From Chloroflexota bacterium (GTDB lineage: Bacteria; Chloroflexota; Dehalococcoidia; Lucifugimonadales; UBA3495), in NCBI GenBank assembly GCA_028873965.1, contig JAPPMU010000003.1, positions 1-64,000 of the forward strand: a DNA stretch of 64,000 bases. The letters run 5' to 3'. How positions within the stretch are numbered: position 1 is the first letter of the stretch; each line of letters begins with the position of its first letter. Positions 1 through 64,000 of this stretch are shown piece after piece. The position numbers and the translations under genes were made by a program. The notes beneath the pieces were generated by a model. It saw nothing but the letters and a program-made list of their open reading frames with translations, was not told the origin of the DNA and made no database searches.

Positions 1-777
1 AAACCTGCTACGCGGCGTTTTACGTTTTCACGTTTCCTACTTGAACAAAGCTACTACTACCAGGGCGCGCGCGTGGCCGTGCATCCCATCGGCGATGACG
101 GCTCGGTGGGCGGCGACCCCGTGGTCTCGTTGGAAACGGCCACCGGCGCTCACGCCATGCAGACCGATCCCACCAACGCCTACGCTTTCGTGCCGCACAT
201 CGCGGGCAACGGCCCCAACTCGATCTGGCAGTTCCGGTTCGACGAGAACACCGGCCACATTACGCCGAACTCGCCGGCCACCGTGGATCCGGAGGAGTTC
301 CTGGGGCCGCGCCACTTCTGCTTCCATCCCTCGCTGGACGTGCTCTACTTCTCCAACGAGCAGGGTTGCAGCGTGAGCGCCTACAACCTGGACACCTCGG
401 CCGGCACGTTGTCGCTTTTCCAGACCGTAACCACCCTGCCGCCGGAAGGGTTCAGCGAGCGCAACACCTGCTCCCAGATCCAGATCACGTCCTCGGGCAG
501 GTTCCTGTACGCTCCCAACCGGGGCCACGACAGCATCGCCTGCTATACGGTGGACGCGGAAACCGGCGCGCTGTCCTCCAACGGCATCGTGCCGTCGGAA
601 GCGCGACCCAACGCCCTGTGCCTGGACCTGCAAGACAAGTTCGCCTACTCCGCCGGCCAGGACTCGGGGCAAATGGCCATCTTCGGCGTCGGGGATTCGG
701 GTGAGCTGTCTCGGGTGGGGACGCATCCGCTGGGCGAAGGCCCGGGTTGGATTTCAATCACCGAGCTGCCGGGATAG
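1..777 (+). CDS. Lactonase-family beta-propeller protein, 5' end outside window
   Basis: The reading frame is open from the first base of the window, so the gene starts upstream; the first in-frame methionine codon inside (73) is probably internal. The visible part shows repeated propeller-blade segments such as FCFHPSLDVLYFSNE and SSGRFLYAPNRGHDSIACY, typical of the 6-phosphogluconolactonase/lactonase family (seven-bladed propeller, Pfam Lactonase). It ends with the usual GEGPGWISI-type blade. The substrate cannot be told: members act on 6-phosphogluconolactone or on unrelated lactones, and many are of unknown role. It is followed by another propeller gene after a palindromic repeat. Confidence 0.75.
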   Translation, partial: KPATRRFTFSRFLLEQSYYYQGARVAVHPIGDDGSVGGDPVVSLETATGAHAMQTDPTNAYAFVPHIAGNGPNSIWQFRFDENTGHITPNSPATVDPEEFLGPRHFCFHPSLDVLYFSNEQGCSVSAYNLDTSAGTLSLFQTVTTLPPEGFSERNTCSQIQITSSGRFLYAPNRGHDSIACYTVDAETGALSSNGIVPSEARPNALCLDLQDKFAYSAGQDSGQMAIFGVGDSGELSRVGTHPLGEGPGWISITELPG

Positions 778-796
778 CTTTTCGGAGGTTTGGAAA

Positions 797-896
797 CCCG
801 TCATTCTCGCGAAAGCGGGAATCCAGAAGCGTGATGCATAGGGTAACGTGAACCGGGCAAATATTCCTGGATACCGGCTTTCGCCGGTATGACGGG
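797..896. repeat. Palindromic intergenic repeat, family C (copy 1)
   Basis: About 100 bp with long imperfect inverted ends: CCCGTCATTCTCGCGAAAGC at the left is answered by GGCTTTCGCCGGTATGACGG at the right. The same arrangement occurs at 10265-10370, 26942-27043, within the element at 19405-19567, and as a half copy at 43093-43120. It can fold into a long hairpin when transcribed. Confidence 0.8.
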
Positions 897-917
897 CTTG
901 ACGAGGAGGCAATCGCT

Positions 918-1889
918 ATGAGCAAGAATTACAGCATCTGCGTGGGCGCCACCGGTTTCGGCGGCGGGGTTTGGCACAGTCCCGACGGGGGAGAAAACTG
1001 GACCCGCATCCGCGACCCGTTCCCGCTGGGCAGCCAGGTGCGGGCCATGGCCGTGTATCCGGACAACCCCAGCCGTATCCTGGCGGGCGCGGACAACGGC
1101 ATCTACCGCAGCGAGGACAAGGGAGCCTCGTGGGAGAAGCTCTGGTCGCCCATGGACGGCGTGCCCATCTGGTCCATCGCCATCGACCCGGAGGACACCG
1201 ACACCATGTTCGTCGGCATCAAGCCGGCGGCGCTGTTCCGCTCGCGGGACGGTGGCGACAGCTGGACCAAGCTGTCCGTCCAGATGGCCCAGGAGTGCCA
1301 CATCGGGCCGCCCATGGTGACCATGCTGATGGTGGATCCCAAGGACCACCGCACGGTCTGGGCCGGGGTCGAGGTGGACGGGGTGTACCGCAGCCTGGAC
1401 AGCGGGGACACCTGGACCCACGTCGAAGGCGGCGTCCACCCGGACATCCACGGCATGGCCATCGGCCTGGGCGAGCCCAACCGCGTCCTGGCCAGCACTC
1501 CGCGCGAGATTTACGCCACCACGGACATGGGAGAAAGCTGGGAGTCGGTGGTGACCACCGACCGGTTCGTGCTGCCCTACAGCCGCGGCATCGCCGTCAA
1601 GCCCGACGACCCCAGCGTCATATTCGCCGGCGTCGGCGACACGGCCATCGGCGGCGCCGGCGCCATCCAGCGCTCGACGGACGCCGGCCAGACCTGGGAG
1701 CGACGGCCGCTGCCGGTGGAGCCCAACTCCAACATCTGGCAGTTCGCCACCCACGCGGCAGACCCCGATTTCGTGGTGGCGTCCAGCCTGATGGGTGAGC
1801 TGTACTCCAGCGACGACGCCGGCGACTCGTGGGTCAAGGTGAACCGCGAGTTCACCGAGGTGGGCGCCGTGGTGTGGGTTCCGAACTGA
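918..1889 (+). CDS. Asp-box (BNR/sortilin-like) beta-propeller protein
   Basis: The 323-residue protein carries seven Asp-box signatures of the form S-x-D-x-G-x-T/S-W: SPDGGENW, SEDKGASW, SRDGGDSW, SLDSGDTW, TTDMGESW, STDAGQTW and SSDDAGDSW. This defines a seven-bladed Asp-box propeller as in sialidase/BNR and VPS10-type proteins. There is no N-terminal signal peptide, and I see no sialidase RIP motif or catalytic set, so an enzyme function is not supported; a binding or scaffold role is as likely. The ATG at 918 follows an AGGAGG-like ribosome site (902-907). Confidence 0.75.
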   Translation: MSKNYSICVGATGFGGGVWHSPDGGENWTRIRDPFPLGSQVRAMAVYPDNPSRILAGADNGIYRSEDKGASWEKLWSPMDGVPIWSIAIDPEDTDTMFVGIKPAALFRSRDGGDSWTKLSVQMAQECHIGPPMVTMLMVDPKDHRTVWAGVEVDGVYRSLDSGDTWTHVEGGVHPDIHGMAIGLGEPNRVLASTPREIYATTDMGESWESVVTTDRFVLPYSRGIAVKPDDPSVIFAGVGDTAIGGAGAIQRSTDAGQTWERRPLPVEPNSNIWQFATHAADPDFVVASSLMGELYSSDDAGDSWVKVNREFTEVGAVVWVPN

Positions 1890-1896
1890 TCCTTCA

Positions 1897-2000
1897 GTCA
1901 GAAGCAGGATTTGCGGATTGTCAGGATTGGGATTGTTTCTGCCTGAAATTGTTTCAATCCTGTCAATCCCAAAATTCTGATAATCCCGCTTCTGACGATC
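1897..2000. repeat. Palindromic intergenic repeat, family D (copy 1)
   Basis: About 104 bp with inverted ends GTCAGAAGCAGGATT and its near-complement AATCCCGCTTCTGAC, and internal AGGATTGG/CAATCCTG arms. Related copies lie at 17360-17469, 20999-21106 and 25684-25793. Confidence 0.8.
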
Positions 2001-2069
2001 TCCAAACGGATTATTGCTTTACAATGCGCCGGTGACCGGCGCATCAACTGGCGCGGCAAGGAACGCTAC

Positions 2070-3476
2070 ATGATCACAGCCCCGGTACCGCAGCCCAACT
2101 TCTTCGCTCAACGGGCGCATCGATTCCTTGCGGCGCTGGTATTCCGGGATTTTCGTTTCCTTGCCTTTTCGACGCTGTGCAGCAGCAGCGGCGCGTGGGC
2201 GCTGATCGTGGCTCGGGGCGCCTGGGTCTACAGCATTCCCGAGTTGCAAGGCACGCAGGGATTGTGGGTTGGGCTGATCACCTTCGCGGCCATGTCGCCG
2301 CGCTTCTTCGCCACCCCGTTCATCGGCTACCTGGCCGACAAGATGACCCGCAAGACGCTGCTGCAGCGGGTGTACGTACTCCAGATCATCCAGGCGTCCG
2401 TGATGGCCCTGCTGGTGATGTCCGGCGTGACCAATCCGTGGTACGTGGTGCTGCTGGCCGTGGTTAACGGAACGCTGCGGTCAACGCAGATGACCGCCTC
2501 CCAATCATTGACGCCCAACCTGGTGGACCGGGATCGCCTGCCCAACGCCGTAGCGCTCAACCAGGCCATGCAGCAGGGGTCCCGCGCCGTCGGTCCCGCC
2601 ATCCTGCTGGGGATTTCGGCGACGGTGGGCAGCAGCGCCATTTTTGGATCCGGCGGTCCCTCGTTCTCGCTCCAGAACCTGGTGCTGACCCTTGGCTCCT
2701 CGGCAATAGTGTTTTGGGCCTGCGCGGCCTTCTACCTGTTTGCCCTCGGTTCAGCGCTGAACATCCGGCTGGCGTCATCGGGAGTTATCGACCGCCGCCG
2801 CGGATTCTGGGCCAACGTCGCCGCCGGGTTCGCCTACATCTACAGTACGCCGCTGGTGTTCGGCATCTTGATGATCGCGTTGGCGCACTGTGTGCTGGTG
2901 ATGTCCTTCGAATCGATGCTACCACCCCTGGCCCTGGAGAAACTCTCCCCTGACGGCATCACGTTCAACGAGAACGACGTCTACGCGCTGATGGCCGCCC
3001 TGGGCGTCGGCTCGCTGTTCTCCTCGCTGTTCGTTGGCGGCATCGTCAACCACATGACGCGCGGGAGGGTGTTCCTGTTGCTGGGGTTCACCAGCAGCCT
3101 GACGCCCATCGGAATGGGGCTGTCGTCGCAAACCGGCATCTCGGTGATCGCCGCGGTGATGATGGGACTGGGCACCTCCGGGTTCATGACCATTACCCAC
3201 ACCATCATCCAATCGGTGGTTCCTGACGAGATACGCGGCCGCGTCTCCTCCGCGTATTCGATGCACATCGGCGGCAGTATGGCCTTCGCCAACTTGTTGT
3301 ACGGCCGGCTGGCCGACTTCTGGAACGCGGGCAACGTGATGGCGGTGGCGGGAGCCGCGTTCACGCTGGTGGTTCTGGGCACCGTTATCGCCAGCGGCTT
3401 CTGGCGGGACATCTACTTCCGGGGAACGGCCCGTCCGGTGGCGGCCGCTGCCGGAGCCGGCGGGGGCAACGACTAA
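2070..3476 (+). CDS. MFS transporter (EntS/MFS_3-like)
   Basis: The 468-residue protein has about 12 hydrophobic segments and the MFS loop 2-3 signature GYLADKMTRKTLL. The N-terminal text LVFRDFRFLAFSTLCSSSGAW is typical of the MFS_3/enterobactin-exporter-like group. A second weak copy of the signature appears as GRLADFWNAG late in the protein. It probably exports a small molecule by proton antiport in the cytoplasmic membrane; the substrate is unknown. It points towards another MFS gene of the same group at 3660-4922 on the other strand. Confidence 0.85.
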   Translation: MITAPVPQPNFFAQRAHRFLAALVFRDFRFLAFSTLCSSSGAWALIVARGAWVYSIPELQGTQGLWVGLITFAAMSPRFFATPFIGYLADKMTRKTLLQRVYVLQIIQASVMALLVMSGVTNPWYVVLLAVVNGTLRSTQMTASQSLTPNLVDRDRLPNAVALNQAMQQGSRAVGPAILLGISATVGSSAIFGSGGPSFSLQNLVLTLGSSAIVFWACAAFYLFALGSALNIRLASSGVIDRRRGFWANVAAGFAYIYSTPLVFGILMIALAHCVLVMSFESMLPPLALEKLSPDGITFNENDVYALMAALGVGSLFSSLFVGGIVNHMTRGRVFLLLGFTSSLTPIGMGLSSQTGISVIAAVMMGLGTSGFMTITHTIIQSVVPDEIRGRVSSAYSMHIGGSMAFANLLYGRLADFWNAGNVMAVAGAAFTLVVLGTVIASGFWRDIYFRGTARPVAAAAGAGGGND

Positions 3477-3502
3477 CCGGCAACCCGACGCTCCGGTTTG
3501 CC

Positions 3503-3636
3503 TAGAGACTTTCCAAAGAATTTGACCGCCACTGGATTCCGCTCGTCCTGAGCTTGTCTAAGGATGCCCATTGCAACGACGGATGGTTCGACAGGCTCAC
3601 CGCGAGCGGGCGAAAAGGGACTTTGGAAAGACCCTG
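3503..3636. mobile_element. MITE, family B (copy 1), 134 bp with 9-bp target duplication
   Basis: The element has imperfect terminal inverted repeats (left TAGAGACTTTCCAAAG, right CTTTGGAAAGACCCTG) and a palindromic core with GAGCTTGTCTAAGGATG and GGTTCGACAGGCTCACC. It is flanked by the direct repeat CGGTTTGCC at 3494-3502 and 3637-3645, which marks it as inserted by transposition. It has exactly the same length as the copy at 16763-16896. It separates the two convergent MFS genes. Confidence 0.75.
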
Positions 3637-3659
3637 CGGTTTGCCCTGACTCCACTTGC

Positions 3660-4922
3660 CTACCCGGTCGGGGTGGAGGCCAGTTGCCGACCCGCCGCCC
3701 GGCCCAGGCCGAACCACAGCGTCACCAGCAGGCACAGCCCCGCCGATATGCCGATCGCCGTGGGCCAGCCCACCCAGCCCGTCGCGGCGGCCAAGGGCAG
3801 CGCCCCCAGGTTATGGAAGCCCGGAGTGAAGTGCAGCACGCCCATCACGCGGCCCCGGATCTCGCCGGGCGCCGACAGCTGCAGGATGGTGGTGGCCAGG
3901 GGCCAGACGGTTCCCAAACTCAACACCCCCACCAGCAGGAACAGCGCCCACGACACCCAGAACCAATTCGACCACGCGAACAGAGTGAGGCAGACGCAGA
4001 ACGACACCAGGCACACCAGCAGCCAGCGATACAGCCACGCCCGGTGCATGAACGTGATGATGAAGTTGCCCAACAGCGACCCGACCCCGGAGGCCAGCAA
4101 CAGCAGGCCGGCCCCGGAAGCCTCGGTGCCCAGGTGTTCCTTGGCAAAGGCCGGGATCACCGCCAGGTGGCTCATGCCGAACCCGCCCCACGCGCAGGCC
4201 AACACGAGAACGGTGAGCAGCACCGGCGCCCGCCAGATCTGGACCATTCCGTCGGTGAAGTTCCGCAGTATCGGTTGGGTTGCCGGTCTCGTTTCGCGTG
4301 GCTCAGGCCGGATCCTTGAAATACACACCACGCTAATCACGTAGCACGCAACGTTCGCCAGCAACGCTGCGCTGATGCTCCAGTGGTCGATCATCGCGCC
4401 CACCAGTGGCGGCCCCACTATCCGGCCGATATGCACTGCGGCGTTGAAATGCGCCACCGCGTCCAGCAGGGTGCGCTGGTCCACCAGGTCGGCAACCATC
4501 GCCACCCGCGCCGGCTGGTTCAACGCCTGCAACGAGCCCAACAGCGCGGCGGCCACGTAGATGTGCCAGACCGCGATGACCCCCGCCAGCGACAGCGCCG
4601 CCAGGGCCGAAATCGACGCACCCACCGCCAATTGGATCGTGATCAGCAATCGTTTGCGGTCGACCCGGTCGGCGATCACCCCGCCCACCATGAGCAGCCC
4701 GACGTTGGGCAACCCGTAGAGGAAGAGCACCAAACCCACCTGGGTGCTCGATCCGCTGACCTCCAGCACCAGCCAGCTCAGCACGAGCATCTGCGCTCCC
4801 TGGGACAGGGCCTGAGTGGCGGAACCGGTCCAGTACCACCGGAAGTTGTAGGAGCGCCACGGACTCAGTATCCGCACCGCGTACGACGCGGCGCGGCTCC
4901 GGGCGGCCTGGGTGTCTAGCAC
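3660..4922 (-). CDS. MFS transporter (EntS/MFS_3-like)
   Basis: The 420-residue protein starts at a GTG codon and opens with SPWRSYNFRWYWTGSATQAL, the usual start of this MFS_3 group. About 12 membrane segments are visible, with the loop signature GGVIADRVDRKRLL. As for its convergent neighbour at 2070, the substrate is unknown. The two are only distantly similar and not a recent duplication. The ends of the two genes are separated only by a MITE. Confidence 0.85.
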   Translation of the reverse strand: MLDTQAARSRAASYAVRILSPWRSYNFRWYWTGSATQALSQGAQMLVLSWLVLEVSGSSTQVGLVLFLYGLPNVGLLMVGGVIADRVDRKRLLITIQLAVGASISALAALSLAGVIAVWHIYVAAALLGSLQALNQPARVAMVADLVDQRTLLDAVAHFNAAVHIGRIVGPPLVGAMIDHWSISAALLANVACYVISVVCISRIRPEPRETRPATQPILRNFTDGMVQIWRAPVLLTVLVLACAWGGFGMSHLAVIPAFAKEHLGTEASGAGLLLLASGVGSLLGNFIITFMHRAWLYRWLLVCLVSFCVCLTLFAWSNWFWVSWALFLLVGVLSLGTVWPLATTILQLSAPGEIRGRVMGVLHFTPGFHNLGALPLAAATGWVGWPTAIGISAGLCLLVTLWFGLGRAAGRQLASTPTG

Positions 4923-4931
4923 CGCCGGACC

Positions 4932-5080
4932 CTCACGCGTACCCAGTTTGTCATCGCGAGGAGCGCAGCGACGTGGCGATCTCGTTCCCGTGGCGGCGTT
5001 CGTTGCCTTGACGAGATTGCCGCCCCCGCATCAAGTGCGGGGTTGCAATGACAACACGGGCGAAACTGGGTACGCGCGAG
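4932..5080. mobile_element. MITE, family A (copy 1), 149 bp
   Basis: The ends are CTCACGCGTACCCAGTTTG and its near-complement AAACTGGGTACGCGCGAG. The flanks CCGCCGGACC (4922-4931) and CCACCGGACC (5081-5090) match at 9 of 10 positions, consistent with an aged 10-bp target duplication. The left duplication falls in the first codons of the MFS gene, so the insertion abuts its start. Confidence 0.75.
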
Positions 5081-5221
5081 CCACCGGACCTCGACGGCAA
5101 CCGCTGAAGACGCCGCAGCCTTCCACCGCTGTACAACTCGCCGCGCGGGCAACCGGGTGCGCAACACATTGACCACGGGGTGATTGTAATTCATCCCGGC
5201 GCGCGATGCGCCGCATGGAGC

Positions 5222-5358
5222 CTCATGCGTATCCGTTTTGTCATCGCGAGGAGCGAAGCGACGTGGTGATCTCGTCCTAGCAGCAGCGTTACCTGCCCCA
5301 ACGAGATTGCCGCACCTCGCTCGCAATGACCGTTCAGGTCAAACTGGGTACGCGTGAG
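5222..5358. mobile_element. MITE, family A (copy 2), 137 bp with perfect 10-bp target duplication
   Basis: The ends are CTCATGCGTATCCGTTTTG and AAACTGGGTACGCGTGAG. The identical 10-bp sequence CGCATGGAGC is present at 5212-5221 and 5359-5368. The interior is palindromic, with a TCATCGCGAGGAGCGAAGCG arm, and has no coding capacity. Confidence 0.85.
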
Positions 5359-5722
5359 CGCATGGAGCGGCTTGGGGAATGTTCGGGTACGTCTCTGCCT
5401 CGATCAACCACTCGCGATGCCGGGTGCGGATCAGGGCGTGTCCGGGCCTACGTCAGTCGCCAGGAGCCGCTTTAGCATTCTGCCATTGTTGGAACATGGA
5501 CGGTGGCCTTTTTGCGTATGTGATTTCACAATAGAAAACATTGACGAATTGAGCCATTCGGGCTAGCATGGCGCGCAAATTAACGATTTGCTGTCAACCG
5601 CCGTCGCGCGCCTGAAGAAACGGCCGATTCGGCACGCGCCGCCGTCAATCCCGGTAGGAAAACTCACTGCCGGGATGTTGGCAGTGAGCCAAGGCGAATA
5701 CGCGTATCCAGGAGGTAACAGA

Positions 5723-7129
5723 ATGGCAGAAAAGGACATTGCTTTGATGGCGCACCTCATGCGCCGCGCCGGGTTTGGTGCAACGTATGAGGAGCTCGAG
5801 GCACGCGCCGCCCAAGGCTACGAGGCCACGGTCGAAGAGCTGCTGAATCCGGAATCCCAGCCAGCCATTCAGGACGACATCCTGATGCGCTACCAGCCGC
5901 AGTGGGTTTCCAAGGCGGGCCTCGAGGGCCAGCAGGAAGAGTGGACCTACCGGATGATCAACACCAAGCGGCCGCTTGAAGAGAAGATCGCCCTGTTCTG
6001 GCACCACATCTTCTGCACGGGCCACGCCAAGTGCGAGTATCCCAAGCAGCAGAACATCGAGCTCGACATGTTCCGCACCCTGGGGTTCGGCAACTTCGAG
6101 GAACTTCTCATGGGCCTGTCCATGGACCCGGCCATGGTGTTCTACCTGGACAACTGCATGAGCCACAAGGACGCCATCAACGAGAACTGGGGCCGGGAAC
6201 TGCTGGAACTCTTCTCCCTGGGCGTTGGCATGGACGGCAACGCCAACTACTCCGAGGACGACGTCAAGGAAGCCGCCCGCGCCTTCACCGGCTGGACCGT
6301 GACCAACTCCATCCCGCGCTACCCCTACGGGAAGTACGAGGCGGCGTTCATCTATGATCCGTCCGACCACGACTACACCGAAAAGACGTTCCTGGGCGAG
6401 ACGGGGACCTTCAACGGCGAGGACATCGTCAAGATTGTCGCCCGGCAGCCGGCCGCGGCCCGGTTCGTCGCCCGGCACATGTACAACTTCTTCGTTGCCG
6501 ACGAGCCCCAGGTTCCCGCCTGGCAGAACACGCCGCCGCGGGATCCGGAAGCCATCAAGATCCTCGAGGACGAGTACTTCCGCTCCGGCTACGACATCCG
6601 GTCGATGCTGCGCGTGCTGTTCAACTCCGACTTCTTCAAGAACGCCCGGTTCGAGAAGGTGAAGAGCCCCACCGAGACCGTGGTCAGCACCATGCGCCTG
6701 GTCGGCGATTTCGACATGCCCAGGCCCGGCCTGAACGCCATGACCCTGACCATCCGCTACATGGGCCAGGACCTGCTCAACCCGCCCACCGTGGAGGGCT
6801 GGCACACCGGCCGCGAGTGGATCGACAGTGGCACCCTGGTCGAGCGGATCAACTTCACCGCCGACGCCGTGGGCGACACCTCCCACCGGGGCGTGCAGGC
6901 CATCATCAACCGGCTGGGCTCCCAGGGCGATACCATTTCGTCGGAGCAGCTGGTGGACGGCTGCCTGCAGCTGCTGGGCCACTACGAGCTGGCCGACGTC
7001 ACGCGCAACGAGCTGGTTGCGCTGGCTGACAGCGAAGGCGAGCTGCGGACCGGCACCGACGAGTTCGGGCAGCGGGTCGGCCAGATGTTGCAGTCCATCG
7101 TGGCGACCACCGAGTACCTGTTCGAGTAA
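5723..7129 (+). CDS. DUF1800 domain-containing protein
   Basis: I place the start at the ATG at 5723, preceded by a strong AGGAGG site; an upstream TTG extension is part of the leader. The 468-residue protein begins MAEKDIALMAHLMRRAGFGA, the classic DUF1800 opening, and contains EKIALFWHHIFCTGHAKC and the NENWGRELLELFSLGVG segment. DUF1800 proteins are nearly always next to DUF1501 proteins, as here (7147). Their biochemical function is unknown. No signal peptide is seen, although many relatives are exported. Confidence 0.9.
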   Translation: MAEKDIALMAHLMRRAGFGATYEELEARAAQGYEATVEELLNPESQPAIQDDILMRYQPQWVSKAGLEGQQEEWTYRMINTKRPLEEKIALFWHHIFCTGHAKCEYPKQQNIELDMFRTLGFGNFEELLMGLSMDPAMVFYLDNCMSHKDAINENWGRELLELFSLGVGMDGNANYSEDDVKEAARAFTGWTVTNSIPRYPYGKYEAAFIYDPSDHDYTEKTFLGETGTFNGEDIVKIVARQPAAARFVARHMYNFFVADEPQVPAWQNTPPRDPEAIKILEDEYFRSGYDIRSMLRVLFNSDFFKNARFEKVKSPTETVVSTMRLVGDFDMPRPGLNAMTLTIRYMGQDLLNPPTVEGWHTGREWIDSGTLVERINFTADAVGDTSHRGVQAIINRLGSQGDTISSEQLVDGCLQLLGHYELADVTRNELVALADSEGELRTGTDEFGQRVGQMLQSIVATTEYLFE

Positions 7130-7146
7130 CCAAAAGGGGGAATGAT

Positions 7147-8280
7147 ATGACATCCACCAAGAAAGATCCGGTGCTGGTGGTCCTCCAGTTGTCGGGGGGT
7201 AACGATGCCCTGAACACCATCGTCCCTTACGGCGATCCGCTGTACCTGGACAACCGGCCCAACGTGCGGATACCTGTCGACCAGGTTCTGCCCATCAACG
7301 ACCGCATCGGCTTCAACCCGGCCATGGGGCCCATGAAGCGGCTGTACGACGAGGGCAAGGTCGCCGTCATCCAGGGCGTGGGGTATCCCAACCCCAGCCG
7401 CTCCCACTTCCGCTCCATGGACATCTGGCACACCTGTGAGCCGGACAAGGTTGGAGACGAGGGCTGGCTGGGCCGCGCCGTGCGCGACCTGGACCCCGGG
7501 AAGGAAAACGTGCTGACCGGCGTCAACTTCGGCCGCGGCCTCCCGCGCTCCCTGGTGGCCCCGGGCGTCCCCGTAGCTTCGGTAGGCAACCTGGAGACCT
7601 ACGGCGTGCTCACCGGCATCGAGCTCGAAGAGCAGCGCACCAAGGCCCTGGACGTGTTCTCCCGAGTTTACTCGCCCATGCTGGGGCAGGGCCCGGTGCT
7701 GGACTACTTCGCCCAGACCGGCCTGGACGCCCTGGAAGGCGCCGACATCCTGAGCACCGCTCCCGCCATGTACTCTTCGTCCGTTGAGTACGGGAACGAC
7801 ACCGTCGCCCAGTACATGCGCAACATCGCGCAGACGCACCTGGCCGGCTTCGGTACGCGGGTGCTCTACACCACCGCGCCGTACAACAGCTTCGACACCC
7901 ACGCGGGCGAGCTGGCCAACCACACCCGCCTGTGGACGGAGACGTCCCACGCGGTCGCGGACTTCTACGACGACCTGAAGGAGCACAACGCTGGCGACAA
8001 CGTCGTGCTGCTGGTCTTCACCGAGTTCGGCCGCCGTGTCCACGACAACGGCTCCGGCACCGACCACGGTTCCGGCGGCGTGGCCTTCGTGGTGGGCGAG
8101 CAGGTCAAGGGCGGTCTCTACGGCGAGTACCCCTCGCTGGAAGAGAACCAGCTCCTCGAGGGCGACCTCCACTACAACAACGACTTCCGCGGCCTGTACT
8201 CCACGCTGCTGGAGAAGTGGATGGGCCTGGATGCCCAGCCCATCGTGAACGGCTCCTTCGAGCAGATGGACATCGTTTAG
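7147..8280 (+). CDS. DUF1501 domain-containing protein
   Basis: The 377-residue protein begins 17 bp after the DUF1800 gene, with a GGGGGAA ribosome site. It shows the DUF1501 signatures LVVLQLSGGNDALNTIVP, RSHFRSMDIWHT and VFTEFGRRVHDNGSGTDHG, which resemble the alkaline-phosphatase/sulfatase fold. Relatives usually have a Tat signal; here the protein starts directly at the core domain. Role unknown; the tight spacing implies a DUF1800-DUF1501-NHL operon. Confidence 0.9.
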   Translation: MTSTKKDPVLVVLQLSGGNDALNTIVPYGDPLYLDNRPNVRIPVDQVLPINDRIGFNPAMGPMKRLYDEGKVAVIQGVGYPNPSRSHFRSMDIWHTCEPDKVGDEGWLGRAVRDLDPGKENVLTGVNFGRGLPRSLVAPGVPVASVGNLETYGVLTGIELEEQRTKALDVFSRVYSPMLGQGPVLDYFAQTGLDALEGADILSTAPAMYSSSVEYGNDTVAQYMRNIAQTHLAGFGTRVLYTTAPYNSFDTHAGELANHTRLWTETSHAVADFYDDLKEHNAGDNVVLLVFTEFGRRVHDNGSGTDHGSGGVAFVVGEQVKGGLYGEYPSLEENQLLEGDLHYNNDFRGLYSTLLEKWMGLDAQPIVNGSFEQMDIV

Positions 8281-8299
8281 CCGGCGCAGGGAGGCGATT

Positions 8300-9334
8300 A
8301 TGGTTACAGCTCAGAGAATTTCCCACGTCCAGCTGCAGTACAGCCACACCATCGGTCGCGGCGAGCAGTTCGGGCCTGGGTTCACCTATCCGATCCACAT
8401 GGCTCGGGGCGAAGACGACCTGATGTACGTGCTGTGCCGGTCTTCCGAGTACCGGCCTGAGGGCACCCGCGTCACGGTCTGCACCGTCGATGAGGAATAC
8501 GTCAACGCTTTCGCGCGCGGCGTACCCCAGCAGGGCCCCCACGAATACAACTTCGAGGACGGCTCCCTGGTCTGGCCGGTCAACGTGGCCATCGCCAGCG
8601 ACGGCACTGTGTACGTCTCCGACGAGTGGCTCCACCGGATCTCCAAGTTCACCCGCGATGGCGAGTACATCGGCAAGTGGGAGGAGAACATCGGCAGCGG
8701 CGACGGACAACTGGACCGGCCCTCCGGCCTGGCCATCGACGCTGACGACAACGTCTGGGTCGTCGACGGCAACAACCACCGCGTCCAGAAGTTCACCCCG
8801 GATGGCCAGTTCCTGATGAAGTTCGGGAGCCACGGCTCCGGCGACGGCGAACTCGACCAGCCCTGGGGCATCGACATCGACAGCCAGGGCAACATCTACA
8901 TCGCCGACTGGCGCAACGACCGCATCCAGAAGTTCAGCCCGTCCGGCGACTTCCTGATGAAGATCGGCTCTTCGGGATCCGGCGAAGGCGAGTTCAACCG
9001 ACCTGCCGACGTGGCCGTTGACAAGGACGGCATCATCTACGTTGCCGACTGGTTGAACGACCGGCTGCAGTACTTCGACCCCGATGGCAACTTCTGCGGG
9101 TTGAAGACCGGCGATGCCACCGTCTCCAAGTGGGGCAAGGACAAGCTGGACGCCAACCCTGAAATGTGGGGCGAGCGCGACCGGGCTCCCGGCCTCGAGC
9201 GCGAGCGGGACTTCTGGGCGCCCACCGGCGTCGCAGTGGACGAGCACAACCGGGTGTTCGTCTGCGAGGGTCCGCGCAACCGCATCCAGGTTTTCCAGAA
9301 GCAGGGCCTCATGTTCATGGGACCGCGTCTGTAA
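8300..9334 (+). CDS. NHL-repeat beta-propeller protein
   Basis: The 344-residue protein follows DUF1501 by 19 bp with a GGGAGG site and is the third gene of the operon. NHL repeats are clear: GDGQLDRPSGLAIDADDNVW, GDGELDQPWGIDIDSQGNIY and GEGEFNRPADVAVDKDGIIY, each followed by V/IADW or VDGNNHRVQKF. They suggest a six-bladed propeller of the peptidylglycine-lyase/TRIM-NHL type. No catalytic residues can be assigned, and it may be a binding partner of the DUF1800/DUF1501 pair. No signal peptide is seen. Confidence 0.85.
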   Translation: MVTAQRISHVQLQYSHTIGRGEQFGPGFTYPIHMARGEDDLMYVLCRSSEYRPEGTRVTVCTVDEEYVNAFARGVPQQGPHEYNFEDGSLVWPVNVAIASDGTVYVSDEWLHRISKFTRDGEYIGKWEENIGSGDGQLDRPSGLAIDADDNVWVVDGNNHRVQKFTPDGQFLMKFGSHGSGDGELDQPWGIDIDSQGNIYIADWRNDRIQKFSPSGDFLMKIGSSGSGEGEFNRPADVAVDKDGIIYVADWLNDRLQYFDPDGNFCGLKTGDATVSKWGKDKLDANPEMWGERDRAPGLERERDFWAPTGVAVDEHNRVFVCEGPRNRIQVFQKQGLMFMGPRL

Positions 9335-9358
9335 AGCCTGAGCGCAACGGACAGCGCC

Positions 9359-9423
9359 GGGGCCTCCGCTCCGGCCGGGCTACCACCGGGTTCACCGGCG
9401 GCCCGGCTCTGGACGGAGGCCCC
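9359..9423 (+). terminator. Long GC-rich hairpin after the NHL gene
   Basis: GGGGCCTCCG pairs with CGGAGGCCCC, and inside it GCCGGGC pairs with GCCCGGC. The strong stem lies 24 bp after the NHL stop codon. There is no U run after it, so intrinsic termination is likely but not certain. Confidence 0.55.
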
Positions 9424-9481
9424 GTCACGTGATAATTAGGATTTAGTCCAGGCGATTCAATCCCGGGAGGCAGCCAGAGCC

Positions 9482-10237
9482 ATGCCCATCACTGTAGCCC
9501 ACATAGCAAACCTGGAGTGCGAAGCCTTCTACTACGACATGGAACGCCGGGGCATCATCCTGGCCGACATGGAACCCAACGAGGTTGTGGGAGCCCTGGA
9601 ACGCGGCGAAGTGGACGCCGGCCCGGTGTCCCTGCTGGACATTGAACGATTGGCGTCGCAGGCGTCAACGATCTCCGGCTTCTGCGTGGCGTCAGTGACC
9701 CGCGCGCCATCTTACGTGCTCCTGTCCAACTCTCCCGTGAACGAGCTTAGCGGACGCCCCATCGCCGTCGACGATCCCGATCCGACGGCGCTGGAGTTGC
9801 TCCGCGTACTGCTGACCCAGAAGCATGGCGTCAGCGGCACGACATTCGTGGGTCGGGATGAAGAACACGGTGCGGTCTTCCTCACCGGCAACCTGGGACT
9901 GCGGGGGCGTCGGGCCGTGCGGGGATACTCGGAACGATACGATCTGGGCGAGGAATGGGCCGAATGGACCGGGCTGCCCTTCGTGTTCAGCAAATGGCTG
10001 GCCCGCAGCGACATGGAACGGCAGGACTTCGTCATCGTGCAGGACGCCCTCTTCGTCGGCCAGGAGGACTGGATGAACAACCTCTACAAGTCGACGGGGC
10101 CGCGCACCGACCTGCTGATGCTGCCCCGCGAGGTGCTGGAGTACGTGCAGGGCATGCGGTTCTTCATGGGCGTGCCCGAAGAAAAGGCCATACAACTGTT
10201 CCAGGAAAAGCTGGCCCTGCTGGACGACGCGGGGTAG
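9482..10237 (+). CDS. MqnA-like protein (menaquinone biosynthesis / SBP fold)
   Basis: The 251-residue protein matches the MqnA/MqnD superfamily (VitK2_biosynth). The section ERGEVDAGPVSLLDIERL corresponds to the substrate-pocket loop, and RYDLGEEWAEWTGLPFVFSK is the hallmark segment. MqnA is the chorismate dehydratase of the futalosine route to menaquinone, while related proteins are periplasmic-type binding proteins of unknown ligand. No signal peptide is present, so a cytosolic enzyme is more likely. No other mqn gene lies in the window, which leaves the specific reaction open. The start is supported by GGGAGG 10 bp upstream. Confidence 0.7.
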   Translation: MPITVAHIANLECEAFYYDMERRGIILADMEPNEVVGALERGEVDAGPVSLLDIERLASQASTISGFCVASVTRAPSYVLLSNSPVNELSGRPIAVDDPDPTALELLRVLLTQKHGVSGTTFVGRDEEHGAVFLTGNLGLRGRRAVRGYSERYDLGEEWAEWTGLPFVFSKWLARSDMERQDFVIVQDALFVGQEDWMNNLYKSTGPRTDLLMLPREVLEYVQGMRFFMGVPEEKAIQLFQEKLALLDDAG

Positions 10238-10264
10238 GTGGTTTTGACGTTTTGAAACCCCATA

Positions 10265-10370
10265 CCGTCATTCCGGCCTTGAGCCGGAATCCAGTGTTCC
10301 AAAGAAGCGTAGCATCTCCAAAGTATCTGTGCTCAAACTCAATGGATTCCGGCTTTCGCCGGAATGACGG
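10265..10370. repeat. Palindromic intergenic repeat, family C (copy 2)
   Basis: CCGTCATTCCGGCCTTGAGC at the left faces GGCTTTCGCCGGAATGACGG at the right. A spurious in-frame ATG inside its right arm (10364) would extend the next gene upstream and should not be used. Confidence 0.85.
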
Positions 10371-10468
10371 AAAATGTTAACACTCCCTGGAGGCCGCCGC
10401 TTTTCGCTCGAAGACAACTGCGCCGCGCCAAGCGCACGCTTATTCCAATCCACCGGCGGAGGTTGATG

Positions 10469-11203
10469 ATGGTACTCGTTGGACAGGAACTTGAAACCGG
10501 CACGATTCAGTACACCAGCCGCGACGGCACGACGGTCGACGCCTTCTACAGCCGCCCGGCCGGAGCCGGATCATACCCCGGCGTCATCGTCACCATGGAA
10601 GGCATGGGGCTGATGGACCACCACAAGGACATCGCGGTCCGCTTCGCCGGGCAGGGCTATCTGGCAATCGCACCGGACCTCTACACCCGCGAGGGCACGC
10701 CCGAGCCGGAAAACGTGCTGGCCACACTTTTCTCCTCTCCGGACGCCCGCGCCATGGACGACCTGGAAGGGGCCGCCCTATTTCTCAAGTCCCAGGCAGA
10801 CTGCAACGGCAAGGTGGGCATCATCGGTTTCTGCTCCGGCGGCCGTTACACCCTGATGATGGCGTGCACCAGCAGCAACATCGACGCGGCGGTGGACTCG
10901 GCCGGCGGCCACATCGTTCACGAACCCACCGAACTGCGGCCGGTGCAACCCATGGACATGGTTCCTGACCTGTCCTGCCCCCTGCTGGCGCTATTCGGCG
11001 TAGAGGACGAGAACCCCACGGCGGAACAGGCGGAGCAGATGAAAGCCCTGCTCGACCAGCACGGCAAAACCTACGAGTGGGTTATGTACAACAACGCCGG
11101 CCACGCTTTCTTTGCCGACTACCGGCCCAGCTACCGCGCCGCGCCGGCCCAGGACATGTGGCACCGGGTCCTGCTGTTTTACGGACGGCATCTGAAACAG
11201 TAG
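10469..11203 (+). CDS. Dienelactone hydrolase family protein
   Basis: The 244-residue alpha/beta hydrolase shows the DLH nucleophile elbow IGFCSGG (Cys near 122) and the histidine in NNAGHAFFADYRPSY (near 212), as in carboxymethylenebutenolidase. The family hydrolyses dienelactones in chlorocatechol breakdown, but many members have other ester substrates. I chose the ATG at 10469 because GGAGG lies six bases before it; the longer frame runs into a repeat. It stands alone, with a MITE behind it. Confidence 0.85.
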   Translation: MVLVGQELETGTIQYTSRDGTTVDAFYSRPAGAGSYPGVIVTMEGMGLMDHHKDIAVRFAGQGYLAIAPDLYTREGTPEPENVLATLFSSPDARAMDDLEGAALFLKSQADCNGKVGIIGFCSGGRYTLMMACTSSNIDAAVDSAGGHIVHEPTELRPVQPMDMVPDLSCPLLALFGVEDENPTAEQAEQMKALLDQHGKTYEWVMYNNAGHAFFADYRPSYRAAPAQDMWHRVLLFYGRHLKQ

Positions 11204-11223
11204 CGGTCAGTCCCTGACCAACG

Positions 11224-11360
11224 CTCATGCGTACCCAGTTTCGCGCCGACTGTCATTGCGAGCGAAGCGTGGCAATCTCGTGATGGTATCGGAGTCTCTG
11301 TCAGCAACGAGATCGCCGCGTCGCCTCGCTCCTCGCGATGACAAACTGGGTACGCATGAG
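11224..11360. mobile_element. MITE, family A (copy 3), 137 bp with perfect 10-bp target duplication
   Basis: The ends are CTCATGCGTACCCAGTTTC and AAACTGGGTACGCATGAG. The identical direct repeat CTGACCAACG flanks it at 11214-11223 and 11361-11370. This is the cleanest copy of the family and defines its ends. Confidence 0.9.
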
Positions 11361-11400
11361 CTGACCAACGCACGCGGGACGCAGGCCGGGAGGTAAACGG

Positions 11401-13179
11401 ATGAGCCAATCTCACGGCGCCGACGGCATCGCCTGGCGCGACTGGAGCGAGGATGCCTTCGCGGCCTCCCGATCCGAGAACAAGCCGGTGCTGCTCACTC
11501 TCGGGGCCACCTGGTGCCACTGGTGCCACGTGATGGACGAGACCGCTTATTCCGATCCACGGGTGATCGATCTGGTAAATGCCCGGTTCATCCCGGTGCG
11601 CGTGGACGTTGACCAGCGGCCGGACATCTCGCTGAGGTACAACCAGGGCACCTATCCCTCAGTCGCCTTTCTGACGCCGGACGGCGAGTTGCTGGCCGGC
11701 CTGCCCTACACACCGGCCGACGAGATGGCCGCCGTGCTGGAGCAGATATCCAGCGGGGAATTCGTCGCGGAAGCATCCAGACCCCCGACCACAGCCAGTC
11801 CGCCGACCGACGAGGGGAGCGCCGCTTCCGCGGACGTGGTTGAGGATCGGCTGAGGGAACTTTATGACGACGAATTCGGCGGGTTCGGACTGGAACCCAA
11901 ACAACCTCCGTGGGAGGCGCTCCGGTTCCTCCTGGCCCGCTACGAACTCACCGGTGACCGCAGACTGCTAGAAATGGTCGAATCCACCCTGCAGGGCATG
12001 TGGCACGGCATCTACGACCGCAAGGACCAAGGGTTCTTCCGGTACGCAGTCAGTCGGGACTGGAAGGTTCCGCACTACGAGAAGATGCTGGTCACCAACG
12101 CCAGCCTGGCGATGGCCTACCTGGAAGCGTTCGAGATCACCCGTAAAGCAATCTACCGGACTGCCGTTGAAGGAATCCTTGACTACATCGTCACCACGCT
12201 GTTCAGCGCTGATGACAGCCTGTTCTTCGCCAGCCAGGACGCCGACGAACCCTTCTACCAGGGATCCTGGAAAGACCGGGACGCAAGCGTGCCGCCACCG
12301 GTTGACCACGCCCTCTACGCCGGCTGGAATGCACTGGCCGCCCAGGCTTTGATCCACTCGGGGAACGTGTTGAATCGCGCGTCGGACGGCCGGTTGGGCG
12401 CCGACATGCTGGACAAATTGTGGCTGGGAAGCTGGAGCGCCGAAGACGGCCTCAGTCGTCGCGCCGGCGAGACCAACGGCGCTGCCGCCACCCTCATCGA
12501 CCAGGTGTATTTCCTGCGGGCCTGGCTGGCCCGGTACCAATCCACGGGCAGGGCGGAGCATCTCAGTAGGGCGGCGAACGTCGCCGACACGACGCAACGC
12601 ATTTTCGGCTCACCAGGTGGCGGCTGCTACGACACGCCACCGCCGCAATCCTTTGAGGCTGGATTCCTACGGCGAGAGCAGTCGGTGCTGGACAACAGCT
12701 GCTGGGCTGAGGCGCTTTTGGCCCTGGCGCGGCTGACCAGCGAAGAAGTGTACGCGCAGCGGGCCGCGGCCACGCTGGACATTTTTGAACCCGTGGTGCC
12801 TGGTAAGAGCTACCTGGGCGACCATGCCTCGCGCCGCATGGAAGAGGACGAGGAAGCCCTGTTTCTGCCGGCCGGCGCCGCGTGGGGCCGGGCCAAGAGC
12901 CTGCTGGCCCACGGGCCGGTCAGCCTGGTGCTGGTGGGCGACGCTTCCGACCCGTCCTACCGGCCGCTGCACCAGGCGGCCCTGCGGATCCACGCGCCGC
13001 ACAAGGTGGTGCAGCCACTGGACATCGAGCGCGACGCCGAACGCATACGCGAGCTGGGGTTCCCGGCGCGCCGGGACGCCGCACTGTACGCGTGCATGGG
13101 AGAGTGGTGCCTGGCTCCGATCACCACCGCGCCGGGCGTCCGGGAAATGGCTCGCTCCCGGCCTTGGGTCATGGAGTAA
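11401..13179 (+). CDS. DUF255 thioredoxin-domain protein (YyaL/SPATA20-like)
   Basis: The 592-residue protein starts after GGGAGG. Its N-terminal thioredoxin-like domain has the DUF255 active site ATWCHWCHVM (Cys39 and Cys42) and the VDVDQRPDI segment. The rest is the (alpha/alpha)6 barrel similar to N-acylglucosamine 2-epimerases, including FFRYAVSRDWKVPHYEKML. Relatives are usually about 650-700 residues, and the loop after GTYPSVAFLTPDG is shorter here. The function is unknown; a redox or carbohydrate role is suggested for the family. Confidence 0.9.
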   Translation: MSQSHGADGIAWRDWSEDAFAASRSENKPVLLTLGATWCHWCHVMDETAYSDPRVIDLVNARFIPVRVDVDQRPDISLRYNQGTYPSVAFLTPDGELLAGLPYTPADEMAAVLEQISSGEFVAEASRPPTTASPPTDEGSAASADVVEDRLRELYDDEFGGFGLEPKQPPWEALRFLLARYELTGDRRLLEMVESTLQGMWHGIYDRKDQGFFRYAVSRDWKVPHYEKMLVTNASLAMAYLEAFEITRKAIYRTAVEGILDYIVTTLFSADDSLFFASQDADEPFYQGSWKDRDASVPPPVDHALYAGWNALAAQALIHSGNVLNRASDGRLGADMLDKLWLGSWSAEDGLSRRAGETNGAAATLIDQVYFLRAWLARYQSTGRAEHLSRAANVADTTQRIFGSPGGGCYDTPPPQSFEAGFLRREQSVLDNSCWAEALLALARLTSEEVYAQRAAATLDIFEPVVPGKSYLGDHASRRMEEDEEALFLPAGAAWGRAKSLLAHGPVSLVLVGDASDPSYRPLHQAALRIHAPHKVVQPLDIERDAERIRELGFPARRDAALYACMGEWCLAPITTAPGVREMARSRPWVME

Positions 13180-13182
13180 CGC

Positions 13183-13302
13183 CTCATGCGTATCCAGCTT
13201 GTCATCGCGAGGATCGAAGCGACGTGGCGATCTCGTTCCTGGAGCGACGTTCGTTGCCTCGACGAGATTGCCGCCCCCGCATCAAGTGCGGGGTCGATAT
13301 GA
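13183..13302. mobile_element. MITE, family A (copy 4), right end missing
   Basis: The left end CTCATGCGTATCCAGCTTG and the palindromic middle are present, up to GCATCAAGTGCGGGGTCG. The expected right end AAACTGGGTACGC is not found before the LLM gene stop at 13325. No target duplication is visible. Confidence 0.65.
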
Positions 13303-13324
13303 CAGACTCCGCTAATCCTGGCCG

Positions 13325-14389
13325 CTACCAGGATTTCAGTACGGGCAGCACCTCTTTGGCGAAGAGTTTCAGTCCTCTTTCCGCGACATCCATGGGTGTG
13401 CCGCCGAAGCGGAATGCGACGTTGAGCTCGAAATCGCCGAGCAGGGCGCGCCGATCCTCCAGCCCGCGCAGGATCTTGTCGGGGGTGCCCCAACTGGCCG
13501 CCTTCATGAAGCCCTCAACTGCCCCTTCCAGTCCGGCGGAACGGGCGATCTCGGCCTTCTGCTGGTACGCGTCGTAGCCCTTCACCGACGCGAAGTGATC
13601 TCCCAGGAATTCGTAGTGGTAGAAGTTGCTCTCCACGAATTTGCCCTGGTACTGGCGGGCTTCCTGCTCACACTGCTCCAGATCGGTACCGCAGATGACG
13701 AACTCCGAGAGCATCAGCGCGGGCGGCTCGGTGCCGTGAAACTCCCGGTGCAGCGCCCGCCCGCGCTCGATGCCCGGCATCCGCATTTCCCAGGGGCGGT
13801 CGGCAAACATGATGATGTGGGCGCCCAGCTTGGCTGCGGACAGCACCGATTCGTCGCTGGCGGCGACGGCGTAGATGCGGCCGTCGAATGAGTGCTGCGG
13901 TCGCGGACGGATTTCGGTTCGTTCCTGGGGGTAGAACTTGCCGTCGCCCTCGATGAACCCGGTCTTCAGCGCGTCGACGATCATGGGCGCGGCCTCGTCG
14001 AAGCGCTCCCGGGACTCGTCCATGTTCAGCCCGAAGGCCGCAAACTCCCGGCGGGCCAGTCCGCGCCCGAAGCCCAGACGCAGCCGACCGCCGCTCAGCA
14101 GATCGAGGACGGCGGCGTTCTCGGCGACCCGCAACGGGTTGTGCCAGGGGAGGATCACGGCCGCGGTTCCCACGTCGATGTTGGGATGCCTGGCCGCGAC
14201 GTGGGTCATCAGCTGGATGTTGTCCGGCACGAAGGAGTAATCGTTGAAATGGTGCTCCGCAGACCAGAGGCACTCGAACCCCTCGTCCGCCGCGATCTCG
14301 GCGAGACGCAGCTCTTCCTCCCACATCTGGCCGTCTGAGCCTTCATCCCAGCCGTAGCTGGAGAAGATCATCATCATTCCGACATCCAT
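13325..14389 (-). CDS. LLM-class flavin-dependent monooxygenase
   Basis: The 354-residue bacterial-luciferase-like protein begins MDVGMMMIFSSYG after an AAGGAG site. Signatures include GFECLWSAEHHF, the IDVGTAAVILPWHNPLRVAE strand and the GRLRLGFGRGLARREFAAFG phosphate-binding segment of F420/FMN-dependent oxidoreductases. It likely uses reduced flavin from a separate reductase to oxygenate an organic substrate that cannot be predicted. It is the first of two LLM genes here (see 19819) and the two are not close copies. Confidence 0.85.
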   Translation of the reverse strand: MDVGMMMIFSSYGWDEGSDGQMWEEELRLAEIAADEGFECLWSAEHHFNDYSFVPDNIQLMTHVAARHPNIDVGTAAVILPWHNPLRVAENAAVLDLLSGGRLRLGFGRGLARREFAAFGLNMDESRERFDEAAPMIVDALKTGFIEGDGKFYPQERTEIRPRPQHSFDGRIYAVAASDESVLSAAKLGAHIIMFADRPWEMRMPGIERGRALHREFHGTEPPALMLSEFVICGTDLEQCEQEARQYQGKFVESNFYHYEFLGDHFASVKGYDAYQQKAEIARSAGLEGAVEGFMKAASWGTPDKILRGLEDRRALLGDFELNVAFRFGGTPMDVAERGLKLFAKEVLPVLKSW

Positions 14390-14449
14390 CCGATTGCTCC
14401 TTGCATTTGTTCGACACTTATGATGTTCCGCTGAAACGTCCCCAGGGGC

Positions 14450-14598
14450 CCCGTGAGTACCCGCTTTGTCATTGCGAGAAGCGCAGCGACGTGGCAATCC
14501 CGTTGACGTAGAGACGACCTTGGCCGCATCGAGATTGCCACTCCCGCATCAAGTGCGGGGTCGCAATGACAGGTTTGAGGAAACTGGGTGCGCATGAG
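14450..14598. mobile_element. MITE, family A (copy 5), degenerate left end
   Basis: The right end AAACTGGGTGCGCATGAG is clear and the middle is typical. The left end is shortened to GTGAGTACCCGCTTTGTC, and no target duplication remains. Confidence 0.65.
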
Positions 14599-14599
14599 G

Positions 14600-15442
14600 T
14601 TAGAAGGCCGGCTTGACGGGATACGGGGTCAGCTGGAGTTCGTGGGTCCAGCACGACTTGTCCTGGGTGTACAGGTAGTAAAATGCCTCGGCGATCTTGA
14701 CGGGGTTGATCAGCAGCTCCGGATTCTGCTGGGCGCGTGGCGTGGCCCGCGTGCCCGGCGAATCGATGGTGCCGTCGATGATGACGTTGGCGACGTGCAC
14801 GCCGAACTCGGAGTATTCCTCGGTCAGGACCTGGGCCAGCGTGCGCATCATGACCCGGGGATAGTACAGGGACTGGCCGGTGTAACGCTTCCGACCCCGC
14901 AGCGACGACGGGTTGTTGGAGATCAGGATGGTGCCCTGGCCGCGCTCGCGCATGGCGGGCAACACTTCCTTGGCAACGAGGAACGGCCCGCTGCTGGAGA
15001 TGTGCTGCGCGGTCTCAAACACCTCGATGGGCGTGTTTTCCAGCAACTCCATTTCCGGCGGAAGGTCACGCCCGTCGATGTAACCCGCGTTGTACACCAG
15101 CACGTCCGGGTCGCCGGCTTCCTCCCGGATCTGCGCGAACGCGTTGGAGATAGATTCAGGAATCGACAGGTCGAGTTCCACAATTGTGCTGTCGCCGCCC
15201 TGCTCGTTGATGGCGGCCTGCAACGGCGCGGCGTTGGAGGCGTTGCGGGTGGTCAGCACCGTCAGGAACCCTTCCTGGGCAAACTTCTGGGCGACGGCTC
15301 CACCCACGCCCCAGCGGACGCCGACAGGCAGGTCGCTATCGTCGATTTCCCCGCCGTGGATCAATTGCGTGTTGCGGCCGTCGGACTGCCACTTGGATGT
15401 CGCGCCGATGACGACGGCGACCGGCTTTCGATTCGTGCTCAT
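14600..15442 (-). CDS. SDR-family protein with altered active site
   Basis: The 280-residue Rossmann protein is recognised by VVIGAT (11-15), a later WGVGGAVAQKFA helix start (44-55), LVYNAG (115-120) and ILISN (155-159). Between GAT and the helix lies an extra segment of roughly 24 residues that interrupts the usual TGxxxGxG loop. The Y-x-x-x-K pair is not intact: the tyrosines in SLYYPRVMMR (173, 174) are followed by V or M, not lysine. It may bind nucleotide differently or have lost dehydrogenase activity. The start ATG at 15442 has a weak AAAGGAA site. Substrate unknown. Confidence 0.65.
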   Translation of the reverse strand: MSTNRKPVAVVIGATSKWQSDGRNTQLIHGGEIDDSDLPVGVRWGVGGAVAQKFAQEGFLTVLTTRNASNAAPLQAAINEQGGDSTIVELDLSIPESISNAFAQIREEAGDPDVLVYNAGYIDGRDLPPEMELLENTPIEVFETAQHISSSGPFLVAKEVLPAMRERGQGTILISNNPSSLRGRKRYTGQSLYYPRVMMRTLAQVLTEEYSEFGVHVANVIIDGTIDSPGTRATPRAQQNPELLINPVKIAEAFYYLYTQDKSCWTHELQLTPYPVKPAF

Positions 15443-15702
15443 GTCGTGTTCCTTTGTTGCCGACTGCTCGCCCACAGAGCGCGTCGCCCCGCATGAAGCA
15501 GCCGCACGATTTCAAGCCCAGCCGCTCGAACCCATTCAAGCGGCAAGCGCGGGTTTTATTGTTGGTCGTACTGTACTACAAACCTCCGGGGGAACGTTAA
15601 TTTTCGGGCGCGGCGGCGTGCCGGCAAGTGCAACCCGACGTTGCGTTGCCCCGAGATTTGCCTAGAATGTTGCATCCCAATCTTACTGGAAGGAGCGCTG
15701 CC

Positions 15703-16656
15703 ATGGGATTCAAGCTCGTTATCTGCCCGCCCAACTACCAGGAGCACTGGCCGCAGAGGCTCCAAGAGGAAATTCCCGACATCGACGTCCACCTGTGTCC
15801 GACGGTGGGCGAGGCGATGGAGGTCATCGGCGACGCCGACGCTGCCTTCGGCGACATCGTACCCGAATTGCTGGAACGAGCCGACAACTTAAAGTGGATC
15901 GCCTGTCCCCAGGCCGGGCCTCGCGCCGGCTACTACCACTCGTCGCTGATCGACAGCGACGTGGTGGTCACCAACACCCGGGAGATTTATAACGACCACA
16001 TCAGCGCCCACATCATGTCCCTGCTGCTGGCTTTTGCCCGCGGATTGCAGGTGTACATCCCCCAGCAGGTGGCGGGGGTGTGGCAACAGGGATACCCGAC
16101 CATCTACCTGCCCGAGGCCACGGTCGCGATAGTCGGCGTCGGCGGCATCGGCGGCGAGACCTCCCGCCTGTGCTCCGAGTTCGGCATGACCGTGCTCGGC
16201 GTTGACCCTCGCCTGACGGCTCCCTCCGCCGGCGTTGCCGAACTGCACCGGCCGGATCACCTCCTGGAAGTTCTGCCCCGGGCCGATTTCGTGGTCGTGA
16301 CCGTACCGGAGACGCCGGAAACGCAAGGCATGTTTCGGTCCGAGCAGTTTCGGGCCATGAAAAACACCGGGTTCTTCATCAACATCGGCCGGGGAGCCAC
16401 GGTGATCCTGGACGACCTGGTGGATGCGTTGCGCGCCGGTGAGCTGGCTGGCGCCGGCCTGGACGTTTTCCAGATCGAACCTCTGCCCGCCGGCCATCCC
16501 CTGTGGACCATGCCCGGCGTGCTCATCACGCCGCACGTGGCGGGCAACGGCCCCTACCTGGACGACCGCCGCACCGAGCTGTTCATCGACAACTGCAAGC
16601 GCTTCAACGAGGGTCGGGAGTTGCGCAACGTGGTGGACAAAGCCAACTGGTTCTGA
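15703..16656 (+). CDS. D-isomer-specific 2-hydroxyacid dehydrogenase
   Basis: The 317-residue protein starts after GAAGGAGC. It has the NAD-binding GVGGIGGETSRL motif near 144, the catalytic Arg in NIGRGA (about 228), Glu in FQIEPLPAGHPLW (about 259) and His in ITPHVAGNGP (about 276). It should reduce a 2-oxoacid to a D-2-hydroxyacid, or the reverse, in the cytosol. Best relatives are glyoxylate/hydroxypyruvate reductase-like; the exact substrate is not readable. Confidence 0.88.
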   Translation: MGFKLVICPPNYQEHWPQRLQEEIPDIDVHLCPTVGEAMEVIGDADAAFGDIVPELLERADNLKWIACPQAGPRAGYYHSSLIDSDVVVTNTREIYNDHISAHIMSLLLAFARGLQVYIPQQVAGVWQQGYPTIYLPEATVAIVGVGGIGGETSRLCSEFGMTVLGVDPRLTAPSAGVAELHRPDHLLEVLPRADFVVVTVPETPETQGMFRSEQFRAMKNTGFFINIGRGATVILDDLVDALRAGELAGAGLDVFQIEPLPAGHPLWTMPGVLITPHVAGNGPYLDDRRTELFIDNCKRFNEGRELRNVVDKANWF

Positions 16657-16657
16657 T

Positions 16658-16942
16658 CTCACGCGCACCCGTTTTGCTATCGCGAGGAACGCAGTGACGT
16701 GGCGGTCTCGCTGGCTGAAGAATGGCTCATTCAGCGACGAGATTGCCACCCGCATGTGATGCCAGGACGATTGCAAAGTCGATAAGTTTTCTCCATCCGC
16801 TCATCCTGAGCTTGTCGAAGGATGGTTCGACCAGAGCAGAGCATGGTTCGACAGGCTCACCATGAGCGGGAGTTAGAAGACTTTGCAATCGTCCTGCATG
16901 TGATGCAGGGGTGGCAGTGACTGTTTGACGGTAAGTGGTAAA
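16658..16942. mobile_element. MITE, family A (copy 6), split by another MITE
   Basis: The left end CTCACGCGCACCCGTTTTG begins two bases after the dehydrogenase stop codon. The element runs to 16762, is interrupted by the family B element, and resumes at 16907 with the expected GGGGTGGCAGTGA arm. The right end is degenerate and its limit approximate. Confidence 0.65.
16763..16896. mobile_element. MITE, family B (copy 2), 134 bp, inserted in a family A MITE
   Basis: Perfect 18-bp terminal inverted repeats CAGGACGATTGCAAAGTC (16763-16780) and GACTTTGCAATCGTCCTG (16879-16896) enclose a palindromic core. The identical direct repeat CATGTGATGC lies at 16753-16762 and 16897-16906. Removing the element and one duplication restores the expected family A arm. 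Confidence 0.92.
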
Positions 16943-17289
16943 CGTGGGAGTTTGTTGATTGTTTACTGGTTGATGGCTTTCTCGCTTCCTGGTCGATGGG
17001 GTTGTTGGTTGGTGCAGCGCTGCCAGAGGGTTTGGGGTCGGTGTCAGCCCCGCGGCCGGGGGATTACGCAAAGGGTTTTTGCCCACTGAGACCGTGGACG
17101 ACGCTGGGGTCGTGCAGCACGCAGCGAGTGGACTGTCGCTGTGTCACCGAGGAGACCACGCCGCTGAGAAACGGGCGGACGATGGTCGCTGGGGACGGGG
17201 TATTGCGATTTTGATGCTGACGGGGTGGCCGCTGACGACCCGTGGGACCTCTGGCGATGGCTGATATTTCACGTGATGGGTACAGTATA

Positions 17290-17303
17290 GGAACGTATGT
17301 TCG
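17290..17303. promoter_or_regulatory. LexA-type operator palindrome without an evident gene
   Basis: Read on the minus strand, the 14-mer CGAACATACGTTCC fits the Gram-positive LexA consensus CGAACRNRYGTTYC at every position. No start codon with a recognisable product follows on either side within 350 bp. Confidence 0.55.
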
Positions 17304-17328
17304 TTATTGTCAAGAGGGTGTTGTGTCG

Positions 17329-17495
17329 CTCACGGGTACCCAGTTTGCGACGGGGAGACGTCAGAAGCAGGATTTATGGGATTCAGGGATTATCAGGATT
17401 GGAACCGTTCTGTGATGGGGAGCCGCCAATCCGTGCCGATTATAAAATCCGGTAAATCGTGATGCTGACGATTTACGGAAGTGGATACGCGTGAG
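17329..17495. mobile_element. MITE, family A remnant split by a family D repeat
   Basis: CTCACGGGTACCCAGTTTGC at the left and AAGTGGATACGCGTGAG at the right are family A ends, but the middle is replaced by a family D repeat (17360-17469). Confidence 0.6.
17360..17469. repeat. Palindromic repeat, family D (copy 2)
   Basis: It begins GTCAGAAGCAGGATTTATGG and ends in GATGCTGAC; the right arm is more diverged than in other copies. Confidence 0.7.
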
Positions 17496-17512
17496 GGTTC
17501 CGATGCCCGGTA

Positions 17513-19189
17513 TCACTCTTGTCGGCGTTCTTCGCGCATGGTGATCAACGCCAGGGGGATCGACGAGACCACTATCAGCAACAAAGCCGGCGCCGCCGCG
17601 CGGGCGAAGAACGCCTCCTGCGAGGCCGCCCAGATGGACGACGCCAGGGTCGTGAAACCGATGGGGCTGAGGATCAGCGTCGCCGGCAACTCCTTCATCG
17701 TCAGCAGGAACACCAGGGCCGCTCCCGTCAGGATGCCGGGCCGCACCAGCGGCAGCGTAACGGTCAGCAGGACCGACAGCGGGCGCCGTCCCAGGCTGCG
17801 CGCGGCGTCCTCGAGCTCGGGCCGCACCTGCAGCAGCGAGGTCCTGAGAGAACCCACGGCCGCCGGCAGGAACAAGGTGACGTAGGCCACGGCCAGTATC
17901 GCCAGCGACTGGTAGAGCCAGGTGGCGTAATTTGCGCCGAAATACACCAGGCCCAGGGCGATGACGATGCCGGGCAGGGCGAAACCGACGAATCCCAAGC
18001 GCTCCAGCCATCGGCTGAACAGACCGGGATAACGCACCGCCAGCACGGCGATGGGCGCGGCGCACATCACCGTCAGGACCGCGGCCAGGGCGGACACTCC
18101 GACGGAGTTTGCCGCCGCCCGCCACAGCAGAAGCAGCGGCTCGCCGGCCGCCACGCCGCGCACCGTCCAGTAAACCAGCACCACCACAGGCAGGCCGATG
18201 GAGACCGCCAAAACGGCGCCGCAATACGCCAGGGCAGGCCACCGCCATCGTCCCAGGGGTATCGGCTCAGGCAATCGGGTCGCGCCCCCGCGGCTGCGGT
18301 AGTATCGACCGCCCATGGTATTGCGGGCGGTGTTTTCACCCCAGACCACCACCAGCGCCAGCACGATCAACGCCAGCGACCACGCGGCCGCCAGGGTACG
18401 GTTGAGGGCGGCGCCATACTGGATGAATATGCTCCAGGTGAAGGTCTCGTAACGCATGATGGCGACCGCGCCGAAGTCGCTCAGGGCGTAGAGGGCGGTG
18501 AGGAGTCCGCCGGCCAAAATGGCCGGCCGGAGCATGGGAAGAGTGACGCTGCGGAAGGTCTGCCAACGGTCGCGGCCCAAGACCCGCGCCGACTCCTCAA
18601 GCGAGACGTCCATGCTCCATAAAGCGGCGCGCAGCGGCAGGAGCACGTAGGGGAAACTGAGGATGATCAGCGTGAAGGCGGCGCCGGGGAACCCGTAGAT
18701 GCTGGGGATGCGCTCCACGCCGAAGCCCGCTTCCAGCCAGCCCTGCAGGATGCCCCGAGGACCAAGACCCACGGCGATGGCGAAGCCGACGATGTACGAC
18801 GGCAACGCCAGCGGCAGCATGGTGGCCACGCGCCAGAAGCCTCGCCACGGCAGATCGGTGCGGACGGTGAGCCACGCCAGGGGCGCCGCGATGATGATGC
18901 AGCCCAGCATCACCGTCGCCATGAGCGCGACGGTGCGTCCAACCACCCATAGGGTCCGCAGGCGAAAGATCAGGCCAATTGCGTCCTCGCCGGCGCCCAC
19001 CGTGCGCAGCGCGAGGTAAACCGGGGCGATCAGCAGCAACGCCGCCACCGCCAGGGCCGGGACCCAAACCACGGACGGCGGGCGCGCGGTGCCCTCGAAT
19101 AGATGGCCCCAGGTGAACCGGGGAATGGATACGATTAACTTGGCAACGGCTGACATAAGTATCTCGTATCGGTCCGGCAAAGCGATCAT
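17513..19189 (-). CDS. ABC transporter permease, two fused domains (iron/thiamine type)
   Basis: The 558-residue protein has about 12 membrane segments in two halves. Each half carries an EAA loop for the ATPase: EESARVLGRDRWQTFRSVTL and EDAARSLGRRPLSVLLTVTL. This double-permease form is typical of Fe3+ (FbpB/SfuB) and thiamine (ThiP) importers. Neither the binding protein nor the ATPase gene is in the neighbourhood, so it is an orphan here. The start may be the ATG at 19189 or the internal ATG at 19156; neither has a strong ribosome site. Confidence 0.85.
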   Translation of the reverse strand: MIALPDRYEILMSAVAKLIVSIPRFTWGHLFEGTARPPSVVWVPALAVAALLLIAPVYLALRTVGAGEDAIGLIFRLRTLWVVGRTVALMATVMLGCIIIAAPLAWLTVRTDLPWRGFWRVATMLPLALPSYIVGFAIAVGLGPRGILQGWLEAGFGVERIPSIYGFPGAAFTLIILSFPYVLLPLRAALWSMDVSLEESARVLGRDRWQTFRSVTLPMLRPAILAGGLLTALYALSDFGAVAIMRYETFTWSIFIQYGAALNRTLAAAWSLALIVLALVVVWGENTARNTMGGRYYRSRGGATRLPEPIPLGRWRWPALAYCGAVLAVSIGLPVVVLVYWTVRGVAAGEPLLLLWRAAANSVGVSALAAVLTVMCAAPIAVLAVRYPGLFSRWLERLGFVGFALPGIVIALGLVYFGANYATWLYQSLAILAVAYVTLFLPAAVGSLRTSLLQVRPELEDAARSLGRRPLSVLLTVTLPLVRPGILTGAALVFLLTMKELPATLILSPIGFTTLASSIWAASQEAFFARAAAPALLLIVVSSIPLALITMREERRQE

Positions 19190-19373
19190 TTTCGACGCGC
19201 CGGAGCAATGCTCGTGTCTTGGTGCCAGGAACGCTGGTGATTATACCCCGGCGAACCTGACGTTTACCCATCGAACAACAGTAAGCCCGCGACGGGCGTG
19301 GAGACTCCCGCGTAAACAGATCAATCGTCTGACTTGCTCGGAAGGATGCCGAATGATCGCTGCATGTTCGAGC

Positions 19374-19688
19374 TCATGCGTACACAGTTGCGCCCGAACT
19401 GTCATAGGAGTTACGCAGTTGGGAGACTTTACACCCGTCATTCCCGCGAAAGCGGGAATCCAGTGGCCGAAATCGTTAACAGTGTTCCAGATTCGTTCAC
19501 TGTGAAGCCTATGGATTCCTGCTTGCGCAGGAATGACGGGTTTGTAATTTCAAGTGCGTAACTCCTATGTCATTGCGACCCCGCACTTGATGCGGGGGTG
19601 GCAATCTCGTTGCTGGAGGGGCCATTGTTCGGGTGACGAGATCGCCACGTCGCTGCGCTCCTCGCGATGACAAACTGGGTACGCGTGA
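19374..19688. mobile_element. MITE, family A (copy 7), split by a second element
   Basis: The left end CTCATGCGTACACAGTTG and the right end AAACTGGGTACGCGTGAG are present. The copy is interrupted after CTGTCA (19404) and resumes at TGTCATTGCGACC (19568). Confidence 0.8.
19405..19567. mobile_element. MITE with 13-bp ends carrying a family C core, inserted in a family A MITE
   Basis: Perfect terminal inverted repeats TAGGAGTTACGCA (19405-19417) and TGCGTAACTCCTA (19555-19567) surround a family C palindrome (about 19433-19539). The 5-bp direct repeat TGTCA lies at 19400-19404 and 19568-19572, giving an exact insertion footprint. Confidence 0.85.
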
Positions 19689-19818
19689 GATGTTCGAGCG
19701 ATTGACACGAAATACGGTCGAGCGCAGAATGGCCCAAATCCGGGGCGCTCTTTCGCCCCTTCCGCTATCGTCAGCGTCGGAATGCGCCGTCGCATTCCCC
19801 ATCGCAGGAGGTTCCGAT

Positions 19819-20988
19819 ATGGCGTTTCCCGAACGAATGAAATTTGGCATCTTCCTCGGCCCGTTCCACCGCGTGGGCGAGAACCCCACCCTGGCCATGG
19901 AACGTGACCTGGAGCTGATCGAATGGTTGGACAAGCTGGGGTTCGATGAGGCCTGGATAGGCGAGCACCACAGCGCCGGCTGGGAGATCATATCCTCGCC
20001 GGAGGTGTTCATCGCCGCCGCCGCCCAGCGAACCAACCGCATCAAGTTGGGCACCGGCGTCGTCAGCCTGCCGTACCACCACCCGCTGATGGTCGCCAAC
20101 CGCATGGTCCAGCTGGACCACATGACCTACGGGCGGGTGCTCTTCGGCGTAGGCCCGGGCGCGCTGCCGGGCGACGCCTACATGATGGGCATCCCCCACG
20201 AACTGCAGCGCGAGCGGATGGACGAATCACTGGGTGTCATCCTGCGCCTGTTCACGGAGACGGAGCCCTTCAGCCACCAGAGCGACTGGTTCGAATTGAA
20301 AGACGGCCTCCTCCAGTTGCGGCCGTACCAGCGACCGTACATGCACACCGCCGTGGCGTCGGTGCAGTCGCCGGCCGGCGTGACCCTGGCCGGCAAGCAC
20401 GGATGCTCCGTCCTGACCATCACCGTTCCCCGGGACCCGTCCGCCGGGCCTTCGGACTTGCAGGGGCTCTGGAGCATCGCCGAGGAGTCCGCGGCCGAGC
20501 ACGGCAACACCATGAACCGCGACGACTGGCGGCTGGTGCTGCCCTGCCATATTGCCGAGACCCGCAAGGAGGCCCTGGACGATGCCCGCATGGGCGCCGG
20601 ACGTTACCTGCGGGAGTACAGCGAGGGAACCAACGGCCGCAAGCCGGTCTTTGACGGCCCCCTGGACAAGGTGATCGACCACATGGCCGACACCGGCAGC
20701 TGGATCATCGGCACGCCCGACGACTGCATCGAGGCCATCGAGCGGCTGGGCGAGCAGAGCGGCGGCTTCGGCGCGTTCCTGGTGCAGACCATCGACTGGG
20801 CTCCGCGCGAGAAGATGCTGCGCAGCTATGAGCTCATGGCACGCTACGTGATGCCCCACTTCCAGGGCAGCGTGCTCAGCACCCAGGCGTCCAACCAGTG
20901 GGCCAAGGAGCGGCAGGATGACCTGGTGGGCGGGCGCGTCCGCGCCATCGACCGGGCGCGGCAGCGCTACGCCGAACGCGCCGGATAG
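19819..20988 (+). CDS. LLM-class flavin-dependent monooxygenase
   Basis: The 389-residue protein starts at the ATG following CAGGAGG; a longer frame enters the upstream repeat. It has GFDEAWIGEHHSAGWE, IKLGTGVVSLPYHHPLMVAN and GRVLFGVGPGALPGDAYMMG, diagnostic of the luciferase-like family. The length and the C-terminal segment place it near limonene/alkanal-type monooxygenases, but the substrate is not predictable. It would need a flavin reductase from elsewhere. Confidence 0.87.
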   Translation: MAFPERMKFGIFLGPFHRVGENPTLAMERDLELIEWLDKLGFDEAWIGEHHSAGWEIISSPEVFIAAAAQRTNRIKLGTGVVSLPYHHPLMVANRMVQLDHMTYGRVLFGVGPGALPGDAYMMGIPHELQRERMDESLGVILRLFTETEPFSHQSDWFELKDGLLQLRPYQRPYMHTAVASVQSPAGVTLAGKHGCSVLTITVPRDPSAGPSDLQGLWSIAEESAAEHGNTMNRDDWRLVLPCHIAETRKEALDDARMGAGRYLREYSEGTNGRKPVFDGPLDKVIDHMADTGSWIIGTPDDCIEAIERLGEQSGGFGAFLVQTIDWAPREKMLRSYELMARYVMPHFQGSVLSTQASNQWAKERQDDLVGGRVRAIDRARQRYAERAG

Positions 20989-20998
20989 CCTTGGGATT

Positions 20999-21106
20999 GT
21001 CAGAAGCAGGATTCCCAAGATTTGAGGATTGGCAGGATTGGAGTTGTTCGGCGAAAGTGAGCCCCAATCCTGCAAATCTTTGAATCCCGAAAATCTTGAT
21101 TCTGAC
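20999..21106. repeat. Palindromic repeat, family D (copy 3)
   Basis: GTCAGAAGCAGGATTC at the left faces AATCTTGATTCTGAC at the right, with internal GGCAGGATTGGAG and CCCCAATCCTGC arms. It lies between convergent genes and could act as a bidirectional terminator. Confidence 0.8.
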
Positions 21107-21122
21107 GATTGCCGAAAGGCGG

Positions 21123-21827
21123 TCAGGCCGCGACTTTCACAGCGGCCCAGTCCACGCCGTTGAGCACCAGCTTCTGGAACTCGGGTGTCTCGAAGCTCCG
21201 GCCATCGTGGCCCAGGAGCAGGACAAAGACGTTGCCATCACCGTACTGGCGCGTCCACCCCAGCGGGTAGGTTCCGCCCGGCATGTGGGTGGGATTGCGG
21301 TCGGGACCCCAGGGCCAGGTGCCGTCCTCGGCGGTGCCGGTGATGAAGACGTTGTTGCCGTCCTTGATGGCCAGGTTCATGTAGAGCTCGTCGTTGGTAG
21401 AGAAGTCGGCGATGCCGGAGGCGCCCGGATGGCCGGCCTGGCTGACGTTGACCGTGAACTCCCCGTAGGGCGGGTGGTAACTGGTGCCGGAAATCCAGCC
21501 GCCGCCGGTGATGTCGTGGTACTCGGGCCAGGCCGCCGCCACGCAGGTTGCGATGTGGATGCAGACGAACCCGCCGCCGCCGCTCACATAGTCCTTCAAG
21601 CCCTGCATCTGGGACTCGGACAGGGTCCAGTCGCCGAAATCGGGCACGTTCTCCCGGCGGGTGTTGAAAACCAGCGCGTCGTAGCCGCTCATGGCCGATT
21701 GATCGGCCAGCGGCGACGCGTCCTCGGTCACCGTCACGTCGTGGCCGGCGCCCTTGAGAAAGGATTCCAGGATGGGCGTCGACTCCTCGTAGGGATGACG
21801 TCCGCCCGAGATCACCAAAACCTTCAT
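21123..21827 (-). CDS. ThuA-like domain protein
   Basis: The 234-residue protein starts MKVLVISGGRHPYEES after a strong GGAGGG site. It has the ThuA features DALVFNTRRE, GGGGFVCIHIATCVAA and TGGGWISGTSYHPPYGEF, a class I glutamine-amidotransferase-like fold. The family is linked to trehalose or other sugar use, but most members lack proof of activity. No sugar operon is adjacent. Confidence 0.85.
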   Translation of the reverse strand: MKVLVISGGRHPYEESTPILESFLKGAGHDVTVTEDASPLADQSAMSGYDALVFNTRRENVPDFGDWTLSESQMQGLKDYVSGGGGFVCIHIATCVAAAWPEYHDITGGGWISGTSYHPPYGEFTVNVSQAGHPGASGIADFSTNDELYMNLAIKDGNNVFITGTAEDGTWPWGPDRNPTHMPGGTYPLGWTRQYGDGNVFVLLLGHDGRSFETPEFQKLVLNGVDWAAVKVAA

Positions 21828-21964
21828 GATGTTTTCCCTCCTATCAGTAGGCACGAATTGTAGAGACAAGGGACGCCGGTGGCAAATTTAGACATCCGCG
21901 GAGATAGCGGCGGTCGCTGCGGGCGTTATAATGCCGGCAGTATCGCGCGATGGGAGATTCAGGC

Positions 21965-22336
21965 ATGTCAATGTTCAAGGTGGATGTTGGCGTGGGCAAT
22001 ATGGAAGGCGGCGACCTGGCGCCGGTGCGGCCTATGGTGGACACCGGCGCGGCCCACTCCATGCTGCCCGAATCGCTGCTGACCCGGCTGGGCATTGCGC
22101 CACGCCGGGAGCTCAGCTTCATTCTGGCCGACGGCACTCCGGCAATCTACGGCTTCGGGTTCGCCAGACTCAGCATCGACGGCGAGGAATGTCCTTGCCC
22201 GGTCATCTTCGGGCCGGAGGGCAATCACCTGCTGGGCGCGTCCACCCTGGAGATTTTCAACCTGGTGGTTGACCCGGCGGGAGAACGGCTATTGCCCGCC
22301 GAATGGCTTTCCCTGGGCTGGGGCGGAGAGTTGTAG
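21965..22336 (+). CDS. Retropepsin-like aspartic protease
   Basis: The 123-residue single-domain protein has VDTGA with catalytic Asp26-Thr27-Gly28 and the later strand segment PVIFGPEGNHLLGASTLEIF, where LLGASTLE corresponds to the hydrophobic-G element of clan AA. As in retropepsins it would need to dimerise to form an active site. I chose the ATG at 21965 behind GGGAG; an ATG 15 bases upstream is possible. It is the intact relative of the N-terminal domain at 33218-33841. It borders a toxin-antitoxin region. Natural substrate unknown. Confidence 0.8.
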   Translation: MSMFKVDVGVGNMEGGDLAPVRPMVDTGAAHSMLPESLLTRLGIAPRRELSFILADGTPAIYGFGFARLSIDGEECPCPVIFGPEGNHLLGASTLEIFNLVVDPAGERLLPAEWLSLGWGGEL

Positions 22337-22351
22337 GGCAGCGGAACGCAA

Positions 22352-22630
22352 TCAGGGAGAGGCGGGGTTGCGGGCCTTTTCACGCCGGACGTGTTCGCGC
22401 AACACCAGATTGATGAGCGTCTGGCAGTCAATATCGGTTTGGGCGTTGGACTTGAACCAGGCGATTACTTCGGCGTCCAGGTCCAGAGTAATCCGCTGCT
22501 TGGTCAGCCGGTAAATCACACCGCGTTTGGCGTTAGACCAATCGGTGACTTCCGGTATGTCGCTGGTATCAATCTCGTCGTCCGACATCGCGGCCAGGGC
22601 GGCGAGTTCGGCTTTTTGCTGGTCGGTCAT
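22352..22630 (-). CDS. BrnA-type antitoxin
   Basis: The 92-residue protein has the BrnA/DUF4415 pattern DDEIDTSDIPEVTDWSNAKR followed by the ribbon-helix-helix part KQRITLDLDAEVIAWFKS and INLVLREHVRRE. BrnA normally neutralises the BrnT RNase toxin encoded just before it and represses the operon. No BrnT is visible; instead a RelE-like gene is divergently placed 71 bp away. It is therefore an orphan or re-paired antitoxin. Confidence 0.8.
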   Translation of the reverse strand: MTDQQKAELAALAAMSDDEIDTSDIPEVTDWSNAKRGVIYRLTKQRITLDLDAEVIAWFKSNAQTDIDCQTLINLVLREHVRREKARNPASP

Positions 22631-22701
22631 TGGTCGGCCTCGCGGTATCAATCCTCGTTTTGCGATTTCGTCCAACGGTGGTAAGGTACAGAAGGTACAG
22701 T

Positions 22702-23010
22702 ATGAACATTGTAGTGGAGCCACCTTATGCGCGCCATTATGACGATTTAGACCCGGTGACGAAGGTGCGCATCGCTAATGCAGTGGATGGCAAGCTGCGG
22801 ACTTGGACAGGACGGGGCGGCACCCGTCGCGTAGTGCCGCCGGGCCCCGGTATGCCCACGTTGCACGAAGTTTACGTAGGCGACTTCCGCATCATCTTTT
22901 GCCGGCACGGCGACAACCTGCATCTGCTCGACGTCGCAAAGAAAGGCCAAGGCGGGCGGCAGGATAGAGCGCTGCGAGCATCGGGCAACTTCTGCAAAGA
23001 CAATCATTGA
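22702..23010 (+). CDS. RelE/ParE-like toxin
   Basis: The 102-residue basic protein has the RelE-superfamily layout: an N-terminal strand MNIVVEPPYARHYDDL, helices with KVRIANAVDGKLRTWTG, and the core strands LHEVYVGDFRIIFCRHGDNLHLLDV. Such toxins cleave mRNA at the ribosome or inhibit gyrase. The ATG at 22702 follows AGGTACAG. The likely antitoxin is either the 85-residue product 22 bp downstream or the divergent BrnA; which one cannot be decided from the sequence. Confidence 0.65.
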   Translation: MNIVVEPPYARHYDDLDPVTKVRIANAVDGKLRTWTGRGGTRRVVPPGPGMPTLHEVYVGDFRIIFCRHGDNLHLLDVAKKGQGGRQDRALRASGNFCKDNH

Positions 23011-23032
23011 CGCAACCAGGCAGGCAAGCAGC

Positions 23033-23290
23033 ATGGACTACAACGTTTTTATGCGCCGCCAACTGGCGCAGGACCGGCGGATGAACACCATTATGCTGGA
23101 ACAGATTTACCGCAATCTGGACGGTCAGGCATACGACTCCGACGACCTGGAATATACCGGCGAGCAACTGGTTGACCGTGCCATGATGCAGGCCGCCGAC
23201 TACTATGACGTTACCGGGAGCCAAGGTCATGTCCGCCGCGAAATTGGCGCGATGCTCAGCGCCGCCGCGCCGATGTCGGGGGCTGACTAA
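23033..23290 (+). CDS. Small hypothetical protein, possible antitoxin
   Basis: The 85-residue acidic product (MDYNVFMRRQLAQDRRMNTI...) begins 22 bp after the RelE-like gene and probably shares its mRNA. It has a helical start and an acidic middle DSDDLEYTGEQLVDRAMM, but no known DNA-binding motif that I recognise. Toxin-first operons (as in higBA) place the antitoxin here, which is the only argument for an antitoxin role. Confidence 0.5.
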   Translation: MDYNVFMRRQLAQDRRMNTIMLEQIYRNLDGQAYDSDDLEYTGEQLVDRAMMQAADYYDVTGSQGHVRREIGAMLSAAAPMSGAD

Positions 23291-23421
23291 TTTCACAAGT
23301 TTTCGGCGAACGGTGACAGTGCGCCGTTCACGTGGCGGGCTTTTATGGTTTTGAGCATAGTGGGCTTCCCAGACTGGGACGCTTAGGAGTGCACCGCGAT
23401 TGTAGCGCAGACGGCTGCCAA

Positions 23422-25659
23422 TCACTTCTGGTAGCGCTCACCGAAGGGAACGCCGTCGGCGTCTTTCAGATTCTTGCGCGCATCTCCGAAATACCGCGTT
23501 ACTATAGTATGAACAGCCGTTGCGGAGGTGAACTCGTAGTCTTTATCAAATTTGTAGATCTGTCCAGCGTCAACCAATACGCCGTCTGCAATCAGTTGTT
23601 CTCGTAGATTTGGATAATTATGGCGCCCCTTGGCGATCTCACCTTTGGCGGCCGTGGAACCCTTCAGAACCACGATCCGTTTCTCGCTGTACACATCGCA
23701 TTCCGCGGATATGTCACCACGATTGCGGCGGATATAGAAACGCTCGGGCCTTCCATCAGCGTTTTGAATTGCTAAAGGATCAACCTTCAGGTCAGACTGA
23801 TTGTTGACAACTTGCACATCCGGCAGCAACTCCACACTTTCCGCCGCACGGCGCAGCAAGTACCCCACCTTGCTCTGTACGCTGCTATAAATCGCCTCTT
23901 TATCAACCGCGCGGCGTTCCAATTCGGTCAATTCGTCCTTCCATCCAGCCAGTTCAGACTGGAGGCCACGTACCCAATCGGCAATCATAAGACCTTGCTG
24001 AATCAGGTTATCAGGACGTTCTTCTTCCGGTAGAGCAGCGATATGTTCTTGGAACAGCTCAGCTTGTTCGCCATTGTCTCCCAACACCAATTCCCGCCAT
24101 TCAATCAGCTGGCGCAATTCGTTACGCCGCGCATCGTCGGCCCCGGATACGCTCTGCCGCTCGGCCTCCAGCAACTCCCCGAACAGGGCGGACAGCCGGT
24201 TGGCGAGATCGTCGTCAATCTCAATGTCGGTTGGGAACGTCATTTCGTCCTCCGGTTCGTATAGCTCAACCAGTTCGTCCAGCGGTGGTGCAACGGGCAA
24301 GTGTGCCTGGATGTGGGCGTCGATGTGGCAAAGGTCGCATACCCGTTGGTGAGCGTCGCCGCATTCGGTTTCGTACTGCCAGCGCCGTCGGGCGCGCCAC
24401 CGTCCGCAGCGATCGCAGTCTTTACCGAATGAAAATCCACACACCCGGCAGTTGTGGCTGGCGGCGTGGGAGGCTGCTTCACAGAGCGGGCATATCACTA
24501 CCGGAGCCTCGCCGGACTTCTGCGTGCCGCGCGGTTCCAGCGACCATTCGCGGTAGTCCTCCGGCAGGCCGTGGGTTACGGAATTGGCGGCCAGGTCGAG
24601 GATGATGCAGTCGCCGCCGTCGGGTTTGGGGCGCAGGCCGCGGCCTACCATTTGCAGGTACAGGGCCAGGCTCATGGTGGGGCGGGCGATGATGATGCAG
24701 GAGGCGTCGGGCAGATCGAACCCCTCGGTGGCGACGATCACGTTGACTAGCACCTTGATGCTGCCGTCCCGGAAACCGGCGATGGCCTTGTCCCGTTCCT
24801 CCCGGTTGGTGTCGCCGAGGATTACCGCCGCCGGGACGCCGGCCTCGTTGAACACGGCGGCCAGGTTGTGCGCGTGGTCAACGGAGACAGCGTAAGCGAT
24901 GATCTGTCGCTCGGCGGTATGCTTCTTCCAAAAGGCCAACGCGCCGGCGGTCATTACGTCGGGGCGGTGGCGGTTGGCTTGCTTGATGCCGGTCTCGGTG
25001 TAGTCGCCAATGCTGCCAACTACGCCGCCGGCGACGCGCTGCTCCGGCGGCGGGATGAACACCTGCGCCTGGCACAGGGCCGGCGTATCGAGGGCCTGCA
25101 AGTCGGCGGTTTGGGGGCCGCAGAGCAGGCTATGGAAGAGGTGGTCAAACCCTTCCTTTTCCGACAGCCGCCAGGGGGTGGCGGTCATGCCGACGATGGG
25201 GCCGGGCCACTGCTTCATTGCCCGCTCCCAGCCAGGCGCGGCGGCGTGGTGGGCCTCGTCGATGACCAGCAGGTCGTTGGAGTTAAATTCGCTCCAAACT
25301 TGTCGCTCTCTGATACGGCGGGCTACAGTCTGCGACATGAGGATGACGGCGCCGCCGGCCCATGCTGGAGCGTCATCGCCGGGCCTCCAGGTGACGTTGG
25401 AAATAGCCGAAACGCCGGCGTCGGTGAGCATACGGCGGGTCTGCTCGGCCAGTTCCTTGCGGTGGGTGAGCCAGACGGCCTTGCGTCCATCTCGCAGCCA
25501 GTCGCCCAGCAGCGCGCCGGCGATGACGGTTTTACCGCCGCCGGTGGGCAGTTGGAGCATTAAACGGGCCCTGGGCTCGGCGGCGAGCCCGTCCTGCACC
25601 TGTCGAAGCAGGTCACGCTGGTAGGGGCGGAGTTCGAACATATTGACGGATTGTATCAT
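23422..25659 (-). CDS. DEAD/DEAH helicase with zinc cluster and DUF4357 C-terminus
   Basis: The 745-residue protein has an SF2 helicase core: Walker A LQLPTGGGKT (36-44), DEAHH (134-138), MTATPWR, and the C-terminal motifs VNVIVATEGFDLP and QMVGRGLRPKP. A cysteine-rich section follows (CPLCEAASH, CRVCGFSF, CDRCGRW, CDLCH). The end resembles DUF4357 (KGSTAAKGEI ... YEFTSATAVHTIV), a domain frequent in restriction and defence proteins. I begin at the ATG at 25659, because the longer frame translates a family D repeat. It may act in DNA repair or as part of a defence island. Confidence 0.8.
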   Translation of the reverse strand: MIQSVNMFELRPYQRDLLRQVQDGLAAEPRARLMLQLPTGGGKTVIAGALLGDWLRDGRKAVWLTHRKELAEQTRRMLTDAGVSAISNVTWRPGDDAPAWAGGAVILMSQTVARRIRERQVWSEFNSNDLLVIDEAHHAAAPGWERAMKQWPGPIVGMTATPWRLSEKEGFDHLFHSLLCGPQTADLQALDTPALCQAQVFIPPPEQRVAGGVVGSIGDYTETGIKQANRHRPDVMTAGALAFWKKHTAERQIIAYAVSVDHAHNLAAVFNEAGVPAAVILGDTNREERDKAIAGFRDGSIKVLVNVIVATEGFDLPDASCIIIARPTMSLALYLQMVGRGLRPKPDGGDCIILDLAANSVTHGLPEDYREWSLEPRGTQKSGEAPVVICPLCEAASHAASHNCRVCGFSFGKDCDRCGRWRARRRWQYETECGDAHQRVCDLCHIDAHIQAHLPVAPPLDELVELYEPEDEMTFPTDIEIDDDLANRLSALFGELLEAERQSVSGADDARRNELRQLIEWRELVLGDNGEQAELFQEHIAALPEEERPDNLIQQGLMIADWVRGLQSELAGWKDELTELERRAVDKEAIYSSVQSKVGYLLRRAAESVELLPDVQVVNNQSDLKVDPLAIQNADGRPERFYIRRNRGDISAECDVYSEKRIVVLKGSTAAKGEIAKGRHNYPNLREQLIADGVLVDAGQIYKFDKDYEFTSATAVHTIVTRYFGDARKNLKDADGVPFGERYQK

Positions 25660-25683
25660 CGCGCGTACTTGCTTTCGGAAATC

Positions 25684-25793
25684 GTCAGAATCAGGATTTA
25701 CGGGATTAGAGGATTGGGCAGGATTAGATGTTTTTCCCATCGGACGGCTCCAATCTTGATAAATCCCAAAATCTTGAAAATCCTGATTCTGAC
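25684..25793. repeat. Palindromic repeat, family D (copy 4)
   Basis: GTCAGAATCAGGATTTACGG at the left and AAAATCCTGATTCTGAC at the right. The inverted ends extend outward (GGAAATC / GTTTCC), so the full element may be 25677-25799. It sits in the leader between the divergent helicase and epimerase genes. Confidence 0.8.
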
Positions 25794-25937
25794 GTTTCCC
25801 CGCCGCAAACCTGGGTATGAGTGAACCCCGTCGTTCGGTTGAATTCCCGCGCGCCGGCCGGCATACTGGCGGCACCATTCAATCCGGCAACCGATACGGC
25901 GCACTTGCCAGATCGTTGCCACGCAGGGAGTTGGCCC

Positions 25938-26918
25938 ATGGCAACCCTGGTAACCGGCGGCACCGGCTTTGTCGGTGCCAACATAGTGAAGGAACTGGCC
26001 CGGCGCGGCCACGATGTCATCAGCCTCGATGTCATGCCGCCCGACGGCCTTGCTAGGCACTTCCTGGGGCACCGTTACACTAACGTAACCTTCTACACTG
26101 GCGACATCCTGGATCCCCAGCGACTGGACGCGATTAGGGCCAGCCACTCCATCGACAAGATCGTTCACGCCGCCGTGTTCACCGTCAACCGCACCGACCG
26201 GGAAACCGCCCGCAGCAAGGAAATCCTCGACATCAACCTCACCGGCACCGGCAACCTGCTGGAACTGGCCCGGGAGATCGGCGTCCAGCGGTTCGTGTAC
26301 ATCAGCTCCGGCGCCGCCTACGGCCTGTGCCGCGACCCCGACCAGACCTACAACGAGGACGACCATCCGCAGCCGGCGAACCTGTACGGCATCACCAAAC
26401 TGGCCAGCGAACAGCTGACCCAGCGTTACGGCCACCTCCACGGGTTCAGCACGGCCAGCCTGCGCGTCAGCACGCCCTACGGCCCCATGGAGCGGATCAC
26501 CGGCCACCGCGACAACATGTCCACTCCGTACCAGTGGACCGGCGCGATGCTGCGCGGCGAACCCATCACCCGGGACACCACCGACTACGGCCGCGACTAC
26601 ACCTACGTCCTGGATACCGGGTCCGCCATCGCTGCCGTCGTGGACGCCGAAGAACTGCCCCATCACCTTTACAACATCACCAACGGCGTATCGGTAACCG
26701 GCGCCCAGATCCAGATCACTTTGGCCGAACTGTTCCCGGAGACGCGCATCGTGGAGGACACCAGCACAGAGCCGGCGGAATCCTCCCTGGGGCCGACCCG
26801 CGGGCCGCTGTCCGGCTACCGCCTGTGGCACGATCTGGGCTGGGTTCCGCAGTACGACCTCGCCGCGGGCCTGACCGATTATGTCCGGTGGCGGCAGGAG
26901 TCGGGGTTTTTGGATTAG
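25938..26918 (+). CDS. NAD-dependent epimerase/dehydratase
   Basis: The 326-residue extended SDR has the N-terminal TGGTGFVGANIVKELARRGH motif, the active-site YGITK (Tyr-x-x-x-Lys) after YISSGAAYG, and the sugar-epimerase style RVSTPYGP segment. It most resembles UDP-glucose 4-epimerase or dTDP-glucose 4,6-dehydratase relatives and likely acts on a nucleotide sugar or a related hydroxy compound. The start follows GGGAG. It stands between two repeats, so no operon partner helps with the substrate. Confidence 0.85.
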   Translation: MATLVTGGTGFVGANIVKELARRGHDVISLDVMPPDGLARHFLGHRYTNVTFYTGDILDPQRLDAIRASHSIDKIVHAAVFTVNRTDRETARSKEILDINLTGTGNLLELAREIGVQRFVYISSGAAYGLCRDPDQTYNEDDHPQPANLYGITKLASEQLTQRYGHLHGFSTASLRVSTPYGPMERITGHRDNMSTPYQWTGAMLRGEPITRDTTDYGRDYTYVLDTGSAIAAVVDAEELPHHLYNITNGVSVTGAQIQITLAELFPETRIVEDTSTEPAESSLGPTRGPLSGYRLWHDLGWVPQYDLAAGLTDYVRWRQESGFLD

Positions 26919-26941
26919 AGCGTGTTGAAAATCGCAAATCA

Positions 26942-27043
26942 CCCCGTCGTTCCTGCGAAAGCAGGAACCCAAGAAAGTCCCTGCTAAATGAACGTGGCCT
27001 GGAATGTACGTTCACTGGATTCCCGCTTTCGCGGGAATGACGG
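26942..27043. repeat. Palindromic repeat, family C (copy 4)
   Basis: CCCCGTCGTTCCTGCGAAAG at the left and CGCTTTCGCGGGAATGACGG at the right, about 102 bp, directly before the deacetylase leader. Confidence 0.85.
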
Positions 27044-27096
27044 CACTAGTCAACCCACCCCGTTGATTGATCTAAAACGGAACAAGGAGCAACACC

Positions 27097-28011
27097 ATGG
27101 CTCTGCCTCCCGACCGCATTGACTACCTGCCCATCGTCGACCGGCCCGTCATCAAGTGGCCCAACGACGCCCGGGTGGCCCTCTGGATCTCGCCCAACAT
27201 CGAGCACTACGAGTACCAGCCCATCAACGAGGGCGTCCGCGATCCGTGGCCCAGGGTGCCCTCCCCCGACGTGCAGCAGTACGCTTACCGGGACTACGGC
27301 AACCGCGTGGGCTTCTGGCGGATGCTGGAGCCGCTGGACAAGCACAACATCCGCTGCTGCATCTCGCTGAACCTGGCCGTGCTGGAGCACTTTCCCGAGA
27401 TCGCCGAGGCCATGGTCGAGCGTGATTACGACTTCATGAGCCACGGCATCTACAACACGCGCTACCTCTACACCTGCACCGAGGACGAGGAGCGCGAGTT
27501 CTACCGGGACTGCATCGACACGCTGCAACGGCACACCGGCAAGCAGCTCAAGGGAATGCTGGGCCCGGCCATCTCCGGCAGCGTGAGCACCCCCGACCTG
27601 ATGGCCGAGGCCGGCCTGATCTACCACACCGACTGGTTCCATGACGATCAGCCCACGCCGATCAAGGTTCACAACGGCGGCAAGCTAGTGTCGGTGCCCT
27701 ACTCCATCGAGCTGAACGACTCCTCAGTGCTGCGCGACAACCACTACACCGCCGAATACTTCGCCGACATCTGCAAGCGGCAATTCGACCGGCTTTACGA
27801 GGAGGGCGCGGAGAGCGGCCGCGTCATGTGCATCGCCCTGCACCCCTTCCTCATCGGCCAGCCCCACCGCATCAAGTACCTGGACGACGTGCTCAGTTAC
27901 ATCATGGCGCACGACGGAGTGTGGCAGACCACCGCCGACGAGATCGCCGAGTACTATATCGCCAACTATTACGACCAGGCCATGGAACACGCGCAGCGTT
28001 TCGCCGTATAG
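27097..28011 (+). CDS. Polysaccharide deacetylase family protein (PuuE-like)
   Basis: The 304-residue NodB-fold protein starts after AAGGAGC. It shows the family text PIVDRPVIKWPNDARVAL, EIAEAMVERDYDFMSHGI and GKQLKGMLGPAISGSVST found in the PuuE/allantoinase-like branch rather than in cell-wall deacetylases. The usual first metal-binding Asp-Asp is not obvious, but SHGI supplies a conserved histidine. It may hydrolyse a C-N bond in a small molecule. A paralogue is encoded at 29393-30304, with an ASST-like gene in between. Confidence 0.8.
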   Translation: MALPPDRIDYLPIVDRPVIKWPNDARVALWISPNIEHYEYQPINEGVRDPWPRVPSPDVQQYAYRDYGNRVGFWRMLEPLDKHNIRCCISLNLAVLEHFPEIAEAMVERDYDFMSHGIYNTRYLYTCTEDEEREFYRDCIDTLQRHTGKQLKGMLGPAISGSVSTPDLMAEAGLIYHTDWFHDDQPTPIKVHNGGKLVSVPYSIELNDSSVLRDNHYTAEYFADICKRQFDRLYEEGAESGRVMCIALHPFLIGQPHRIKYLDDVLSYIMAHDGVWQTTADEIAEYYIANYYDQAMEHAQRFAV

Positions 28012-28128
28012 GAATCGTCATTGCGAGCGCAGCGCGGCAATCTGAGTTGGGATAACGCGCTCCGCCCCGCCACGACAAAACGGCCGGGCGTGCGCTATCG
28101 GCGCCAAATGCGGTAACGGGAGAAATCC

Positions 28129-29283
28129 ATGGGCTGGTCCAAAAACCATCCGAACGGTCTGATTCATTACTCACCTCATCAGGCGTACCGTGGCTACACC
28201 CTGGTGACGAACCTCAACAGCCACGAATCGCGACTCATCGACATGGAAGGCCGCATCTGCCATAGGTGGAGTTGCAATCAGGGCATCGGATACGCTTATC
28301 TGCTGCCCAACGGCAACCTGCTGCTGCGCACCGGTCCGGCTGGGCAAGAAGTCTCGTTCCTGCAGCATCCGGCCATGGAACTGCTGCCGCGCGGAGGTCG
28401 AACGGTGTCTGGAGCCATCCTGGAGCTGGACTGGGACAGCAACGTGGTCTGGGAGTACCGGTATCCGTTGCTGCACCACGACTTCGAACGTCTGCCCAAC
28501 GGCAACACCCTCGTGCTGGCGTGGGAACTTATGCCCGAGGAGATTTCGCAGCGGGTGAAAGGCGGACACGATGACGGCGAGGACAGGGGCATGCTGGGTG
28601 ACGTCGTCCGCGAGGTCACGCCGGCTGGCGACGTGATTTACGAATGGATATCGTGGGATCACCTGGATCTGGAGGAGGACCGGATCTGCTTCCTGGAAGG
28701 ACGCGAGGAATGGACACACCAGAACGCCCTGAACGTTACGGCCGAGGGCGACTTGCTGGTGAGTTTCCGACAGACCGACACGGTGGGCATCGTCGACAAG
28801 TCCAGCGGCGAGTTCCGCTGGAAGTGGGGGCCCGGCAACATCTCCCACCAGCATCACCCAACGATGCAGGCCAACGGAAACGTGCTTCTCTTCGACAACG
28901 GGCCGCACAAGCGGGGCTTCACCCACTCGCGGGTGATCGAGGTGGATCCGGCGACGGATGAGATTGCGTGGGAATACCGGGGCGACCCGCCCATATCCTT
29001 CTACAGCTACCACATCAGCGGAGCGGAACGCCTGCCCAACGGCAATACGTTGATCTGCGAAGGAGCGCCTGGCCGTATCTTCGAGGTAACGCCCGCCAAA
29101 GAAATCGTATGGGAGTACATCAATCCCTTCATGGGGCAGAGCGGTTTCGGCGTGGGCGGTTCCATCACGGGTCAGGCCAACTCCGTATTCCGTGCCCACC
29201 GATACGGTCACGACCATCCCGCGCTGGCCGGCCGAGACCTTGATCCCGACCGGCACGCCAATCTGAACCGTCTCTATCCGTGA
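28129..29283 (+). CDS. Arylsulfotransferase (ASST)-like propeller protein
   Basis: The 384-residue protein repeats LPNGNxLxx blades (LLPNGNLLLR, LPNGNTLVLAWE, LPNGNTLICEGA) and has HQHHPTMQANGNVLLFDNG, as in the arylsulfotransferase propeller. ASST enzymes move sulfate between phenols through a histidine, usually in the periplasm; no signal peptide is seen here, so the activity is open. The ATG follows GGGAGAAA. It lies between two paralogous deacetylase genes in the same direction. Confidence 0.75.
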   Translation: MGWSKNHPNGLIHYSPHQAYRGYTLVTNLNSHESRLIDMEGRICHRWSCNQGIGYAYLLPNGNLLLRTGPAGQEVSFLQHPAMELLPRGGRTVSGAILELDWDSNVVWEYRYPLLHHDFERLPNGNTLVLAWELMPEEISQRVKGGHDDGEDRGMLGDVVREVTPAGDVIYEWISWDHLDLEEDRICFLEGREEWTHQNALNVTAEGDLLVSFRQTDTVGIVDKSSGEFRWKWGPGNISHQHHPTMQANGNVLLFDNGPHKRGFTHSRVIEVDPATDEIAWEYRGDPPISFYSYHISGAERLPNGNTLICEGAPGRIFEVTPAKEIVWEYINPFMGQSGFGVGGSITGQANSVFRAHRYGHDHPALAGRDLDPDRHANLNRLYP

Positions 29284-29392
29284 ATCCCGGGCGCACGCCT
29301 GGAACCGCCCGCTCCCTTCGACACTTACCCGGCCACCTTTCGTGCCCGCAGTGACCACCAAGACACGTTCAATATTCAGGAGCATTTCTCGT

Positions 29393-30304
29393 ATGCCCGC
29401 CCAACGCACTTTTGGAATGGACCACCCACACCACGAGTGGTCGCCCATCATCAGCCGGCCGGCCCTGCGCTGGCCCAACGACGCCCGGGTCGCCCTGTGC
29501 GTCATCCTGGTGCTGGAACACATGGAGTGGCAGGCTCCGGAGGGCAGCTTCCAGGTTGCTGGCCTGGCCGGCGGCTCGGCTCCCCGCGCCTTCCCCGACT
29601 ACGCTCGCGTCTCCCACCGGGAGTACGGCCATCGCATCGGCATCTTCCGTCTCCTGGACACCCTGGAAAAGCACGGCATCACCGCGACGATTGCCATGGA
29701 CGCCATCACCGCCGAAAACTACCCGTTCCTCGTACAGCACTGCCTGGACCGCGGCTGCGAGATCATCGGCCACGGCGTATCCGTCAGCCGCATGATCACC
29801 AGCAACATGACCGAGGATGAGGAGCGCGCGTACATACGCTCTTCCATCGATACTCTTACGCGGGCCACGGGCAAGGCTCCGCAGGGCTGGCTGGGTCCTG
29901 AATACGGCGAGTCGGACCGCACGCCGCGACTGCTGGCCGAGGCCGGCCTCCGCTACGTCTGCGACTGGACCAACGACGAGCAGCCCTATCCGATGACCAC
30001 CGGCGACAACCCCTTCTTCTCCCTGCCGCTGCTGTACGAACTGGACGACGTGGCCTCCCTGGCCCAGCGCAAGGTCACCGTGACCGACTACCAGCGCCGC
30101 CTCACCGAGAGTTTCGACGTGCTGCACGACGATGGGGCCACGCACGGCCGGCTGATGGCGCTGAACTGGCATCCCTGGCTGGTGGGGCAGCCTTTCAGGG
30201 TCGGCGCGGTGGATGACGCGCTGGCGCACGTGATGGAGCGGGGCGGCGTATGGGCCGCCACGGGCTCCGAGATCATCGACTGGTACCAGAGCCAAACCGA
30301 TTGA
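29393..30304 (+). CDS. Polysaccharide deacetylase family protein (PuuE-like)
   Basis: The 303-residue protein starts at the ATG at 29393 behind AGGAG; the GTG at 29342 is less likely. It is a paralogue of the product at 27097, sharing RPALRWPNDARVAL, a YGHRIGIFRLLDTLEKHGI segment, EIIGHGVS, and YVCDWTNDEQPYPM near the end. The family hydrolyses amide bonds of sugars, ureides or related molecules. Two copies around an ASST-like gene suggest one shared pathway that I cannot name. Confidence 0.8.
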   Translation: MPAQRTFGMDHPHHEWSPIISRPALRWPNDARVALCVILVLEHMEWQAPEGSFQVAGLAGGSAPRAFPDYARVSHREYGHRIGIFRLLDTLEKHGITATIAMDAITAENYPFLVQHCLDRGCEIIGHGVSVSRMITSNMTEDEERAYIRSSIDTLTRATGKAPQGWLGPEYGESDRTPRLLAEAGLRYVCDWTNDEQPYPMTTGDNPFFSLPLLYELDDVASLAQRKVTVTDYQRRLTESFDVLHDDGATHGRLMALNWHPWLVGQPFRVGAVDDALAHVMERGGVWAATGSEIIDWYQSQTD

Positions 30305-30332
30305 CGGACGATTGTGAGCCTCGATTATAGTC

Positions 30333-30375
30333 AAGTTATCCCAAATTATCGTTTCTTGATAACTTGGGATAACTT
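30333..30375 (+). promoter_or_regulatory. Palindrome before the AAA ATPase, likely operator
   Basis: AAGTTATCCCAA (30333-30344) pairs perfectly with TTGGGATAACTT (30364-30375), and GATAACTT is also directly repeated (30358 and 30368). It ends 17 bases before the ATPase start codon, so it could be an operator or a 5' hairpin controlling that gene. Confidence 0.6.
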
Positions 30376-30392
30376 CGATATAAATTGCTCGT

Positions 30393-31589
30393 ATGGACCC
30401 GATTCGCAATCCCTACGCTCCCGGAGCCGGCACGCCGCCTCCGGAGTTGGCCGGCCGCGACGAGATTCGCGAAACGGCGCGCATCGCGCTGGAGCGGGCT
30501 AGAATCGGGCGCTCCAGTAAGAGCATTATCATGGTGGGCCTGCGAGGGGTTGGGAAAACCGTGTTGCTTGACCGCATCAAGCAAGATGCTGCAACTGACA
30601 GCATCTTGGCGGTGTCGATTGAGGCTCCCGAAGACCGGTCGATTCCTGATATGTTAGCGCCGCATTTGCGTAATGCCCTATTGCGGCTTTCCACCCGGGA
30701 GAACGCCAGACAGCAGGCGCAGCGGGCATTGCGCGCATTGACTGGATTTGTAAGAGCCTTTCGAGTGAATTACCAGGGCGTAGAGCTTAGTTTGGACTTT
30801 GAACCCGAGCCGGGATTGGCTGACAACGGAGACTTGGAAGTAGATCTACCCGACCTGCTGGAAACTGTAGGATACGCTGCCAAGTCCGCTGAGGCATGCG
30901 TGGCCTTGTATATTGACGAGTTGCAGTACGTCAGAGATAACGAGCTTGCCGCATTGATTACGGCTTTGCATCGTACATCCCAACGACAGCTGCCGGTGAT
31001 AATGCTAGGCGCCGGCCTGCCACAGGTGCGAAGTAATTTAGGCGAAGCCAAATCTTACGCGGAACGCCTTTTTCTCTTCCCTGAGATAGGACCTTTGTCT
31101 CAAAGCGACGCAAGGAAGGTCATTGCCAAACCGGCGCAGATCGAGGGAGTAGAAATAACGTCAGACACTCTGGATGCTATCATTCGCATAACCCGTTGCT
31201 ACCCTTACTTTTTGCAGGAATGGGGATTCCATCTGTGGAACGTTGCCGATAGCTCCCCCATCTCAATTGCCTGTCTGGATGCCGCATCTCAACGCGCCAT
31301 AAGCGAACTCGATAGCGGATTCTTTCGGGTTCGGTTTGATCGACTCACTCCGCAAGAACGAAACTATGTCCGCGCTATGGCCGATCTCGGCGAGGGACCA
31401 TATCGCTCCAGCACTGTGGCTGAAAAATTGAATCGCAACGTTCAGTTTTTCAGTCCTACTCGTGACAATTTGATCAGCAAAGGAACGATATGGTCCACCA
31501 CCCACGGATATATTGATTTTACCGTTCCGATGTTTGACGAATTTTTGCGGCGTGTCATGCCAGGTGATGACTGGCGGTCAGCGCAGTAG
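30393..31589 (+). CDS. AAA ATPase with C-terminal winged-helix region
   Basis: The 398-residue protein has Walker A GLRGVGKT (49-56), Walker B ALYIDELQ (near 170), a sensor-like VIMLGAGLPQ, and a lid with YPYFLQEWGFHLW. The tail RFDRLTPQERNYVRAMADLG followed by TVAEKLNRN looks like a winged helix. This is the AAA_16/ORC-like group found next to nucleases or alone. Base composition is visibly richer in A/T than its neighbours, a sign of recent transfer. Role unknown; defence or mobile-element maintenance is possible. Confidence 0.75.
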   Translation: MDPIRNPYAPGAGTPPPELAGRDEIRETARIALERARIGRSSKSIIMVGLRGVGKTVLLDRIKQDAATDSILAVSIEAPEDRSIPDMLAPHLRNALLRLSTRENARQQAQRALRALTGFVRAFRVNYQGVELSLDFEPEPGLADNGDLEVDLPDLLETVGYAAKSAEACVALYIDELQYVRDNELAALITALHRTSQRQLPVIMLGAGLPQVRSNLGEAKSYAERLFLFPEIGPLSQSDARKVIAKPAQIEGVEITSDTLDAIIRITRCYPYFLQEWGFHLWNVADSSPISIACLDAASQRAISELDSGFFRVRFDRLTPQERNYVRAMADLGEGPYRSSTVAEKLNRNVQFFSPTRDNLISKGTIWSTTHGYIDFTVPMFDEFLRRVMPGDDWRSAQ

Positions 31590-31607
31590 CACAACCGGGG
31601 GTACACC

Positions 31608-33143
31608 ATGGCTTCCTCACTGATACGCGGCAAGCACATTATCAGCCCGCAGAGTTCCGGCGGCGTCGCAACCATCAGCGATGCGGCCATTTACCAAGAA
31701 GACGGCGTCATCAGGGACGTTGGCCCGTACCAGGAATTGCGACAGCGCTACCAGCCAGACGTTGAACTGGGCGGCCCGAACCATGCCATCATCCCCGGCT
31801 TGGTGAACACCCACCACCATGGCCGGGGCGTGACCACGCTGCAAATGGGCACCTGCGACGATCTTTTGGAAGTTTGGATCCTGGCCGGATGGGGTCGGCG
31901 TCCTTACGACCACTACCTGATGACCCTGTACACCGCCCTGAACATGCTGGAGTCGGGCCAGACCACGGTGATGTACAACCACCCGCAGACGGCGGCCGCC
32001 ACGCTGAAGGAAGACGTAGATGCCGTCCTGCGCGGCTTCCTGGACGCGGGTATGCGGGTCGCATTCTCCAGCTACCTGCGCAACCAGAACCGGGTGGTTT
32101 ACACCGGCGACGACGACTTCCTGGGCGGCCTGCCGGCTGATCTCGCCGACGACGTCCGCCGCTACCTGTCCGTGGCCCACATGAGCGACGACGACTACTT
32201 CGCATTCTGCGACACCATGGTCGGCGAGTATCACAATCATCCGTCCGGCAAGGTTCGGGTGCTGCTCAGCCCCGCCAACGTCCAGTGGAACTCCGACGAT
32301 TTCCTGGTGCGCTGCAAGGAGCAGGCGGCGCGGCACCGGACCGGCATCCACATGCACCTGGTGGAAAGCCCCTACCAGAAGGACTACGGCATCCGCACCT
32401 GGGGCAAGACTCCGGTGGAACACCTGCAAGACCTGGAGTTCCTCGGGCCGGAGGTGTCCTTCGCCCACGCCGTCTGGCTCACCGAGCGGGACATCGACCT
32501 GTTGGCGGACTCCGGCGCCACCGTCGCCCACAACGCCAGCTCCAACCTGCGCCTGAAGAACGGCATCGCGCCGGTGAACCCCATGCTGGCGCGGGGCGTC
32601 AACGTGGCCATGGGCACCGACAGCACGGCCATCAACGATGACGACGATTTCCTCCAGGAAATGCGGCTGGTCAGCAAGCTGCACCGGCAACCCGGATTGG
32701 AGCAGCCGGCAATCACCATGGAGCAGGTGCTGACCATGGCATCCGCCAACGCCGCCGCGCCGACCGGATTCGGTGACGAAATCGGCGCACTGGAGGTGGG
32801 CCGTCGCGCCGACATGATCCTGGTCCGGCTGGACGACCTGGAAGATTCCTACCTTGATCCCAACACACCGCCCGTGGAGCTGGTGCTGGGTCGGGCCAAG
32901 ACCAAGGACATTGCCGCGGTCATCGTCGACGGCGAGATCCTGCTGCAGGACGGCGTCCACACCCGCGCCAATAAGGCCGACGTCGCCCGCGAACTCCGCG
33001 AGCAGTTGGCCCGCCCGCTGGAGCCCGAAACCCTGGCAACGCGACGCATGGCGGCGCAGCTATCGCCCTACGTGGAACAGTTCTACCGCAGCCGCCCGCC
33101 GGCCATGGGCACGCCCCACTACGTGTACAACGGCCGGACGTAA
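31608..33143 (+). CDS. Amidohydrolase (TrzA/SsnA-like metal-dependent hydrolase)
   Basis: The 511-residue protein has the amidohydrolase fold signatures: PGLVNTHHHGRG (metal HxH), GIHMHLVESP, FAHAVWLTERD, and the metal Asp in AMGTDSTAINDDDDF. The GRRADMILVRLDDL strand is typical of the surrounding beta sandwich. Relatives deaminate or dechlorinate heterocycles (adenosine, guanine, triazines). The substrate cannot be told. The ATG at 31608 lies 18 bp after the ATPase gene. Confidence 0.87.
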   Translation: MASSLIRGKHIISPQSSGGVATISDAAIYQEDGVIRDVGPYQELRQRYQPDVELGGPNHAIIPGLVNTHHHGRGVTTLQMGTCDDLLEVWILAGWGRRPYDHYLMTLYTALNMLESGQTTVMYNHPQTAAATLKEDVDAVLRGFLDAGMRVAFSSYLRNQNRVVYTGDDDFLGGLPADLADDVRRYLSVAHMSDDDYFAFCDTMVGEYHNHPSGKVRVLLSPANVQWNSDDFLVRCKEQAARHRTGIHMHLVESPYQKDYGIRTWGKTPVEHLQDLEFLGPEVSFAHAVWLTERDIDLLADSGATVAHNASSNLRLKNGIAPVNPMLARGVNVAMGTDSTAINDDDDFLQEMRLVSKLHRQPGLEQPAITMEQVLTMASANAAAPTGFGDEIGALEVGRRADMILVRLDDLEDSYLDPNTPPVELVLGRAKTKDIAAVIVDGEILLQDGVHTRANKADVARELREQLARPLEPETLATRRMAAQLSPYVEQFYRSRPPAMGTPHYVYNGRT

Positions 33144-33151
33144 TGTCCGGT

Positions 33152-33179
33152 TTGACCAGTTCACTGGCCATGCGATAAT
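33152..33179 (+). promoter_or_regulatory. Sigma70-like promoter before the retropepsin-DUF2442 gene
   Basis: TTGACC (33152-33157) and GATAAT (33174-33179) are spaced by 16 bp and lie about 40 bp before the ATG at 33218, after the amidohydrolase stop. Confidence 0.45.
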
Positions 33180-33217
33180 GCAAATTCCTTCTGAAGAGCT
33201 CGGGGGAGCAGTCTAGA

Positions 33218-33841
33218 ATGACCACCATATCAGCAAGGGTAGGCATCGCCAAAATGGGGGGCGAACAGTTTCGCTACGTCGAAGCTGTGGTGGACGTATG
33301 GGCTGACCACTCAGTTTTCCCAGTGGCTGTGCTGAATGAACTGGGCATTGAACCAGCCTGTCAACTGACGGTCGAGCTCCCTGATGGTAGCAACGCTGAT
33401 TGGGGTTACGGCGTAGTCTTACTGGAGATTGGGGACTGGCGTTGGCCCTGTCCAGTGGTGTTCGGTCCCAATGACGAATACCGCTTGGGGGATTCCACTC
33501 TTCAAATTTTCAACATCGAGCCGGACTACAATGCCGGCGAACTGGCGCCGGCGGGGCCGTTGTCATTGGGTCGAAGGGAGGATATCAGCCCCAACGAGTT
33601 TGCAAGGCTGACCGCGGTGGCTCCGCGGGAAGGGTACCGCATCTGGCTTCATTATGAAGACGGCGTCGCCGGGGAAATCGATTTGTCCCACTTAGCGGAG
33701 TCGGAATTATTCAAAGGCTGGCATGACCGTCGATACTTTGAATCACTGCGGATTGGGGCACACGGTGGGGTAGAGTGGGATGATGACGTTGCGCTGTGCG
33801 GCGACGCACTGTATCTGGAGCTCACTGGACAGGTCGTTTAA
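33218..33841 (+). CDS. Retropepsin-like domain fused to DUF2442
   Basis: The 207-residue protein joins two parts. Residues 1-115 align along their length with the intact retropepsin-like protein at 21965, including the PCPVVFGPNDEYRLGDSTLQ segment. At the active site, however, DTG is replaced by Asp26-Val27-Trp28, so proteolysis is unlikely. Residues 128-203 match DUF2442 (YRIWLHYEDGVAGEIDLS ... GVEWDDDVALCGDALY), a small domain often paired with DUF4160. The DUF4160 gene follows after 17 bp. I infer a binding or sensing role for the inactive protease fold. Confidence 0.75.
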   Translation: MTTISARVGIAKMGGEQFRYVEAVVDVWADHSVFPVAVLNELGIEPACQLTVELPDGSNADWGYGVVLLEIGDWRWPCPVVFGPNDEYRLGDSTLQIFNIEPDYNAGELAPAGPLSLGRREDISPNEFARLTAVAPREGYRIWLHYEDGVAGEIDLSHLAESELFKGWHDRRYFESLRIGAHGGVEWDDDVALCGDALYLELTGQVV

Positions 33842-33858
33842 TTGACGGCGGTCGAGCT

Positions 33859-34119
33859 ATGCCGTTAATCTGCCTTATCAATCGGGGTAGCATAAGGGTG
33901 TATCTGTATGCCAACGACCACGGAGTGCCTCATATCCACGTCAGATACCGAAACGGTTGGACTGTAGTAGCCATCAGCGATGGCAGTATTCTCGCCGGTG
34001 ACTTGCGGGGACGTCCCCGCCGCACGGTACTGGCTTGGGTTGAACGTCGTCGCGATGTCTTGCTGGTAGCGTGGGAACAGATGCGTCAGGGTGGGCATCC
34101 CGGCTACATCGACGAATAG
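33859..34119 (+). CDS. DUF4160 domain-containing protein
   Basis: The 86-residue protein has the DUF4160 core SIRVYLYANDHGVPHIHVRY followed by GSILAGDLRGRPRRTVLAWV. DUF4160 and DUF2442 genes are commonly adjacent and behave like small two-gene modules in many bacteria, possibly toxin-antitoxin-like; their mechanism is not established. Here the DUF2442 partner is the C-terminal half of the upstream gene. The ribosome site is weak, which fits translational coupling. Confidence 0.8.
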   Translation: MPLICLINRGSIRVYLYANDHGVPHIHVRYRNGWTVVAISDGSILAGDLRGRPRRTVLAWVERRRDVLLVAWEQMRQGGHPGYIDE

Positions 34120-34129
34120 CGAGTGCATA

Positions 34130-35638
34130 ATGGCCCTGAAAATCGAAACCGCCCCCGGCGCCATGACCGGCGCCCGGTACATCGAAAGCCTGCGCGACGG
34201 CCGCGAGGTGTGGCTGGACGGCGCGAAGGTCAAAGACGTGACCACCCACCCGGCCACCACCGGCATGGTCCATGAGTTGGCGCGCATCTACGACCTACAG
34301 CACTCGGAGAAGTACCGGGACGAGATGACGTTCGTGTCGCCGGAAACGGGCAACCGGTGCAGCCTGTCGTGGCTGCTGCCGCGGACCCACGAGGATCTCA
34401 AGAAGCAGCGGCGCAACAGCGAGATCTGGAACGAGGAGTCATGGGGACAGCTGGGGCGCAGCCCGGACATCCTCGCACCCTTCATCACCGGCCTGGTCGC
34501 CATCAGCGACGCGCTGGAACAGGTGCAGCACCCCAGGTGCAACTTCGCCGAGAACGTGATCAACTACCACCGCTATTGCATGGAGAACGACCTTTTCCTC
34601 ACCCACGCCTTGGGCGACCCGCAGGTGGACCGCAGCGCACAGCCCCAGAACGAGACCCGCGCCGAGAGCGAAACCGAGGTCGCGCTGCACGTCGTGGAGG
34701 AGACCAACGAGGGCGTCATCGTCCACGGCGCCAAGCAGCTGGCCACCGCCGCGCCCATCAGCAACGAGACCTACGTGTCGCTGTCGGCCACTTTCATGCG
34801 CCGGTCCGACCCCAGGTTCATCCTGTCGTTCTCCATTCCCACGGACACGGCGGGAATGAAGATGCTGTGCCGAGAGCCGGTATCCCAGTGGGTCGGCAGC
34901 TACGGGCATCCCCTGGGCGCCGCGTACGACGAGCAGGACTCGATGCTGTTTTTCGACCACGTGCTGGTGCCGTGGGATCGCATATTCATGCTCTACGACT
35001 CGACCCCGCTGTTGCAACGGCTGGGCTCAGAGGCCAACTTCCGCGGCTGGGGCAACCTGTGCCGCATCCACCAGCGCATGAAGCTGATGACAGCGGTGGC
35101 TACGCTCATCGCCGAGGCCATCGGTGTGATCGAATACCGGGAGGTGTCGGCCAAGCTGGGTGAGATGGCCATGCACACCGAGATGTGGCGACACGCCATG
35201 GACGGAGTGGAGCACAACGCCTATTTTGTTCCCAATAGGGCTACGAGGGCAGACAATGGTTTAATGTCCCTGGGCTCCACATCAGGCATGAACATCTACT
35301 TCGCCCAGACCTCCCAGCGCATGGTCGAGCTGCTGCGGGAGATCTGCGGCTCCGGCATGATCATGCAGCCCAGCGAGGCCGACCTGGCCAACCCGGAGTT
35401 CCGCCCCTACCTCGACCGGTACATGCCGGGCAAAGGCGTCGGCGTGGAGTACAAGTCACGCCTGTTCCGACTGGCCCACGACCTGGCCGCGTCGTCCTTC
35501 GGTATGCGCCAGGAGATTTACGAGTACTGGCACGGCGGCGACCCCAACCGCAACCGCATCAACCTGCTCCGCAACTACGACCAGACCGACATCACCGAGC
35601 GCATCAAGGCGCTGATCGCTGAGCCGCTGCGTTCGTGA
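34130..35638 (+). CDS. 4-hydroxyphenylacetate 3-hydroxylase family (HpaB-type) oxygenase
   Basis: The 502-residue protein begins MALKIETAPGAMTGARYIES LRDG and has the HpaB features SWLLPRTHEDLKKQR, HVVEETNEGVIVHGAKQLAT and DHVLVPWDRIFMLYD. The family uses FADH2 from a separate reductase (HpaC) to hydroxylate phenols in the ortho position; relatives include chlorophenol monooxygenases and 4-hydroxybutyryl-CoA dehydratase. No HpaC is nearby. The gene converges on an extradiol dioxygenase gene (35729), which could cleave the catechol it makes. Its start is 10 bp after DUF4160. Confidence 0.85.
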   Translation: MALKIETAPGAMTGARYIESLRDGREVWLDGAKVKDVTTHPATTGMVHELARIYDLQHSEKYRDEMTFVSPETGNRCSLSWLLPRTHEDLKKQRRNSEIWNEESWGQLGRSPDILAPFITGLVAISDALEQVQHPRCNFAENVINYHRYCMENDLFLTHALGDPQVDRSAQPQNETRAESETEVALHVVEETNEGVIVHGAKQLATAAPISNETYVSLSATFMRRSDPRFILSFSIPTDTAGMKMLCREPVSQWVGSYGHPLGAAYDEQDSMLFFDHVLVPWDRIFMLYDSTPLLQRLGSEANFRGWGNLCRIHQRMKLMTAVATLIAEAIGVIEYREVSAKLGEMAMHTEMWRHAMDGVEHNAYFVPNRATRADNGLMSLGSTSGMNIYFAQTSQRMVELLREICGSGMIMQPSEADLANPEFRPYLDRYMPGKGVGVEYKSRLFRLAHDLAASSFGMRQEIYEYWHGGDPNRNRINLLRNYDQTDITERIKALIAEPLRS

Positions 35639-35665
35639 AGTCAACGGCATCTCTAAAATGACGCA

Positions 35666-35687
35666 GGGGCGCATATTTTTGCGCCCC
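35666..35687. terminator. Bidirectional terminator hairpin
   Basis: GGGGCGCA and TGCGCCCC form an 8-bp stem with loop TATTTT between the convergent hydroxylase and dioxygenase genes. Confidence 0.7.
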
Positions 35688-35728
35688 CACACATTTGGAC
35701 AGGCTGGTCCGGCGCTGTCCTTACGCAT

Positions 35729-36724
35729 CTATCCCCAAGTGGCAAAACCCATCGCGCACCCGGTGCCCGCCGGCGAGCGGTAGCACGGGACGTAGTCCAC
35801 CACGTCCATGTCCAGGTGCTCGGTGGCGCCGGTGACGACGATCCAGTTGCGGATCTCGGAGCTGCCGGAGTTGATCTTCTCGCGGGGCAGGGCCATCAGC
35901 TGATCGACGCTCTTGGCCTGCATTCCGGCCAGGGCCTGCTGGTCCAGCTCCTCGTCCACTACGAAGTGGCTGAGGCCGCCGGACGCGAGGATGCCGACAC
36001 GGATGTCCTGGGGCCATGACTGGATGGCGGAGCGCAGGGCCTGGCCGAGGTTGAAGCATCGCTTGGGCGTCGGCTGGTTGGGCGGGTAATAGGTGTTGAG
36101 CATCACCGGCACCGTCGGGATGATGCCGTCGGTCATCAGGCGGTTGTACACGTAGCCGAAGGCGTGCCCGATACCGCCTCGCTCTCCCCGTCCGCGGGTG
36201 GGATCGAGGAACTTCGATGTGCCCACGTCGAACTCGTCGTCCATCAGGCTGTCGATGATGTGCAGGCCCAGGGCTGAGTCGGTGGGCACGTGGACGTCCT
36301 CGGTGTTGTAGCCGATGAGATTTAGACCACCGGTGGACGGGCCGGCCTCGTGGCCGGACACCTTCACCTCGTCGCCCCAGTACACGCAGAAGGCCGGCAT
36401 GTTGTCGTCCAGCAGGTACTCGTGCTGGTCGTCGCCGACCATCACCAGCACGTCCAGGTTGGCGTCGTACAGCTTTTTGGACAGATGGACGATGGCCTTC
36501 TGGTTCTGCTCGTGGCGCTTGGCGAACTTCTCCGGCGTGATCTCTTTGGCGATGCGTTCGGTGTCGGCGCGGGCCAGGAGGTCCTCGAAATTGGATGTGA
36601 TGCCGTCGGTGCCGATCAGCTCGAGATGACCCTTATCACGCTCGCCCCGGCCGGCCCAACCTTCCGGCGGAGTGCTCAGCTGTGGACTATGGGAGGAGGC
36701 CAAACCCAATACCAGTTCTGCCAT
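35729..36724 (-). CDS. Extradiol (LigB-type, class III) ring-cleavage dioxygenase
   Basis: The 331-residue protein has the class III features GLASSHSPQLST (His near the N-terminus), VMVGDDQHEYL and LASGGLSHFVVDEEL, as in protocatechuate 4,5-dioxygenase beta chains. Such enzymes open catechols next to the diol using Fe(II). The ATG follows AAAGGAG. It fits functionally with the convergent HpaB-type hydroxylase; ring-opened product enzymes are not in the window. Confidence 0.85.
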   Translation of the reverse strand: MAELVLGLASSHSPQLSTPPEGWAGRGERDKGHLELIGTDGITSNFEDLLARADTERIAKEITPEKFAKRHEQNQKAIVHLSKKLYDANLDVLVMVGDDQHEYLLDDNMPAFCVYWGDEVKVSGHEAGPSTGGLNLIGYNTEDVHVPTDSALGLHIIDSLMDDEFDVGTSKFLDPTRGRGERGGIGHAFGYVYNRLMTDGIIPTVPVMLNTYYPPNQPTPKRCFNLGQALRSAIQSWPQDIRVGILASGGLSHFVVDEELDQQALAGMQAKSVDQLMALPREKINSGSSEIRNWIVVTGATEHLDMDVVDYVPCYRSPAGTGCAMGFATWG

Positions 36725-36840
36725 GTTGTAGCTCCTTTGGTATCAATTTGCTGCTCATTCTACCGCATCTACGGGACGGGCCGGACGTTCCGGGCAGCGT
36801 TGCAAATTGGGTGGTTAGCAGAGGATTGCCCTCCCCACCC

Positions 36841-36872
36841 CAACTCTCTCCCCTGGTGAGAGCAGGGAGTTG
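36841..36872. repeat. Small palindrome in the dioxygenase leader
   Basis: CAACTC pairs with GAGTTG and CTCTC with GAGAG around CCCCTGGT. The 293-bp spacer 36725-37017 otherwise holds no visible gene. Confidence 0.5.
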
Positions 36873-37017
36873 TGAATGAAAAACCACCGGAAACGAAACG
36901 CTGCCGCGGCCAGCTCGATAACTGCACCCCAGCAATTTTCAGAGTATCATGGACGAGGACATCGTAATTTCTATTTTTGAATTGGCGAATCATGCACGAA
37001 TTTGGAGATTTTTGGCA

Positions 37018-37410
37018 ATGACTATCTTGACCATTCAAGATCAGGCCAGAGAGATTTTTGCGGACGCACACTTCCTACACAGTCAAGCCGTTGAGCGCCT
37101 TGAAGCAGGCGACATACGCGACGGGGCCGAAAAGGCCTGGTGCGCCACCAAGCGCGCTACCGACGCGCTGATTTTGGCGAGGACCGGCGTGAAAATTGAG
37201 CACTCGCCCGATACCACGCGAGGATTGAACGAACTCGTCAAAGCCGACCGGGCAGTTCGCTCGTTGCACGGTCGGTACTATCACAGGCAGGGGCTGTTGC
37301 ATGGGTCATGCTTTTACCTGGGTTCCTGCGATCCCGAAGAAGAAATCGTGCGTCTAGTCCGCGAAACCGCCGACTACATCAAAGACGCCGAGGGCTTGGC
37401 GTTTTTTTGA
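37018..37410 (+). CDS. HEPN/PaREP1-like protein
   Basis: The 130-residue helical protein has the pattern of HEPN/PaREP1 proteins: AGDIRDGAEKAWCATKRATDAL, then an R-x4-H motif RQGLLH (Arg90, His95), which is the RNase motif in active HEPN toxins. I begin at the ATG at 37018; an upstream ATG at 36949 gives a less likely extension. No nucleotidyltransferase (MNT) partner is visible. The next gene (37547) is small and unknown. A second gene with a similar helical pattern is at 58095. Confidence 0.6.
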   Translation: MTILTIQDQAREIFADAHFLHSQAVERLEAGDIRDGAEKAWCATKRATDALILARTGVKIEHSPDTTRGLNELVKADRAVRSLHGRYYHRQGLLHGSCFYLGSCDPEEEIVRLVRETADYIKDAEGLAFF

Positions 37411-37546
37411 AGAATGGCATTATCCCCCGTTCTCGTTGCGTGGTTCAAACTTGCGGCTGGCTGGACGACATTTCGCAGGCTACTGGATCGCTACGATTCG
37501 CTGTCGTCGGCGTCATCTAATTTAATCCGCTATTGGGGACGTCGAT

Positions 37547-37798
37547 ATGACCTACAACGAGTACCTTTTCGACTTATCCGAAATCACTGAACTTGAGCGG
37601 TTCCTGGCTTCACCGGACATATCGGAGGTGGAGAAAATCGGGTTGCGCCGCCGGCTGGAAAAAGCCCGCAAACGCATCGCGGGGATTGCGCCGCCCCCGG
37701 CCCCTGTATATGATGACGGCGAAACTGAATCTGTCGCCGCATTGCCCGTGGCCGTAGTCAATCACAACGGCGACGGCGAAAGGAGTGAACAGCAATGA
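37547..37798 (+). CDS. Small hypothetical protein overlapping the GMC gene
   Basis: The 83-residue protein (MTYNEYLFDLSEITELERFL...) has a helical, charged N-terminal two-thirds with heptad-like LRRRLEKARKRIAG and a variable acidic tail. Its stop overlaps the start of the GMC oxidoreductase (ATGA), so the two are translationally coupled. I do not recognise a family. GGGGACG precedes the ATG. Confidence 0.6.
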   Translation: MTYNEYLFDLSEITELERFLASPDISEVEKIGLRRRLEKARKRIAGIAPPPAPVYDDGETESVAALPVAVVNHNGDGERSEQQ

Positions 37799-39345
37799 AG
37801 TACGATTACATCGTGATTGGGGCGGGCTCCGCTGGCTCGATTATCGCCAGCCGCCTGACCGAAGACCACAGCAAGCACGTTCTGCTCATCGAAGCCGGCC
37901 CGGACTATCCCGAGTTCGAGCACCTGCCGGAAGAGGTCAAGTTCGGCTACAACACCGAAATTGACATCATGGTCAGCGACCACAACTGGCAGTTCGTTGG
38001 CAAGGGCACCGAAACTTCGCCGGAGATGATGGTTCCCCGCGGCAAGGTCACCGGCGGGTCCAGCGCCATCAACGGCCAGGTGTTCCTGCGCGGCGTGCCG
38101 GAGGACTATGACGGCTGGGCATCCGAGGGCAACGACGAGTGGTCCTACACCAAGCTGCTGCCCATCTTCCGGCGCATCGAGACCGACACCGACTACGGCA
38201 ACGACGACTTTCACGGCGGCGACGGCCCCATCGTGATGCACCGTTTCGCGCGCGAGACGTGGCTGCCGGCGCAGAATGCCTTCAGCGCCGCGTGCGTGGC
38301 CGCCGGCTACCCCGAAACCTGGGACCACAACCACCCCGATTCCTACGGCGTCGGCCCCACGCCCTTCAACAACCCCAACGGCATTCGGATGAGCACGAAC
38401 CTCGGTTACCTTTCCGAGTCCCGTCACCGGCTCAACCTGACCATCAAGGCCAACTGCCACGTCCATCGCATCCTGTTCGACGGCAACAAGGCGGTCGGTG
38501 TGCAGCTCGAATCCGGAGGCGAGACCTTCGTGGCCGAGGCGGACGAGATTGTCCTGAGCAGCGGCGCCATCGGCTCGCCCCACATCCTCATGCTTTCCGG
38601 CATTGGTCCCGCCGAGCACCTGCGCGAGGTGGGCATTCCGGTGGTCCACGACTCCCCCGGCGTCGGCCAGAACCTCCGCGACCATCCCACCGTCTGGTGC
38701 ACCTGGCGCACCAAGCCCGAGGTTGAGTTGGACGGTCTGGCTCCCCGCTCCCAGCTGTGCCTGCGCTACACCGCGCCCGGCTCGGACCTGCGCAACGACA
38801 TGAAGATCAGCATGCAGTCCTTCGCCACCGAGCGGATCAACCGCGGCGGCGACCGCATGGTGCCGCTGGGCGTACGCATGAGCACCGGTATCCAGCTGGC
38901 CGCTGGCGCGGGACACATGCGCTTGCAGTCCACCGATCCGTACCAGCAGCCCTTCCTAGACTACAACTACCTTCAGGAGGAGTTCGACCTGGTCCGGCTG
39001 CGGGACTCCGTGCGCCTGTGCCTGCAATTGGCGGAGCATCCGGAATTCCAGAACCTGCTCCAGGAACGCATCGAGCCACCGGCCGAATCGGAGACCGACG
39101 ACTCCGTCCTGGACGCTTGGATCGCCCGTGAGGTCACCACGTCGCAGCACATCTCCGGCACCTGCAAGATGGGGCCGGACAGCGACCCCATGGCCGTGGT
39201 TGACCAGTTCGGCAAGGTCAAGGGCGTAACCAACCTGCGCGTCGCCGACGCCAGCGTCATGCCCGACTGCATCCGCGCCAACACCAACGTCACCTCCATG
39301 ACCATCGGCGAGCGCGTGGCCGAGTTCATCAAGGAAGGACGGTAA
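37795..39345 (+). CDS. GMC-family oxidoreductase (choline dehydrogenase-like)
   Basis: The 516-residue flavoprotein has the FAD-binding DYIVIGAGSAGSIIASRL, GGSSAINGQVFLRG, the second GMC signature SSGAIGSPHILMLSGIG, and the C-terminal active-site region HISGTCKMG and RANTNVTSMTIGERVAE. It oxidises an alcohol, possibly choline or another primary alcohol. AGGAG precedes the ATG. A terminator hairpin follows. Confidence 0.9.
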   Translation: MKYDYIVIGAGSAGSIIASRLTEDHSKHVLLIEAGPDYPEFEHLPEEVKFGYNTEIDIMVSDHNWQFVGKGTETSPEMMVPRGKVTGGSSAINGQVFLRGVPEDYDGWASEGNDEWSYTKLLPIFRRIETDTDYGNDDFHGGDGPIVMHRFARETWLPAQNAFSAACVAAGYPETWDHNHPDSYGVGPTPFNNPNGIRMSTNLGYLSESRHRLNLTIKANCHVHRILFDGNKAVGVQLESGGETFVAEADEIVLSSGAIGSPHILMLSGIGPAEHLREVGIPVVHDSPGVGQNLRDHPTVWCTWRTKPEVELDGLAPRSQLCLRYTAPGSDLRNDMKISMQSFATERINRGGDRMVPLGVRMSTGIQLAAGAGHMRLQSTDPYQQPFLDYNYLQEEFDLVRLRDSVRLCLQLAEHPEFQNLLQERIEPPAESETDDSVLDAWIAREVTTSQHISGTCKMGPDSDPMAVVDQFGKVKGVTNLRVADASVMPDCIRANTNVTSMTIGERVAEFIKEGR

Positions 39346-39356
39346 AGCGAAACTCA

Positions 39357-39383
39357 GCAGGGGCGGAAGATTTCCGCCCCTGC
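39357..39383 (+). terminator. Terminator hairpin after the GMC gene
   Basis: GCAGGGGCGGA and TCCGCCCCTGC form an 11-bp perfect stem with a 5-base loop, 12 bp after the stop codon. Confidence 0.7.
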
Positions 39384-39397
39384 GCCGAGACCGGATT

Positions 39398-39712
39398 ATG
39401 CCTCCCGCACGCAAATGGGCCCGAATCGAGGACCTCGCGGTTTTGCACCTGTATCGGGGCAAGGTTGCCCTGGATAGCCGCGAGGTGGCCGCTCTGGCCA
39501 CAGCTCTGGAGCGCAGCCCCAAGTCCGTCGGCGCCCGCATACAAGCCTTCGCCGGCCTGGATCCGGCCAACCCGCACTCACCGTCCAGCAAGGCTACGGC
39601 CCTCACCCAATCCGTTTGGGCCGAATATCTGGCCGACCGCACCGCCATCGCGGTGGAGGGTCAGCGGGCTTACCTGGGCATCCTTAATCGGTATTCGATG
39701 GGGAGGCCGTAA
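39398..39712 (+). CDS. Small HTH-like hypothetical protein
   Basis: The 104-residue basic protein (MPPARKWARIEDLAVLHLYR...) resembles the N-terminal module seen before HNH or regulatory domains in other bacteria: an aromatic start, LALSREVAALATAL-like helix pair (here LDSREVAALATALERSPKS) and GARIQAFAGLDPANPHS. I take it as a probable DNA-binding protein of unknown target. Its start lies just after the terminator hairpin. Confidence 0.55.
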   Translation: MPPARKWARIEDLAVLHLYRGKVALDSREVAALATALERSPKSVGARIQAFAGLDPANPHSPSSKATALTQSVWAEYLADRTAIAVEGQRAYLGILNRYSMGRP

Positions 39713-39787
39713 CCATGCTAGCGTATAATCGGAACAGCCTACCGCGCCGATCTTATTCGAGAAGAATACCTAAAAGGAGGCCATCTT

Positions 39788-39958
39788 ATGGCATCCCAGA
39801 CTGGCGATCCCAAGATGGACGCCCTGTTGATCAAGCATGCGGACGAGATCAAACAGTTGGAAGCTCTAGGCAAAGAAAAAGCTGCGGAAATTGATCGGCT
39901 GATCGCCAAAATTCAGGCAAGTCGAGCGAAGCGCACCGGGGTGGCCAGTGCCAGATAG
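39788..39958 (+). CDS. Short coiled-coil protein (56 aa)
   Basis: A strong AAAGGAGG site lies ten bases before the ATG, and the product (MASQTGDPKMDALLIKHADE...) is a charged helix with heptads EIKQLEALGKEKAAEIDRL. A TATAAT box at 39724-39729 could be its -10 element. It is too short for a confident family call but looks expressed. The next gene, 40014, follows after 55 bp. Confidence 0.55.
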   Translation: MASQTGDPKMDALLIKHADEIKQLEALGKEKAAEIDRLIAKIQASRAKRTGVASAR

Positions 39959-40013
39959 ATCGTAATCATCCAGCGAGCAGACCGAAAGCGAGCGTGTTTG
40001 GCAAGAGATACGA

Positions 40014-40301
40014 ATGGATTTGTTACGAATCCACGAAAACGTAGTGGGTATCCTTAATCTTCGCGCTATCACACTTTTTGAAATTCTAGAAAGATCAGAT
40101 TACGCGGCCATCATCAGAAGCGGCGTCCTCAACGTCATGTTACGTGGCGACTATCATCGGGCCCTGGAAAACCTGCGCGACTTTGTCCTTGAAAACCCTG
40201 TTTTGGACAAGATATTGCCGCAGTTGACCGATGCAGTTGAACCCGGGCTCGTGGCATTGGACGAATGGGCTGAAGAGTACCGTCTGTCAGAATTGCTGTA
40301 G
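40014..40301 (+). CDS. Hypothetical helical protein (95 aa)
   Basis: MDLLRIHENVVGILNLRAIT... is acidic and helical, with no motif that I know. It follows the 56-residue gene in the same direction and probably shares its promoter. A terminator palindrome follows at 40353-40376. Confidence 0.5.
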   Translation: MDLLRIHENVVGILNLRAITLFEILERSDYAAIIRSGVLNVMLRGDYHRALENLRDFVLENPVLDKILPQLTDAVEPGLVALDEWAEEYRLSELL

Positions 40302-40352
40302 CCGTGCTGGCCGCCCGCAGGGCTGATTCGCTACATTGCGACCCAGAATAGA

Positions 40353-40376
40353 AGGGGCGAGGAATTCCTCGCCCCT
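40353..40376. terminator. Bidirectional terminator palindrome
   Basis: AGGGGCGAGGAA and TTCCTCGCCCCT form a perfect 24-base palindrome between convergent genes. Confidence 0.65.
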
Positions 40377-40399
40377 ACAAGTTTGTTCGTGCTCTCCGG

Positions 40400-40795
40400 C
40401 TACACCAGCACGCCAAACCCCGACCTGGTGCAGATTTCCAGCCGGTTGTGGTCCGGGTCGTGGAAGTAGAAGGCTTGCTGCCCGTCGTGGCGAGTCTGGA
40501 TGTCGGTGCATTCCACGCCGATGTTCTGCAACTCGTCGCGGGCGGCTGCGATGTCGTCCACCTCGAAGGCGGTGTGGTGGGACGGAGCCGACGGCGCGTC
40601 CGGGTTTTCGATTATGTGGACCATGGCCCCGCTGGGCAATTGCAGCCAATAGAGGTTGTCGCTGTCCACCATCTTCGGGATCTGCTTCACGCCCAGGACG
40701 TCCTGATACCACTTCAGGGCGATGTCCTTGTCCCGAACGTTGTAGGTGATGTGGTTGATCGCCTTGAGGCGGATGTTGTCAGCGATGAGTCCCAT
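40400..40795 (-). CDS. VOC-family protein (glyoxalase/dioxygenase fold)
   Basis: The 131-residue protein has two beta-alpha-beta-beta-beta modules: INHITYNVRDKDIALKWYQD with SGAMVHIIEN, then HHTAFEVDDIAAARDEL with FHDPDHNRLEI. Metal ligands are likely His15 in the first strand, a histidine in the second module and the Glu in NRLEI. It could be a lyase, epimerase or dioxygenase; no partner tells which. GGGAGG precedes the ATG. Confidence 0.85.
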   Translation of the reverse strand: MGLIADNIRLKAINHITYNVRDKDIALKWYQDVLGVKQIPKMVDSDNLYWLQLPSGAMVHIIENPDAPSAPSHHTAFEVDDIAAARDELQNIGVECTDIQTRHDGQQAFYFHDPDHNRLEICTRSGFGVLV

Positions 40796-40838
40796 AAAGT
40801 TTCCCTCCCGATGGTCAGGGTTGTGCGGTTTGGTTCCG

Positions 40839-41810
40839 TCAGATCTCCAACAATCTTTCGAGGTTGGCGAAGAGAATGGCGTCTTTTTCGTCGCGGGTCA
40901 GGCTGTCCAGGCCCAGCAACCAGGATACCGGCCAGTCGGCGCACATGTCGAAAGGCCAGTCGGTCCCGAACACTACCTGCTCGATGCCAACCATGTCGAT
41001 GAGCATCCGCAGGCCGTCCTCGCTGTGGGTCAGGCAGTCGTAGTAGAACCGGCTGAGATAGGCGCTGGGCGGCTGGTCGATGTTGGCGCGCGCTTCCGGC
41101 CGCACCTGCCAGCCTCGATCCATGCGTCCGATGCCGTAGCAAGCGTAGCCGCCGCCGTGGCATAGGCACACCCGCAGCCCGGGGTAGCGATCCATCACCC
41201 CGCCGAAAACGAACGAGGCGTAGGTGATCGCGCGGTCGGCCAGGTTGCCGATGGTGTTGGGCAGGTGGTAGCGGTTCAAGCGCTGGGAAACCACCGTATC
41301 GCCGCCCTGGTGGATCAGGAACATCGCACCCAGGCGTTCCGCGGTTGCCCACAGTGGCTGGAACACGGGATCGTCGAAGGTCCGCCCGTTCACGTGGTCG
41401 CCGATCATGGCGCCCTTGAGGCCAAGCTCCTCCACCGCCCGGGTGAGCTCCTCGATGGCCGCGCCCACGTCCTGCATCGGCAGATGCGCCAGTCCGGCGA
41501 AACGGTCGGGATACTCCTCGGTCAACTGGGCCACGTAGTCGTTGCACTCCCGGTGCATGGCCATGGTCTGGTCCACGGTCAGATCGTAGAAGTACATGTT
41601 GGCGTTGGTCGACAGTACGTGAACGTCCACGCCCAGCGAGTTCATGTCGGCGATGCGCTGCTCCGGCGTCCAGAAGGTACGCGGGTTGTAACGATGCTGG
41701 TTGTAAAGCTGCGGGGCAGTGACCCCGAACCAGTTGTCGCCGCTCTGCATCGCCCGCAGCGCGCTGGCCGGTGTTATGTGCGCATGGACATCGAGGACGC
41801 GTACTGCCAT
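40839..41810 (-). CDS. Amidohydrolase_2 family protein (ACMSD-like decarboxylase)
   Basis: The 323-residue TIM-barrel protein starts MAVRVLDVHAHITP (metal HxH) after AGGAG. It has GLAHLPMQDVGAAIEELTRA, the metal His in LCHGGGYACYGIGRMDRG and the Asp in VVFGTDWPFDM, as in aminocarboxymuconate-semialdehyde decarboxylase and o-pyrocatechuate decarboxylases. It probably decarboxylates an aromatic or muconic acid. The adjacent VOC gene lies downstream in the same direction (43-bp gap), so the two may act together. Confidence 0.85.
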   Translation of the reverse strand: MAVRVLDVHAHITPASALRAMQSGDNWFGVTAPQLYNQHRYNPRTFWTPEQRIADMNSLGVDVHVLSTNANMYFYDLTVDQTMAMHRECNDYVAQLTEEYPDRFAGLAHLPMQDVGAAIEELTRAVEELGLKGAMIGDHVNGRTFDDPVFQPLWATAERLGAMFLIHQGGDTVVSQRLNRYHLPNTIGNLADRAITYASFVFGGVMDRYPGLRVCLCHGGGYACYGIGRMDRGWQVRPEARANIDQPPSAYLSRFYYDCLTHSEDGLRMLIDMVGIEQVVFGTDWPFDMCADWPVSWLLGLDSLTRDEKDAILFANLERLLEI

Positions 41811-42005
41811 TATCGGTATGCTCCTGTATGGTCGCGGTCGTCTCAACCGCAACGACTTTCAGGCGACGGACGTTGCCGTGAATTATAGCCGCTTTGGTTT
41901 CATTCGTCAGGACACTGCTCAGCCCGGGCGATTGGGACACCAAAACCAACCCCTGTTATCATATTTTCGCCACGTCACAGCTTCATCAATGGAGACCCCG
42001 TATCC

Positions 42006-43079
42006 ATGACGACACACGCTCCGCGCACTCAGCATCCGTACTTCATGTACGACGCCATCGTCGGCCAGCCCGAAGCCATTCGCACAGTGATCGCCACTCA
42101 AAGCGAGCACTGCGCGGAGGTTGCCGCTGTCCTTTCTACGAAGCGCCGCATATACGTGGTCGGCATCGGCACCTCGTGGCACGCGGCGCTAGTGGGCGCG
42201 TCCATCATGGACGGTGAACCAGAGGCTTTCGCGTGCAATTCCTTCGAGTTCTGCGTGGCACCGCCTCGCGTGACAGCCGATGACGCAGTCATCGTCATCA
42301 GCCACCGGGGGACCAAGCGGTCTTCGTACGACGCGCTGGACGTCGCCAACAGTCTCGGGGCCTATACCGTGGCTATTACTTCCACCGACCCGGGCCCGCG
42401 CATCCTGGTCGCCGACGCCGGCATCCGCACCGTGGAGCAGGAGAAGTCGGCGGCGTTCACCGTAAGTTACACCACCGCGCTAACCGTGCTTGCTCTGCTC
42501 AACCTGGGCATTGCCGGCCGTCTGGATGATCCGGGCAACGGATTGGACGCCTTCCCGGGTCAAATCGCCGGCATCCTGGCCCAAGATGATGATGTCCGCG
42601 CGGTCGTCGCTGACCATCACTCCCGGCGCAGATTCATCTCCGCGGGTTGGGGAGCCAATCGGGCCAACGCCTACGAGGTCGCGCTGAAGATCAAGGAAAC
42701 CAGCCGCGCCGATTGCGAAGGGTTTCAGATCGAGCAGTTGCTTCACGGGCCCTTCTGCTCCCTGGATTCCCAGTGCTTGCTGACGCTCATAGCTCCGGCA
42801 GGAGAGGACCGCGGCCGCTCCGTAGACCTGGCTCAGGCAGCCAGGGAGTTGGGCACGCCCGTGTGGGCGCCGACCAACAGGCACGACGACGACCTGGCGG
42901 ACGCCGGAGCGGTCACCTTCCCGTTGCCGGAATGTCCGTCGTACCTCATGCCCATCGCCAGCGTCGTTCCGCTACAGCTTTTCACCTACCACCTGGCCCT
43001 GGCGCGGGGGACGCATCCCGACCTGTTCCAGCAGGACGACCCGCTCCAGGCCGCCGCCCGCACCCACTACGACCTTTAG
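42006..43079 (+). CDS. SIS-domain protein (GlmS isomerase-like)
   Basis: The 357-residue protein has two SIS domains. The first contains YVVGIGTSWHAALVGASIM and the phosphosugar-binding VIVISHRGTKRSSYDAL; the second contains FISAGWGANRANAYEVALKI and GFQIEQLLHGPF. This is the layout of the isomerase half of glucosamine-6-phosphate synthase and of fructoselysine-6-phosphate deglycases, without the glutaminase domain. It likely isomerises or deaminates a phosphorylated amino sugar. Confidence 0.82.
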   Translation: MTTHAPRTQHPYFMYDAIVGQPEAIRTVIATQSEHCAEVAAVLSTKRRIYVVGIGTSWHAALVGASIMDGEPEAFACNSFEFCVAPPRVTADDAVIVISHRGTKRSSYDALDVANSLGAYTVAITSTDPGPRILVADAGIRTVEQEKSAAFTVSYTTALTVLALLNLGIAGRLDDPGNGLDAFPGQIAGILAQDDDVRAVVADHHSRRRFISAGWGANRANAYEVALKIKETSRADCEGFQIEQLLHGPFCSLDSQCLLTLIAPAGEDRGRSVDLAQAARELGTPVWAPTNRHDDDLADAGAVTFPLPECPSYLMPIASVVPLQLFTYHLALARGTHPDLFQQDDPLQAAARTHYDL

Positions 43080-43092
43080 CGTCCCAATAAAA

Positions 43093-43120
43093 CCGTCATT
43101 CCGGCGAAAGCCGGGATCCA
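43093..43120. repeat. Half copy of repeat family C
   Basis: CCGTCATTCCGGCGAAAGCC matches the left arm of family C; the right arm is absent. Confidence 0.6.
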
Positions 43121-43139
43121 CGTTTGAGAGGTAACTGCC

Positions 43140-43514
43140 ATGTCCACCAACGCCGACGCCCAGCGCCTGATCGAGGAAGCCGCCCAGACCCGGGGCTACA
43201 CGCTGGAGATGCACCGCATCAACGCCCTGGCCGACCCGGAATGGACCCAAAAATACGGCGAGTTCATCGAGGCCACCTACACCGGACAACGGCTCCTTGA
43301 CCGCAAGACCAAGGAACTGTTGCAAATCGTCGTAGAGGTTGCCCTGCGCGCCGACCAAGAGCAGATCCAGGCCCACATCCGCGTCGCCCTCAACGAGGGC
43401 GCCACGCCCCGCGAGATCCTGGAGGCCATGCAGGCCGTGATTGCCCCCATGGGCGCACTGGCGTTCCGCCGTGGCGTCCAGGCTTGGGCGGCGGAGACGG
43501 GGTTCGAGTACTGA
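43140..43514 (+). CDS. Carboxymuconolactone decarboxylase (CMD)-family protein
   Basis: The 124-residue helical protein has the CMD pattern LLDRKTKELLQIVVEVALRA ... IRVALNEGATPREILEAMQA followed by GALAFRRGVQAW. It lacks the CxxC of the peroxidase members (AhpD), so it belongs to the decarboxylase-like or unknown branch. The ATG follows GAGAGG. It lies 60 bp after the SIS gene and may be cotranscribed with it. Confidence 0.8.
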   Translation: MSTNADAQRLIEEAAQTRGYTLEMHRINALADPEWTQKYGEFIEATYTGQRLLDRKTKELLQIVVEVALRADQEQIQAHIRVALNEGATPREILEAMQAVIAPMGALAFRRGVQAWAAETGFEY

Positions 43515-43549
43515 CCCACTGACGCCGTGCCTTCAAAACGGAGGCCGCC

Positions 43550-44791
43550 ATGCTGATCAAATCTCTGCACCTGAAAAACCTCCTGTCGTTCAAGGATGCC
43601 AGGCTTGACCTACAGCCACTGAACGTGCTTATCGGCGCCAACGGGTCGGGCAAGTCGAACCTGATTGACGTGATTGCGCTGCTGCAGGCGGTGCCGGGCG
43701 ATTTACCGGCGTTTTTTCGGCGCAACGGGCCAACGGGAGATTGGGTTTGGAAGGGTGTGCCGGAGGATTGCGAAGTCAGAATGCCGGAAATCCTTGCTGC
43801 AATCAACGACCCAAAGAAGCCAAATATGCCGCTCGAGTACGATTTGCGGTTGGACACAAGCGACGATGGTGTGAAAGTAATACACGAAGGTTTGGCAGAC
43901 ATTCGTCCTGCCGGCGAACAGCTCAGGCGCGTCTACTTTTCCCGTAACGCTGACAGGTCAGGATTAGTGGCGTCAACAGGAGGAACGCACCCCGAACTCA
44001 CCGGCGGAACCAACCAAATCAGATTAAATCCTGACGCTCTTGGTAGTGCGCAGTCAGTATTCAACGCCATTCGTGATCCCTCAAGTTTCTCGGTCCTTTC
44101 CGCCACCGCGTTCCGGCTTTCTACAATCAAATCCTACCGAAGCTGGCACGTTGGCCGGAACAGCCCGGTTCGCAGCCCCCAGCGTACCGACGGCGACCCC
44201 AATTTTCTGGAGGAAGATTTCAGCAATCTGGCCCTGGTGGTCAACGACCTGCTCAGCCGCCGGCTGGAGCCGTCCCTGGACTCTTACCTCAAGCGGTTCT
44301 ACGAGTCCTACGAAAGCCTGCATCCGCGTATTTTCGGGAATACCGTCGAGCTGGTCATCAACGAAACCGGCACGTCCAGCGCGCTGCCGGCCTCCCGATT
44401 GTCCGATGGCACCATACGGTTCATCGCGCTGCTGGCCATCCTGTGCCACCCGGACCCCCCACCGCTCATCTGCATCGAGGAGCCGGAAATAGCCATGCAC
44501 CCCGATTCGTTGGGTTTGATAGCGGAATTGATGCGGAACGCGTCCGAGCGCACCCAACTCATCGTCACCACCCACTCTCCTGAGTTGGTCGCCCTGTTCC
44601 CGCCAGAGCCGGAAGCGGAATACGTGGTAGTGTGCGAACAGGATGCCGAGGAAGGCACCCGTTTCCACCGGCCGTCATACGCAGAATTGCGCGAGTGGCA
44701 GGACATTTACCAGCAGACCGGCAAAGAGTTAGTGGTGTACGGATTGAGCGAAATGTGGCTGAGCGGCGCACTGGGAGGGGTGAGGTGGTAA
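43550..44791 (+). CDS. AAA_21/SMC-like ATPase, partner of DUF4276
   Basis: The 413-residue ABC-type ATPase has Walker A IGANGSGKSN (28-37), signature LSDGTIRF (near 285), Walker B PLICIEEPE (near 305) and the histidine switch TTHSPEL (near 340). There is no long coiled coil. This AAA_21 form resembles the ATPases of OLD, retron and PARIS-type defence modules. The next gene starts 4 bp after the stop and encodes a DUF4276 protein, so the two form one unit. The middle of the gene is richer in A/T than its neighbours. Confidence 0.82.
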   Translation: MLIKSLHLKNLLSFKDARLDLQPLNVLIGANGSGKSNLIDVIALLQAVPGDLPAFFRRNGPTGDWVWKGVPEDCEVRMPEILAAINDPKKPNMPLEYDLRLDTSDDGVKVIHEGLADIRPAGEQLRRVYFSRNADRSGLVASTGGTHPELTGGTNQIRLNPDALGSAQSVFNAIRDPSSFSVLSATAFRLSTIKSYRSWHVGRNSPVRSPQRTDGDPNFLEEDFSNLALVVNDLLSRRLEPSLDSYLKRFYESYESLHPRIFGNTVELVINETGTSSALPASRLSDGTIRFIALLAILCHPDPPPLICIEEPEIAMHPDSLGLIAELMRNASERTQLIVTTHSPELVALFPPEPEAEYVVVCEQDAEEGTRFHRPSYAELREWQDIYQQTGKELVVYGLSEMWLSGALGGVRW

Positions 44792-44795
44792 CTTC

Positions 44796-45326
44796 GTGAT
44801 ACTGTACCTGGAAGGCGGCAACCATCTTCGCCCGCCAGTGGCACAATTCATCCGGCGCGCCACTGGCCCAATTGACCTCAAAATCCAACCCTGCGGATCA
44901 GGCGACAACGCTATTGAAGAATGTGCCAAGGACGGGGATGGTTTACTGCTCATAGATAGCGAAGGTGAAGATCTGCAGCAGTTAACCCAACGTGTGGCGT
45001 CTCAAATCGGCGCAGCTAACCGCGCATTCTTCATGGTTCAAAAGATGGAAGCGTGGTTCATGGCTGACCGTAATGCTCTGCGCAACCATTTCGGCGCTGG
45101 ATTCCGCGAAAGCGCGTTGCCTCCGAACCGAAACGTCGAGGAAGTTTCAATCCAGGACATTGACAACGCCCTACGCAACGCCACCCGTGACTGTGCCAAG
45201 CAACGGTACCGGAAAGGTCGGGATGACGCAGGTTTGCTGAACCGGCTCAACCCCGCCACCGTTTACAACGCCTGCCCCAATTTCGCACTCCTCATCAACC
45301 ACCTCCGAGATCAGCGCGCCCGCTGA
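44796..45326 (+). CDS. DUF4276 (Toprim-like) protein, partner of the ATPase
   Basis: The 176-residue protein starts at a GTG four bases after the ATPase stop; the ribosome site GGGAGGGG lies within the ATPase end. It shows the Toprim-like acidic set: Glu6 in MILYLEGG, LLLIDSEGED (Asp54, Glu56, Glu58), and FMVQKMEAWFMADR, a DUF4276 hallmark. DUF4276 and the related DUF4435 nucleases accompany AAA_21 ATPases in anti-phage modules. I infer that the ATPase senses and this protein acts as nuclease or effector. Confidence 0.78.
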   Translation: MILYLEGGNHLRPPVAQFIRRATGPIDLKIQPCGSGDNAIEECAKDGDGLLLIDSEGEDLQQLTQRVASQIGAANRAFFMVQKMEAWFMADRNALRNHFGAGFRESALPPNRNVEEVSIQDIDNALRNATRDCAKQRYRKGRDDAGLLNRLNPATVYNACPNFALLINHLRDQRAR

Positions 45327-45348
45327 CCATTACCCGCTCCAACAGTCG

Positions 45349-45378
45349 TTGACGCTGTTTGCGGCCGTACCCTAAAAT
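45349..45378 (+). promoter_or_regulatory. Sigma70-like promoter of alaS
   Basis: TTGACG (45349-45354) and TAAAAT (45373-45378) are spaced by 18 bp, 59 bp before the alaS start codon. Confidence 0.55.
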
Positions 45379-45437
45379 CGGTTGCGGCCCCGAATAGCCA
45401 CTTTTCGTAATCCTTTCTACGGGAGTCGTAACCTCGC

Positions 45438-48179
45438 ATGAACACGGACGGCGACAGTATTCGCAGATCGTTTGCCGAATTTTTTGAAGCGCGCGGGCAC
45501 CAGTACATGCCCTCCGCCTCGCTCATCCCCGCCGGAGACCCCACGCTGCTCTTCACATCGGCCGGCATGGTGCCCTTCAAGCCCTTCTTCATGGGCGAAC
45601 AGACCCCGCCTCGCCGCCGTCTGACCAGCTGTCAGAAGTCCTTCCGCACCACCGACATCGACGAGGTGGGCGATCATAAGCACCTCACCTTCTTTGAGAT
45701 GCTGGGCAATTTCAGCATCGGCGACTACTTCAAGAAGGATGCCGTCGCCTTCGCTTGGGACCTGTGTACCGGTCTCTTCGGCCTGGAACCGGAGCGCATG
45801 TACGTCACCGTCCACCTGGACGACGACGATGCCTACGATCTGTGGCTAAACGACATCGGCGTGCCCCCGGAGCGCATTTACCGCTACGGCAACAGCGACA
45901 ACTGGTGGGGTCCCGCCGGCTTGGAAGGACCCACCGGCCCCTGCTCCGAACTGCATTACGACGGCGGGGCCGAGAAAGGCCGGGGCCAACACCCCGTCAC
46001 CGACGAGATGATGACCCCCGACGAGCTCACCGCAATGCTCCGGGTTGAAGCCGAGGGCGGCCCCGACGCCGAGCCAGGTGGCTGCCATCCCAACTGCGAC
46101 TGCGAGCGGTTCGTCGAATTGTGGAACCTGGTGTTCATGCAGTTCTACCAGGACCTCGAGGGTACCCGGACTCCGCTGCCCGCCCCCAGCGTCGATACCG
46201 GCATGGGCCTGGAGCGCGCCGCCGCCGTGCTGCAGGGCAAGCCCAACGTCTATGAAACCGACCTGTTCCGACCCATTATCGACGCGGTATGCAATCTCAC
46301 CGGCCACGAGTACGGTTCCGACCAGGACACGGACTACGCCATCCGCGTCGTCGCTGAGCACGCCCGCGCCGCCTCGTTCCTCATCAGCGACGGAGTAGTC
46401 CCGTCCAACAGCGACCGCGGCTACGTCCTCCGCCGCATCATCCGGCGGGCCATCCGCTACGGCCGACAACTGGGCCTCGACCGCCCGTTCATGACCGAGG
46501 TGGCCGATGCCGTGATTGCCCGCTTCGCCGAAGCCTATCCTGCCCTCACGGAAAATGAGGGATTCATCCGCCGCGTCGTGGGTTTGGAGGAGACCCAGTT
46601 TCTCGAAAACATCCGCCAAGGTATGCCTTTGCTGGAAGAGGTCCTGACATCTTCAAAGTCCGAAGGCGTGATCGCCGGCGCAGTGGTATTCGAACTCTAC
46701 GACACCTACGGGTTCCCGCCCGAGTTAGTGGACGAGATTGGTCGCCGCGAGTACGGCCTGGCCGTCGATATGGACGGCTTCAACGCCGAGATGGAGGCCA
46801 AGCGCGAGCGTGACCGGGCCGGGCACCAGGTCACCGGGAGCATGGAGATCGTCACCGCCTACGAGAATCTCGGGGCCGGCCGAACACCTTTTGACGGCTA
46901 CCAACGCACGTCAATTGACACCCGCGTCCTCGGCATCCTGCGCGAAGGCGAGGCGGTGGGACACGCCACTCGCGGCCAGCAGGTCGAAATCGTCCTGGCC
47001 GAGACCTGCTTCTACGCCGAAGGCGGCGGCCAAGTCGGCGATCAAGGCACGATAACCGGACCCAACGGTTGCGTGAGCATTGAAGACACCCAAAGCCCGG
47101 TGGCCGGCCTCATCGTCCATCGAGGACTGGTCGCCGACGGCGATATTGCCCTGGGCGAATCCGTGACCGCGCAGGTGGAAACGGAGCGCCGCCTTGACGC
47201 TTCTCGCAACCACAGCGGCACCCACCTGCTCCATGCCGCGCTGCGGTCCGTGCTGGGGCCGCACGTTCGCCAGGCCGGCTCGCTGTGCGCCCCGGGCCGG
47301 CTGCGCTTCGACTTCAACCACGTGGGCGCGATGACCCAGGACGAGCAACTGGACGTCCAAAGCCTGGCCAACCGGAAAATCCGCGAGAACCTGTCGATCA
47401 CGGCCCGAGAGACCACCTACACGGACGCGGTGCGCGACGGCGCGCTGGCTTTCTTCGGCGACCGCTATGGCGACGTGGTCCGCGTGGTGCGCATGGGCAA
47501 TCACGACGACCACGACGAACCATTCAGCTTTGAGGTCTGCGGCGGCACCCACGTCCACGCTACCGGAGAGGTCGGCACCCTGGTCGTGCTGGGAGAATCC
47601 AGCATCGGCGGCGGCATGCGTCGCATCGAGGCCATGACCGGCCGGGCCGCGGAGGAACTGTTCGTCCAGCAGTCCGCCACCCTGGAAGCCATCTCGCGCA
47701 AGCTTCAGGCGCCGGTGCCCGAACTGGAGGCGCGGCTGGACGCCTACATGGCCGATACCGACGTGCTGCGCCGACGCCTCGCCGATGCCGAGCGGGCCAG
47801 CCTCCGGTCGGAAGCGGAGTCGCTGCTCGAGCGCACCCGCGACATCGATGGCGTGAAGCTGGTCGCCGGTGTGACGTCCGCGCACAACGTCGAAGCCATG
47901 CGGGAGATGGGCGACTTCCTCAAGCAGAAGCTGGAGAGCGTGGCTATTGCCCTGGGTGCGGTGATTGATGGTTCTCCTATGATCGTCACCATGGTCACGC
48001 CGGACCTGGTGAGCCGCGGCCTCCACGCGGGAAACATCGCCCGGGACGCCGCCAAGCTCATGGGCGGCGGCGGCGGCGGCCGCCCGGAGACCGCCCAGGC
48101 CGGAGGACGCCAACCGGAACGCCTGGGCGCGGCCCTGGACAGCGTAGCCAACCTGGTCAGAGAAGGATTGGGCAATTAG
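45438..48179 (+). CDS. alaS: Alanyl-tRNA synthetase
   Basis: The 913-residue class II synthetase begins with the usual IRRSFAEFFEARGHQYMPSA and LLFTSAGMVPFKPFF. It contains the editing-domain metal site HSGTHLLHAAL with CGGTHVHATGEVG, and the C-terminal C-Ala part ending MGGGGGGRPETAQAGG. It charges tRNA-Ala and clears mischarged serine/glycine. It is the normal length plus small insertions (for example PDAEPGGCHPNCDCERF, a frequent four-Cys/His insert). It is followed after 29 bp by ruvX, a common alaS neighbour. Confidence 0.97.
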   Translation: MNTDGDSIRRSFAEFFEARGHQYMPSASLIPAGDPTLLFTSAGMVPFKPFFMGEQTPPRRRLTSCQKSFRTTDIDEVGDHKHLTFFEMLGNFSIGDYFKKDAVAFAWDLCTGLFGLEPERMYVTVHLDDDDAYDLWLNDIGVPPERIYRYGNSDNWWGPAGLEGPTGPCSELHYDGGAEKGRGQHPVTDEMMTPDELTAMLRVEAEGGPDAEPGGCHPNCDCERFVELWNLVFMQFYQDLEGTRTPLPAPSVDTGMGLERAAAVLQGKPNVYETDLFRPIIDAVCNLTGHEYGSDQDTDYAIRVVAEHARAASFLISDGVVPSNSDRGYVLRRIIRRAIRYGRQLGLDRPFMTEVADAVIARFAEAYPALTENEGFIRRVVGLEETQFLENIRQGMPLLEEVLTSSKSEGVIAGAVVFELYDTYGFPPELVDEIGRREYGLAVDMDGFNAEMEAKRERDRAGHQVTGSMEIVTAYENLGAGRTPFDGYQRTSIDTRVLGILREGEAVGHATRGQQVEIVLAETCFYAEGGGQVGDQGTITGPNGCVSIEDTQSPVAGLIVHRGLVADGDIALGESVTAQVETERRLDASRNHSGTHLLHAALRSVLGPHVRQAGSLCAPGRLRFDFNHVGAMTQDEQLDVQSLANRKIRENLSITARETTYTDAVRDGALAFFGDRYGDVVRVVRMGNHDDHDEPFSFEVCGGTHVHATGEVGTLVVLGESSIGGGMRRIEAMTGRAAEELFVQQSATLEAISRKLQAPVPELEARLDAYMADTDVLRRRLADAERASLRSEAESLLERTRDIDGVKLVAGVTSAHNVEAMREMGDFLKQKLESVAIALGAVIDGSPMIVTMVTPDLVSRGLHAGNIARDAAKLMGGGGGGRPETAQAGGRQPERLGAALDSVANLVREGLGN

Positions 48180-48208
48180 CTTTTCCCCGTGGCGGGGAGG
48201 ATAGCGTC

Positions 48209-48661
48209 GTGGGAATCTCGTCGGCCGACCGCGACCCTAAGCATCTCGCCCGGGCCGGCCGCCTGCTGGGCCTGGACGTAGGCGACCGGCGCATCGGGCT
48301 GGCGGTGAGCATACCGCCGGGGGAGCTGATCCTGCCCGCCGGGTATCTGGAACGCAGCAATCGGCGGGCCGACATCGCCGCGATCCTGGAGCAGGCCGGC
48401 CAACGCGACGCCGTGGCCATCGTCGTGGGTATGCCCTACGACGCCCATGGCCGATCCGGCGAGCAAGCCCGTAAAACCGATGCGCTGGTTCGCGCGCTGC
48501 GACGGGCCACCGACATCCCCGTGCTGACCGTCGACGAATCTTTCAGTTCCAACGCTGCCGCCAACGACCTGCTGCAGTCCGGTCAGAGCCCGAGCCGTGA
48601 CCCCGGTGCAGTTGATGCCGCGGCCGCGGCCGCGATCCTACGACGTTTCCTGGATTCGTAG
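48209..48661 (+). CDS. ruvX: Putative pre-16S rRNA nuclease / Holliday resolvase-like YqgF
   Basis: The 150-residue RNase H-fold protein starts at GTG after GGGGAGG. It has GLDVGDRRIGLAVS (first Asp), the VVGMPYDAHGRSGEQARK segment, VDESFSSNAA (acidic, variant of DERLTT) and the last acidic site DPGAVDAAAAAAIL. YqgF matures the 5' end of 16S rRNA in E. coli. Its position directly behind alaS agrees with many genomes. Confidence 0.88.
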   Translation: MGISSADRDPKHLARAGRLLGLDVGDRRIGLAVSIPPGELILPAGYLERSNRRADIAAILEQAGQRDAVAIVVGMPYDAHGRSGEQARKTDALVRALRRATDIPVLTVDESFSSNAAANDLLQSGQSPSRDPGAVDAAAAAAILRRFLDS

Positions 48662-48726
48662 GCGCTAGTACCATCTCGACGGACGATCTCTTTCGGAAAC
48701 GCTCCGAAACCTCGTTGCCGGCGTGC

Positions 48727-48756
48727 TTGACGTGCCGCGAACGGTTGTTCTATAAT
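48727..48756 (+). promoter_or_regulatory. Consensus promoter TTGACG-N18-TATAAT
   Basis: TTGACG (48727-48732) and a perfect TATAAT (48751-48756), spaced by 18 bp, lie about 36 bp before the ATG at 48793. It is the strongest-looking promoter in the window. Confidence 0.75.
48738..48751 (+). promoter_or_regulatory. LexA-type box inside the promoter spacer
   Basis: CGAACGGTTGTTCT contains the symmetric core GAAC-N4-GTTC and covers the spacer up to the first base of the -10 element, an ideal repressor position. Confidence 0.6.
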
Positions 48757-48768
48757 GCCGAAGTGTTT

Positions 48769-48782
48769 AGAACGTCCGTTTC
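48769..48782 (+). promoter_or_regulatory. Second, weaker LexA-like box
   Basis: AGAACGTCCGTTTC matches the CGAACRNRYGTTYC consensus at 12 of 14 positions, 18 bp downstream of the first box and directly before the ribosome site. Confidence 0.4.
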
Positions 48783-48792
48783 GAGGTGGATT

Positions 48793-49143
48793 ATGTTCGC
48801 CATGAACGCCGTGGCGCCCAAGCAGCGTCAAATCGCCGAACCGAGATTCGACCACTACGAGGATACCGGGTGTGAGGTCGCCTCCACCTGCTTCGACTGC
48901 CCGCTACCCCGCTGCAAGTTTGACGACATGGAATGGTTTTACAAATACCGCCGCCTGGGGCGTTATCTGCACATGGCCTCGGTGATACATAAAGAGGGCC
49001 TCTCAGTCCCCGAAGCCGCCGAGCGATTCTCCGTCACCCAGCGCACCGTGTTTCGCGTCTTGCGCCGTTGCCGCGATGCCATGCGGGAACTGACCCCGGC
49101 GGAAGCTGCCGTGTTCGCCAGCCTGGCTGCATCACCCTCCTGA
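48793..49143 (+). CDS. Small Cys4 helix-turn-helix protein
   Basis: The 116-residue protein has a compact cysteine cluster CEVASTCFDCPLPRC (C-x5-C-x2-C-x4-C) and, after YKYRRLGRYLHMASVI, a helix-turn-helix GLSVPEAAERFSVTQRTVFRVLRRCR. The cluster could hold zinc or an iron-sulfur group. The start follows GAGGTGG. A consensus promoter containing a LexA-type box lies directly upstream, so it is probably DNA-damage induced. I do not know a named family; a DNA-binding regulator is the best reading. Confidence 0.7.
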   Translation: MFAMNAVAPKQRQIAEPRFDHYEDTGCEVASTCFDCPLPRCKFDDMEWFYKYRRLGRYLHMASVIHKEGLSVPEAAERFSVTQRTVFRVLRRCRDAMRELTPAEAAVFASLAASPS

Positions 49144-49616
49144 AGGGAGCGAGCCGGCTGATAAGCGAAAACAACGCCCCTGACCTATCCCTGTGGCGGT
49201 TCCTCGACGGTGCGGCATCAATCAGCGCCAGCATGCTGCTGGCCGTGGCCCTCAATGGTTGCGGGTTGTGCAACGGGCTGCCGCTCCTGGGTTACCTGAA
49301 TGAGCTGGCCAACCGGGAGGATGGGATTATAATAACGGCAACGCTGCTGCTGTTTCCTACCACCGCAACGCTCTATGGAGTATTCAGAATGTTCTTTGCA
49401 GCCAAACAAGCCGCCGAGCGCAAGGCGCGCGAACGCGAACGCCAGGAACGTGAACGCGAACGCCAAACTCACGAACGCGGGCGCAGAGAAGGTATAAAGG
49501 AAGGCATCATAGCCGGTCGCCAGACAGAACGTGAGCGCATCAATGCGGCGCTGGAGCAACACGGCGTGCAACTCACACCGGAACTCACCAAGATCCTCTC
49601 CGGGGACGAGGAGTAG
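49068..49616 (+). CDS. Membrane protein with coiled-coil tail (start uncertain)
   Basis: The frame begins with a TTG inside the preceding gene (76-bp overlap); the only in-frame ATG is at 49236, which would cut into the first membrane segment, so the true start is unclear. The product has two hydrophobic segments (ISASMLLAVALNGCGL and GIIITATLLLFPTTATLYGV) and then a long charged helix ERKARERERQERERERQ with a GIKEGIIAGRQTERERI part. It resembles small inner-membrane proteins with a cytosolic coiled coil. Function unknown. Confidence 0.5.
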   Translation: MPRCHAGTDPGGSCRVRQPGCITLLKGASRLISENNAPDLSLWRFLDGAASISASMLLAVALNGCGLCNGLPLLGYLNELANREDGIIITATLLLFPTTATLYGVFRMFFAAKQAAERKARERERQERERERQTHERGRREGIKEGIIAGRQTERERINAALEQHGVQLTPELTKILSGDEE

Positions 49617-49622
49617 CCGAGT

Positions 49623-50798
49623 TTACCCCCGCGGCAACCCCAGGCCACGGCCGGCCACGATGCCCCGCTGAACCTCCGAGGTCCCGCCGGCAATCTTATG
49701 GGAGAAGCTGATCATCCAGTTTTCCGGCAGACGGCCATTCAATGGCGCCCGTTTCTCGCCACGCCCCAGCGCGCCGTCCAGGCCGGCCACTTCCAACACG
49801 CTGTTGGCTGACCGGTGCAACGTTTCGCTCCCGAAAGCCTTGCTCATGGACGCTTCCTTGTTCGGTACTAACCCTTCGCCCTGCATCCAAGCCACGTTGT
49901 AAGCCATCAGGCGCGCCACCTCACACTCCACGTACCGGTCGGCCAGTAAGTTCCGCACCCACGGCTGTTGCGTCACCTTGACGCCGTTGCGTGAAACCTT
50001 TCCCGCGTACTCCCGGGTGTCGTCCAGGAGCCGCCGCGCGATGGCCGAATAATCGATGCCGGACCGCTCGAAGTCCAGCAGGGTCACCGCCACGTACCAA
50101 CCGCGGTTTTCCTCGCCGACCACGTTGCTGCTGGGCACGCGAACGTTGTCAAAAATCACCTGGTTGAACTCGTGCCCCCCGGCCATGTTGACCACCGGCC
50201 GCACTTCAACGCCAGGGGTTTTCATGTCAACCAGGATGAAGCTGATGCCCCGGTGCCGGGGCGCCTCCGGGTCGGTTCGCGCCAGGCACATGATCCAATC
50301 GGAATGGTGCGCCAGCGTAGTCCAGATCTTGGATCCGTTGATTACGTACTCGTCGCCGTCACGCACGGCCCTGGTGCTCAGCGACGCCAGATCAGAGCCG
50401 GATTCGGGTTCGCTGTAACCCTGGCACCACTGGATCTCACCGCGAGCAATGGGTGGAAGGTGTGCCTGCTTCTGCTCCTCACTGCCGTGGATCATCAGCG
50501 TCGGCCCCAGCATCCGCACGCCAAAAATATCCCGCCCGGGCGCCCGGAGATAGGCCAACTCTTCGTTGTAGATGGCCGACCGCACCGGCGAGGCATCCTG
50601 CCCGCCGTATTCCTCCGGCCAGTGCATCGTCAACCAGCCCCGCTCCGCCAGCCGGCCACGCAGGTGCATAGTGAAGTCCCAATCGTACTCCTCGGGCCAG
50701 CGCCCGCCGCCTTCCCAGTCGGCCGGCAATTCCGCCCGGATGAACTGGCGCAGCTCATCTCGGAAGTGATTGTCTTCCGGAGTGAAGCGGTACTCCAA
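49623..50798 (-). CDS. Acyl-CoA dehydrogenase family protein
   Basis: The 391-residue flavoprotein starts at a TTG six bases after AGGAGG; an overlapping ATG is out of frame. It has WCQGYSEPESGSDLASLSTR (FAD-binding), ISFILVDMKTPGVEVRPV, RVPSSNVVGEENRGWYVAV and the C-terminal GGTSEVQRGIVAGRGLGLPR. It removes two hydrogens from a CoA thioester; the chain specificity is not readable. The length fits the family. Confidence 0.9.
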   Translation of the reverse strand: MEYRFTPEDNHFRDELRQFIRAELPADWEGGGRWPEEYDWDFTMHLRGRLAERGWLTMHWPEEYGGQDASPVRSAIYNEELAYLRAPGRDIFGVRMLGPTLMIHGSEEQKQAHLPPIARGEIQWCQGYSEPESGSDLASLSTRAVRDGDEYVINGSKIWTTLAHHSDWIMCLARTDPEAPRHRGISFILVDMKTPGVEVRPVVNMAGGHEFNQVIFDNVRVPSSNVVGEENRGWYVAVTLLDFERSGIDYSAIARRLLDDTREYAGKVSRNGVKVTQQPWVRNLLADRYVECEVARLMAYNVAWMQGEGLVPNKEASMSKAFGSETLHRSANSVLEVAGLDGALGRGEKRAPLNGRLPENWMISFSHKIAGGTSEVQRGIVAGRGLGLPRG

Positions 50799-50850
50799 AC
50801 CATGCCTCCTGCGAGATCAGATAGCCGTCTCGATCAACCCCGGTTGGTCA

Positions 50851-51087
50851 TCAAGCATCCACGGCCACACACGTCACGGTTCGCACGACGCCCACCACCG
50901 TGTGGATCTTCTCCGTGACCAATCCTCCGACCACGGACATGTCCTCGCCGGAGATCACCGCGATGATGTCGTAAGGGCCAGTGACCACGTCCACCGACTC
51001 AATGCCATCCAGATCCCGCAGGGTATTGGCTACGTCCCTGGTACGGCCGACGGCGGTTTCAACCAGCAAAAAGGCTTTCGTTGCCAT
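50851..51087 (-). CDS. Lrp/AsnC ligand-binding (RAM) domain protein
   Basis: The 78-residue protein is a stand-alone RAM domain: KAFLLVETAVGRTRDVANTL, ESVDVVTGPYDIIAVISGED, IHTVVGVVRTVTCVAV. It has no DNA-binding part. Such proteins bind amino acids and oligomerise; regulatory partners are unknown. AGGAG lies 11 bases before the ATG. Confidence 0.85.
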   Translation of the reverse strand: MATKAFLLVETAVGRTRDVANTLRDLDGIESVDVVTGPYDIIAVISGEDMSVVGGLVTEKIHTVVGVVRTVTCVAVDA

Positions 51088-51207
51088 GATTTGGCATCTC
51101 CTGTTTCAAGGGTGAAGTGGAGAGAAATCGGGGGGGCCATAGCCCTGCCGCGTGCGCCGGGCAATTCTACGGTGGCCCCGTGGGAGTGTCAATTGAACCG
51201 GGGCGGG

Positions 51208-52080
51208 TTACAACTCGGCCGCCAGCCGTCGAACCAGATCCGCCGCCGCGTCCCGGGTGTCATCGCGCTTCAGCGCATGCTCTATCGAGGCTCGCAACAA
51301 TCCCAGCGGGTTGCCGCCGTCGTAGCGTATGCCCTCAAACTCGCAGGCGTAAACGGCCACGTCTTCCATCAGCAACGCCAAGCCGTCGGTCAACTGGATC
51401 TCGCCACGGGCTCCCGGCGGCGTCCGCTCAAGGCAGTCGAAAACCTGCGGCGGCAGCAGGTACCGGCCCACGATGGACAGGTTCGACGGCGCCGTCCCCG
51501 GCGGCGGCTTTTCCACCATCCCTCGTACCCGGTGCCGACCCTCTCCGGCCGGTTCGGAATCCACCACACCGTAGTTCTGCACCAACTCCCACGGCACGCG
51601 CTCCACCGCCACCGCGGCGGCGCCGTCTTCCCCGGCGACGGCAGCCATCATCTGGGACAGCACTCCCGGCGAGTGGTCGACTATGTCGTCCGGCAAAATT
51701 ACGGCAAATGGTTCGGCTCCCACTGCCTCGCGCGCCGTGAGCACGGCGTGACCCAAGCCCAGCGGTTCTTCCTGGATCACGAATGAGACGTCAGCCAGGT
51801 TCGCTCCGGATCGTACCTTTTCCAGGAGCTGCGCGTCGTCGGACAACCGTGTTTCAAGATCCGGTCGCGGGCGGAAGTATTCGGCGATTCCCTCTTTGCC
51901 GGGAGACGTAACTACGATCACGTCCGTTATTCCCGCTTCCGCCGCCTCCTCCACCACGTATTGCAGCATGGGCCGATCGAGTATCGGCAGCAGTTCCTTG
52001 GGCACGGAACGGGTTACCGGCAAAAACCGCGTCCCGAGACCGGCGGCCGGTATGACTGCTTTACGAATAGCGGCGCACAT
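51208..52080 (-). CDS. galU: UTP-glucose-1-phosphate uridylyltransferase
   Basis: The 290-residue nucleotidyltransferase has AVIPAAGLGTRFLPVTRSVP, VPKELLPILDRPMLQYVVEE, PLGLGHAVLTAREAVG, and FAVILPDDIV, the GalU pattern. It makes UDP-glucose from UTP and glucose-1-phosphate for cell-envelope sugars. Length is normal. Confidence 0.92.
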   Translation of the reverse strand: MCAAIRKAVIPAAGLGTRFLPVTRSVPKELLPILDRPMLQYVVEEAAEAGITDVIVVTSPGKEGIAEYFRPRPDLETRLSDDAQLLEKVRSGANLADVSFVIQEEPLGLGHAVLTAREAVGAEPFAVILPDDIVDHSPGVLSQMMAAVAGEDGAAAVAVERVPWELVQNYGVVDSEPAGEGRHRVRGMVEKPPPGTAPSNLSIVGRYLLPPQVFDCLERTPPGARGEIQLTDGLALLMEDVAVYACEFEGIRYDGGNPLGLLRASIEHALKRDDTRDAAADLVRRLAAEL

Positions 52081-52452
52081 GGCTCAATCATAGCACGACG
52101 CGGTGATGACGCCGGATATGTCAGGGCAATCGCGTCTAAATCGGTGATGTTGGCGGCGTTGGAGCTATGGCCCACGACAACGGCCGGGAGTGAATTTTAC
52201 CGGGATAAACAGGATGAACGGGATGGACGGGATATGGTTCGGTTAATGCGGTCGATCAATTTTCGGGCGTTGGGGCGTGGGGAGAGCCGCCGGTTACAAA
52301 TCGAGAGACGTACTCCGCGCCTGATTATCGATCATGTTGCAGACGCGATTGCCCGGTAAGGCCCCGATCTCGTTTGCCCTACCGCCGGCCAAAATGCTAT
52401 ATTGATCGAAGTTTGCAGCCTGGGCCTGCGCCAAAACCGGAGGGATAAACAG
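52081..52452. other. 372-bp intergenic region
   Basis: The spacer between divergent galU and the greA-like gene has no gene that I can support. It holds a short degenerate tandem at 52202-52233 (GGGATAAACA, GGATGAACG, GGATGGACG units), of a type common between bacterial genes. Confidence 0.5.
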
Positions 52453-53271
52453 TTGACCAACGACCAGCACCTCTCGATTTCGGAAGGGATCAGTAGGTTT
52501 GTAGAACATCTAAAAGATAGCAAGCAAGCAATGCAGGGCCAGCAGGAATTGCTGCGTTTTCAGGCCAGAATAGGGAAAGACAAAGCGCTCGCTACGCTTC
52601 ATGCCATAGAGGTTGGCGAATACGCCAAGTGGACCACCGAGAACGTGGAAGACCCCTCATCAAGGCTTGATCCCGTAAAGAAATTCTTGACGTTTGCCAA
52701 CAAGCGCGGCTGGACCGAGATCAGCCTGGCGCGCTATGCAGCGGCTCCTCGGCGCAACCGGCGACGGTTCGCAGCCGGAGAGACCGGATCGCGGGCGGCG
52801 GGCACTCCCAGCGCACGGCTGAGCCAGGAGCGTCACACTGAATTGCAGGCTGAATTGCAGCGCTTGCGGGAAGAGGTCCCGCAGATACGCGAGGCGATCC
52901 GCCTGGCCCGGAGCGATGGCGACGTGCGGGAAAACGCTCCGTTGGACGCGGCCCGAGAGCAGCAGCAACTGACGGAACGACGCATACGGCAACTGGAAAA
53001 TGACCTGGCCAACGTGGAGATCGTTGACGCGGCTAACGCCGACACCGAAAAGGTGAGCATCGGGTCGCGGGTGACGCTGCACGAGTTGACGTCAAAGCAG
53101 CAGCGGGTTTTCACGTTGGTGGACGTGCGCGAAGCAGACGTCTCCGCCGGGAAAATATCCACGGTCTCCCCCATCGGGCAGGCCCTGATGGGACGGAGCG
53201 CGGGCGAGGAAGTGACGATCACGACGCCCAGGGGCGCGGTAGAGTACCGGATTGAGGGGATCGGCGGATAG
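52453..53271 (+). CDS. greA: GreA-type transcription elongation factor with N-terminal extension
   Basis: The 272-residue protein starts at TTG with GGAGGG eight bases upstream. Residues about 118-180 form the GreA coiled coil, with the tip sequence DGDVRENAPLDAARE where the acidic residues (Asp, Glu) of GreA are conserved. Residues 190-272 form the FKBP-like domain with SPIGQALMGRSAGEEV. The first ~110 residues are extra compared with standard GreA (about 158 aa) and match no domain that I know. GreA-type factors release stalled RNA polymerase. Confidence 0.85.
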   Translation: MTNDQHLSISEGISRFVEHLKDSKQAMQGQQELLRFQARIGKDKALATLHAIEVGEYAKWTTENVEDPSSRLDPVKKFLTFANKRGWTEISLARYAAAPRRNRRRFAAGETGSRAAGTPSARLSQERHTELQAELQRLREEVPQIREAIRLARSDGDVRENAPLDAAREQQQLTERRIRQLENDLANVEIVDAANADTEKVSIGSRVTLHELTSKQQRVFTLVDVREADVSAGKISTVSPIGQALMGRSAGEEVTITTPRGAVEYRIEGIGG

Positions 53272-53300
53272 CATTGACCGATCCTGGTTCGCAACTGATT

Positions 53301-53324
53301 GGGGCGGGTTTTGCAACCCGCCCC
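53301..53324. terminator. Terminator hairpin between convergent genes
   Basis: GGGGCGGGTT and AACCCGCCCC form a 10-bp perfect stem with loop TTGC, 29 bp after greA and 7 bp after the peroxiredoxin stop. Confidence 0.75.
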
Positions 53325-53331
53325 GTTCGAT

Positions 53332-53799
53332 TCAGCCGTTGATGTCGGCCACGGCCTGCAGGATCGTCTCCGGGTCGGGCAGCGTACCGGGTTGGTACGT
53401 CTCGCGATACCGGATCACGCCCTGCGGATCGACGACGATCACGGCGCGCGTGCCGGCGCCACGCTCGTCGTTCCAAAGATCGTATGCGGTGGTCACCTGG
53501 CCCTTGGGATGCCAGTCAGACAGTTCGGGGTAGGGCAGCCCACCCATGGTGGTGGTCCAGGCCCGATGAGCGGCTACATGGTCACAACTGATACCCAGCA
53601 CCTGGGCATTCAACTCCTGGAACCGCTCGTTGAAACGGCGGAAGGAGGTGGCCTGGTCCGTTCAACCGCTGGTGAAGTCCAGGACGTGGAAGGACAGAAC
53701 CACGGTGTGGGTGCCGCGGTAGTTGCTCAATGAGATGTCTCCGTCGTTGGGGGACGGGAGAGTGAAGTCCGGCGCGGTGTCGCCGATTTGACCTGGCAT
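53332..53799 (-). CDS. AhpE-type peroxiredoxin with in-frame TGA (probable selenoprotein)
   Basis: Translated through one TGA, the 155-residue frame is a complete AhpE-type peroxiredoxin: MPGQIGDTAPDFTLPSPNDG, HTVVLSFHVLDFTSG, then the TGA at codon 46 (53662-53664), then TDQATSFRRF, VLGISCDHVAAHRAW, YPELSDWHPKGQVTTAYDL and RAVIVVDPQGVIRYRET. Codon 46 is exactly where peroxiredoxins have the peroxidatic cysteine (FTxxC). No other stop or frameshift occurs. GAGGAG lies before the ATG. Selenocysteine is the best explanation, since a random nonsense mutation would rarely hit this one codon; selenium machinery is not in this window. A hairpin downstream of the TGA (53614-53647) may be the bacterial SECIS. 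Confidence 0.82.
53614..53647 (-). promoter_or_regulatory. Candidate bacterial SECIS hairpin after the TGA
   Basis: On the mRNA, CUCCU pairs with AGGAG and CCGC/CGU pairs with ACG/GCGG (with one bulged A), with apical loop UUCA. The stem begins 14 bases after the TGA and the loop lies about 27-31 bases after it, in the usual range. The loop lacks the typical early G, so the exact fold is unsure. Confidence 0.4.
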
Positions 53800-53957
53800 C
53801 TAGCTTCTCCTCAGTTGTGCCGGGCGGGCGGCAGGCGACGGCTGGCCCTCCGGCGGGGTTGGCAGGGATTATACCGCACGCCGGGAACGGCGGGCACGGG
53901 CGATGCCGCAGGTCACAGCTGCGGGCAGGTCCGTGGCGCGGGATGGTCCCTGGTCCC

Positions 53958-55016
53958 ATGCTATACTCCGCGACGCCGCAGCCGGCGGCCGGGGCGCTCG
54001 GATTGGATGTTGTGTTTGACCGGGGGATCTATCTCCCGGAGATGAGACTGTGGTTGGATGCCCTGCGCAAGCAGGACACTTCGGTCATCTCCCACGCCCA
54101 TTCCGACCACACGGCGAGGCATCGCCGCCCGATGCTCACCCCCGGCACCAGATTGCTGTTGGGCGACTACCTGAGCCGATCCGAGCCGGTGGAGTTGGAG
54201 TTCGGCCGGACTTTGGATTTTCCGGATTGCTCCATCACCTTCTACCCGGCCGGCCACTGTTTGGGATCTGCCCAGACGCTGGTGGAGAGCAAGGCGACCG
54301 GAGAACGCCTGCTGTACACCGGAGATCTGCGGGTGCAGCCGTCGCCGATCAACGAAGGGCACCAAGAGATTCCCTGCGACGTGCTGGTGATTGAAAGCAC
54401 CTACGGCCGTCCCGACTACGTTTTCCCGCCCCAGGAGGAGGCCATCGGCACCGCGATGCGCGTGGTGGCCCAATGGCTCGACCAGGGAGCCGTACCGGTG
54501 GTGATGGGTTGGAGATTGGGCAAAGCGCAGGAAGCGCTATACCACCTGCTGGCGGCCGGTTTCCGCGTGGCGTGTGAGGAGAGCGTGTACGAGATTGCGC
54601 GGAAGTACGAGGAGGCCGGCGTGGACTTCCCGGGTGAATACCGCTTTTGTGACGGAGAGTTCCGGGAGGGTGAGGCGCTGCTCTTCCCGCCGGGCAGGAA
54701 ATCGCGGGAAACGGTTCACCGGATCACGCCGGAACGTCGGCCCGTCCGGTACCTGGAGCTGACGGGCTGGGCGGCCGGAGCCGGGGTCAAGCCATGGGGT
54801 CGCGGCCGGCCGGGCGACGCCAGCCTGCCCTACAGTGACCACGCCGACTTCAACGACCTGGTCGCCTACGTTGACGCGGTACGACCCCGTCAGGTGTACA
54901 CCGTGTTCGGGTTCCCGGACCTGGCGGAGCACCTGCGGCGGAAAGGCTACTCGGCCATCCACCTGGGGAAGAACGCCACAGACGCTGACCGCGCGTTCCA
55001 GATGCCGCTGCTGTAG
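53958..55016 (+). CDS. MBL-fold exonuclease-like protein (ligase-associated type)
   Basis: The 352-residue protein has the metallo-beta-lactamase metal motif SHAHSDHTARH, then AGHCLGSAQTLVE, LLYTGDLRVQPSP, ESTYGRPDYVFPP and the late SDHADFNDLVAYVDAV histidine. This is the beta-CASP-like group known as putative DNA ligase-associated exonucleases. The gene is alone; no ligase is near. The start is uncertain: ATG codons at 53943 and 53958 are both possible. It is divergent from the peroxiredoxin. Confidence 0.82.
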   Translation: MLYSATPQPAAGALGLDVVFDRGIYLPEMRLWLDALRKQDTSVISHAHSDHTARHRRPMLTPGTRLLLGDYLSRSEPVELEFGRTLDFPDCSITFYPAGHCLGSAQTLVESKATGERLLYTGDLRVQPSPINEGHQEIPCDVLVIESTYGRPDYVFPPQEEAIGTAMRVVAQWLDQGAVPVVMGWRLGKAQEALYHLLAAGFRVACEESVYEIARKYEEAGVDFPGEYRFCDGEFREGEALLFPPGRKSRETVHRITPERRPVRYLELTGWAAGAGVKPWGRGRPGDASLPYSDHADFNDLVAYVDAVRPRQVYTVFGFPDLAEHLRRKGYSAIHLGKNATDADRAFQMPLL

Positions 55017-55073
55017 AATCGCGATAGCATCGGGTAATATTGCTGGAGCATACCGTCGCCGGAGACGTTTCCC

Positions 55074-55838
55074 ATGTCTGCCACCAGAATAATCACCAAC
55101 GCCTGGAAAGTCCGGACGCTCCCGGACATCTTCTACGAAGAAAAGGAACGCGTCGAGGACGGTATGCTCCAAGATGTCCCCCTCCGCCGCATCGCCCGCC
55201 TGCTGGACGAGCGCTACGAAGACCGCCCGGACGTGTTCATCTCTGGAACGGTCTTCATCTCCTACGACATTACCAGCGGCAACCGGCGGGTAGGGCCGGA
55301 CCTGTTCATCGCCTTTGACGTGAACAGCGCGGGGATCCGGGAGAACCTGCCGAACTTCTGGATCTGGGAGACGGGCAAGGTCCCGGACTTTGTGCTGGAG
55401 GTGGCGTCTCCCAGCACGGCGGAGAATGATGTGGGGAGAAAGCGGGACCTGTACCAGCTACTGAGGATACAGGAGTACTGGAGGATCGACCCCACGGGCG
55501 GCGACCTGTACGGTCGCGCGCTGGTCGGGGAGCGTTTGGTGGGCGACCAGTACGAGGAATATCCGCTGGAGCATCGTTCGGACGGCTCGGAGCGGTCCTA
55601 CAGCGAGTTGCTGGAGGTGGTATTTTATTGGGACGGGGGGCAGGAGTTCGACTTGCTGGACCCGGCCACGGGCCTGACCATAGACAAGCGGGCAGCGGCG
55701 GAAGCTCAGGCCACCGCAATGGAGGCGGAACTGCGTCTGGAGCGGGAAGCCCGCATCACCGAACAGGTCGCCCGCGCCGCTGCTGAGGCTCGCGTCCGCG
55801 AACTGGAAGAACGACTCCACGATGCCGAGGAGTGCTGA
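55074..55838 (+). CDS. Uma2-family (DUF820) nuclease-like protein with coiled-coil tail
   Basis: The 254-residue protein has the Uma2 PD-(D/E)xK fold core: VGPDLFIAFDV, KVPDFVLEVASPSTAENDVG and LYQLLRIQEYWRIDPTG. The last 50 residues are a charged coiled coil (ATAMEAELRLEREARITEQ). Uma2 proteins are very common in cyanobacteria and Chloroflexota, with unknown biological role. Two more members of the family occur at 62597 and 63233, but this one is much more diverged and has the tail. Confidence 0.85.
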   Translation: MSATRIITNAWKVRTLPDIFYEEKERVEDGMLQDVPLRRIARLLDERYEDRPDVFISGTVFISYDITSGNRRVGPDLFIAFDVNSAGIRENLPNFWIWETGKVPDFVLEVASPSTAENDVGRKRDLYQLLRIQEYWRIDPTGGDLYGRALVGERLVGDQYEEYPLEHRSDGSERSYSELLEVVFYWDGGQEFDLLDPATGLTIDKRAAAEAQATAMEAELRLEREARITEQVARAAAEARVRELEERLHDAEEC

Positions 55839-55879
55839 AACACGCACCCCGGTCAGAAACCCGGCCTCGACGACCGAAT

Positions 55880-57067
55880 TTATTCGCCCGGCCCGCGCAG
55901 CAGGTCGAGGTATTTGTAACCCGAGCCGGTGTTGAGCAGCACGACTTCCTCGTCGGCGCCGATGCTACCGTCGGCCAGGAGCCGCTGGAGACCCACCAGG
56001 GTCGCCGCGCCCTCGGGGCAGGCGATGACGCCCTCGGTGGCGGCCAGCGTGTACATTGCCTCGATCATGTCGTCGTCACTAACCGCCAGCGCGCCACCGC
56101 CGGTTTCGCGCAGCGCCTGCAGGATCAGGTAGTCGGCGAAGGGTCCGGGCACCCGCAGGCCGTCGGCCTTGGTGGCGGCGTTGGGCCACGGGTCGGCGGT
56201 GTCGGTTCCGTCGTTCCAGGCCTTGACGATGGGCTGGCAGCCATCGGCCTGAACGGCGTAGAACCGGGGCAGTTTTCCTTCGATCCAGCCCAGTTCCAGC
56301 AGTTCCTGGAACCCCTTGTGCATACCGATGATGCCGGTGCCGCCGCCGGTGGGATATACGATGGCGTCGGGCATTCGCCAGCCGAGTTGGTGGGCGATTT
56401 CCAGGCCCATGGTCTTTTTGCCCTCGGCACGGCAGGGTTCCTTGAGGGTGGACAGGTCGAACAGCCCCTGCTCGGCCGCGACGGAAACGGCGATGCGGCC
56501 GGCGTCGCTGATCAACCCGTCAACGAGGTTGAGCTCGGAGCCGGCGACGATGGACTCCTTCTTGTTGGACGACGGCGCGTCCTGGGGCATGAAGACCTTG
56601 ACCGGGGTTCCGGCGCGGGCGCAGTAGGCGGCGGCGGCTCCGGCCGCGTTGCCGGCGGAGGGCATGGTGAACCCGCGGGCGCCCACCTCCACCGCCTTGG
56701 ATACCGCAGCCGCGATGCCCCGGGCCTTGAAGGTGCCGGTAGGATTGAGGCCCTCCTCCTTAATGAGCAGCCGCCGGACTCCGACCTGCCGGGCCAGCGT
56801 GGTAGCGTCCAGCAGTGGAGTGCCCCCTTCGCCCAGCGTGATGACCTCCGCCGGGTCGGTCACCGGCAGCAGCTCGTTGTACCGCCACATGCTGGCCGGT
56901 CGGCTGTCGAACACCGAGCGCTGCACCTCGCGGCGCAGACGGGGCAGGTCATACCGGACAAAAAGGACCTTGCTGCAGCAATCGCTGACGGTAGCGAGCC
57001 CGTCGTAGGGATACTCATTGCCGCAGACGGTGCACTCGAGATGGTCGATGTAGCTGAAGGAGGACAT
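55880..57067 (-). CDS. thrC: Threonine synthase
   Basis: The 395-residue PLP enzyme starts MSSFSYIDHLECTVCG after CGGAG. The N-terminus has a zinc-ribbon-like CTVCG/DCC part. The core has LGEGGTPLLDATTLAR, NPTGTFKARG (PLP lysine), MPSAGNAAGAAAAY and the phosphate loop VYPTGGGTGIIGMHKG. It makes threonine from O-phosphohomoserine. The NYN-domain gene ends 4 bp upstream, so the two are an operon. Confidence 0.9.
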   Translation of the reverse strand: MSSFSYIDHLECTVCGNEYPYDGLATVSDCCSKVLFVRYDLPRLRREVQRSVFDSRPASMWRYNELLPVTDPAEVITLGEGGTPLLDATTLARQVGVRRLLIKEEGLNPTGTFKARGIAAAVSKAVEVGARGFTMPSAGNAAGAAAAYCARAGTPVKVFMPQDAPSSNKKESIVAGSELNLVDGLISDAGRIAVSVAAEQGLFDLSTLKEPCRAEGKKTMGLEIAHQLGWRMPDAIVYPTGGGTGIIGMHKGFQELLELGWIEGKLPRFYAVQADGCQPIVKAWNDGTDTADPWPNAATKADGLRVPGPFADYLILQALRETGGGALAVSDDDMIEAMYTLAATEGVIACPEGAATLVGLQRLLADGSIGADEEVVLLNTGSGYKYLDLLRGPGE

Positions 57068-57071
57068 CCGT

Positions 57072-57947
57072 TTACTCCGGGTTTTGGTAGTTCTCATCGC
57101 CGACGGACGAGAGCACCGGATTGGAGATTGCTGGCCGGTTCAGTCCCAGCGCCTCGCGGACCACTTCATTGGTGCGGATCAGCCGCACCGCCGAGGTGGG
57201 GTACTGGGGGTTGTTGGGGTTGGGGACGTCGTGGCGTTCGATGATGCCTTCGTACAGCCAGTCTTCCACCAACCGGCGGCATTCAAACTCGTTCCAGGCG
57301 ATCCCCCAGTCAAGCATCCACTGGTTGCACAGCATACTGTATCCGACGAAGTTCATGCGGGATTCCAGCTTGTTCATTTCGCGGACGAAGATCTGGAGCA
57401 CGTCCTGGGCCGCGTCGGCTTGCTCTTCGGGGGTCGGCAGGTGGACATCCACGTCGCCATGTTCGGCCAACTGAAAACCCAACTCGGCTTCCAGCGGGAA
57501 CAACGGGGCGACGGCAAGCATATCGCGGGCTACGGACTGGCTGAAGGCGCACAGAATCACCCGACGGCCCATGCCGCGGGCCCGGTCCACCAGCACCTGG
57601 TAGTCGGAATCTCCGGAACCAAGAATGACCACGTTGCAGTCTTCACGATCACGGAGCCAGTCGTACACCTCCAGCAGGATGGATGGGTCGCTGCGGTCTT
57701 TGCCGGCCATGGTCCTGGGGGCGTGATAGAGGGTCATGCCCGCCTGCGTGAACGCGGTGCCGTCATCGGGCCTGAGGCTCCAGTCTCCAAATGCCTTGCC
57801 GCCCAATACATCTCCGAATACCTGCCCCACGTTGGTCATGGCTTCGTACAACGCTTGAGGGGTTACGCTTTTCTGATACAGCTGAGCCCCGCGACGTATG
57901 TTTTCCCAATCGATGGCGATTAATACTCCGTTAGACAAATCTTCCAA
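57072..57947 (-). CDS. NYN-domain (LabA/DUF88-like) protein
   Basis: The 291-residue protein starts at TTG with GGAGG eight bases upstream. The NYN/PIN-like RNase fold is seen as GVLIAIDWENIRRGAQLY (first Asp), SDPSILLEVYDWLRD and VVILGSGDSDYQVLVDRAR. The acidic residues required for metal are in place. The C-terminal 120 residues may form a winged-helix-like part (CRRLVEDWLYEGIIERHDV). RNA cleavage is predicted. It is cotranscribed with thrC. Confidence 0.85.
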   Translation of the reverse strand: MEDLSNGVLIAIDWENIRRGAQLYQKSVTPQALYEAMTNVGQVFGDVLGGKAFGDWSLRPDDGTAFTQAGMTLYHAPRTMAGKDRSDPSILLEVYDWLRDREDCNVVILGSGDSDYQVLVDRARGMGRRVILCAFSQSVARDMLAVAPLFPLEAELGFQLAEHGDVDVHLPTPEEQADAAQDVLQIFVREMNKLESRMNFVGYSMLCNQWMLDWGIAWNEFECRRLVEDWLYEGIIERHDVPNPNNPQYPTSAVRLIRTNEVVREALGLNRPAISNPVLSSVGDENYQNPE

Positions 57948-58094
57948 TTTGCATACCTCCGTGATAGTTGTGGGTAGATTCTGAAAACGTGCTGGCGCGG
58001 GACTGTCTGGATGCGACCAACGAGTTCAGGCTACGCGGCTCCCAAGGGTCAGATGGATGAGGATCCTCTTCCATTTTCGGGGTAGGTGCGGTCC

Positions 58095-58577
58095 TCAAGA
58101 GACCGACCGGTCCGGCCAGAACAACTGGTAGAGCCGGTCCGATAACTGCTCGCACAATTGAACTCCATCTGCAACCTGGTCTTCGGATTCTTCGTTCTCG
58201 TAGAAGTTGGCATGGAGACCGCGTGCGGTCCAAAATGCGTTATTGATCCAGGCCGCAGTTTCGATGTCTCCCGATCCGCGCACCACTTGCGCCAATTCGC
58301 GTGCGACCAGCAGGATGGAACGGTGGGTGTGGATGATCCCGCCGTGATGCGCGCTGATAGCCTTCACCGTTTCCGCCACCATCCCCCAGGCCTTGTTGGA
58401 TGCTTGCGGCAGGTCACCATCCTCTCGGAGATGCTTCCACGCTCCCTGGCAAAAGTCGTCGCTCAGCCCGGCATACGTCGCTGCGGACTTGAACCCATCG
58501 CCGGAGCGGGGCGGATCATCGGCCGCCCGCAACCCCCGGGCGACGGTATCGGATATGGTTTCCGGGGTATGGATCAT
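58095..58577 (-). CDS. PaREP1/HEPN-like helical protein
   Basis: The 160-residue all-helical protein has a pattern similar to PaREP1/HEPN proteins: FCQGAWKHLREDGDLPQASNK, AWGMVAETVKAISAHHGG and ARGLHANFYENEES. No classical R-x4-6-H motif is evident, unlike the shorter protein at 37018. Function unknown. Confidence 0.6.
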   Translation of the reverse strand: MIHTPETISDTVARGLRAADDPPRSGDGFKSAATYAGLSDDFCQGAWKHLREDGDLPQASNKAWGMVAETVKAISAHHGGIIHTHRSILLVARELAQVVRGSGDIETAAWINNAFWTARGLHANFYENEESEDQVADGVQLCEQLSDRLYQLFWPDRSVS

Positions 58578-58688
58578 CTAACCAGTTACCTTTGGGTTCT
58601 CCCACAGCATTATAACCCAAACCATCCGAAGGAAAGTTGGGTTCCCATGCTAAAATCGATAGCCGATGCCATGGGAGGAAACGATTTA

Positions 58689-59513
58689 ATGCCCGATTAC
58701 GAACTCATCCTTTACGAAGCCGAACGTGACAGCAGCATCACCCGAATCACACTCAACCGGCCCGACCGCCTGAACGCCCTCAACGATCAGATGCAGGTGG
58801 AAATAGCCGACGCCGTAGCCAGGGCGGACGCCGATCCCGACACTCGGGTGGTGATCATTACCGGCGCCGGGCGAGCGTTTTGCGCCGGCGGCGACATGAA
58901 CCAGCTCGGTGGCTCGTCCAACGGAAACGGCAGCGGATGGACGTCGGGCAACGCCGACCAGGTGCGGCGCAGTTTCAAGCTGGCCCAGGACATGATCCTG
59001 GGCGTGCAGCGGTGTGAAAAGCCGGTGATCGCCATGGTGAATGGCGTCGCCACCGGCGCGGGGCTGGACCTGGCCTGCGCCTGCGACATCCGCACCGGCA
59101 CGCCGCGGTCCAGGTTCATGTCCGCATACGTTCGGATCGGGCTGTTCCCCGGCTTTGGCGGTACCTGGCTGTACCCCCGGACCATGGGCAGCCTGGGCCG
59201 AGCGGCGGAGATGCTGTTCACCGGGGACTTCCTGGAGGCGGAGGACGCCTACAGGCTCGGATTCTTGAACCGTTTGGTGGCCGAGGATGAGCTCGAAGAG
59301 GCTACCCTGGCCATCGCTGAGCGGATTGCGGCGGGGCCGCCTATTGCCATCCGCCTGTCGAAACTGATGCTCTATAAGGGCTTGGAGTTCGACCTGGAAA
59401 CGGCGATGAAAATGGCCGCCGCCGGCGAAACGATTACGCTTACTTCGCAAGACCACGTTGAAGGTGTGGAGGCGTTCCGCCAGAAACGCGCGGCGGAATA
59501 CCGCGACAGCTAG
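58689..59513 (+). CDS. Enoyl-CoA hydratase/isomerase family protein
   Basis: The 274-residue crotonase-fold protein starts at the ATG after GGGAGG. It has the oxyanion elements GAGRAFCAGGDMNQLG and GVATGAGLDLACACDIR, and AAEMLFTGDFLEAEDAYRLG. The usual catalytic Glu pair is not fully evident, so hydratase activity is less certain than CoA binding. A terminator follows. Its upstream reading frame runs into the divergent PaREP1-like gene and is not used. Confidence 0.85.
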   Translation: MPDYELILYEAERDSSITRITLNRPDRLNALNDQMQVEIADAVARADADPDTRVVIITGAGRAFCAGGDMNQLGGSSNGNGSGWTSGNADQVRRSFKLAQDMILGVQRCEKPVIAMVNGVATGAGLDLACACDIRTGTPRSRFMSAYVRIGLFPGFGGTWLYPRTMGSLGRAAEMLFTGDFLEAEDAYRLGFLNRLVAEDELEEATLAIAERIAAGPPIAIRLSKLMLYKGLEFDLETAMKMAAAGETITLTSQDHVEGVEAFRQKRAAEYRDS

Positions 59514-59515
59514 GC

Positions 59516-59538
59516 TGGGGCGTCCAAATGACGCCCCA
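59516..59538 (+). terminator. Terminator hairpin after the crotonase gene
   Basis: TGGGGCGT and ACGCCCCA form an 8-bp stem with a 7-base loop, followed by AACTTTTGC. Confidence 0.7.
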
Positions 59539-59653
59539 AACTTTTGCGCATTGTTCGTCAAGCATTCCGGGTGCGACAACCCCGATCGAGCAGCCGGGTT
59601 CACAGCGACGGCTAGCCCACTGCAACAAGGGCGATGATAGAATTGCCCGCGTG

Positions 59654-60892
59654 ATGAGTATGAGCGTTGACAACAGCCTATCCCCGCACGGGGGCGTCCT
59701 GGTCGAACGGGTCAAACCGCTGCACGGGACCGCGTCCGTATCCAGCCTGCCGACCATCGAAGTGCGGGAGCAGATCGTTCACGAGTGCGTGAACATCGCG
59801 TATGGATTTTTCTCGCCGCTGACGGGATTCATGGGGAGCGCCGACGTGGCGGCAGTGTCACAAAGTATGCGGTTGACCAGCAGGTATGTTTGGCCCATTC
59901 CCATCGTCCTGGACGTCGGCCAGGCTGAGCTGCGGGACGCCGGCGTGTCCGTGGGTGATACGGTTCTGCTGACCCACGGCGGCAATCCGCTGGCCACGCT
60001 GGAAGTGTCGGAGATATTCGCCGTGGACCTGACCGAGATGGCGCGGCAAGTGTACACGACCACCGATCCCGAACACCCTGGAGTGCAGCGCACGCTGGGC
60101 TACGCGGACCGTTTCGTGGCCGGAGACATTACGCTGGTGTGCGAGCCGGTAATCAATCCGCCGTTTGACCGGTTCTGGCGGACGCCGGCGCAACTCCGCG
60201 CGGAACTGGAAGCCGTGGGATGGCAACGCGCCGTGGCCCACCAGACCCGCAACGTTCCCCACTCCGGCCACGAGTACCTGATGAAAGGCGCCTTCATGGA
60301 AGCCCAGGCGGACGGAGTGCTGGTAAGCGCGGTCATCGGCGAGAAGAAAGAGGGCGATTACATCGACGAGGCCATCGTGCTGACCCACGAGAACCTGCAA
60401 ACCCACGGCTTCTTCCGGGAAGACATTCACCGGACCACCGCCCTGCTGTGGGACATGCGCTACGCCGGGCCGCGTGAGGCGGTGTTCCATGCCCTGGTGC
60501 GCAAGAACCTGGGGTGCACGCACCACATGTTCGGCCGAGACCACGCGGGCGTGGGCGATTACTACGGGAGATACGCCGCCCACGAGATCTTTGACGAACT
60601 GCCCGACCTCGGCATCCGCTCGGTGCTCACCCTGGAGTGGTGGTACTGCCCCGCCTGCGGCGGTGTGGCCTACGAGGGCATCTGCGGCCACCCGGACACC
60701 AAGCAGGACCTGGCCGGCCGGCTGATCCGCAGCATTATCTCCGGTGGCACGGAACCGGCTCCCCAGACCTTGCGGAAGGAAACCCTGGACGTTGTGCGCC
60801 AGTGCGCCGAGCAGTACGGGTTCGGGTCGCCCTTCGTGACGGAACGTTATCTGCGGGAAAGGACGCCGGTGCTAACCATCCCGCCGCCATGA
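59654..60892 (+). CDS. sat: Sulfate adenylyltransferase (ATP sulfurylase)
   Basis: The 412-residue protein has the ATP-sulfurylase set: QTRNVPHSGHEYLMKGA (the QxRNxxHxxH site), FGRDHAGVGDYYGRYAAHEI and the zinc-binding-like WWYCPACGGVAYEGICGH. It makes adenylyl sulfate from ATP and sulfate for sulfur assimilation, or runs in reverse in dissimilation. Partner genes (cysH, aprAB) are absent here. A ribosome site is not obvious; a TAGAAT box 12 bases upstream may mean a leaderless message. Confidence 0.9.
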   Translation: MSMSVDNSLSPHGGVLVERVKPLHGTASVSSLPTIEVREQIVHECVNIAYGFFSPLTGFMGSADVAAVSQSMRLTSRYVWPIPIVLDVGQAELRDAGVSVGDTVLLTHGGNPLATLEVSEIFAVDLTEMARQVYTTTDPEHPGVQRTLGYADRFVAGDITLVCEPVINPPFDRFWRTPAQLRAELEAVGWQRAVAHQTRNVPHSGHEYLMKGAFMEAQADGVLVSAVIGEKKEGDYIDEAIVLTHENLQTHGFFREDIHRTTALLWDMRYAGPREAVFHALVRKNLGCTHHMFGRDHAGVGDYYGRYAAHEIFDELPDLGIRSVLTLEWWYCPACGGVAYEGICGHPDTKQDLAGRLIRSIISGGTEPAPQTLRKETLDVVRQCAEQYGFGSPFVTERYLRERTPVLTIPPP

Positions 60893-60909
60893 TAACGCTG
60901 TGGCCGGTA

Positions 60910-61305
60910 TTACACTGCCACCAATGCCAATATTACCCCGGTGAACCCCAGGGCCATCGTAGCAATAAGGCCGATGGCCCACCTGGCATTGCTTACCTTG
61001 CTGTCCGCCATGATATTTCTGAGCCCGGCAATTTCGTTGGCCAAATCGGCGATCTTGCTTTCCAGCTGCGCGATCTTGCTTTCCAGCTGCGCAATCTTGC
61101 TTTCCAGTTGCGCAATCTTTTCCCTTATTTCCAGATTATCCGCCTTCAATTCGTTGCGCACTTCCTGCAAGTCCGACAAGTCCGGTTTGACCGCCGTCTC
61201 GCTGGTAACAGAGTCGGCAATTTCTCTGGTGATAACACCGGCCAGTTGGTCATCAAGACCCGCATCCCTGAGCCGCCGTTGCATTGCCAATGTATCTAGT
61301 GCCAT
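60910..61305 (-). CDS. Coiled-coil membrane-anchored protein with 7-residue repeats
   Basis: The 131-residue protein has an N-terminal helical part, then three copies of KIAQLES in tandem (coiled coil), and a C-terminal membrane segment WAIGLIATMALGFTGVILALV. It resembles CCDC90/DUF1640-like coiled-coil proteins. The DNA in this part is a 21-bp tandem repeat. Function unknown. It converges with sat. Confidence 0.65.
   Translation of the reverse strand: MALDTLAMQRRLRDAGLDDQLAGVITREIADSVTSETAVKPDLSDLQEVRNELKADNLEIREKIAQLESKIAQLESKIAQLESKIADLANEIAGLRNIMADSKVSNARWAIGLIATMALGFTGVILALVAV
61055..61120. repeat. 21-bp tandem repeat within the coiled-coil gene
   Basis: Three near-identical 21-bp units AGCTGCGCGATCTTGCTTTC(C) followed by a partial fourth encode KIAQLES heptads. 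Copy number could vary among strains. Confidence 0.8.
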
Positions 61306-61442
61306 GATTTTCGTCTCTGCATACGCAATTGAGCTTACCGATACGCCAATTATAACAAGGAACCGGGCTAGATGCTCCTGGAAGATTCATCGCAGTACGT
61401 AGTCTATAATGGCGCCGAATGAAAAATTGGGAGACTAACAGC

Positions 61443-62576
61443 ATGGTGCTTGAATCTGGCAGGATCACGGAAGAAGGACTGGATCGATTGCGGGGCCGGC
61501 TGGGCACGTTTAACCGGCCACGACAGTACGGCGTGGGGCTTTTCAACGAGGACGCGTCCCGCAGCGCCATCCGGCACTTCTGCCAGGGCATCGGGGACGC
61601 CAACCCCCTGTACTGGGACCGCTCCTACGCCCAGACCAGCAAATACGGGACGATAATCGCGCCGCCCTGCTTCCTCTACAGCGTCTACTGGTGTTCTGGC
61701 CGAACCGGAGGTCTTCCCGGCGTGCACGGGTTCCACGCCGGCAACGACTGGGAGTGGTACCGCCCGATCTACCTGGGCGACGAGATCAGCGTCCAGGAGC
61801 AGTTCACCGGGCTGGAGGAGAAGGAAAGCGAGTTTGCCGGGCGCATCGTGATCCAGTCCAGCGTTACCGACTACTACAACCAGCGCGGCGAGATCATCGC
61901 CAAGACCAAGGGCTGGCAGGTTCGGGCGGAAAGAAGCGCGGCCCGCGAGCGCCAGAAGTACAGCTTTGAACCTTACCAGTACTCACGGGAAGAGCTGGAG
62001 ACCATCCACAACGCGGTGCTCAACGAGGAGATCCGAGGCAACAACCCCCGCTGGTTCGAGGACGTGCAGATCGGCGACGAGCTGACCCCGGTGGTGAAGG
62101 GGCCGCTCAGCCACGGCGACATCACGGCGTTCGTGGCCGGCTGCATCGGCGGCATCAGCCACGGCATTCAGCTGCGCGAGATGCTGCGGCATCCCTCGTG
62201 GGGGTTCACTGACCCCAACACGGGAGCGCAGGAAGCCATCATCCGCGTCCACGACATCCAGGAGGCGGCGGAGTCGGCCGGCCTGCCCGGAGCCTACGAC
62301 TACGGATGCCAGCGCTGCTGCTGGATGGGGAATCTGCTGACCAACTGGATGGGCGACGACGGGTTCCTGAAGCGCATGCACGTGGAACTGCGGCGGTTCA
62401 ACGTGGTCGGCGACACCACCTGGTGCAAGGGGAAGGTAACGGGCAAGCGCGTTGAGGATGGCGAGCACCTGGTGGACATGGACATCTGGGGCGAAAACCA
62501 GCGCCAGCAGGTGACCACCCGGGGCAACGCCACGGTGCGTCTGCCGTCGCGGGAGGCCAACGAGGGTTGGCCATAA
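61443..62576 (+). CDS. MaoC-like acyl dehydratase (FAS1-like N-terminal plus second domain)
   Basis: The 377-residue double-hotdog protein has RHFCQGIGDANPLYWDRSYA (hydratase 2 motif with Asp), TIIAPPCFLYSVYW, and a second domain with GPLSHGDITAFVAGCIGG. It likely hydrates or dehydrates a CoA thioester. GGGAG lies before the ATG at 61443; an upstream ATG at 61419 is possible. A TATAAT box lies at 61405-61410. Confidence 0.82.
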   Translation: MVLESGRITEEGLDRLRGRLGTFNRPRQYGVGLFNEDASRSAIRHFCQGIGDANPLYWDRSYAQTSKYGTIIAPPCFLYSVYWCSGRTGGLPGVHGFHAGNDWEWYRPIYLGDEISVQEQFTGLEEKESEFAGRIVIQSSVTDYYNQRGEIIAKTKGWQVRAERSAARERQKYSFEPYQYSREELETIHNAVLNEEIRGNNPRWFEDVQIGDELTPVVKGPLSHGDITAFVAGCIGGISHGIQLREMLRHPSWGFTDPNTGAQEAIIRVHDIQEAAESAGLPGAYDYGCQRCCWMGNLLTNWMGDDGFLKRMHVELRRFNVVGDTTWCKGKVTGKRVEDGEHLVDMDIWGENQRQQVTTRGNATVRLPSREANEGWP

Positions 62577-62596
62577 TCGGCTACGGAGGCGAGACC

Positions 62597-63196
62597 ATGA
62601 TGCAACCCAAGACCCGGACCAGGGCAAAGCTGACGGGGGCGGACTACATGGAATTGACGCCGCCTTCGCATCGCGGCGTGCGTTACCAACTCATCGAGGG
62701 AGAACTCGTCAAAATGGCCGGGGCCAACGACCCGCACCAGGTGTTTATCGGAGAACTTTACTTTACGGCAAGGTTGCAAATCGGCGAGCCGGGCAAGTTC
62801 GAAATCAGGCTCCCCAGCTTTGACGTGTACATTGACGAGCACAACACCTTCCAGCCCGACCTGCTGTTCGTCGCTGACAACCGGCGACATATTATCGGCC
62901 ATCGCGGCGTGTTTGGCGCCCCGGATGTTGTCGTGGAGGTTCTATCGGAATCGACGCGAGAACGGGACCTAAATGTAAAATTGCCCGTTTACGGGCGAAA
63001 CGGCGTCCTAGAAGTGTGGATCGCCGATCTGCGTGCCGAAACAGTGGCGAAGTATGTGGGCGACGCCGGGCGCATGACGCTGGCGCATGTATTTGGCGCC
63101 ACGGATGTGCTCACGTCGGAGGCCATGCCCGGTGTCGCCATTGACTTGGGTCCGATATTCGCCCGGATACGTGGCGCCGCGCTGCCCGAAGGCTGA
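62597..63196 (+). CDS. Uma2-family (DUF820) nuclease-like protein
   Basis: The 199-residue protein starts at an ATG seven bases after GGAGG. It has the Uma2 motifs LTPPSHRGVRYQLIEGELVK, FQPDLLFVADNRRH, GAPDVVVEVLSESTRERD and YGRNGVLEVWIADLR. It is a tandem paralogue of the next gene (63233): about two thirds of residues are identical by eye. Biological role unknown; related proteins are often numerous in one genome. Confidence 0.88.
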   Translation: MMQPKTRTRAKLTGADYMELTPPSHRGVRYQLIEGELVKMAGANDPHQVFIGELYFTARLQIGEPGKFEIRLPSFDVYIDEHNTFQPDLLFVADNRRHIIGHRGVFGAPDVVVEVLSESTRERDLNVKLPVYGRNGVLEVWIADLRAETVAKYVGDAGRMTLAHVFGATDVLTSEAMPGVAIDLGPIFARIRGAALPEG

Positions 63197-63232
63197 ATGG
63201 CCGGGCCGCAATCGGGCACAGGGAGGTGCATT

Positions 63233-63832
63233 ATGGCGCAGGCCAAAGCGAAACTGCAGGTTAAGTTGACCGGGGCGGACTACATGAAGCTGACGCCGCC
63301 GTCGCATCGCGGCGTGCGCTATCAGTTGATTGAAGGGGAACTCGTCAAAATGGCCGGGGCTAGTCGCGCACACCAGGTGTTTATTGGAGAACTGTACATT
63401 GAAGTGCGGGTGCAAACCAGGGCCCTCGGCCTCGGCGAGACTTACCTTCCGCCGTTCGACGTTTACCTTGACGAGCACAACACGTTTCAACCCGATTTGA
63501 TGTTCGTGTCCAGCGAGCAGCGACACATCATCGGCGACCGCGGCGTCACCGGCGCGCCCGATGTGGTGGTTGAAGTCTTGTCAGAATCCACGCGGCAGCG
63601 TGATTTGAACGTGAAGCTGCCGGTGTACGTCCGGAACGCCGTCCGCGAAGCCTGGATAGCCGACCTGAGATTGGAGACGGTGTCCAAGTATGTCGGCGAT
63701 GGCCACACGATGACGCTGGCCCGCATGTATGACGCCAGCGACACCTTGACCTCCGAGGCCATGCCCGGAGTGGCCATCGATCTGGGGCCGATATTCGCCC
63801 AGATCCGTGGCTCGGCATTGCCCGACGACTAA
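63233..63832 (+). CDS. Uma2-family (DUF820) nuclease-like protein
   Basis: The 199-residue protein begins after GGGAGG. It is the tandem copy of the preceding gene with the same motifs (LTPPSHRGVRYQLIEGELVK, FQPDLMFVSSEQRH, GAPDVVVEVLSESTRQRD). Start and end positions match one-to-one, including the 36-bp spacing. Its stop overlaps the end of the gene on the other strand by four bases. Confidence 0.88.
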   Translation: MAQAKAKLQVKLTGADYMKLTPPSHRGVRYQLIEGELVKMAGASRAHQVFIGELYIEVRVQTRALGLGETYLPPFDVYLDEHNTFQPDLMFVSSEQRHIIGDRGVTGAPDVVVEVLSESTRQRDLNVKLPVYVRNAVREAWIADLRLETVSKYVGDGHTMTLARMYDASDTLTSEAMPGVAIDLGPIFAQIRGSALPDD

Positions 63833-64000
63833 CGCAGGTACTGCTCGGCGGCGCGGGCGAAGCCGTCCATGGCGCCCTCCAGCACGCGGTCTTCCAGGCA
63901 GTAGGAGATGCGGAAGTGGCCCGGCGTGCCGAATCCCTTCCCCGGCACCACCAGCACGTTGTATTCCTGCAACGCGGCCACGAACGCCTCGTCGTCGGCC
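63829..64000 (-). CDS. Aminotransferase class I/II, C-terminal end (cut by window)
   Basis: The 56-residue piece reads VVPGKGFGTPGHFRISYCLE and VLEGAMDGFARAAEQYLR, the C-terminal end of a PLP-dependent aspartate-type aminotransferase, where the Arg in FRISY binds the substrate carboxylate. The rest lies beyond the window. Its stop overlaps that of the Uma2 gene, so the two genes converge. Confidence 0.85.
   Translation of the reverse strand, partial: ADDEAFVAALQEYNVLVVPGKGFGTPGHFRISYCLEDRVLEGAMDGFARAAEQYLR

Follow-up and report, generated by a model that had tools for sequence, protein, structure and literature searches.

Peroxiredoxins with a peroxidatic selenocysteine (Sec, U) have already been described, and the cited parts of earlier surveys count 12 (PMC1794560) and 91 (PMC5029168) of them and, in GOS ocean samples, 253 'Prx TxxU' selenoproteins (PMC2398784). 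The cited part of a further study places Prx above its group 'Predicted with high confidence', cites the Eubacterium acidaminophilum enzyme and calls the PxxxTxxU motif highly conserved and crucial (PMC13188914). For AhpE peroxiredoxins, a signature PxAF(T/S)xxC, with V or I before the catalytic residue, is given in the part of PMC5302317 cited here.

A first-pass annotation of the DNA analysed here, a stretch of 64 kb (in full, the window), had proposed a probable selenocysteine at the peroxidatic position of an AhpE-type peroxiredoxin. It had also pointed out that Sec peroxiredoxins are known, in agreement with the TxxU, PF00578 proteins in the cited parts of PMC2398784 and PMC13188914; because such proteins are described, the window gene adds to a known kind. 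Selenocysteine is supported here by a conserved TGA and by sel genes in the same genome bin, and we consider it very probable that the gene encodes a one-domain peroxiredoxin with Sec as its peroxidatic residue, UGA46 being read by way of SelB, tRNA-Sec and a hairpin.

A peroxiredoxin frame crosses an in-frame TGA

The gene had been placed at the correct coordinates, to which we add the strand, minus (Table 1). As first described, its frame holds a single TGA, at codon 46 in the context FTSG-TGA-TDQ, the sole in-frame stop between the start and the terminal TGA; the start and ribosome site that had been called good are an ATG preceded by GAGGAG. The frame was also said to be intact to its natural stop, and we found no further stop or frameshift, with the Pfam AhpC-TSA domain (PF00578) spanning residues 5–131 across the TGA at 121.3 bits (cut-off 26). 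This domain, with the catalytic T43 and R118 around the peroxidatic residue, identifies the product as a peroxiredoxin.

Table 1. Features of the selenocysteine peroxiredoxin locus, in window coordinates.
Feature	Position	Strand	Detail	Basis
Sec peroxiredoxin gene	53332..53799	-	155 residues, U46	Translation, Pfam, AlphaFold2 model, closest structures
ATG start codon of Sec peroxiredoxin gene	53799-53797	-
TGA codon 46	53664-53662	-	Read as selenocysteine, peroxidatic position	Same aligned codon TGA in 79/126 class homologues
Terminal TGA stop of Sec peroxiredoxin gene	53334-53332	-
Shine-Dalgarno-like GAGGAG before ATG	53807..53812	-
Candidate SECIS hairpin	53614..53647	-	Begins 14 nt after TGA	MFE -15.3 kcal/mol over 54 nt
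GreA/GreB-domain protein	52402..53271	+	Convergent neighbour, extra N-terminal part	Pfam; same neighbour in L057
Metallo-beta-lactamase/RMMBL protein	54009..55016	+	Divergent neighbour, start chosen by eye	Pfam; same neighbour in L057

Sec UGA codons can terminate translation at low selenium. The codon might then act as a selenium-dependent switch, with a short product, stop or re-initiation having a role of its own when selenium is scarce, and re-initiation is conceivable at a 93-residue frame with a TTG start (53332-53613, minus strand) that opens 16 codons past TGA 46. We hold this to be improbable: given the span of the AhpC-TSA domain, neither the 45-residue front part nor the 93-residue back part contains it whole.

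An AlphaFold2 model of the full-length protein had a pLDDT of 96.8 and AhpE as its closest structures. The top PDB sequence match was Mycobacterium tuberculosis AhpE (E 1.3e-26), in which the Cys of FTGIC, which we take to be the catalytic Cys, aligns with codon 46. The designation 'AhpE-type' thus stands for nearest sequence and fold, but not for the active-site signature in the cited part of PMC5302317, the window protein having V-L-D-F-T-S-G-U.

The same TGA recurs at the aligned codon of homologues

We searched 393 genomes of the same class, drawn evenly from the larger group, at a match threshold of 1e-20; the window protein had a match in 120 of them, and each of the 126 matches altogether was read. 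The codon aligned with codon 46 was TGA in 79 and encoded Cys in 47, as TGC (36) or TGT (11), so that the alignment with Cys homologues advised in the first-pass annotation sets the in-frame UGA against their redox Cys. One of the Cys matches (L140) had a TGA elsewhere in its frame and not at the aligned codon. Another homologue (L146, G374:C10) was seen to carry two in-frame TGA codons, only one of them at the catalytic position.

Named relatives were collected by a contig scan with a 29-row alignment and one degenerate peptide pattern, from which the best 80 of 582 were kept, 35 with Sec and 45 with Cys. The closest among these best 80 were L056 (67.5% identity) and L057 (67.3%), the latter from Chloroflexi bacterium NAT575; each of the two has the TGA and also C72. 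T43 and R118 were present in all 79 class Sec genes and in all 35 Sec genes of the best 80 of 582 named relatives. A TGA homologue with the motif WTPVU was observed in a named strain, Sulfobacillus harzensis DSM 109850 (L061). The record of L056 bears the title Proteobacteria though it is the nearest relative among the best 80 of 582, and its gene neighbours differ, which may reflect a transfer or a misnamed bin; further downstream in the same orientation, its ORF 4205-5938 resembles a flavoprotein disulfide reductase by eye. The sole same-family genome of the class sample (G370) gave no peroxiredoxin match at 1e-20; tRNA-Sec was present in it.

Because TGA recurs at the same aligned codon (79/126 in the class; 35 of the best 80 of 582 named relatives), a chance TGA is excluded, and the earlier judgement that a random nonsense mutation is unlikely is borne out. 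One base change does turn a Cys codon into TGA, and with Cys in 47/126 homologues a pseudogene with a recent nonsense mutation of a catalytic TGC or TGT is an alternative. We think it very improbable, as the TGA is shared with separate records, L056 and L057 included, at identities of 67% and beyond, and the frame has no other stop and no frameshift. The comparison with close relatives that had been recommended came out the same way: the nearest have TGA rather than TGC or TGT, without decay on either side.

Substitution rates also stand against a pseudogene, with dN past the TGA as low as ahead of it. Between the window gene and L056, dN was 0.24 before and 0.26 after the TGA (dS 2.4 and 1.9); for L057 the values were 0.25 and 0.23 (dS saturated and 1.4), and for L058 0.39 and 0.38 (dS 0.8 and 1.0). 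Purifying selection is as strong past the TGA as ahead of it, which would not be seen in a broken gene. An error of sequencing or assembly might be suspected in what is probably a metagenome bin, of 70 contigs and with 7.3% contamination, but such an error cannot explain why 79 class genomes, together with 35 named records among the best 80 of 582, have TGA at this one codon, and we give it next to no weight, the least of any alternative.

In a quick tree of 207 rows, made with the catalytic column masked and having several long branches, the window gene fell within a 12-row Sec-only clade (SH-aLRT 96). Sec and Cys states required 9 changes on this tree, 3 of them forced by supported branches, versus 68 in shuffles.

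The genome bin carries the machinery for Sec decoding

The window belongs to a genome bin of 3.88 Mb (96.9% complete). The first-pass annotation had advised a search for selA, selB, selC and selD and had named absence of selB and tRNA-Sec as fatal to its reading. All four genes were found in the same bin above their cut-offs: selA at 542.2 bits, selB at 356.9 bits and selD at 377.6 bits (each above the curated cut-off), and tRNA-Sec at 66.4 bits (gathering score 47) with anticodon TCA by ARAGORN. The selD gene (L021) carries an in-frame TGA of its own (SHCAG-U-AAK), at what we take to be the place of the catalytic Cys17 of E. coli SelD. The tRNA-Sec was seen to follow a thioredoxin-domain match in the same orientation, starting 31 bases past its end (G000:C27:49074-49496). 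Within the 64-kb window there was no sel gene, and an Rfam scan of it had no hit at gathering scores.

The composition of the sel contigs argues against their being contaminants. GC around the sel genes was 0.61-0.65 versus 0.625 for the window, and tetranucleotide correlation with the window was 0.977 for selB, 0.966 for selA, 0.956 for selD and, lowest, 0.909 for the 3-kb piece with selC (4-kb pieces of the window: mean 0.957, minimum 0.939). Contamination is less likely because both measures resemble those of the window.

Across the class sample, tRNA-Sec (E 1e-9 or better) was found in 75/79 TGA genomes versus 21/41 Cys-only genomes (Fisher p 4e-8, a guide only, as the genomes are related and the class was evenly drawn), in 174/273 genomes without a peroxiredoxin match and in 270/393 overall. 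The four TGA genomes without it (G005, G183, G232 and G308) were re-searched at the default threshold, and their best places read as tRNA-Arg, -Ser, -Gly and -Leu; with about 290-470 contigs and 80-90% completeness, missing contigs are the likely explanation.

Sec genes as a group show stronger folding from the UGA onward

The 54 nt from the codon were folded and their energy compared with 200 synonymous recodings. Mean z was -1.65 in 114 Sec genes versus -0.30 in 92 Cys genes (p 9e-15), and the difference held after thinning to 77 Sec and 77 Cys rows (p 6e-11); a first run with 65 Sec and 45 Cys rows had given medians of -1.74 versus -0.24 (p 3e-7). A control stretch 150-204 nt downstream showed no difference (mean z -0.27 in Sec and -0.29 in Cys genes). 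The window hairpin by itself was modest, with z of -1.14 by synonymous recoding and -0.80 by dinucleotide shuffles; the window copy's own hairpin is weak evidence, and it is the TGA genes as a group that stand out.

The bacterial SECIS model, in the cited part of PMC13188914, places a loop of 3-9 nt at 16-37 nt from the UGA, requires G within the first two loop positions and sets the MFE at no more than -7.5. The best fold of the window copy is a 12-bp hairpin; its likeliest top loop is CAAC, without the G of this model. An alternative fold (probability 0.36) puts a GUUUCAAC loop 25 nt past the UGA and fits the G rule and spacing as given there. A single common SECIS structure was considered and rejected: a hairpin drawn from L057 did not separate all 114 Sec genes from Cys genes (p 0.10; 0.05 after thinning). 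In 16 Sec genes hand-picked after their folds had been seen, the same hairpin formed 128/176 pairs, more than in any of 1000 sets of synonymous recodings (mean 84, maximum 107).

Further candidate selenoproteins in the bin

TGA was found in 6/11 AhpC-TSA matches of the bin, the window gene included, and in 3/3 SelW/Rdx matches. In nine further genes the TGA falls on a redox or catalytic position: L240, L242, L243, L244 and L245 (AhpC-TSA), L246, L247 and L248 (SelW/Rdx) and L021 (SelD); the motifs beyond the window gene and selD are WUPHC, WUPYC, CUVNC, TUPPF, WUPEC, YCVPU, YCWDU and YCVPU. Together with the window gene, these nine make ten candidate selenoproteins from the few families searched, and the bin looks rich in predicted selenoproteins. 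One of them, L244 (1501-1935, minus strand; G000:C43:56642-57076), reads GSYT-U-PPF, matches the iodothyronine deiodinase model of Pfam (T4_deiodinase, E 3e-29) and is a candidate bacterial deiodinase-like selenoprotein. Among the matches listed from the open-licence literature, the phrase 'selenoprotein-rich' did not occur with Chloroflexota or Chloroflexi. A 2006 survey, in the part cited, counts three selenoproteins in Chloroflexi, and the main text of a 2026 review of prokaryotic selenoproteomes does not contain 'chloroflex'.

By contrast, TGA occurred in 0/6 thioredoxin-family matches of the bin (three of these six places being also among the AhpC-TSA matches) and in 0/21 CMD-family matches. 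Reading through an in-frame TGA would also be expected if UGA were a sense codon organism-wide, with no part for selenium. This variant code is extremely improbable: TGA is confined to redox positions of the AhpC-TSA and SelW-like matches in these counts, the window gene itself ends in TGA, as do 3/12 hand-picked neighbouring ORFs, and a tRNA-Sec with a TCA anticodon is present. The window has 32 TGA read-through frames, mostly in gaps, the Sec peroxiredoxin among them; a Pfam scan of 10 others gave no match.

Neighbouring genes

Both neighbours lie on the opposite strand (Table 1), so no partner gene is suggested in the window. L057, with the same TGA, keeps both in the same orientation (MBL/RMMBL 55% and GreA-domain 43% identity), whereas tblastn of the ORFs of L056, L058 and L059 against the window showed no matching neighbour. 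The gene order shared with L057 suggests a Chloroflexota host for the window. A conserved operon was accordingly rejected, L057 being the only one of these four relatives with the neighbours in common. About 135 additional N-terminal residues of the GreA/GreB protein had no Pfam match and seem to us reminiscent of a recombinase core-binding domain; L057 has a similar long protein.

A predicted Sec active site without the conserved proline

The proline of PxxxTxxC/U, counted seven residues before the catalytic residue, is V39 in the window protein, which scored 67.8 bits against NCBIfam peroxi_PrxU (NF040737; curated cut-off 270). This proline was missing from 34/79 Sec versus 11/47 Cys class homologues, and from 5/35 Sec versus 0/45 Cys genes of the best 80 of 582 named relatives. 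As it is also missing in other Sec and Cys homologues, it is not strictly defining. The idea that a missing proline marks Sec genes, suggested by the best 80 of 582 named relatives, was refuted by the 11/47 class Cys genes, and independent pairs on the tree, only 3 of them on supported branches, gave no support for such a link; the commoner loss in Sec genes may be explained by shared ancestry. Among the matches listed from the open-licence literature, no title describes the clade of the window gene. Tentatively, and with more doubt than belief, we suggest that this clade may be so selenium-dependent that the conserved proline was given up, V, I, L, A, R or T sufficing with Sec, and that the product may act as a 1-Sec peroxidase lacking this proline, in a Chloroflexota-like lineage that is rich in selenoproteins and has ten or more of them, this one included. 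An active site without the proline makes it possible to test directly what Sec permits in a peroxiredoxin.

Proposed function and comparison with known systems

We propose that SelB would deliver Sec-tRNA, the selC product after charging by way of selA and selD, and that UGA46 would be decoded as Sec, with the mRNA hairpin just past the codon aiding insertion; at the terminal UGA, which lacks this context, translation would stop. The U46 selenolate, held by T43 and R118, would attack peroxide to give a selenenic acid, then reduced by an outside thiol. Such a thiol must serve in 35/81 fully read Sec homologues, because their domain has no cysteine; in the window copy, C72 could act as an internal partner.

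This kind of Sec gene is present in 79 of 393 class genomes. Ordinary gene calling would probably cut the window gene at codon 46 or label it broken, and a widespread peroxide defence may for that reason be hidden in annotation.

The other candidates of the bin with a redox-site TGA, of the TlpA/Prx-like UxxC, SelW-like CxxU and deiodinase-like kinds, belong to other families or subfamilies, none being closely related to the window gene. M. tuberculosis AhpE (Rv2238c), to which the window protein is nearest in sequence and fold, is a 1-Cys peroxiredoxin. With the bacterial Sec peroxiredoxins (TxxU, PF00578; E. acidaminophilum and GOS), as described in the cited parts of the literature, the window protein shares the AhpC/TSA domain, the peroxidatic Sec and the T three residues before it. 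It differs from them in lacking the PxxxTxxU proline and in falling below the peroxi_PrxU cut-off, the GOS and E. acidaminophilum proteins being likened to it by their description in those parts.
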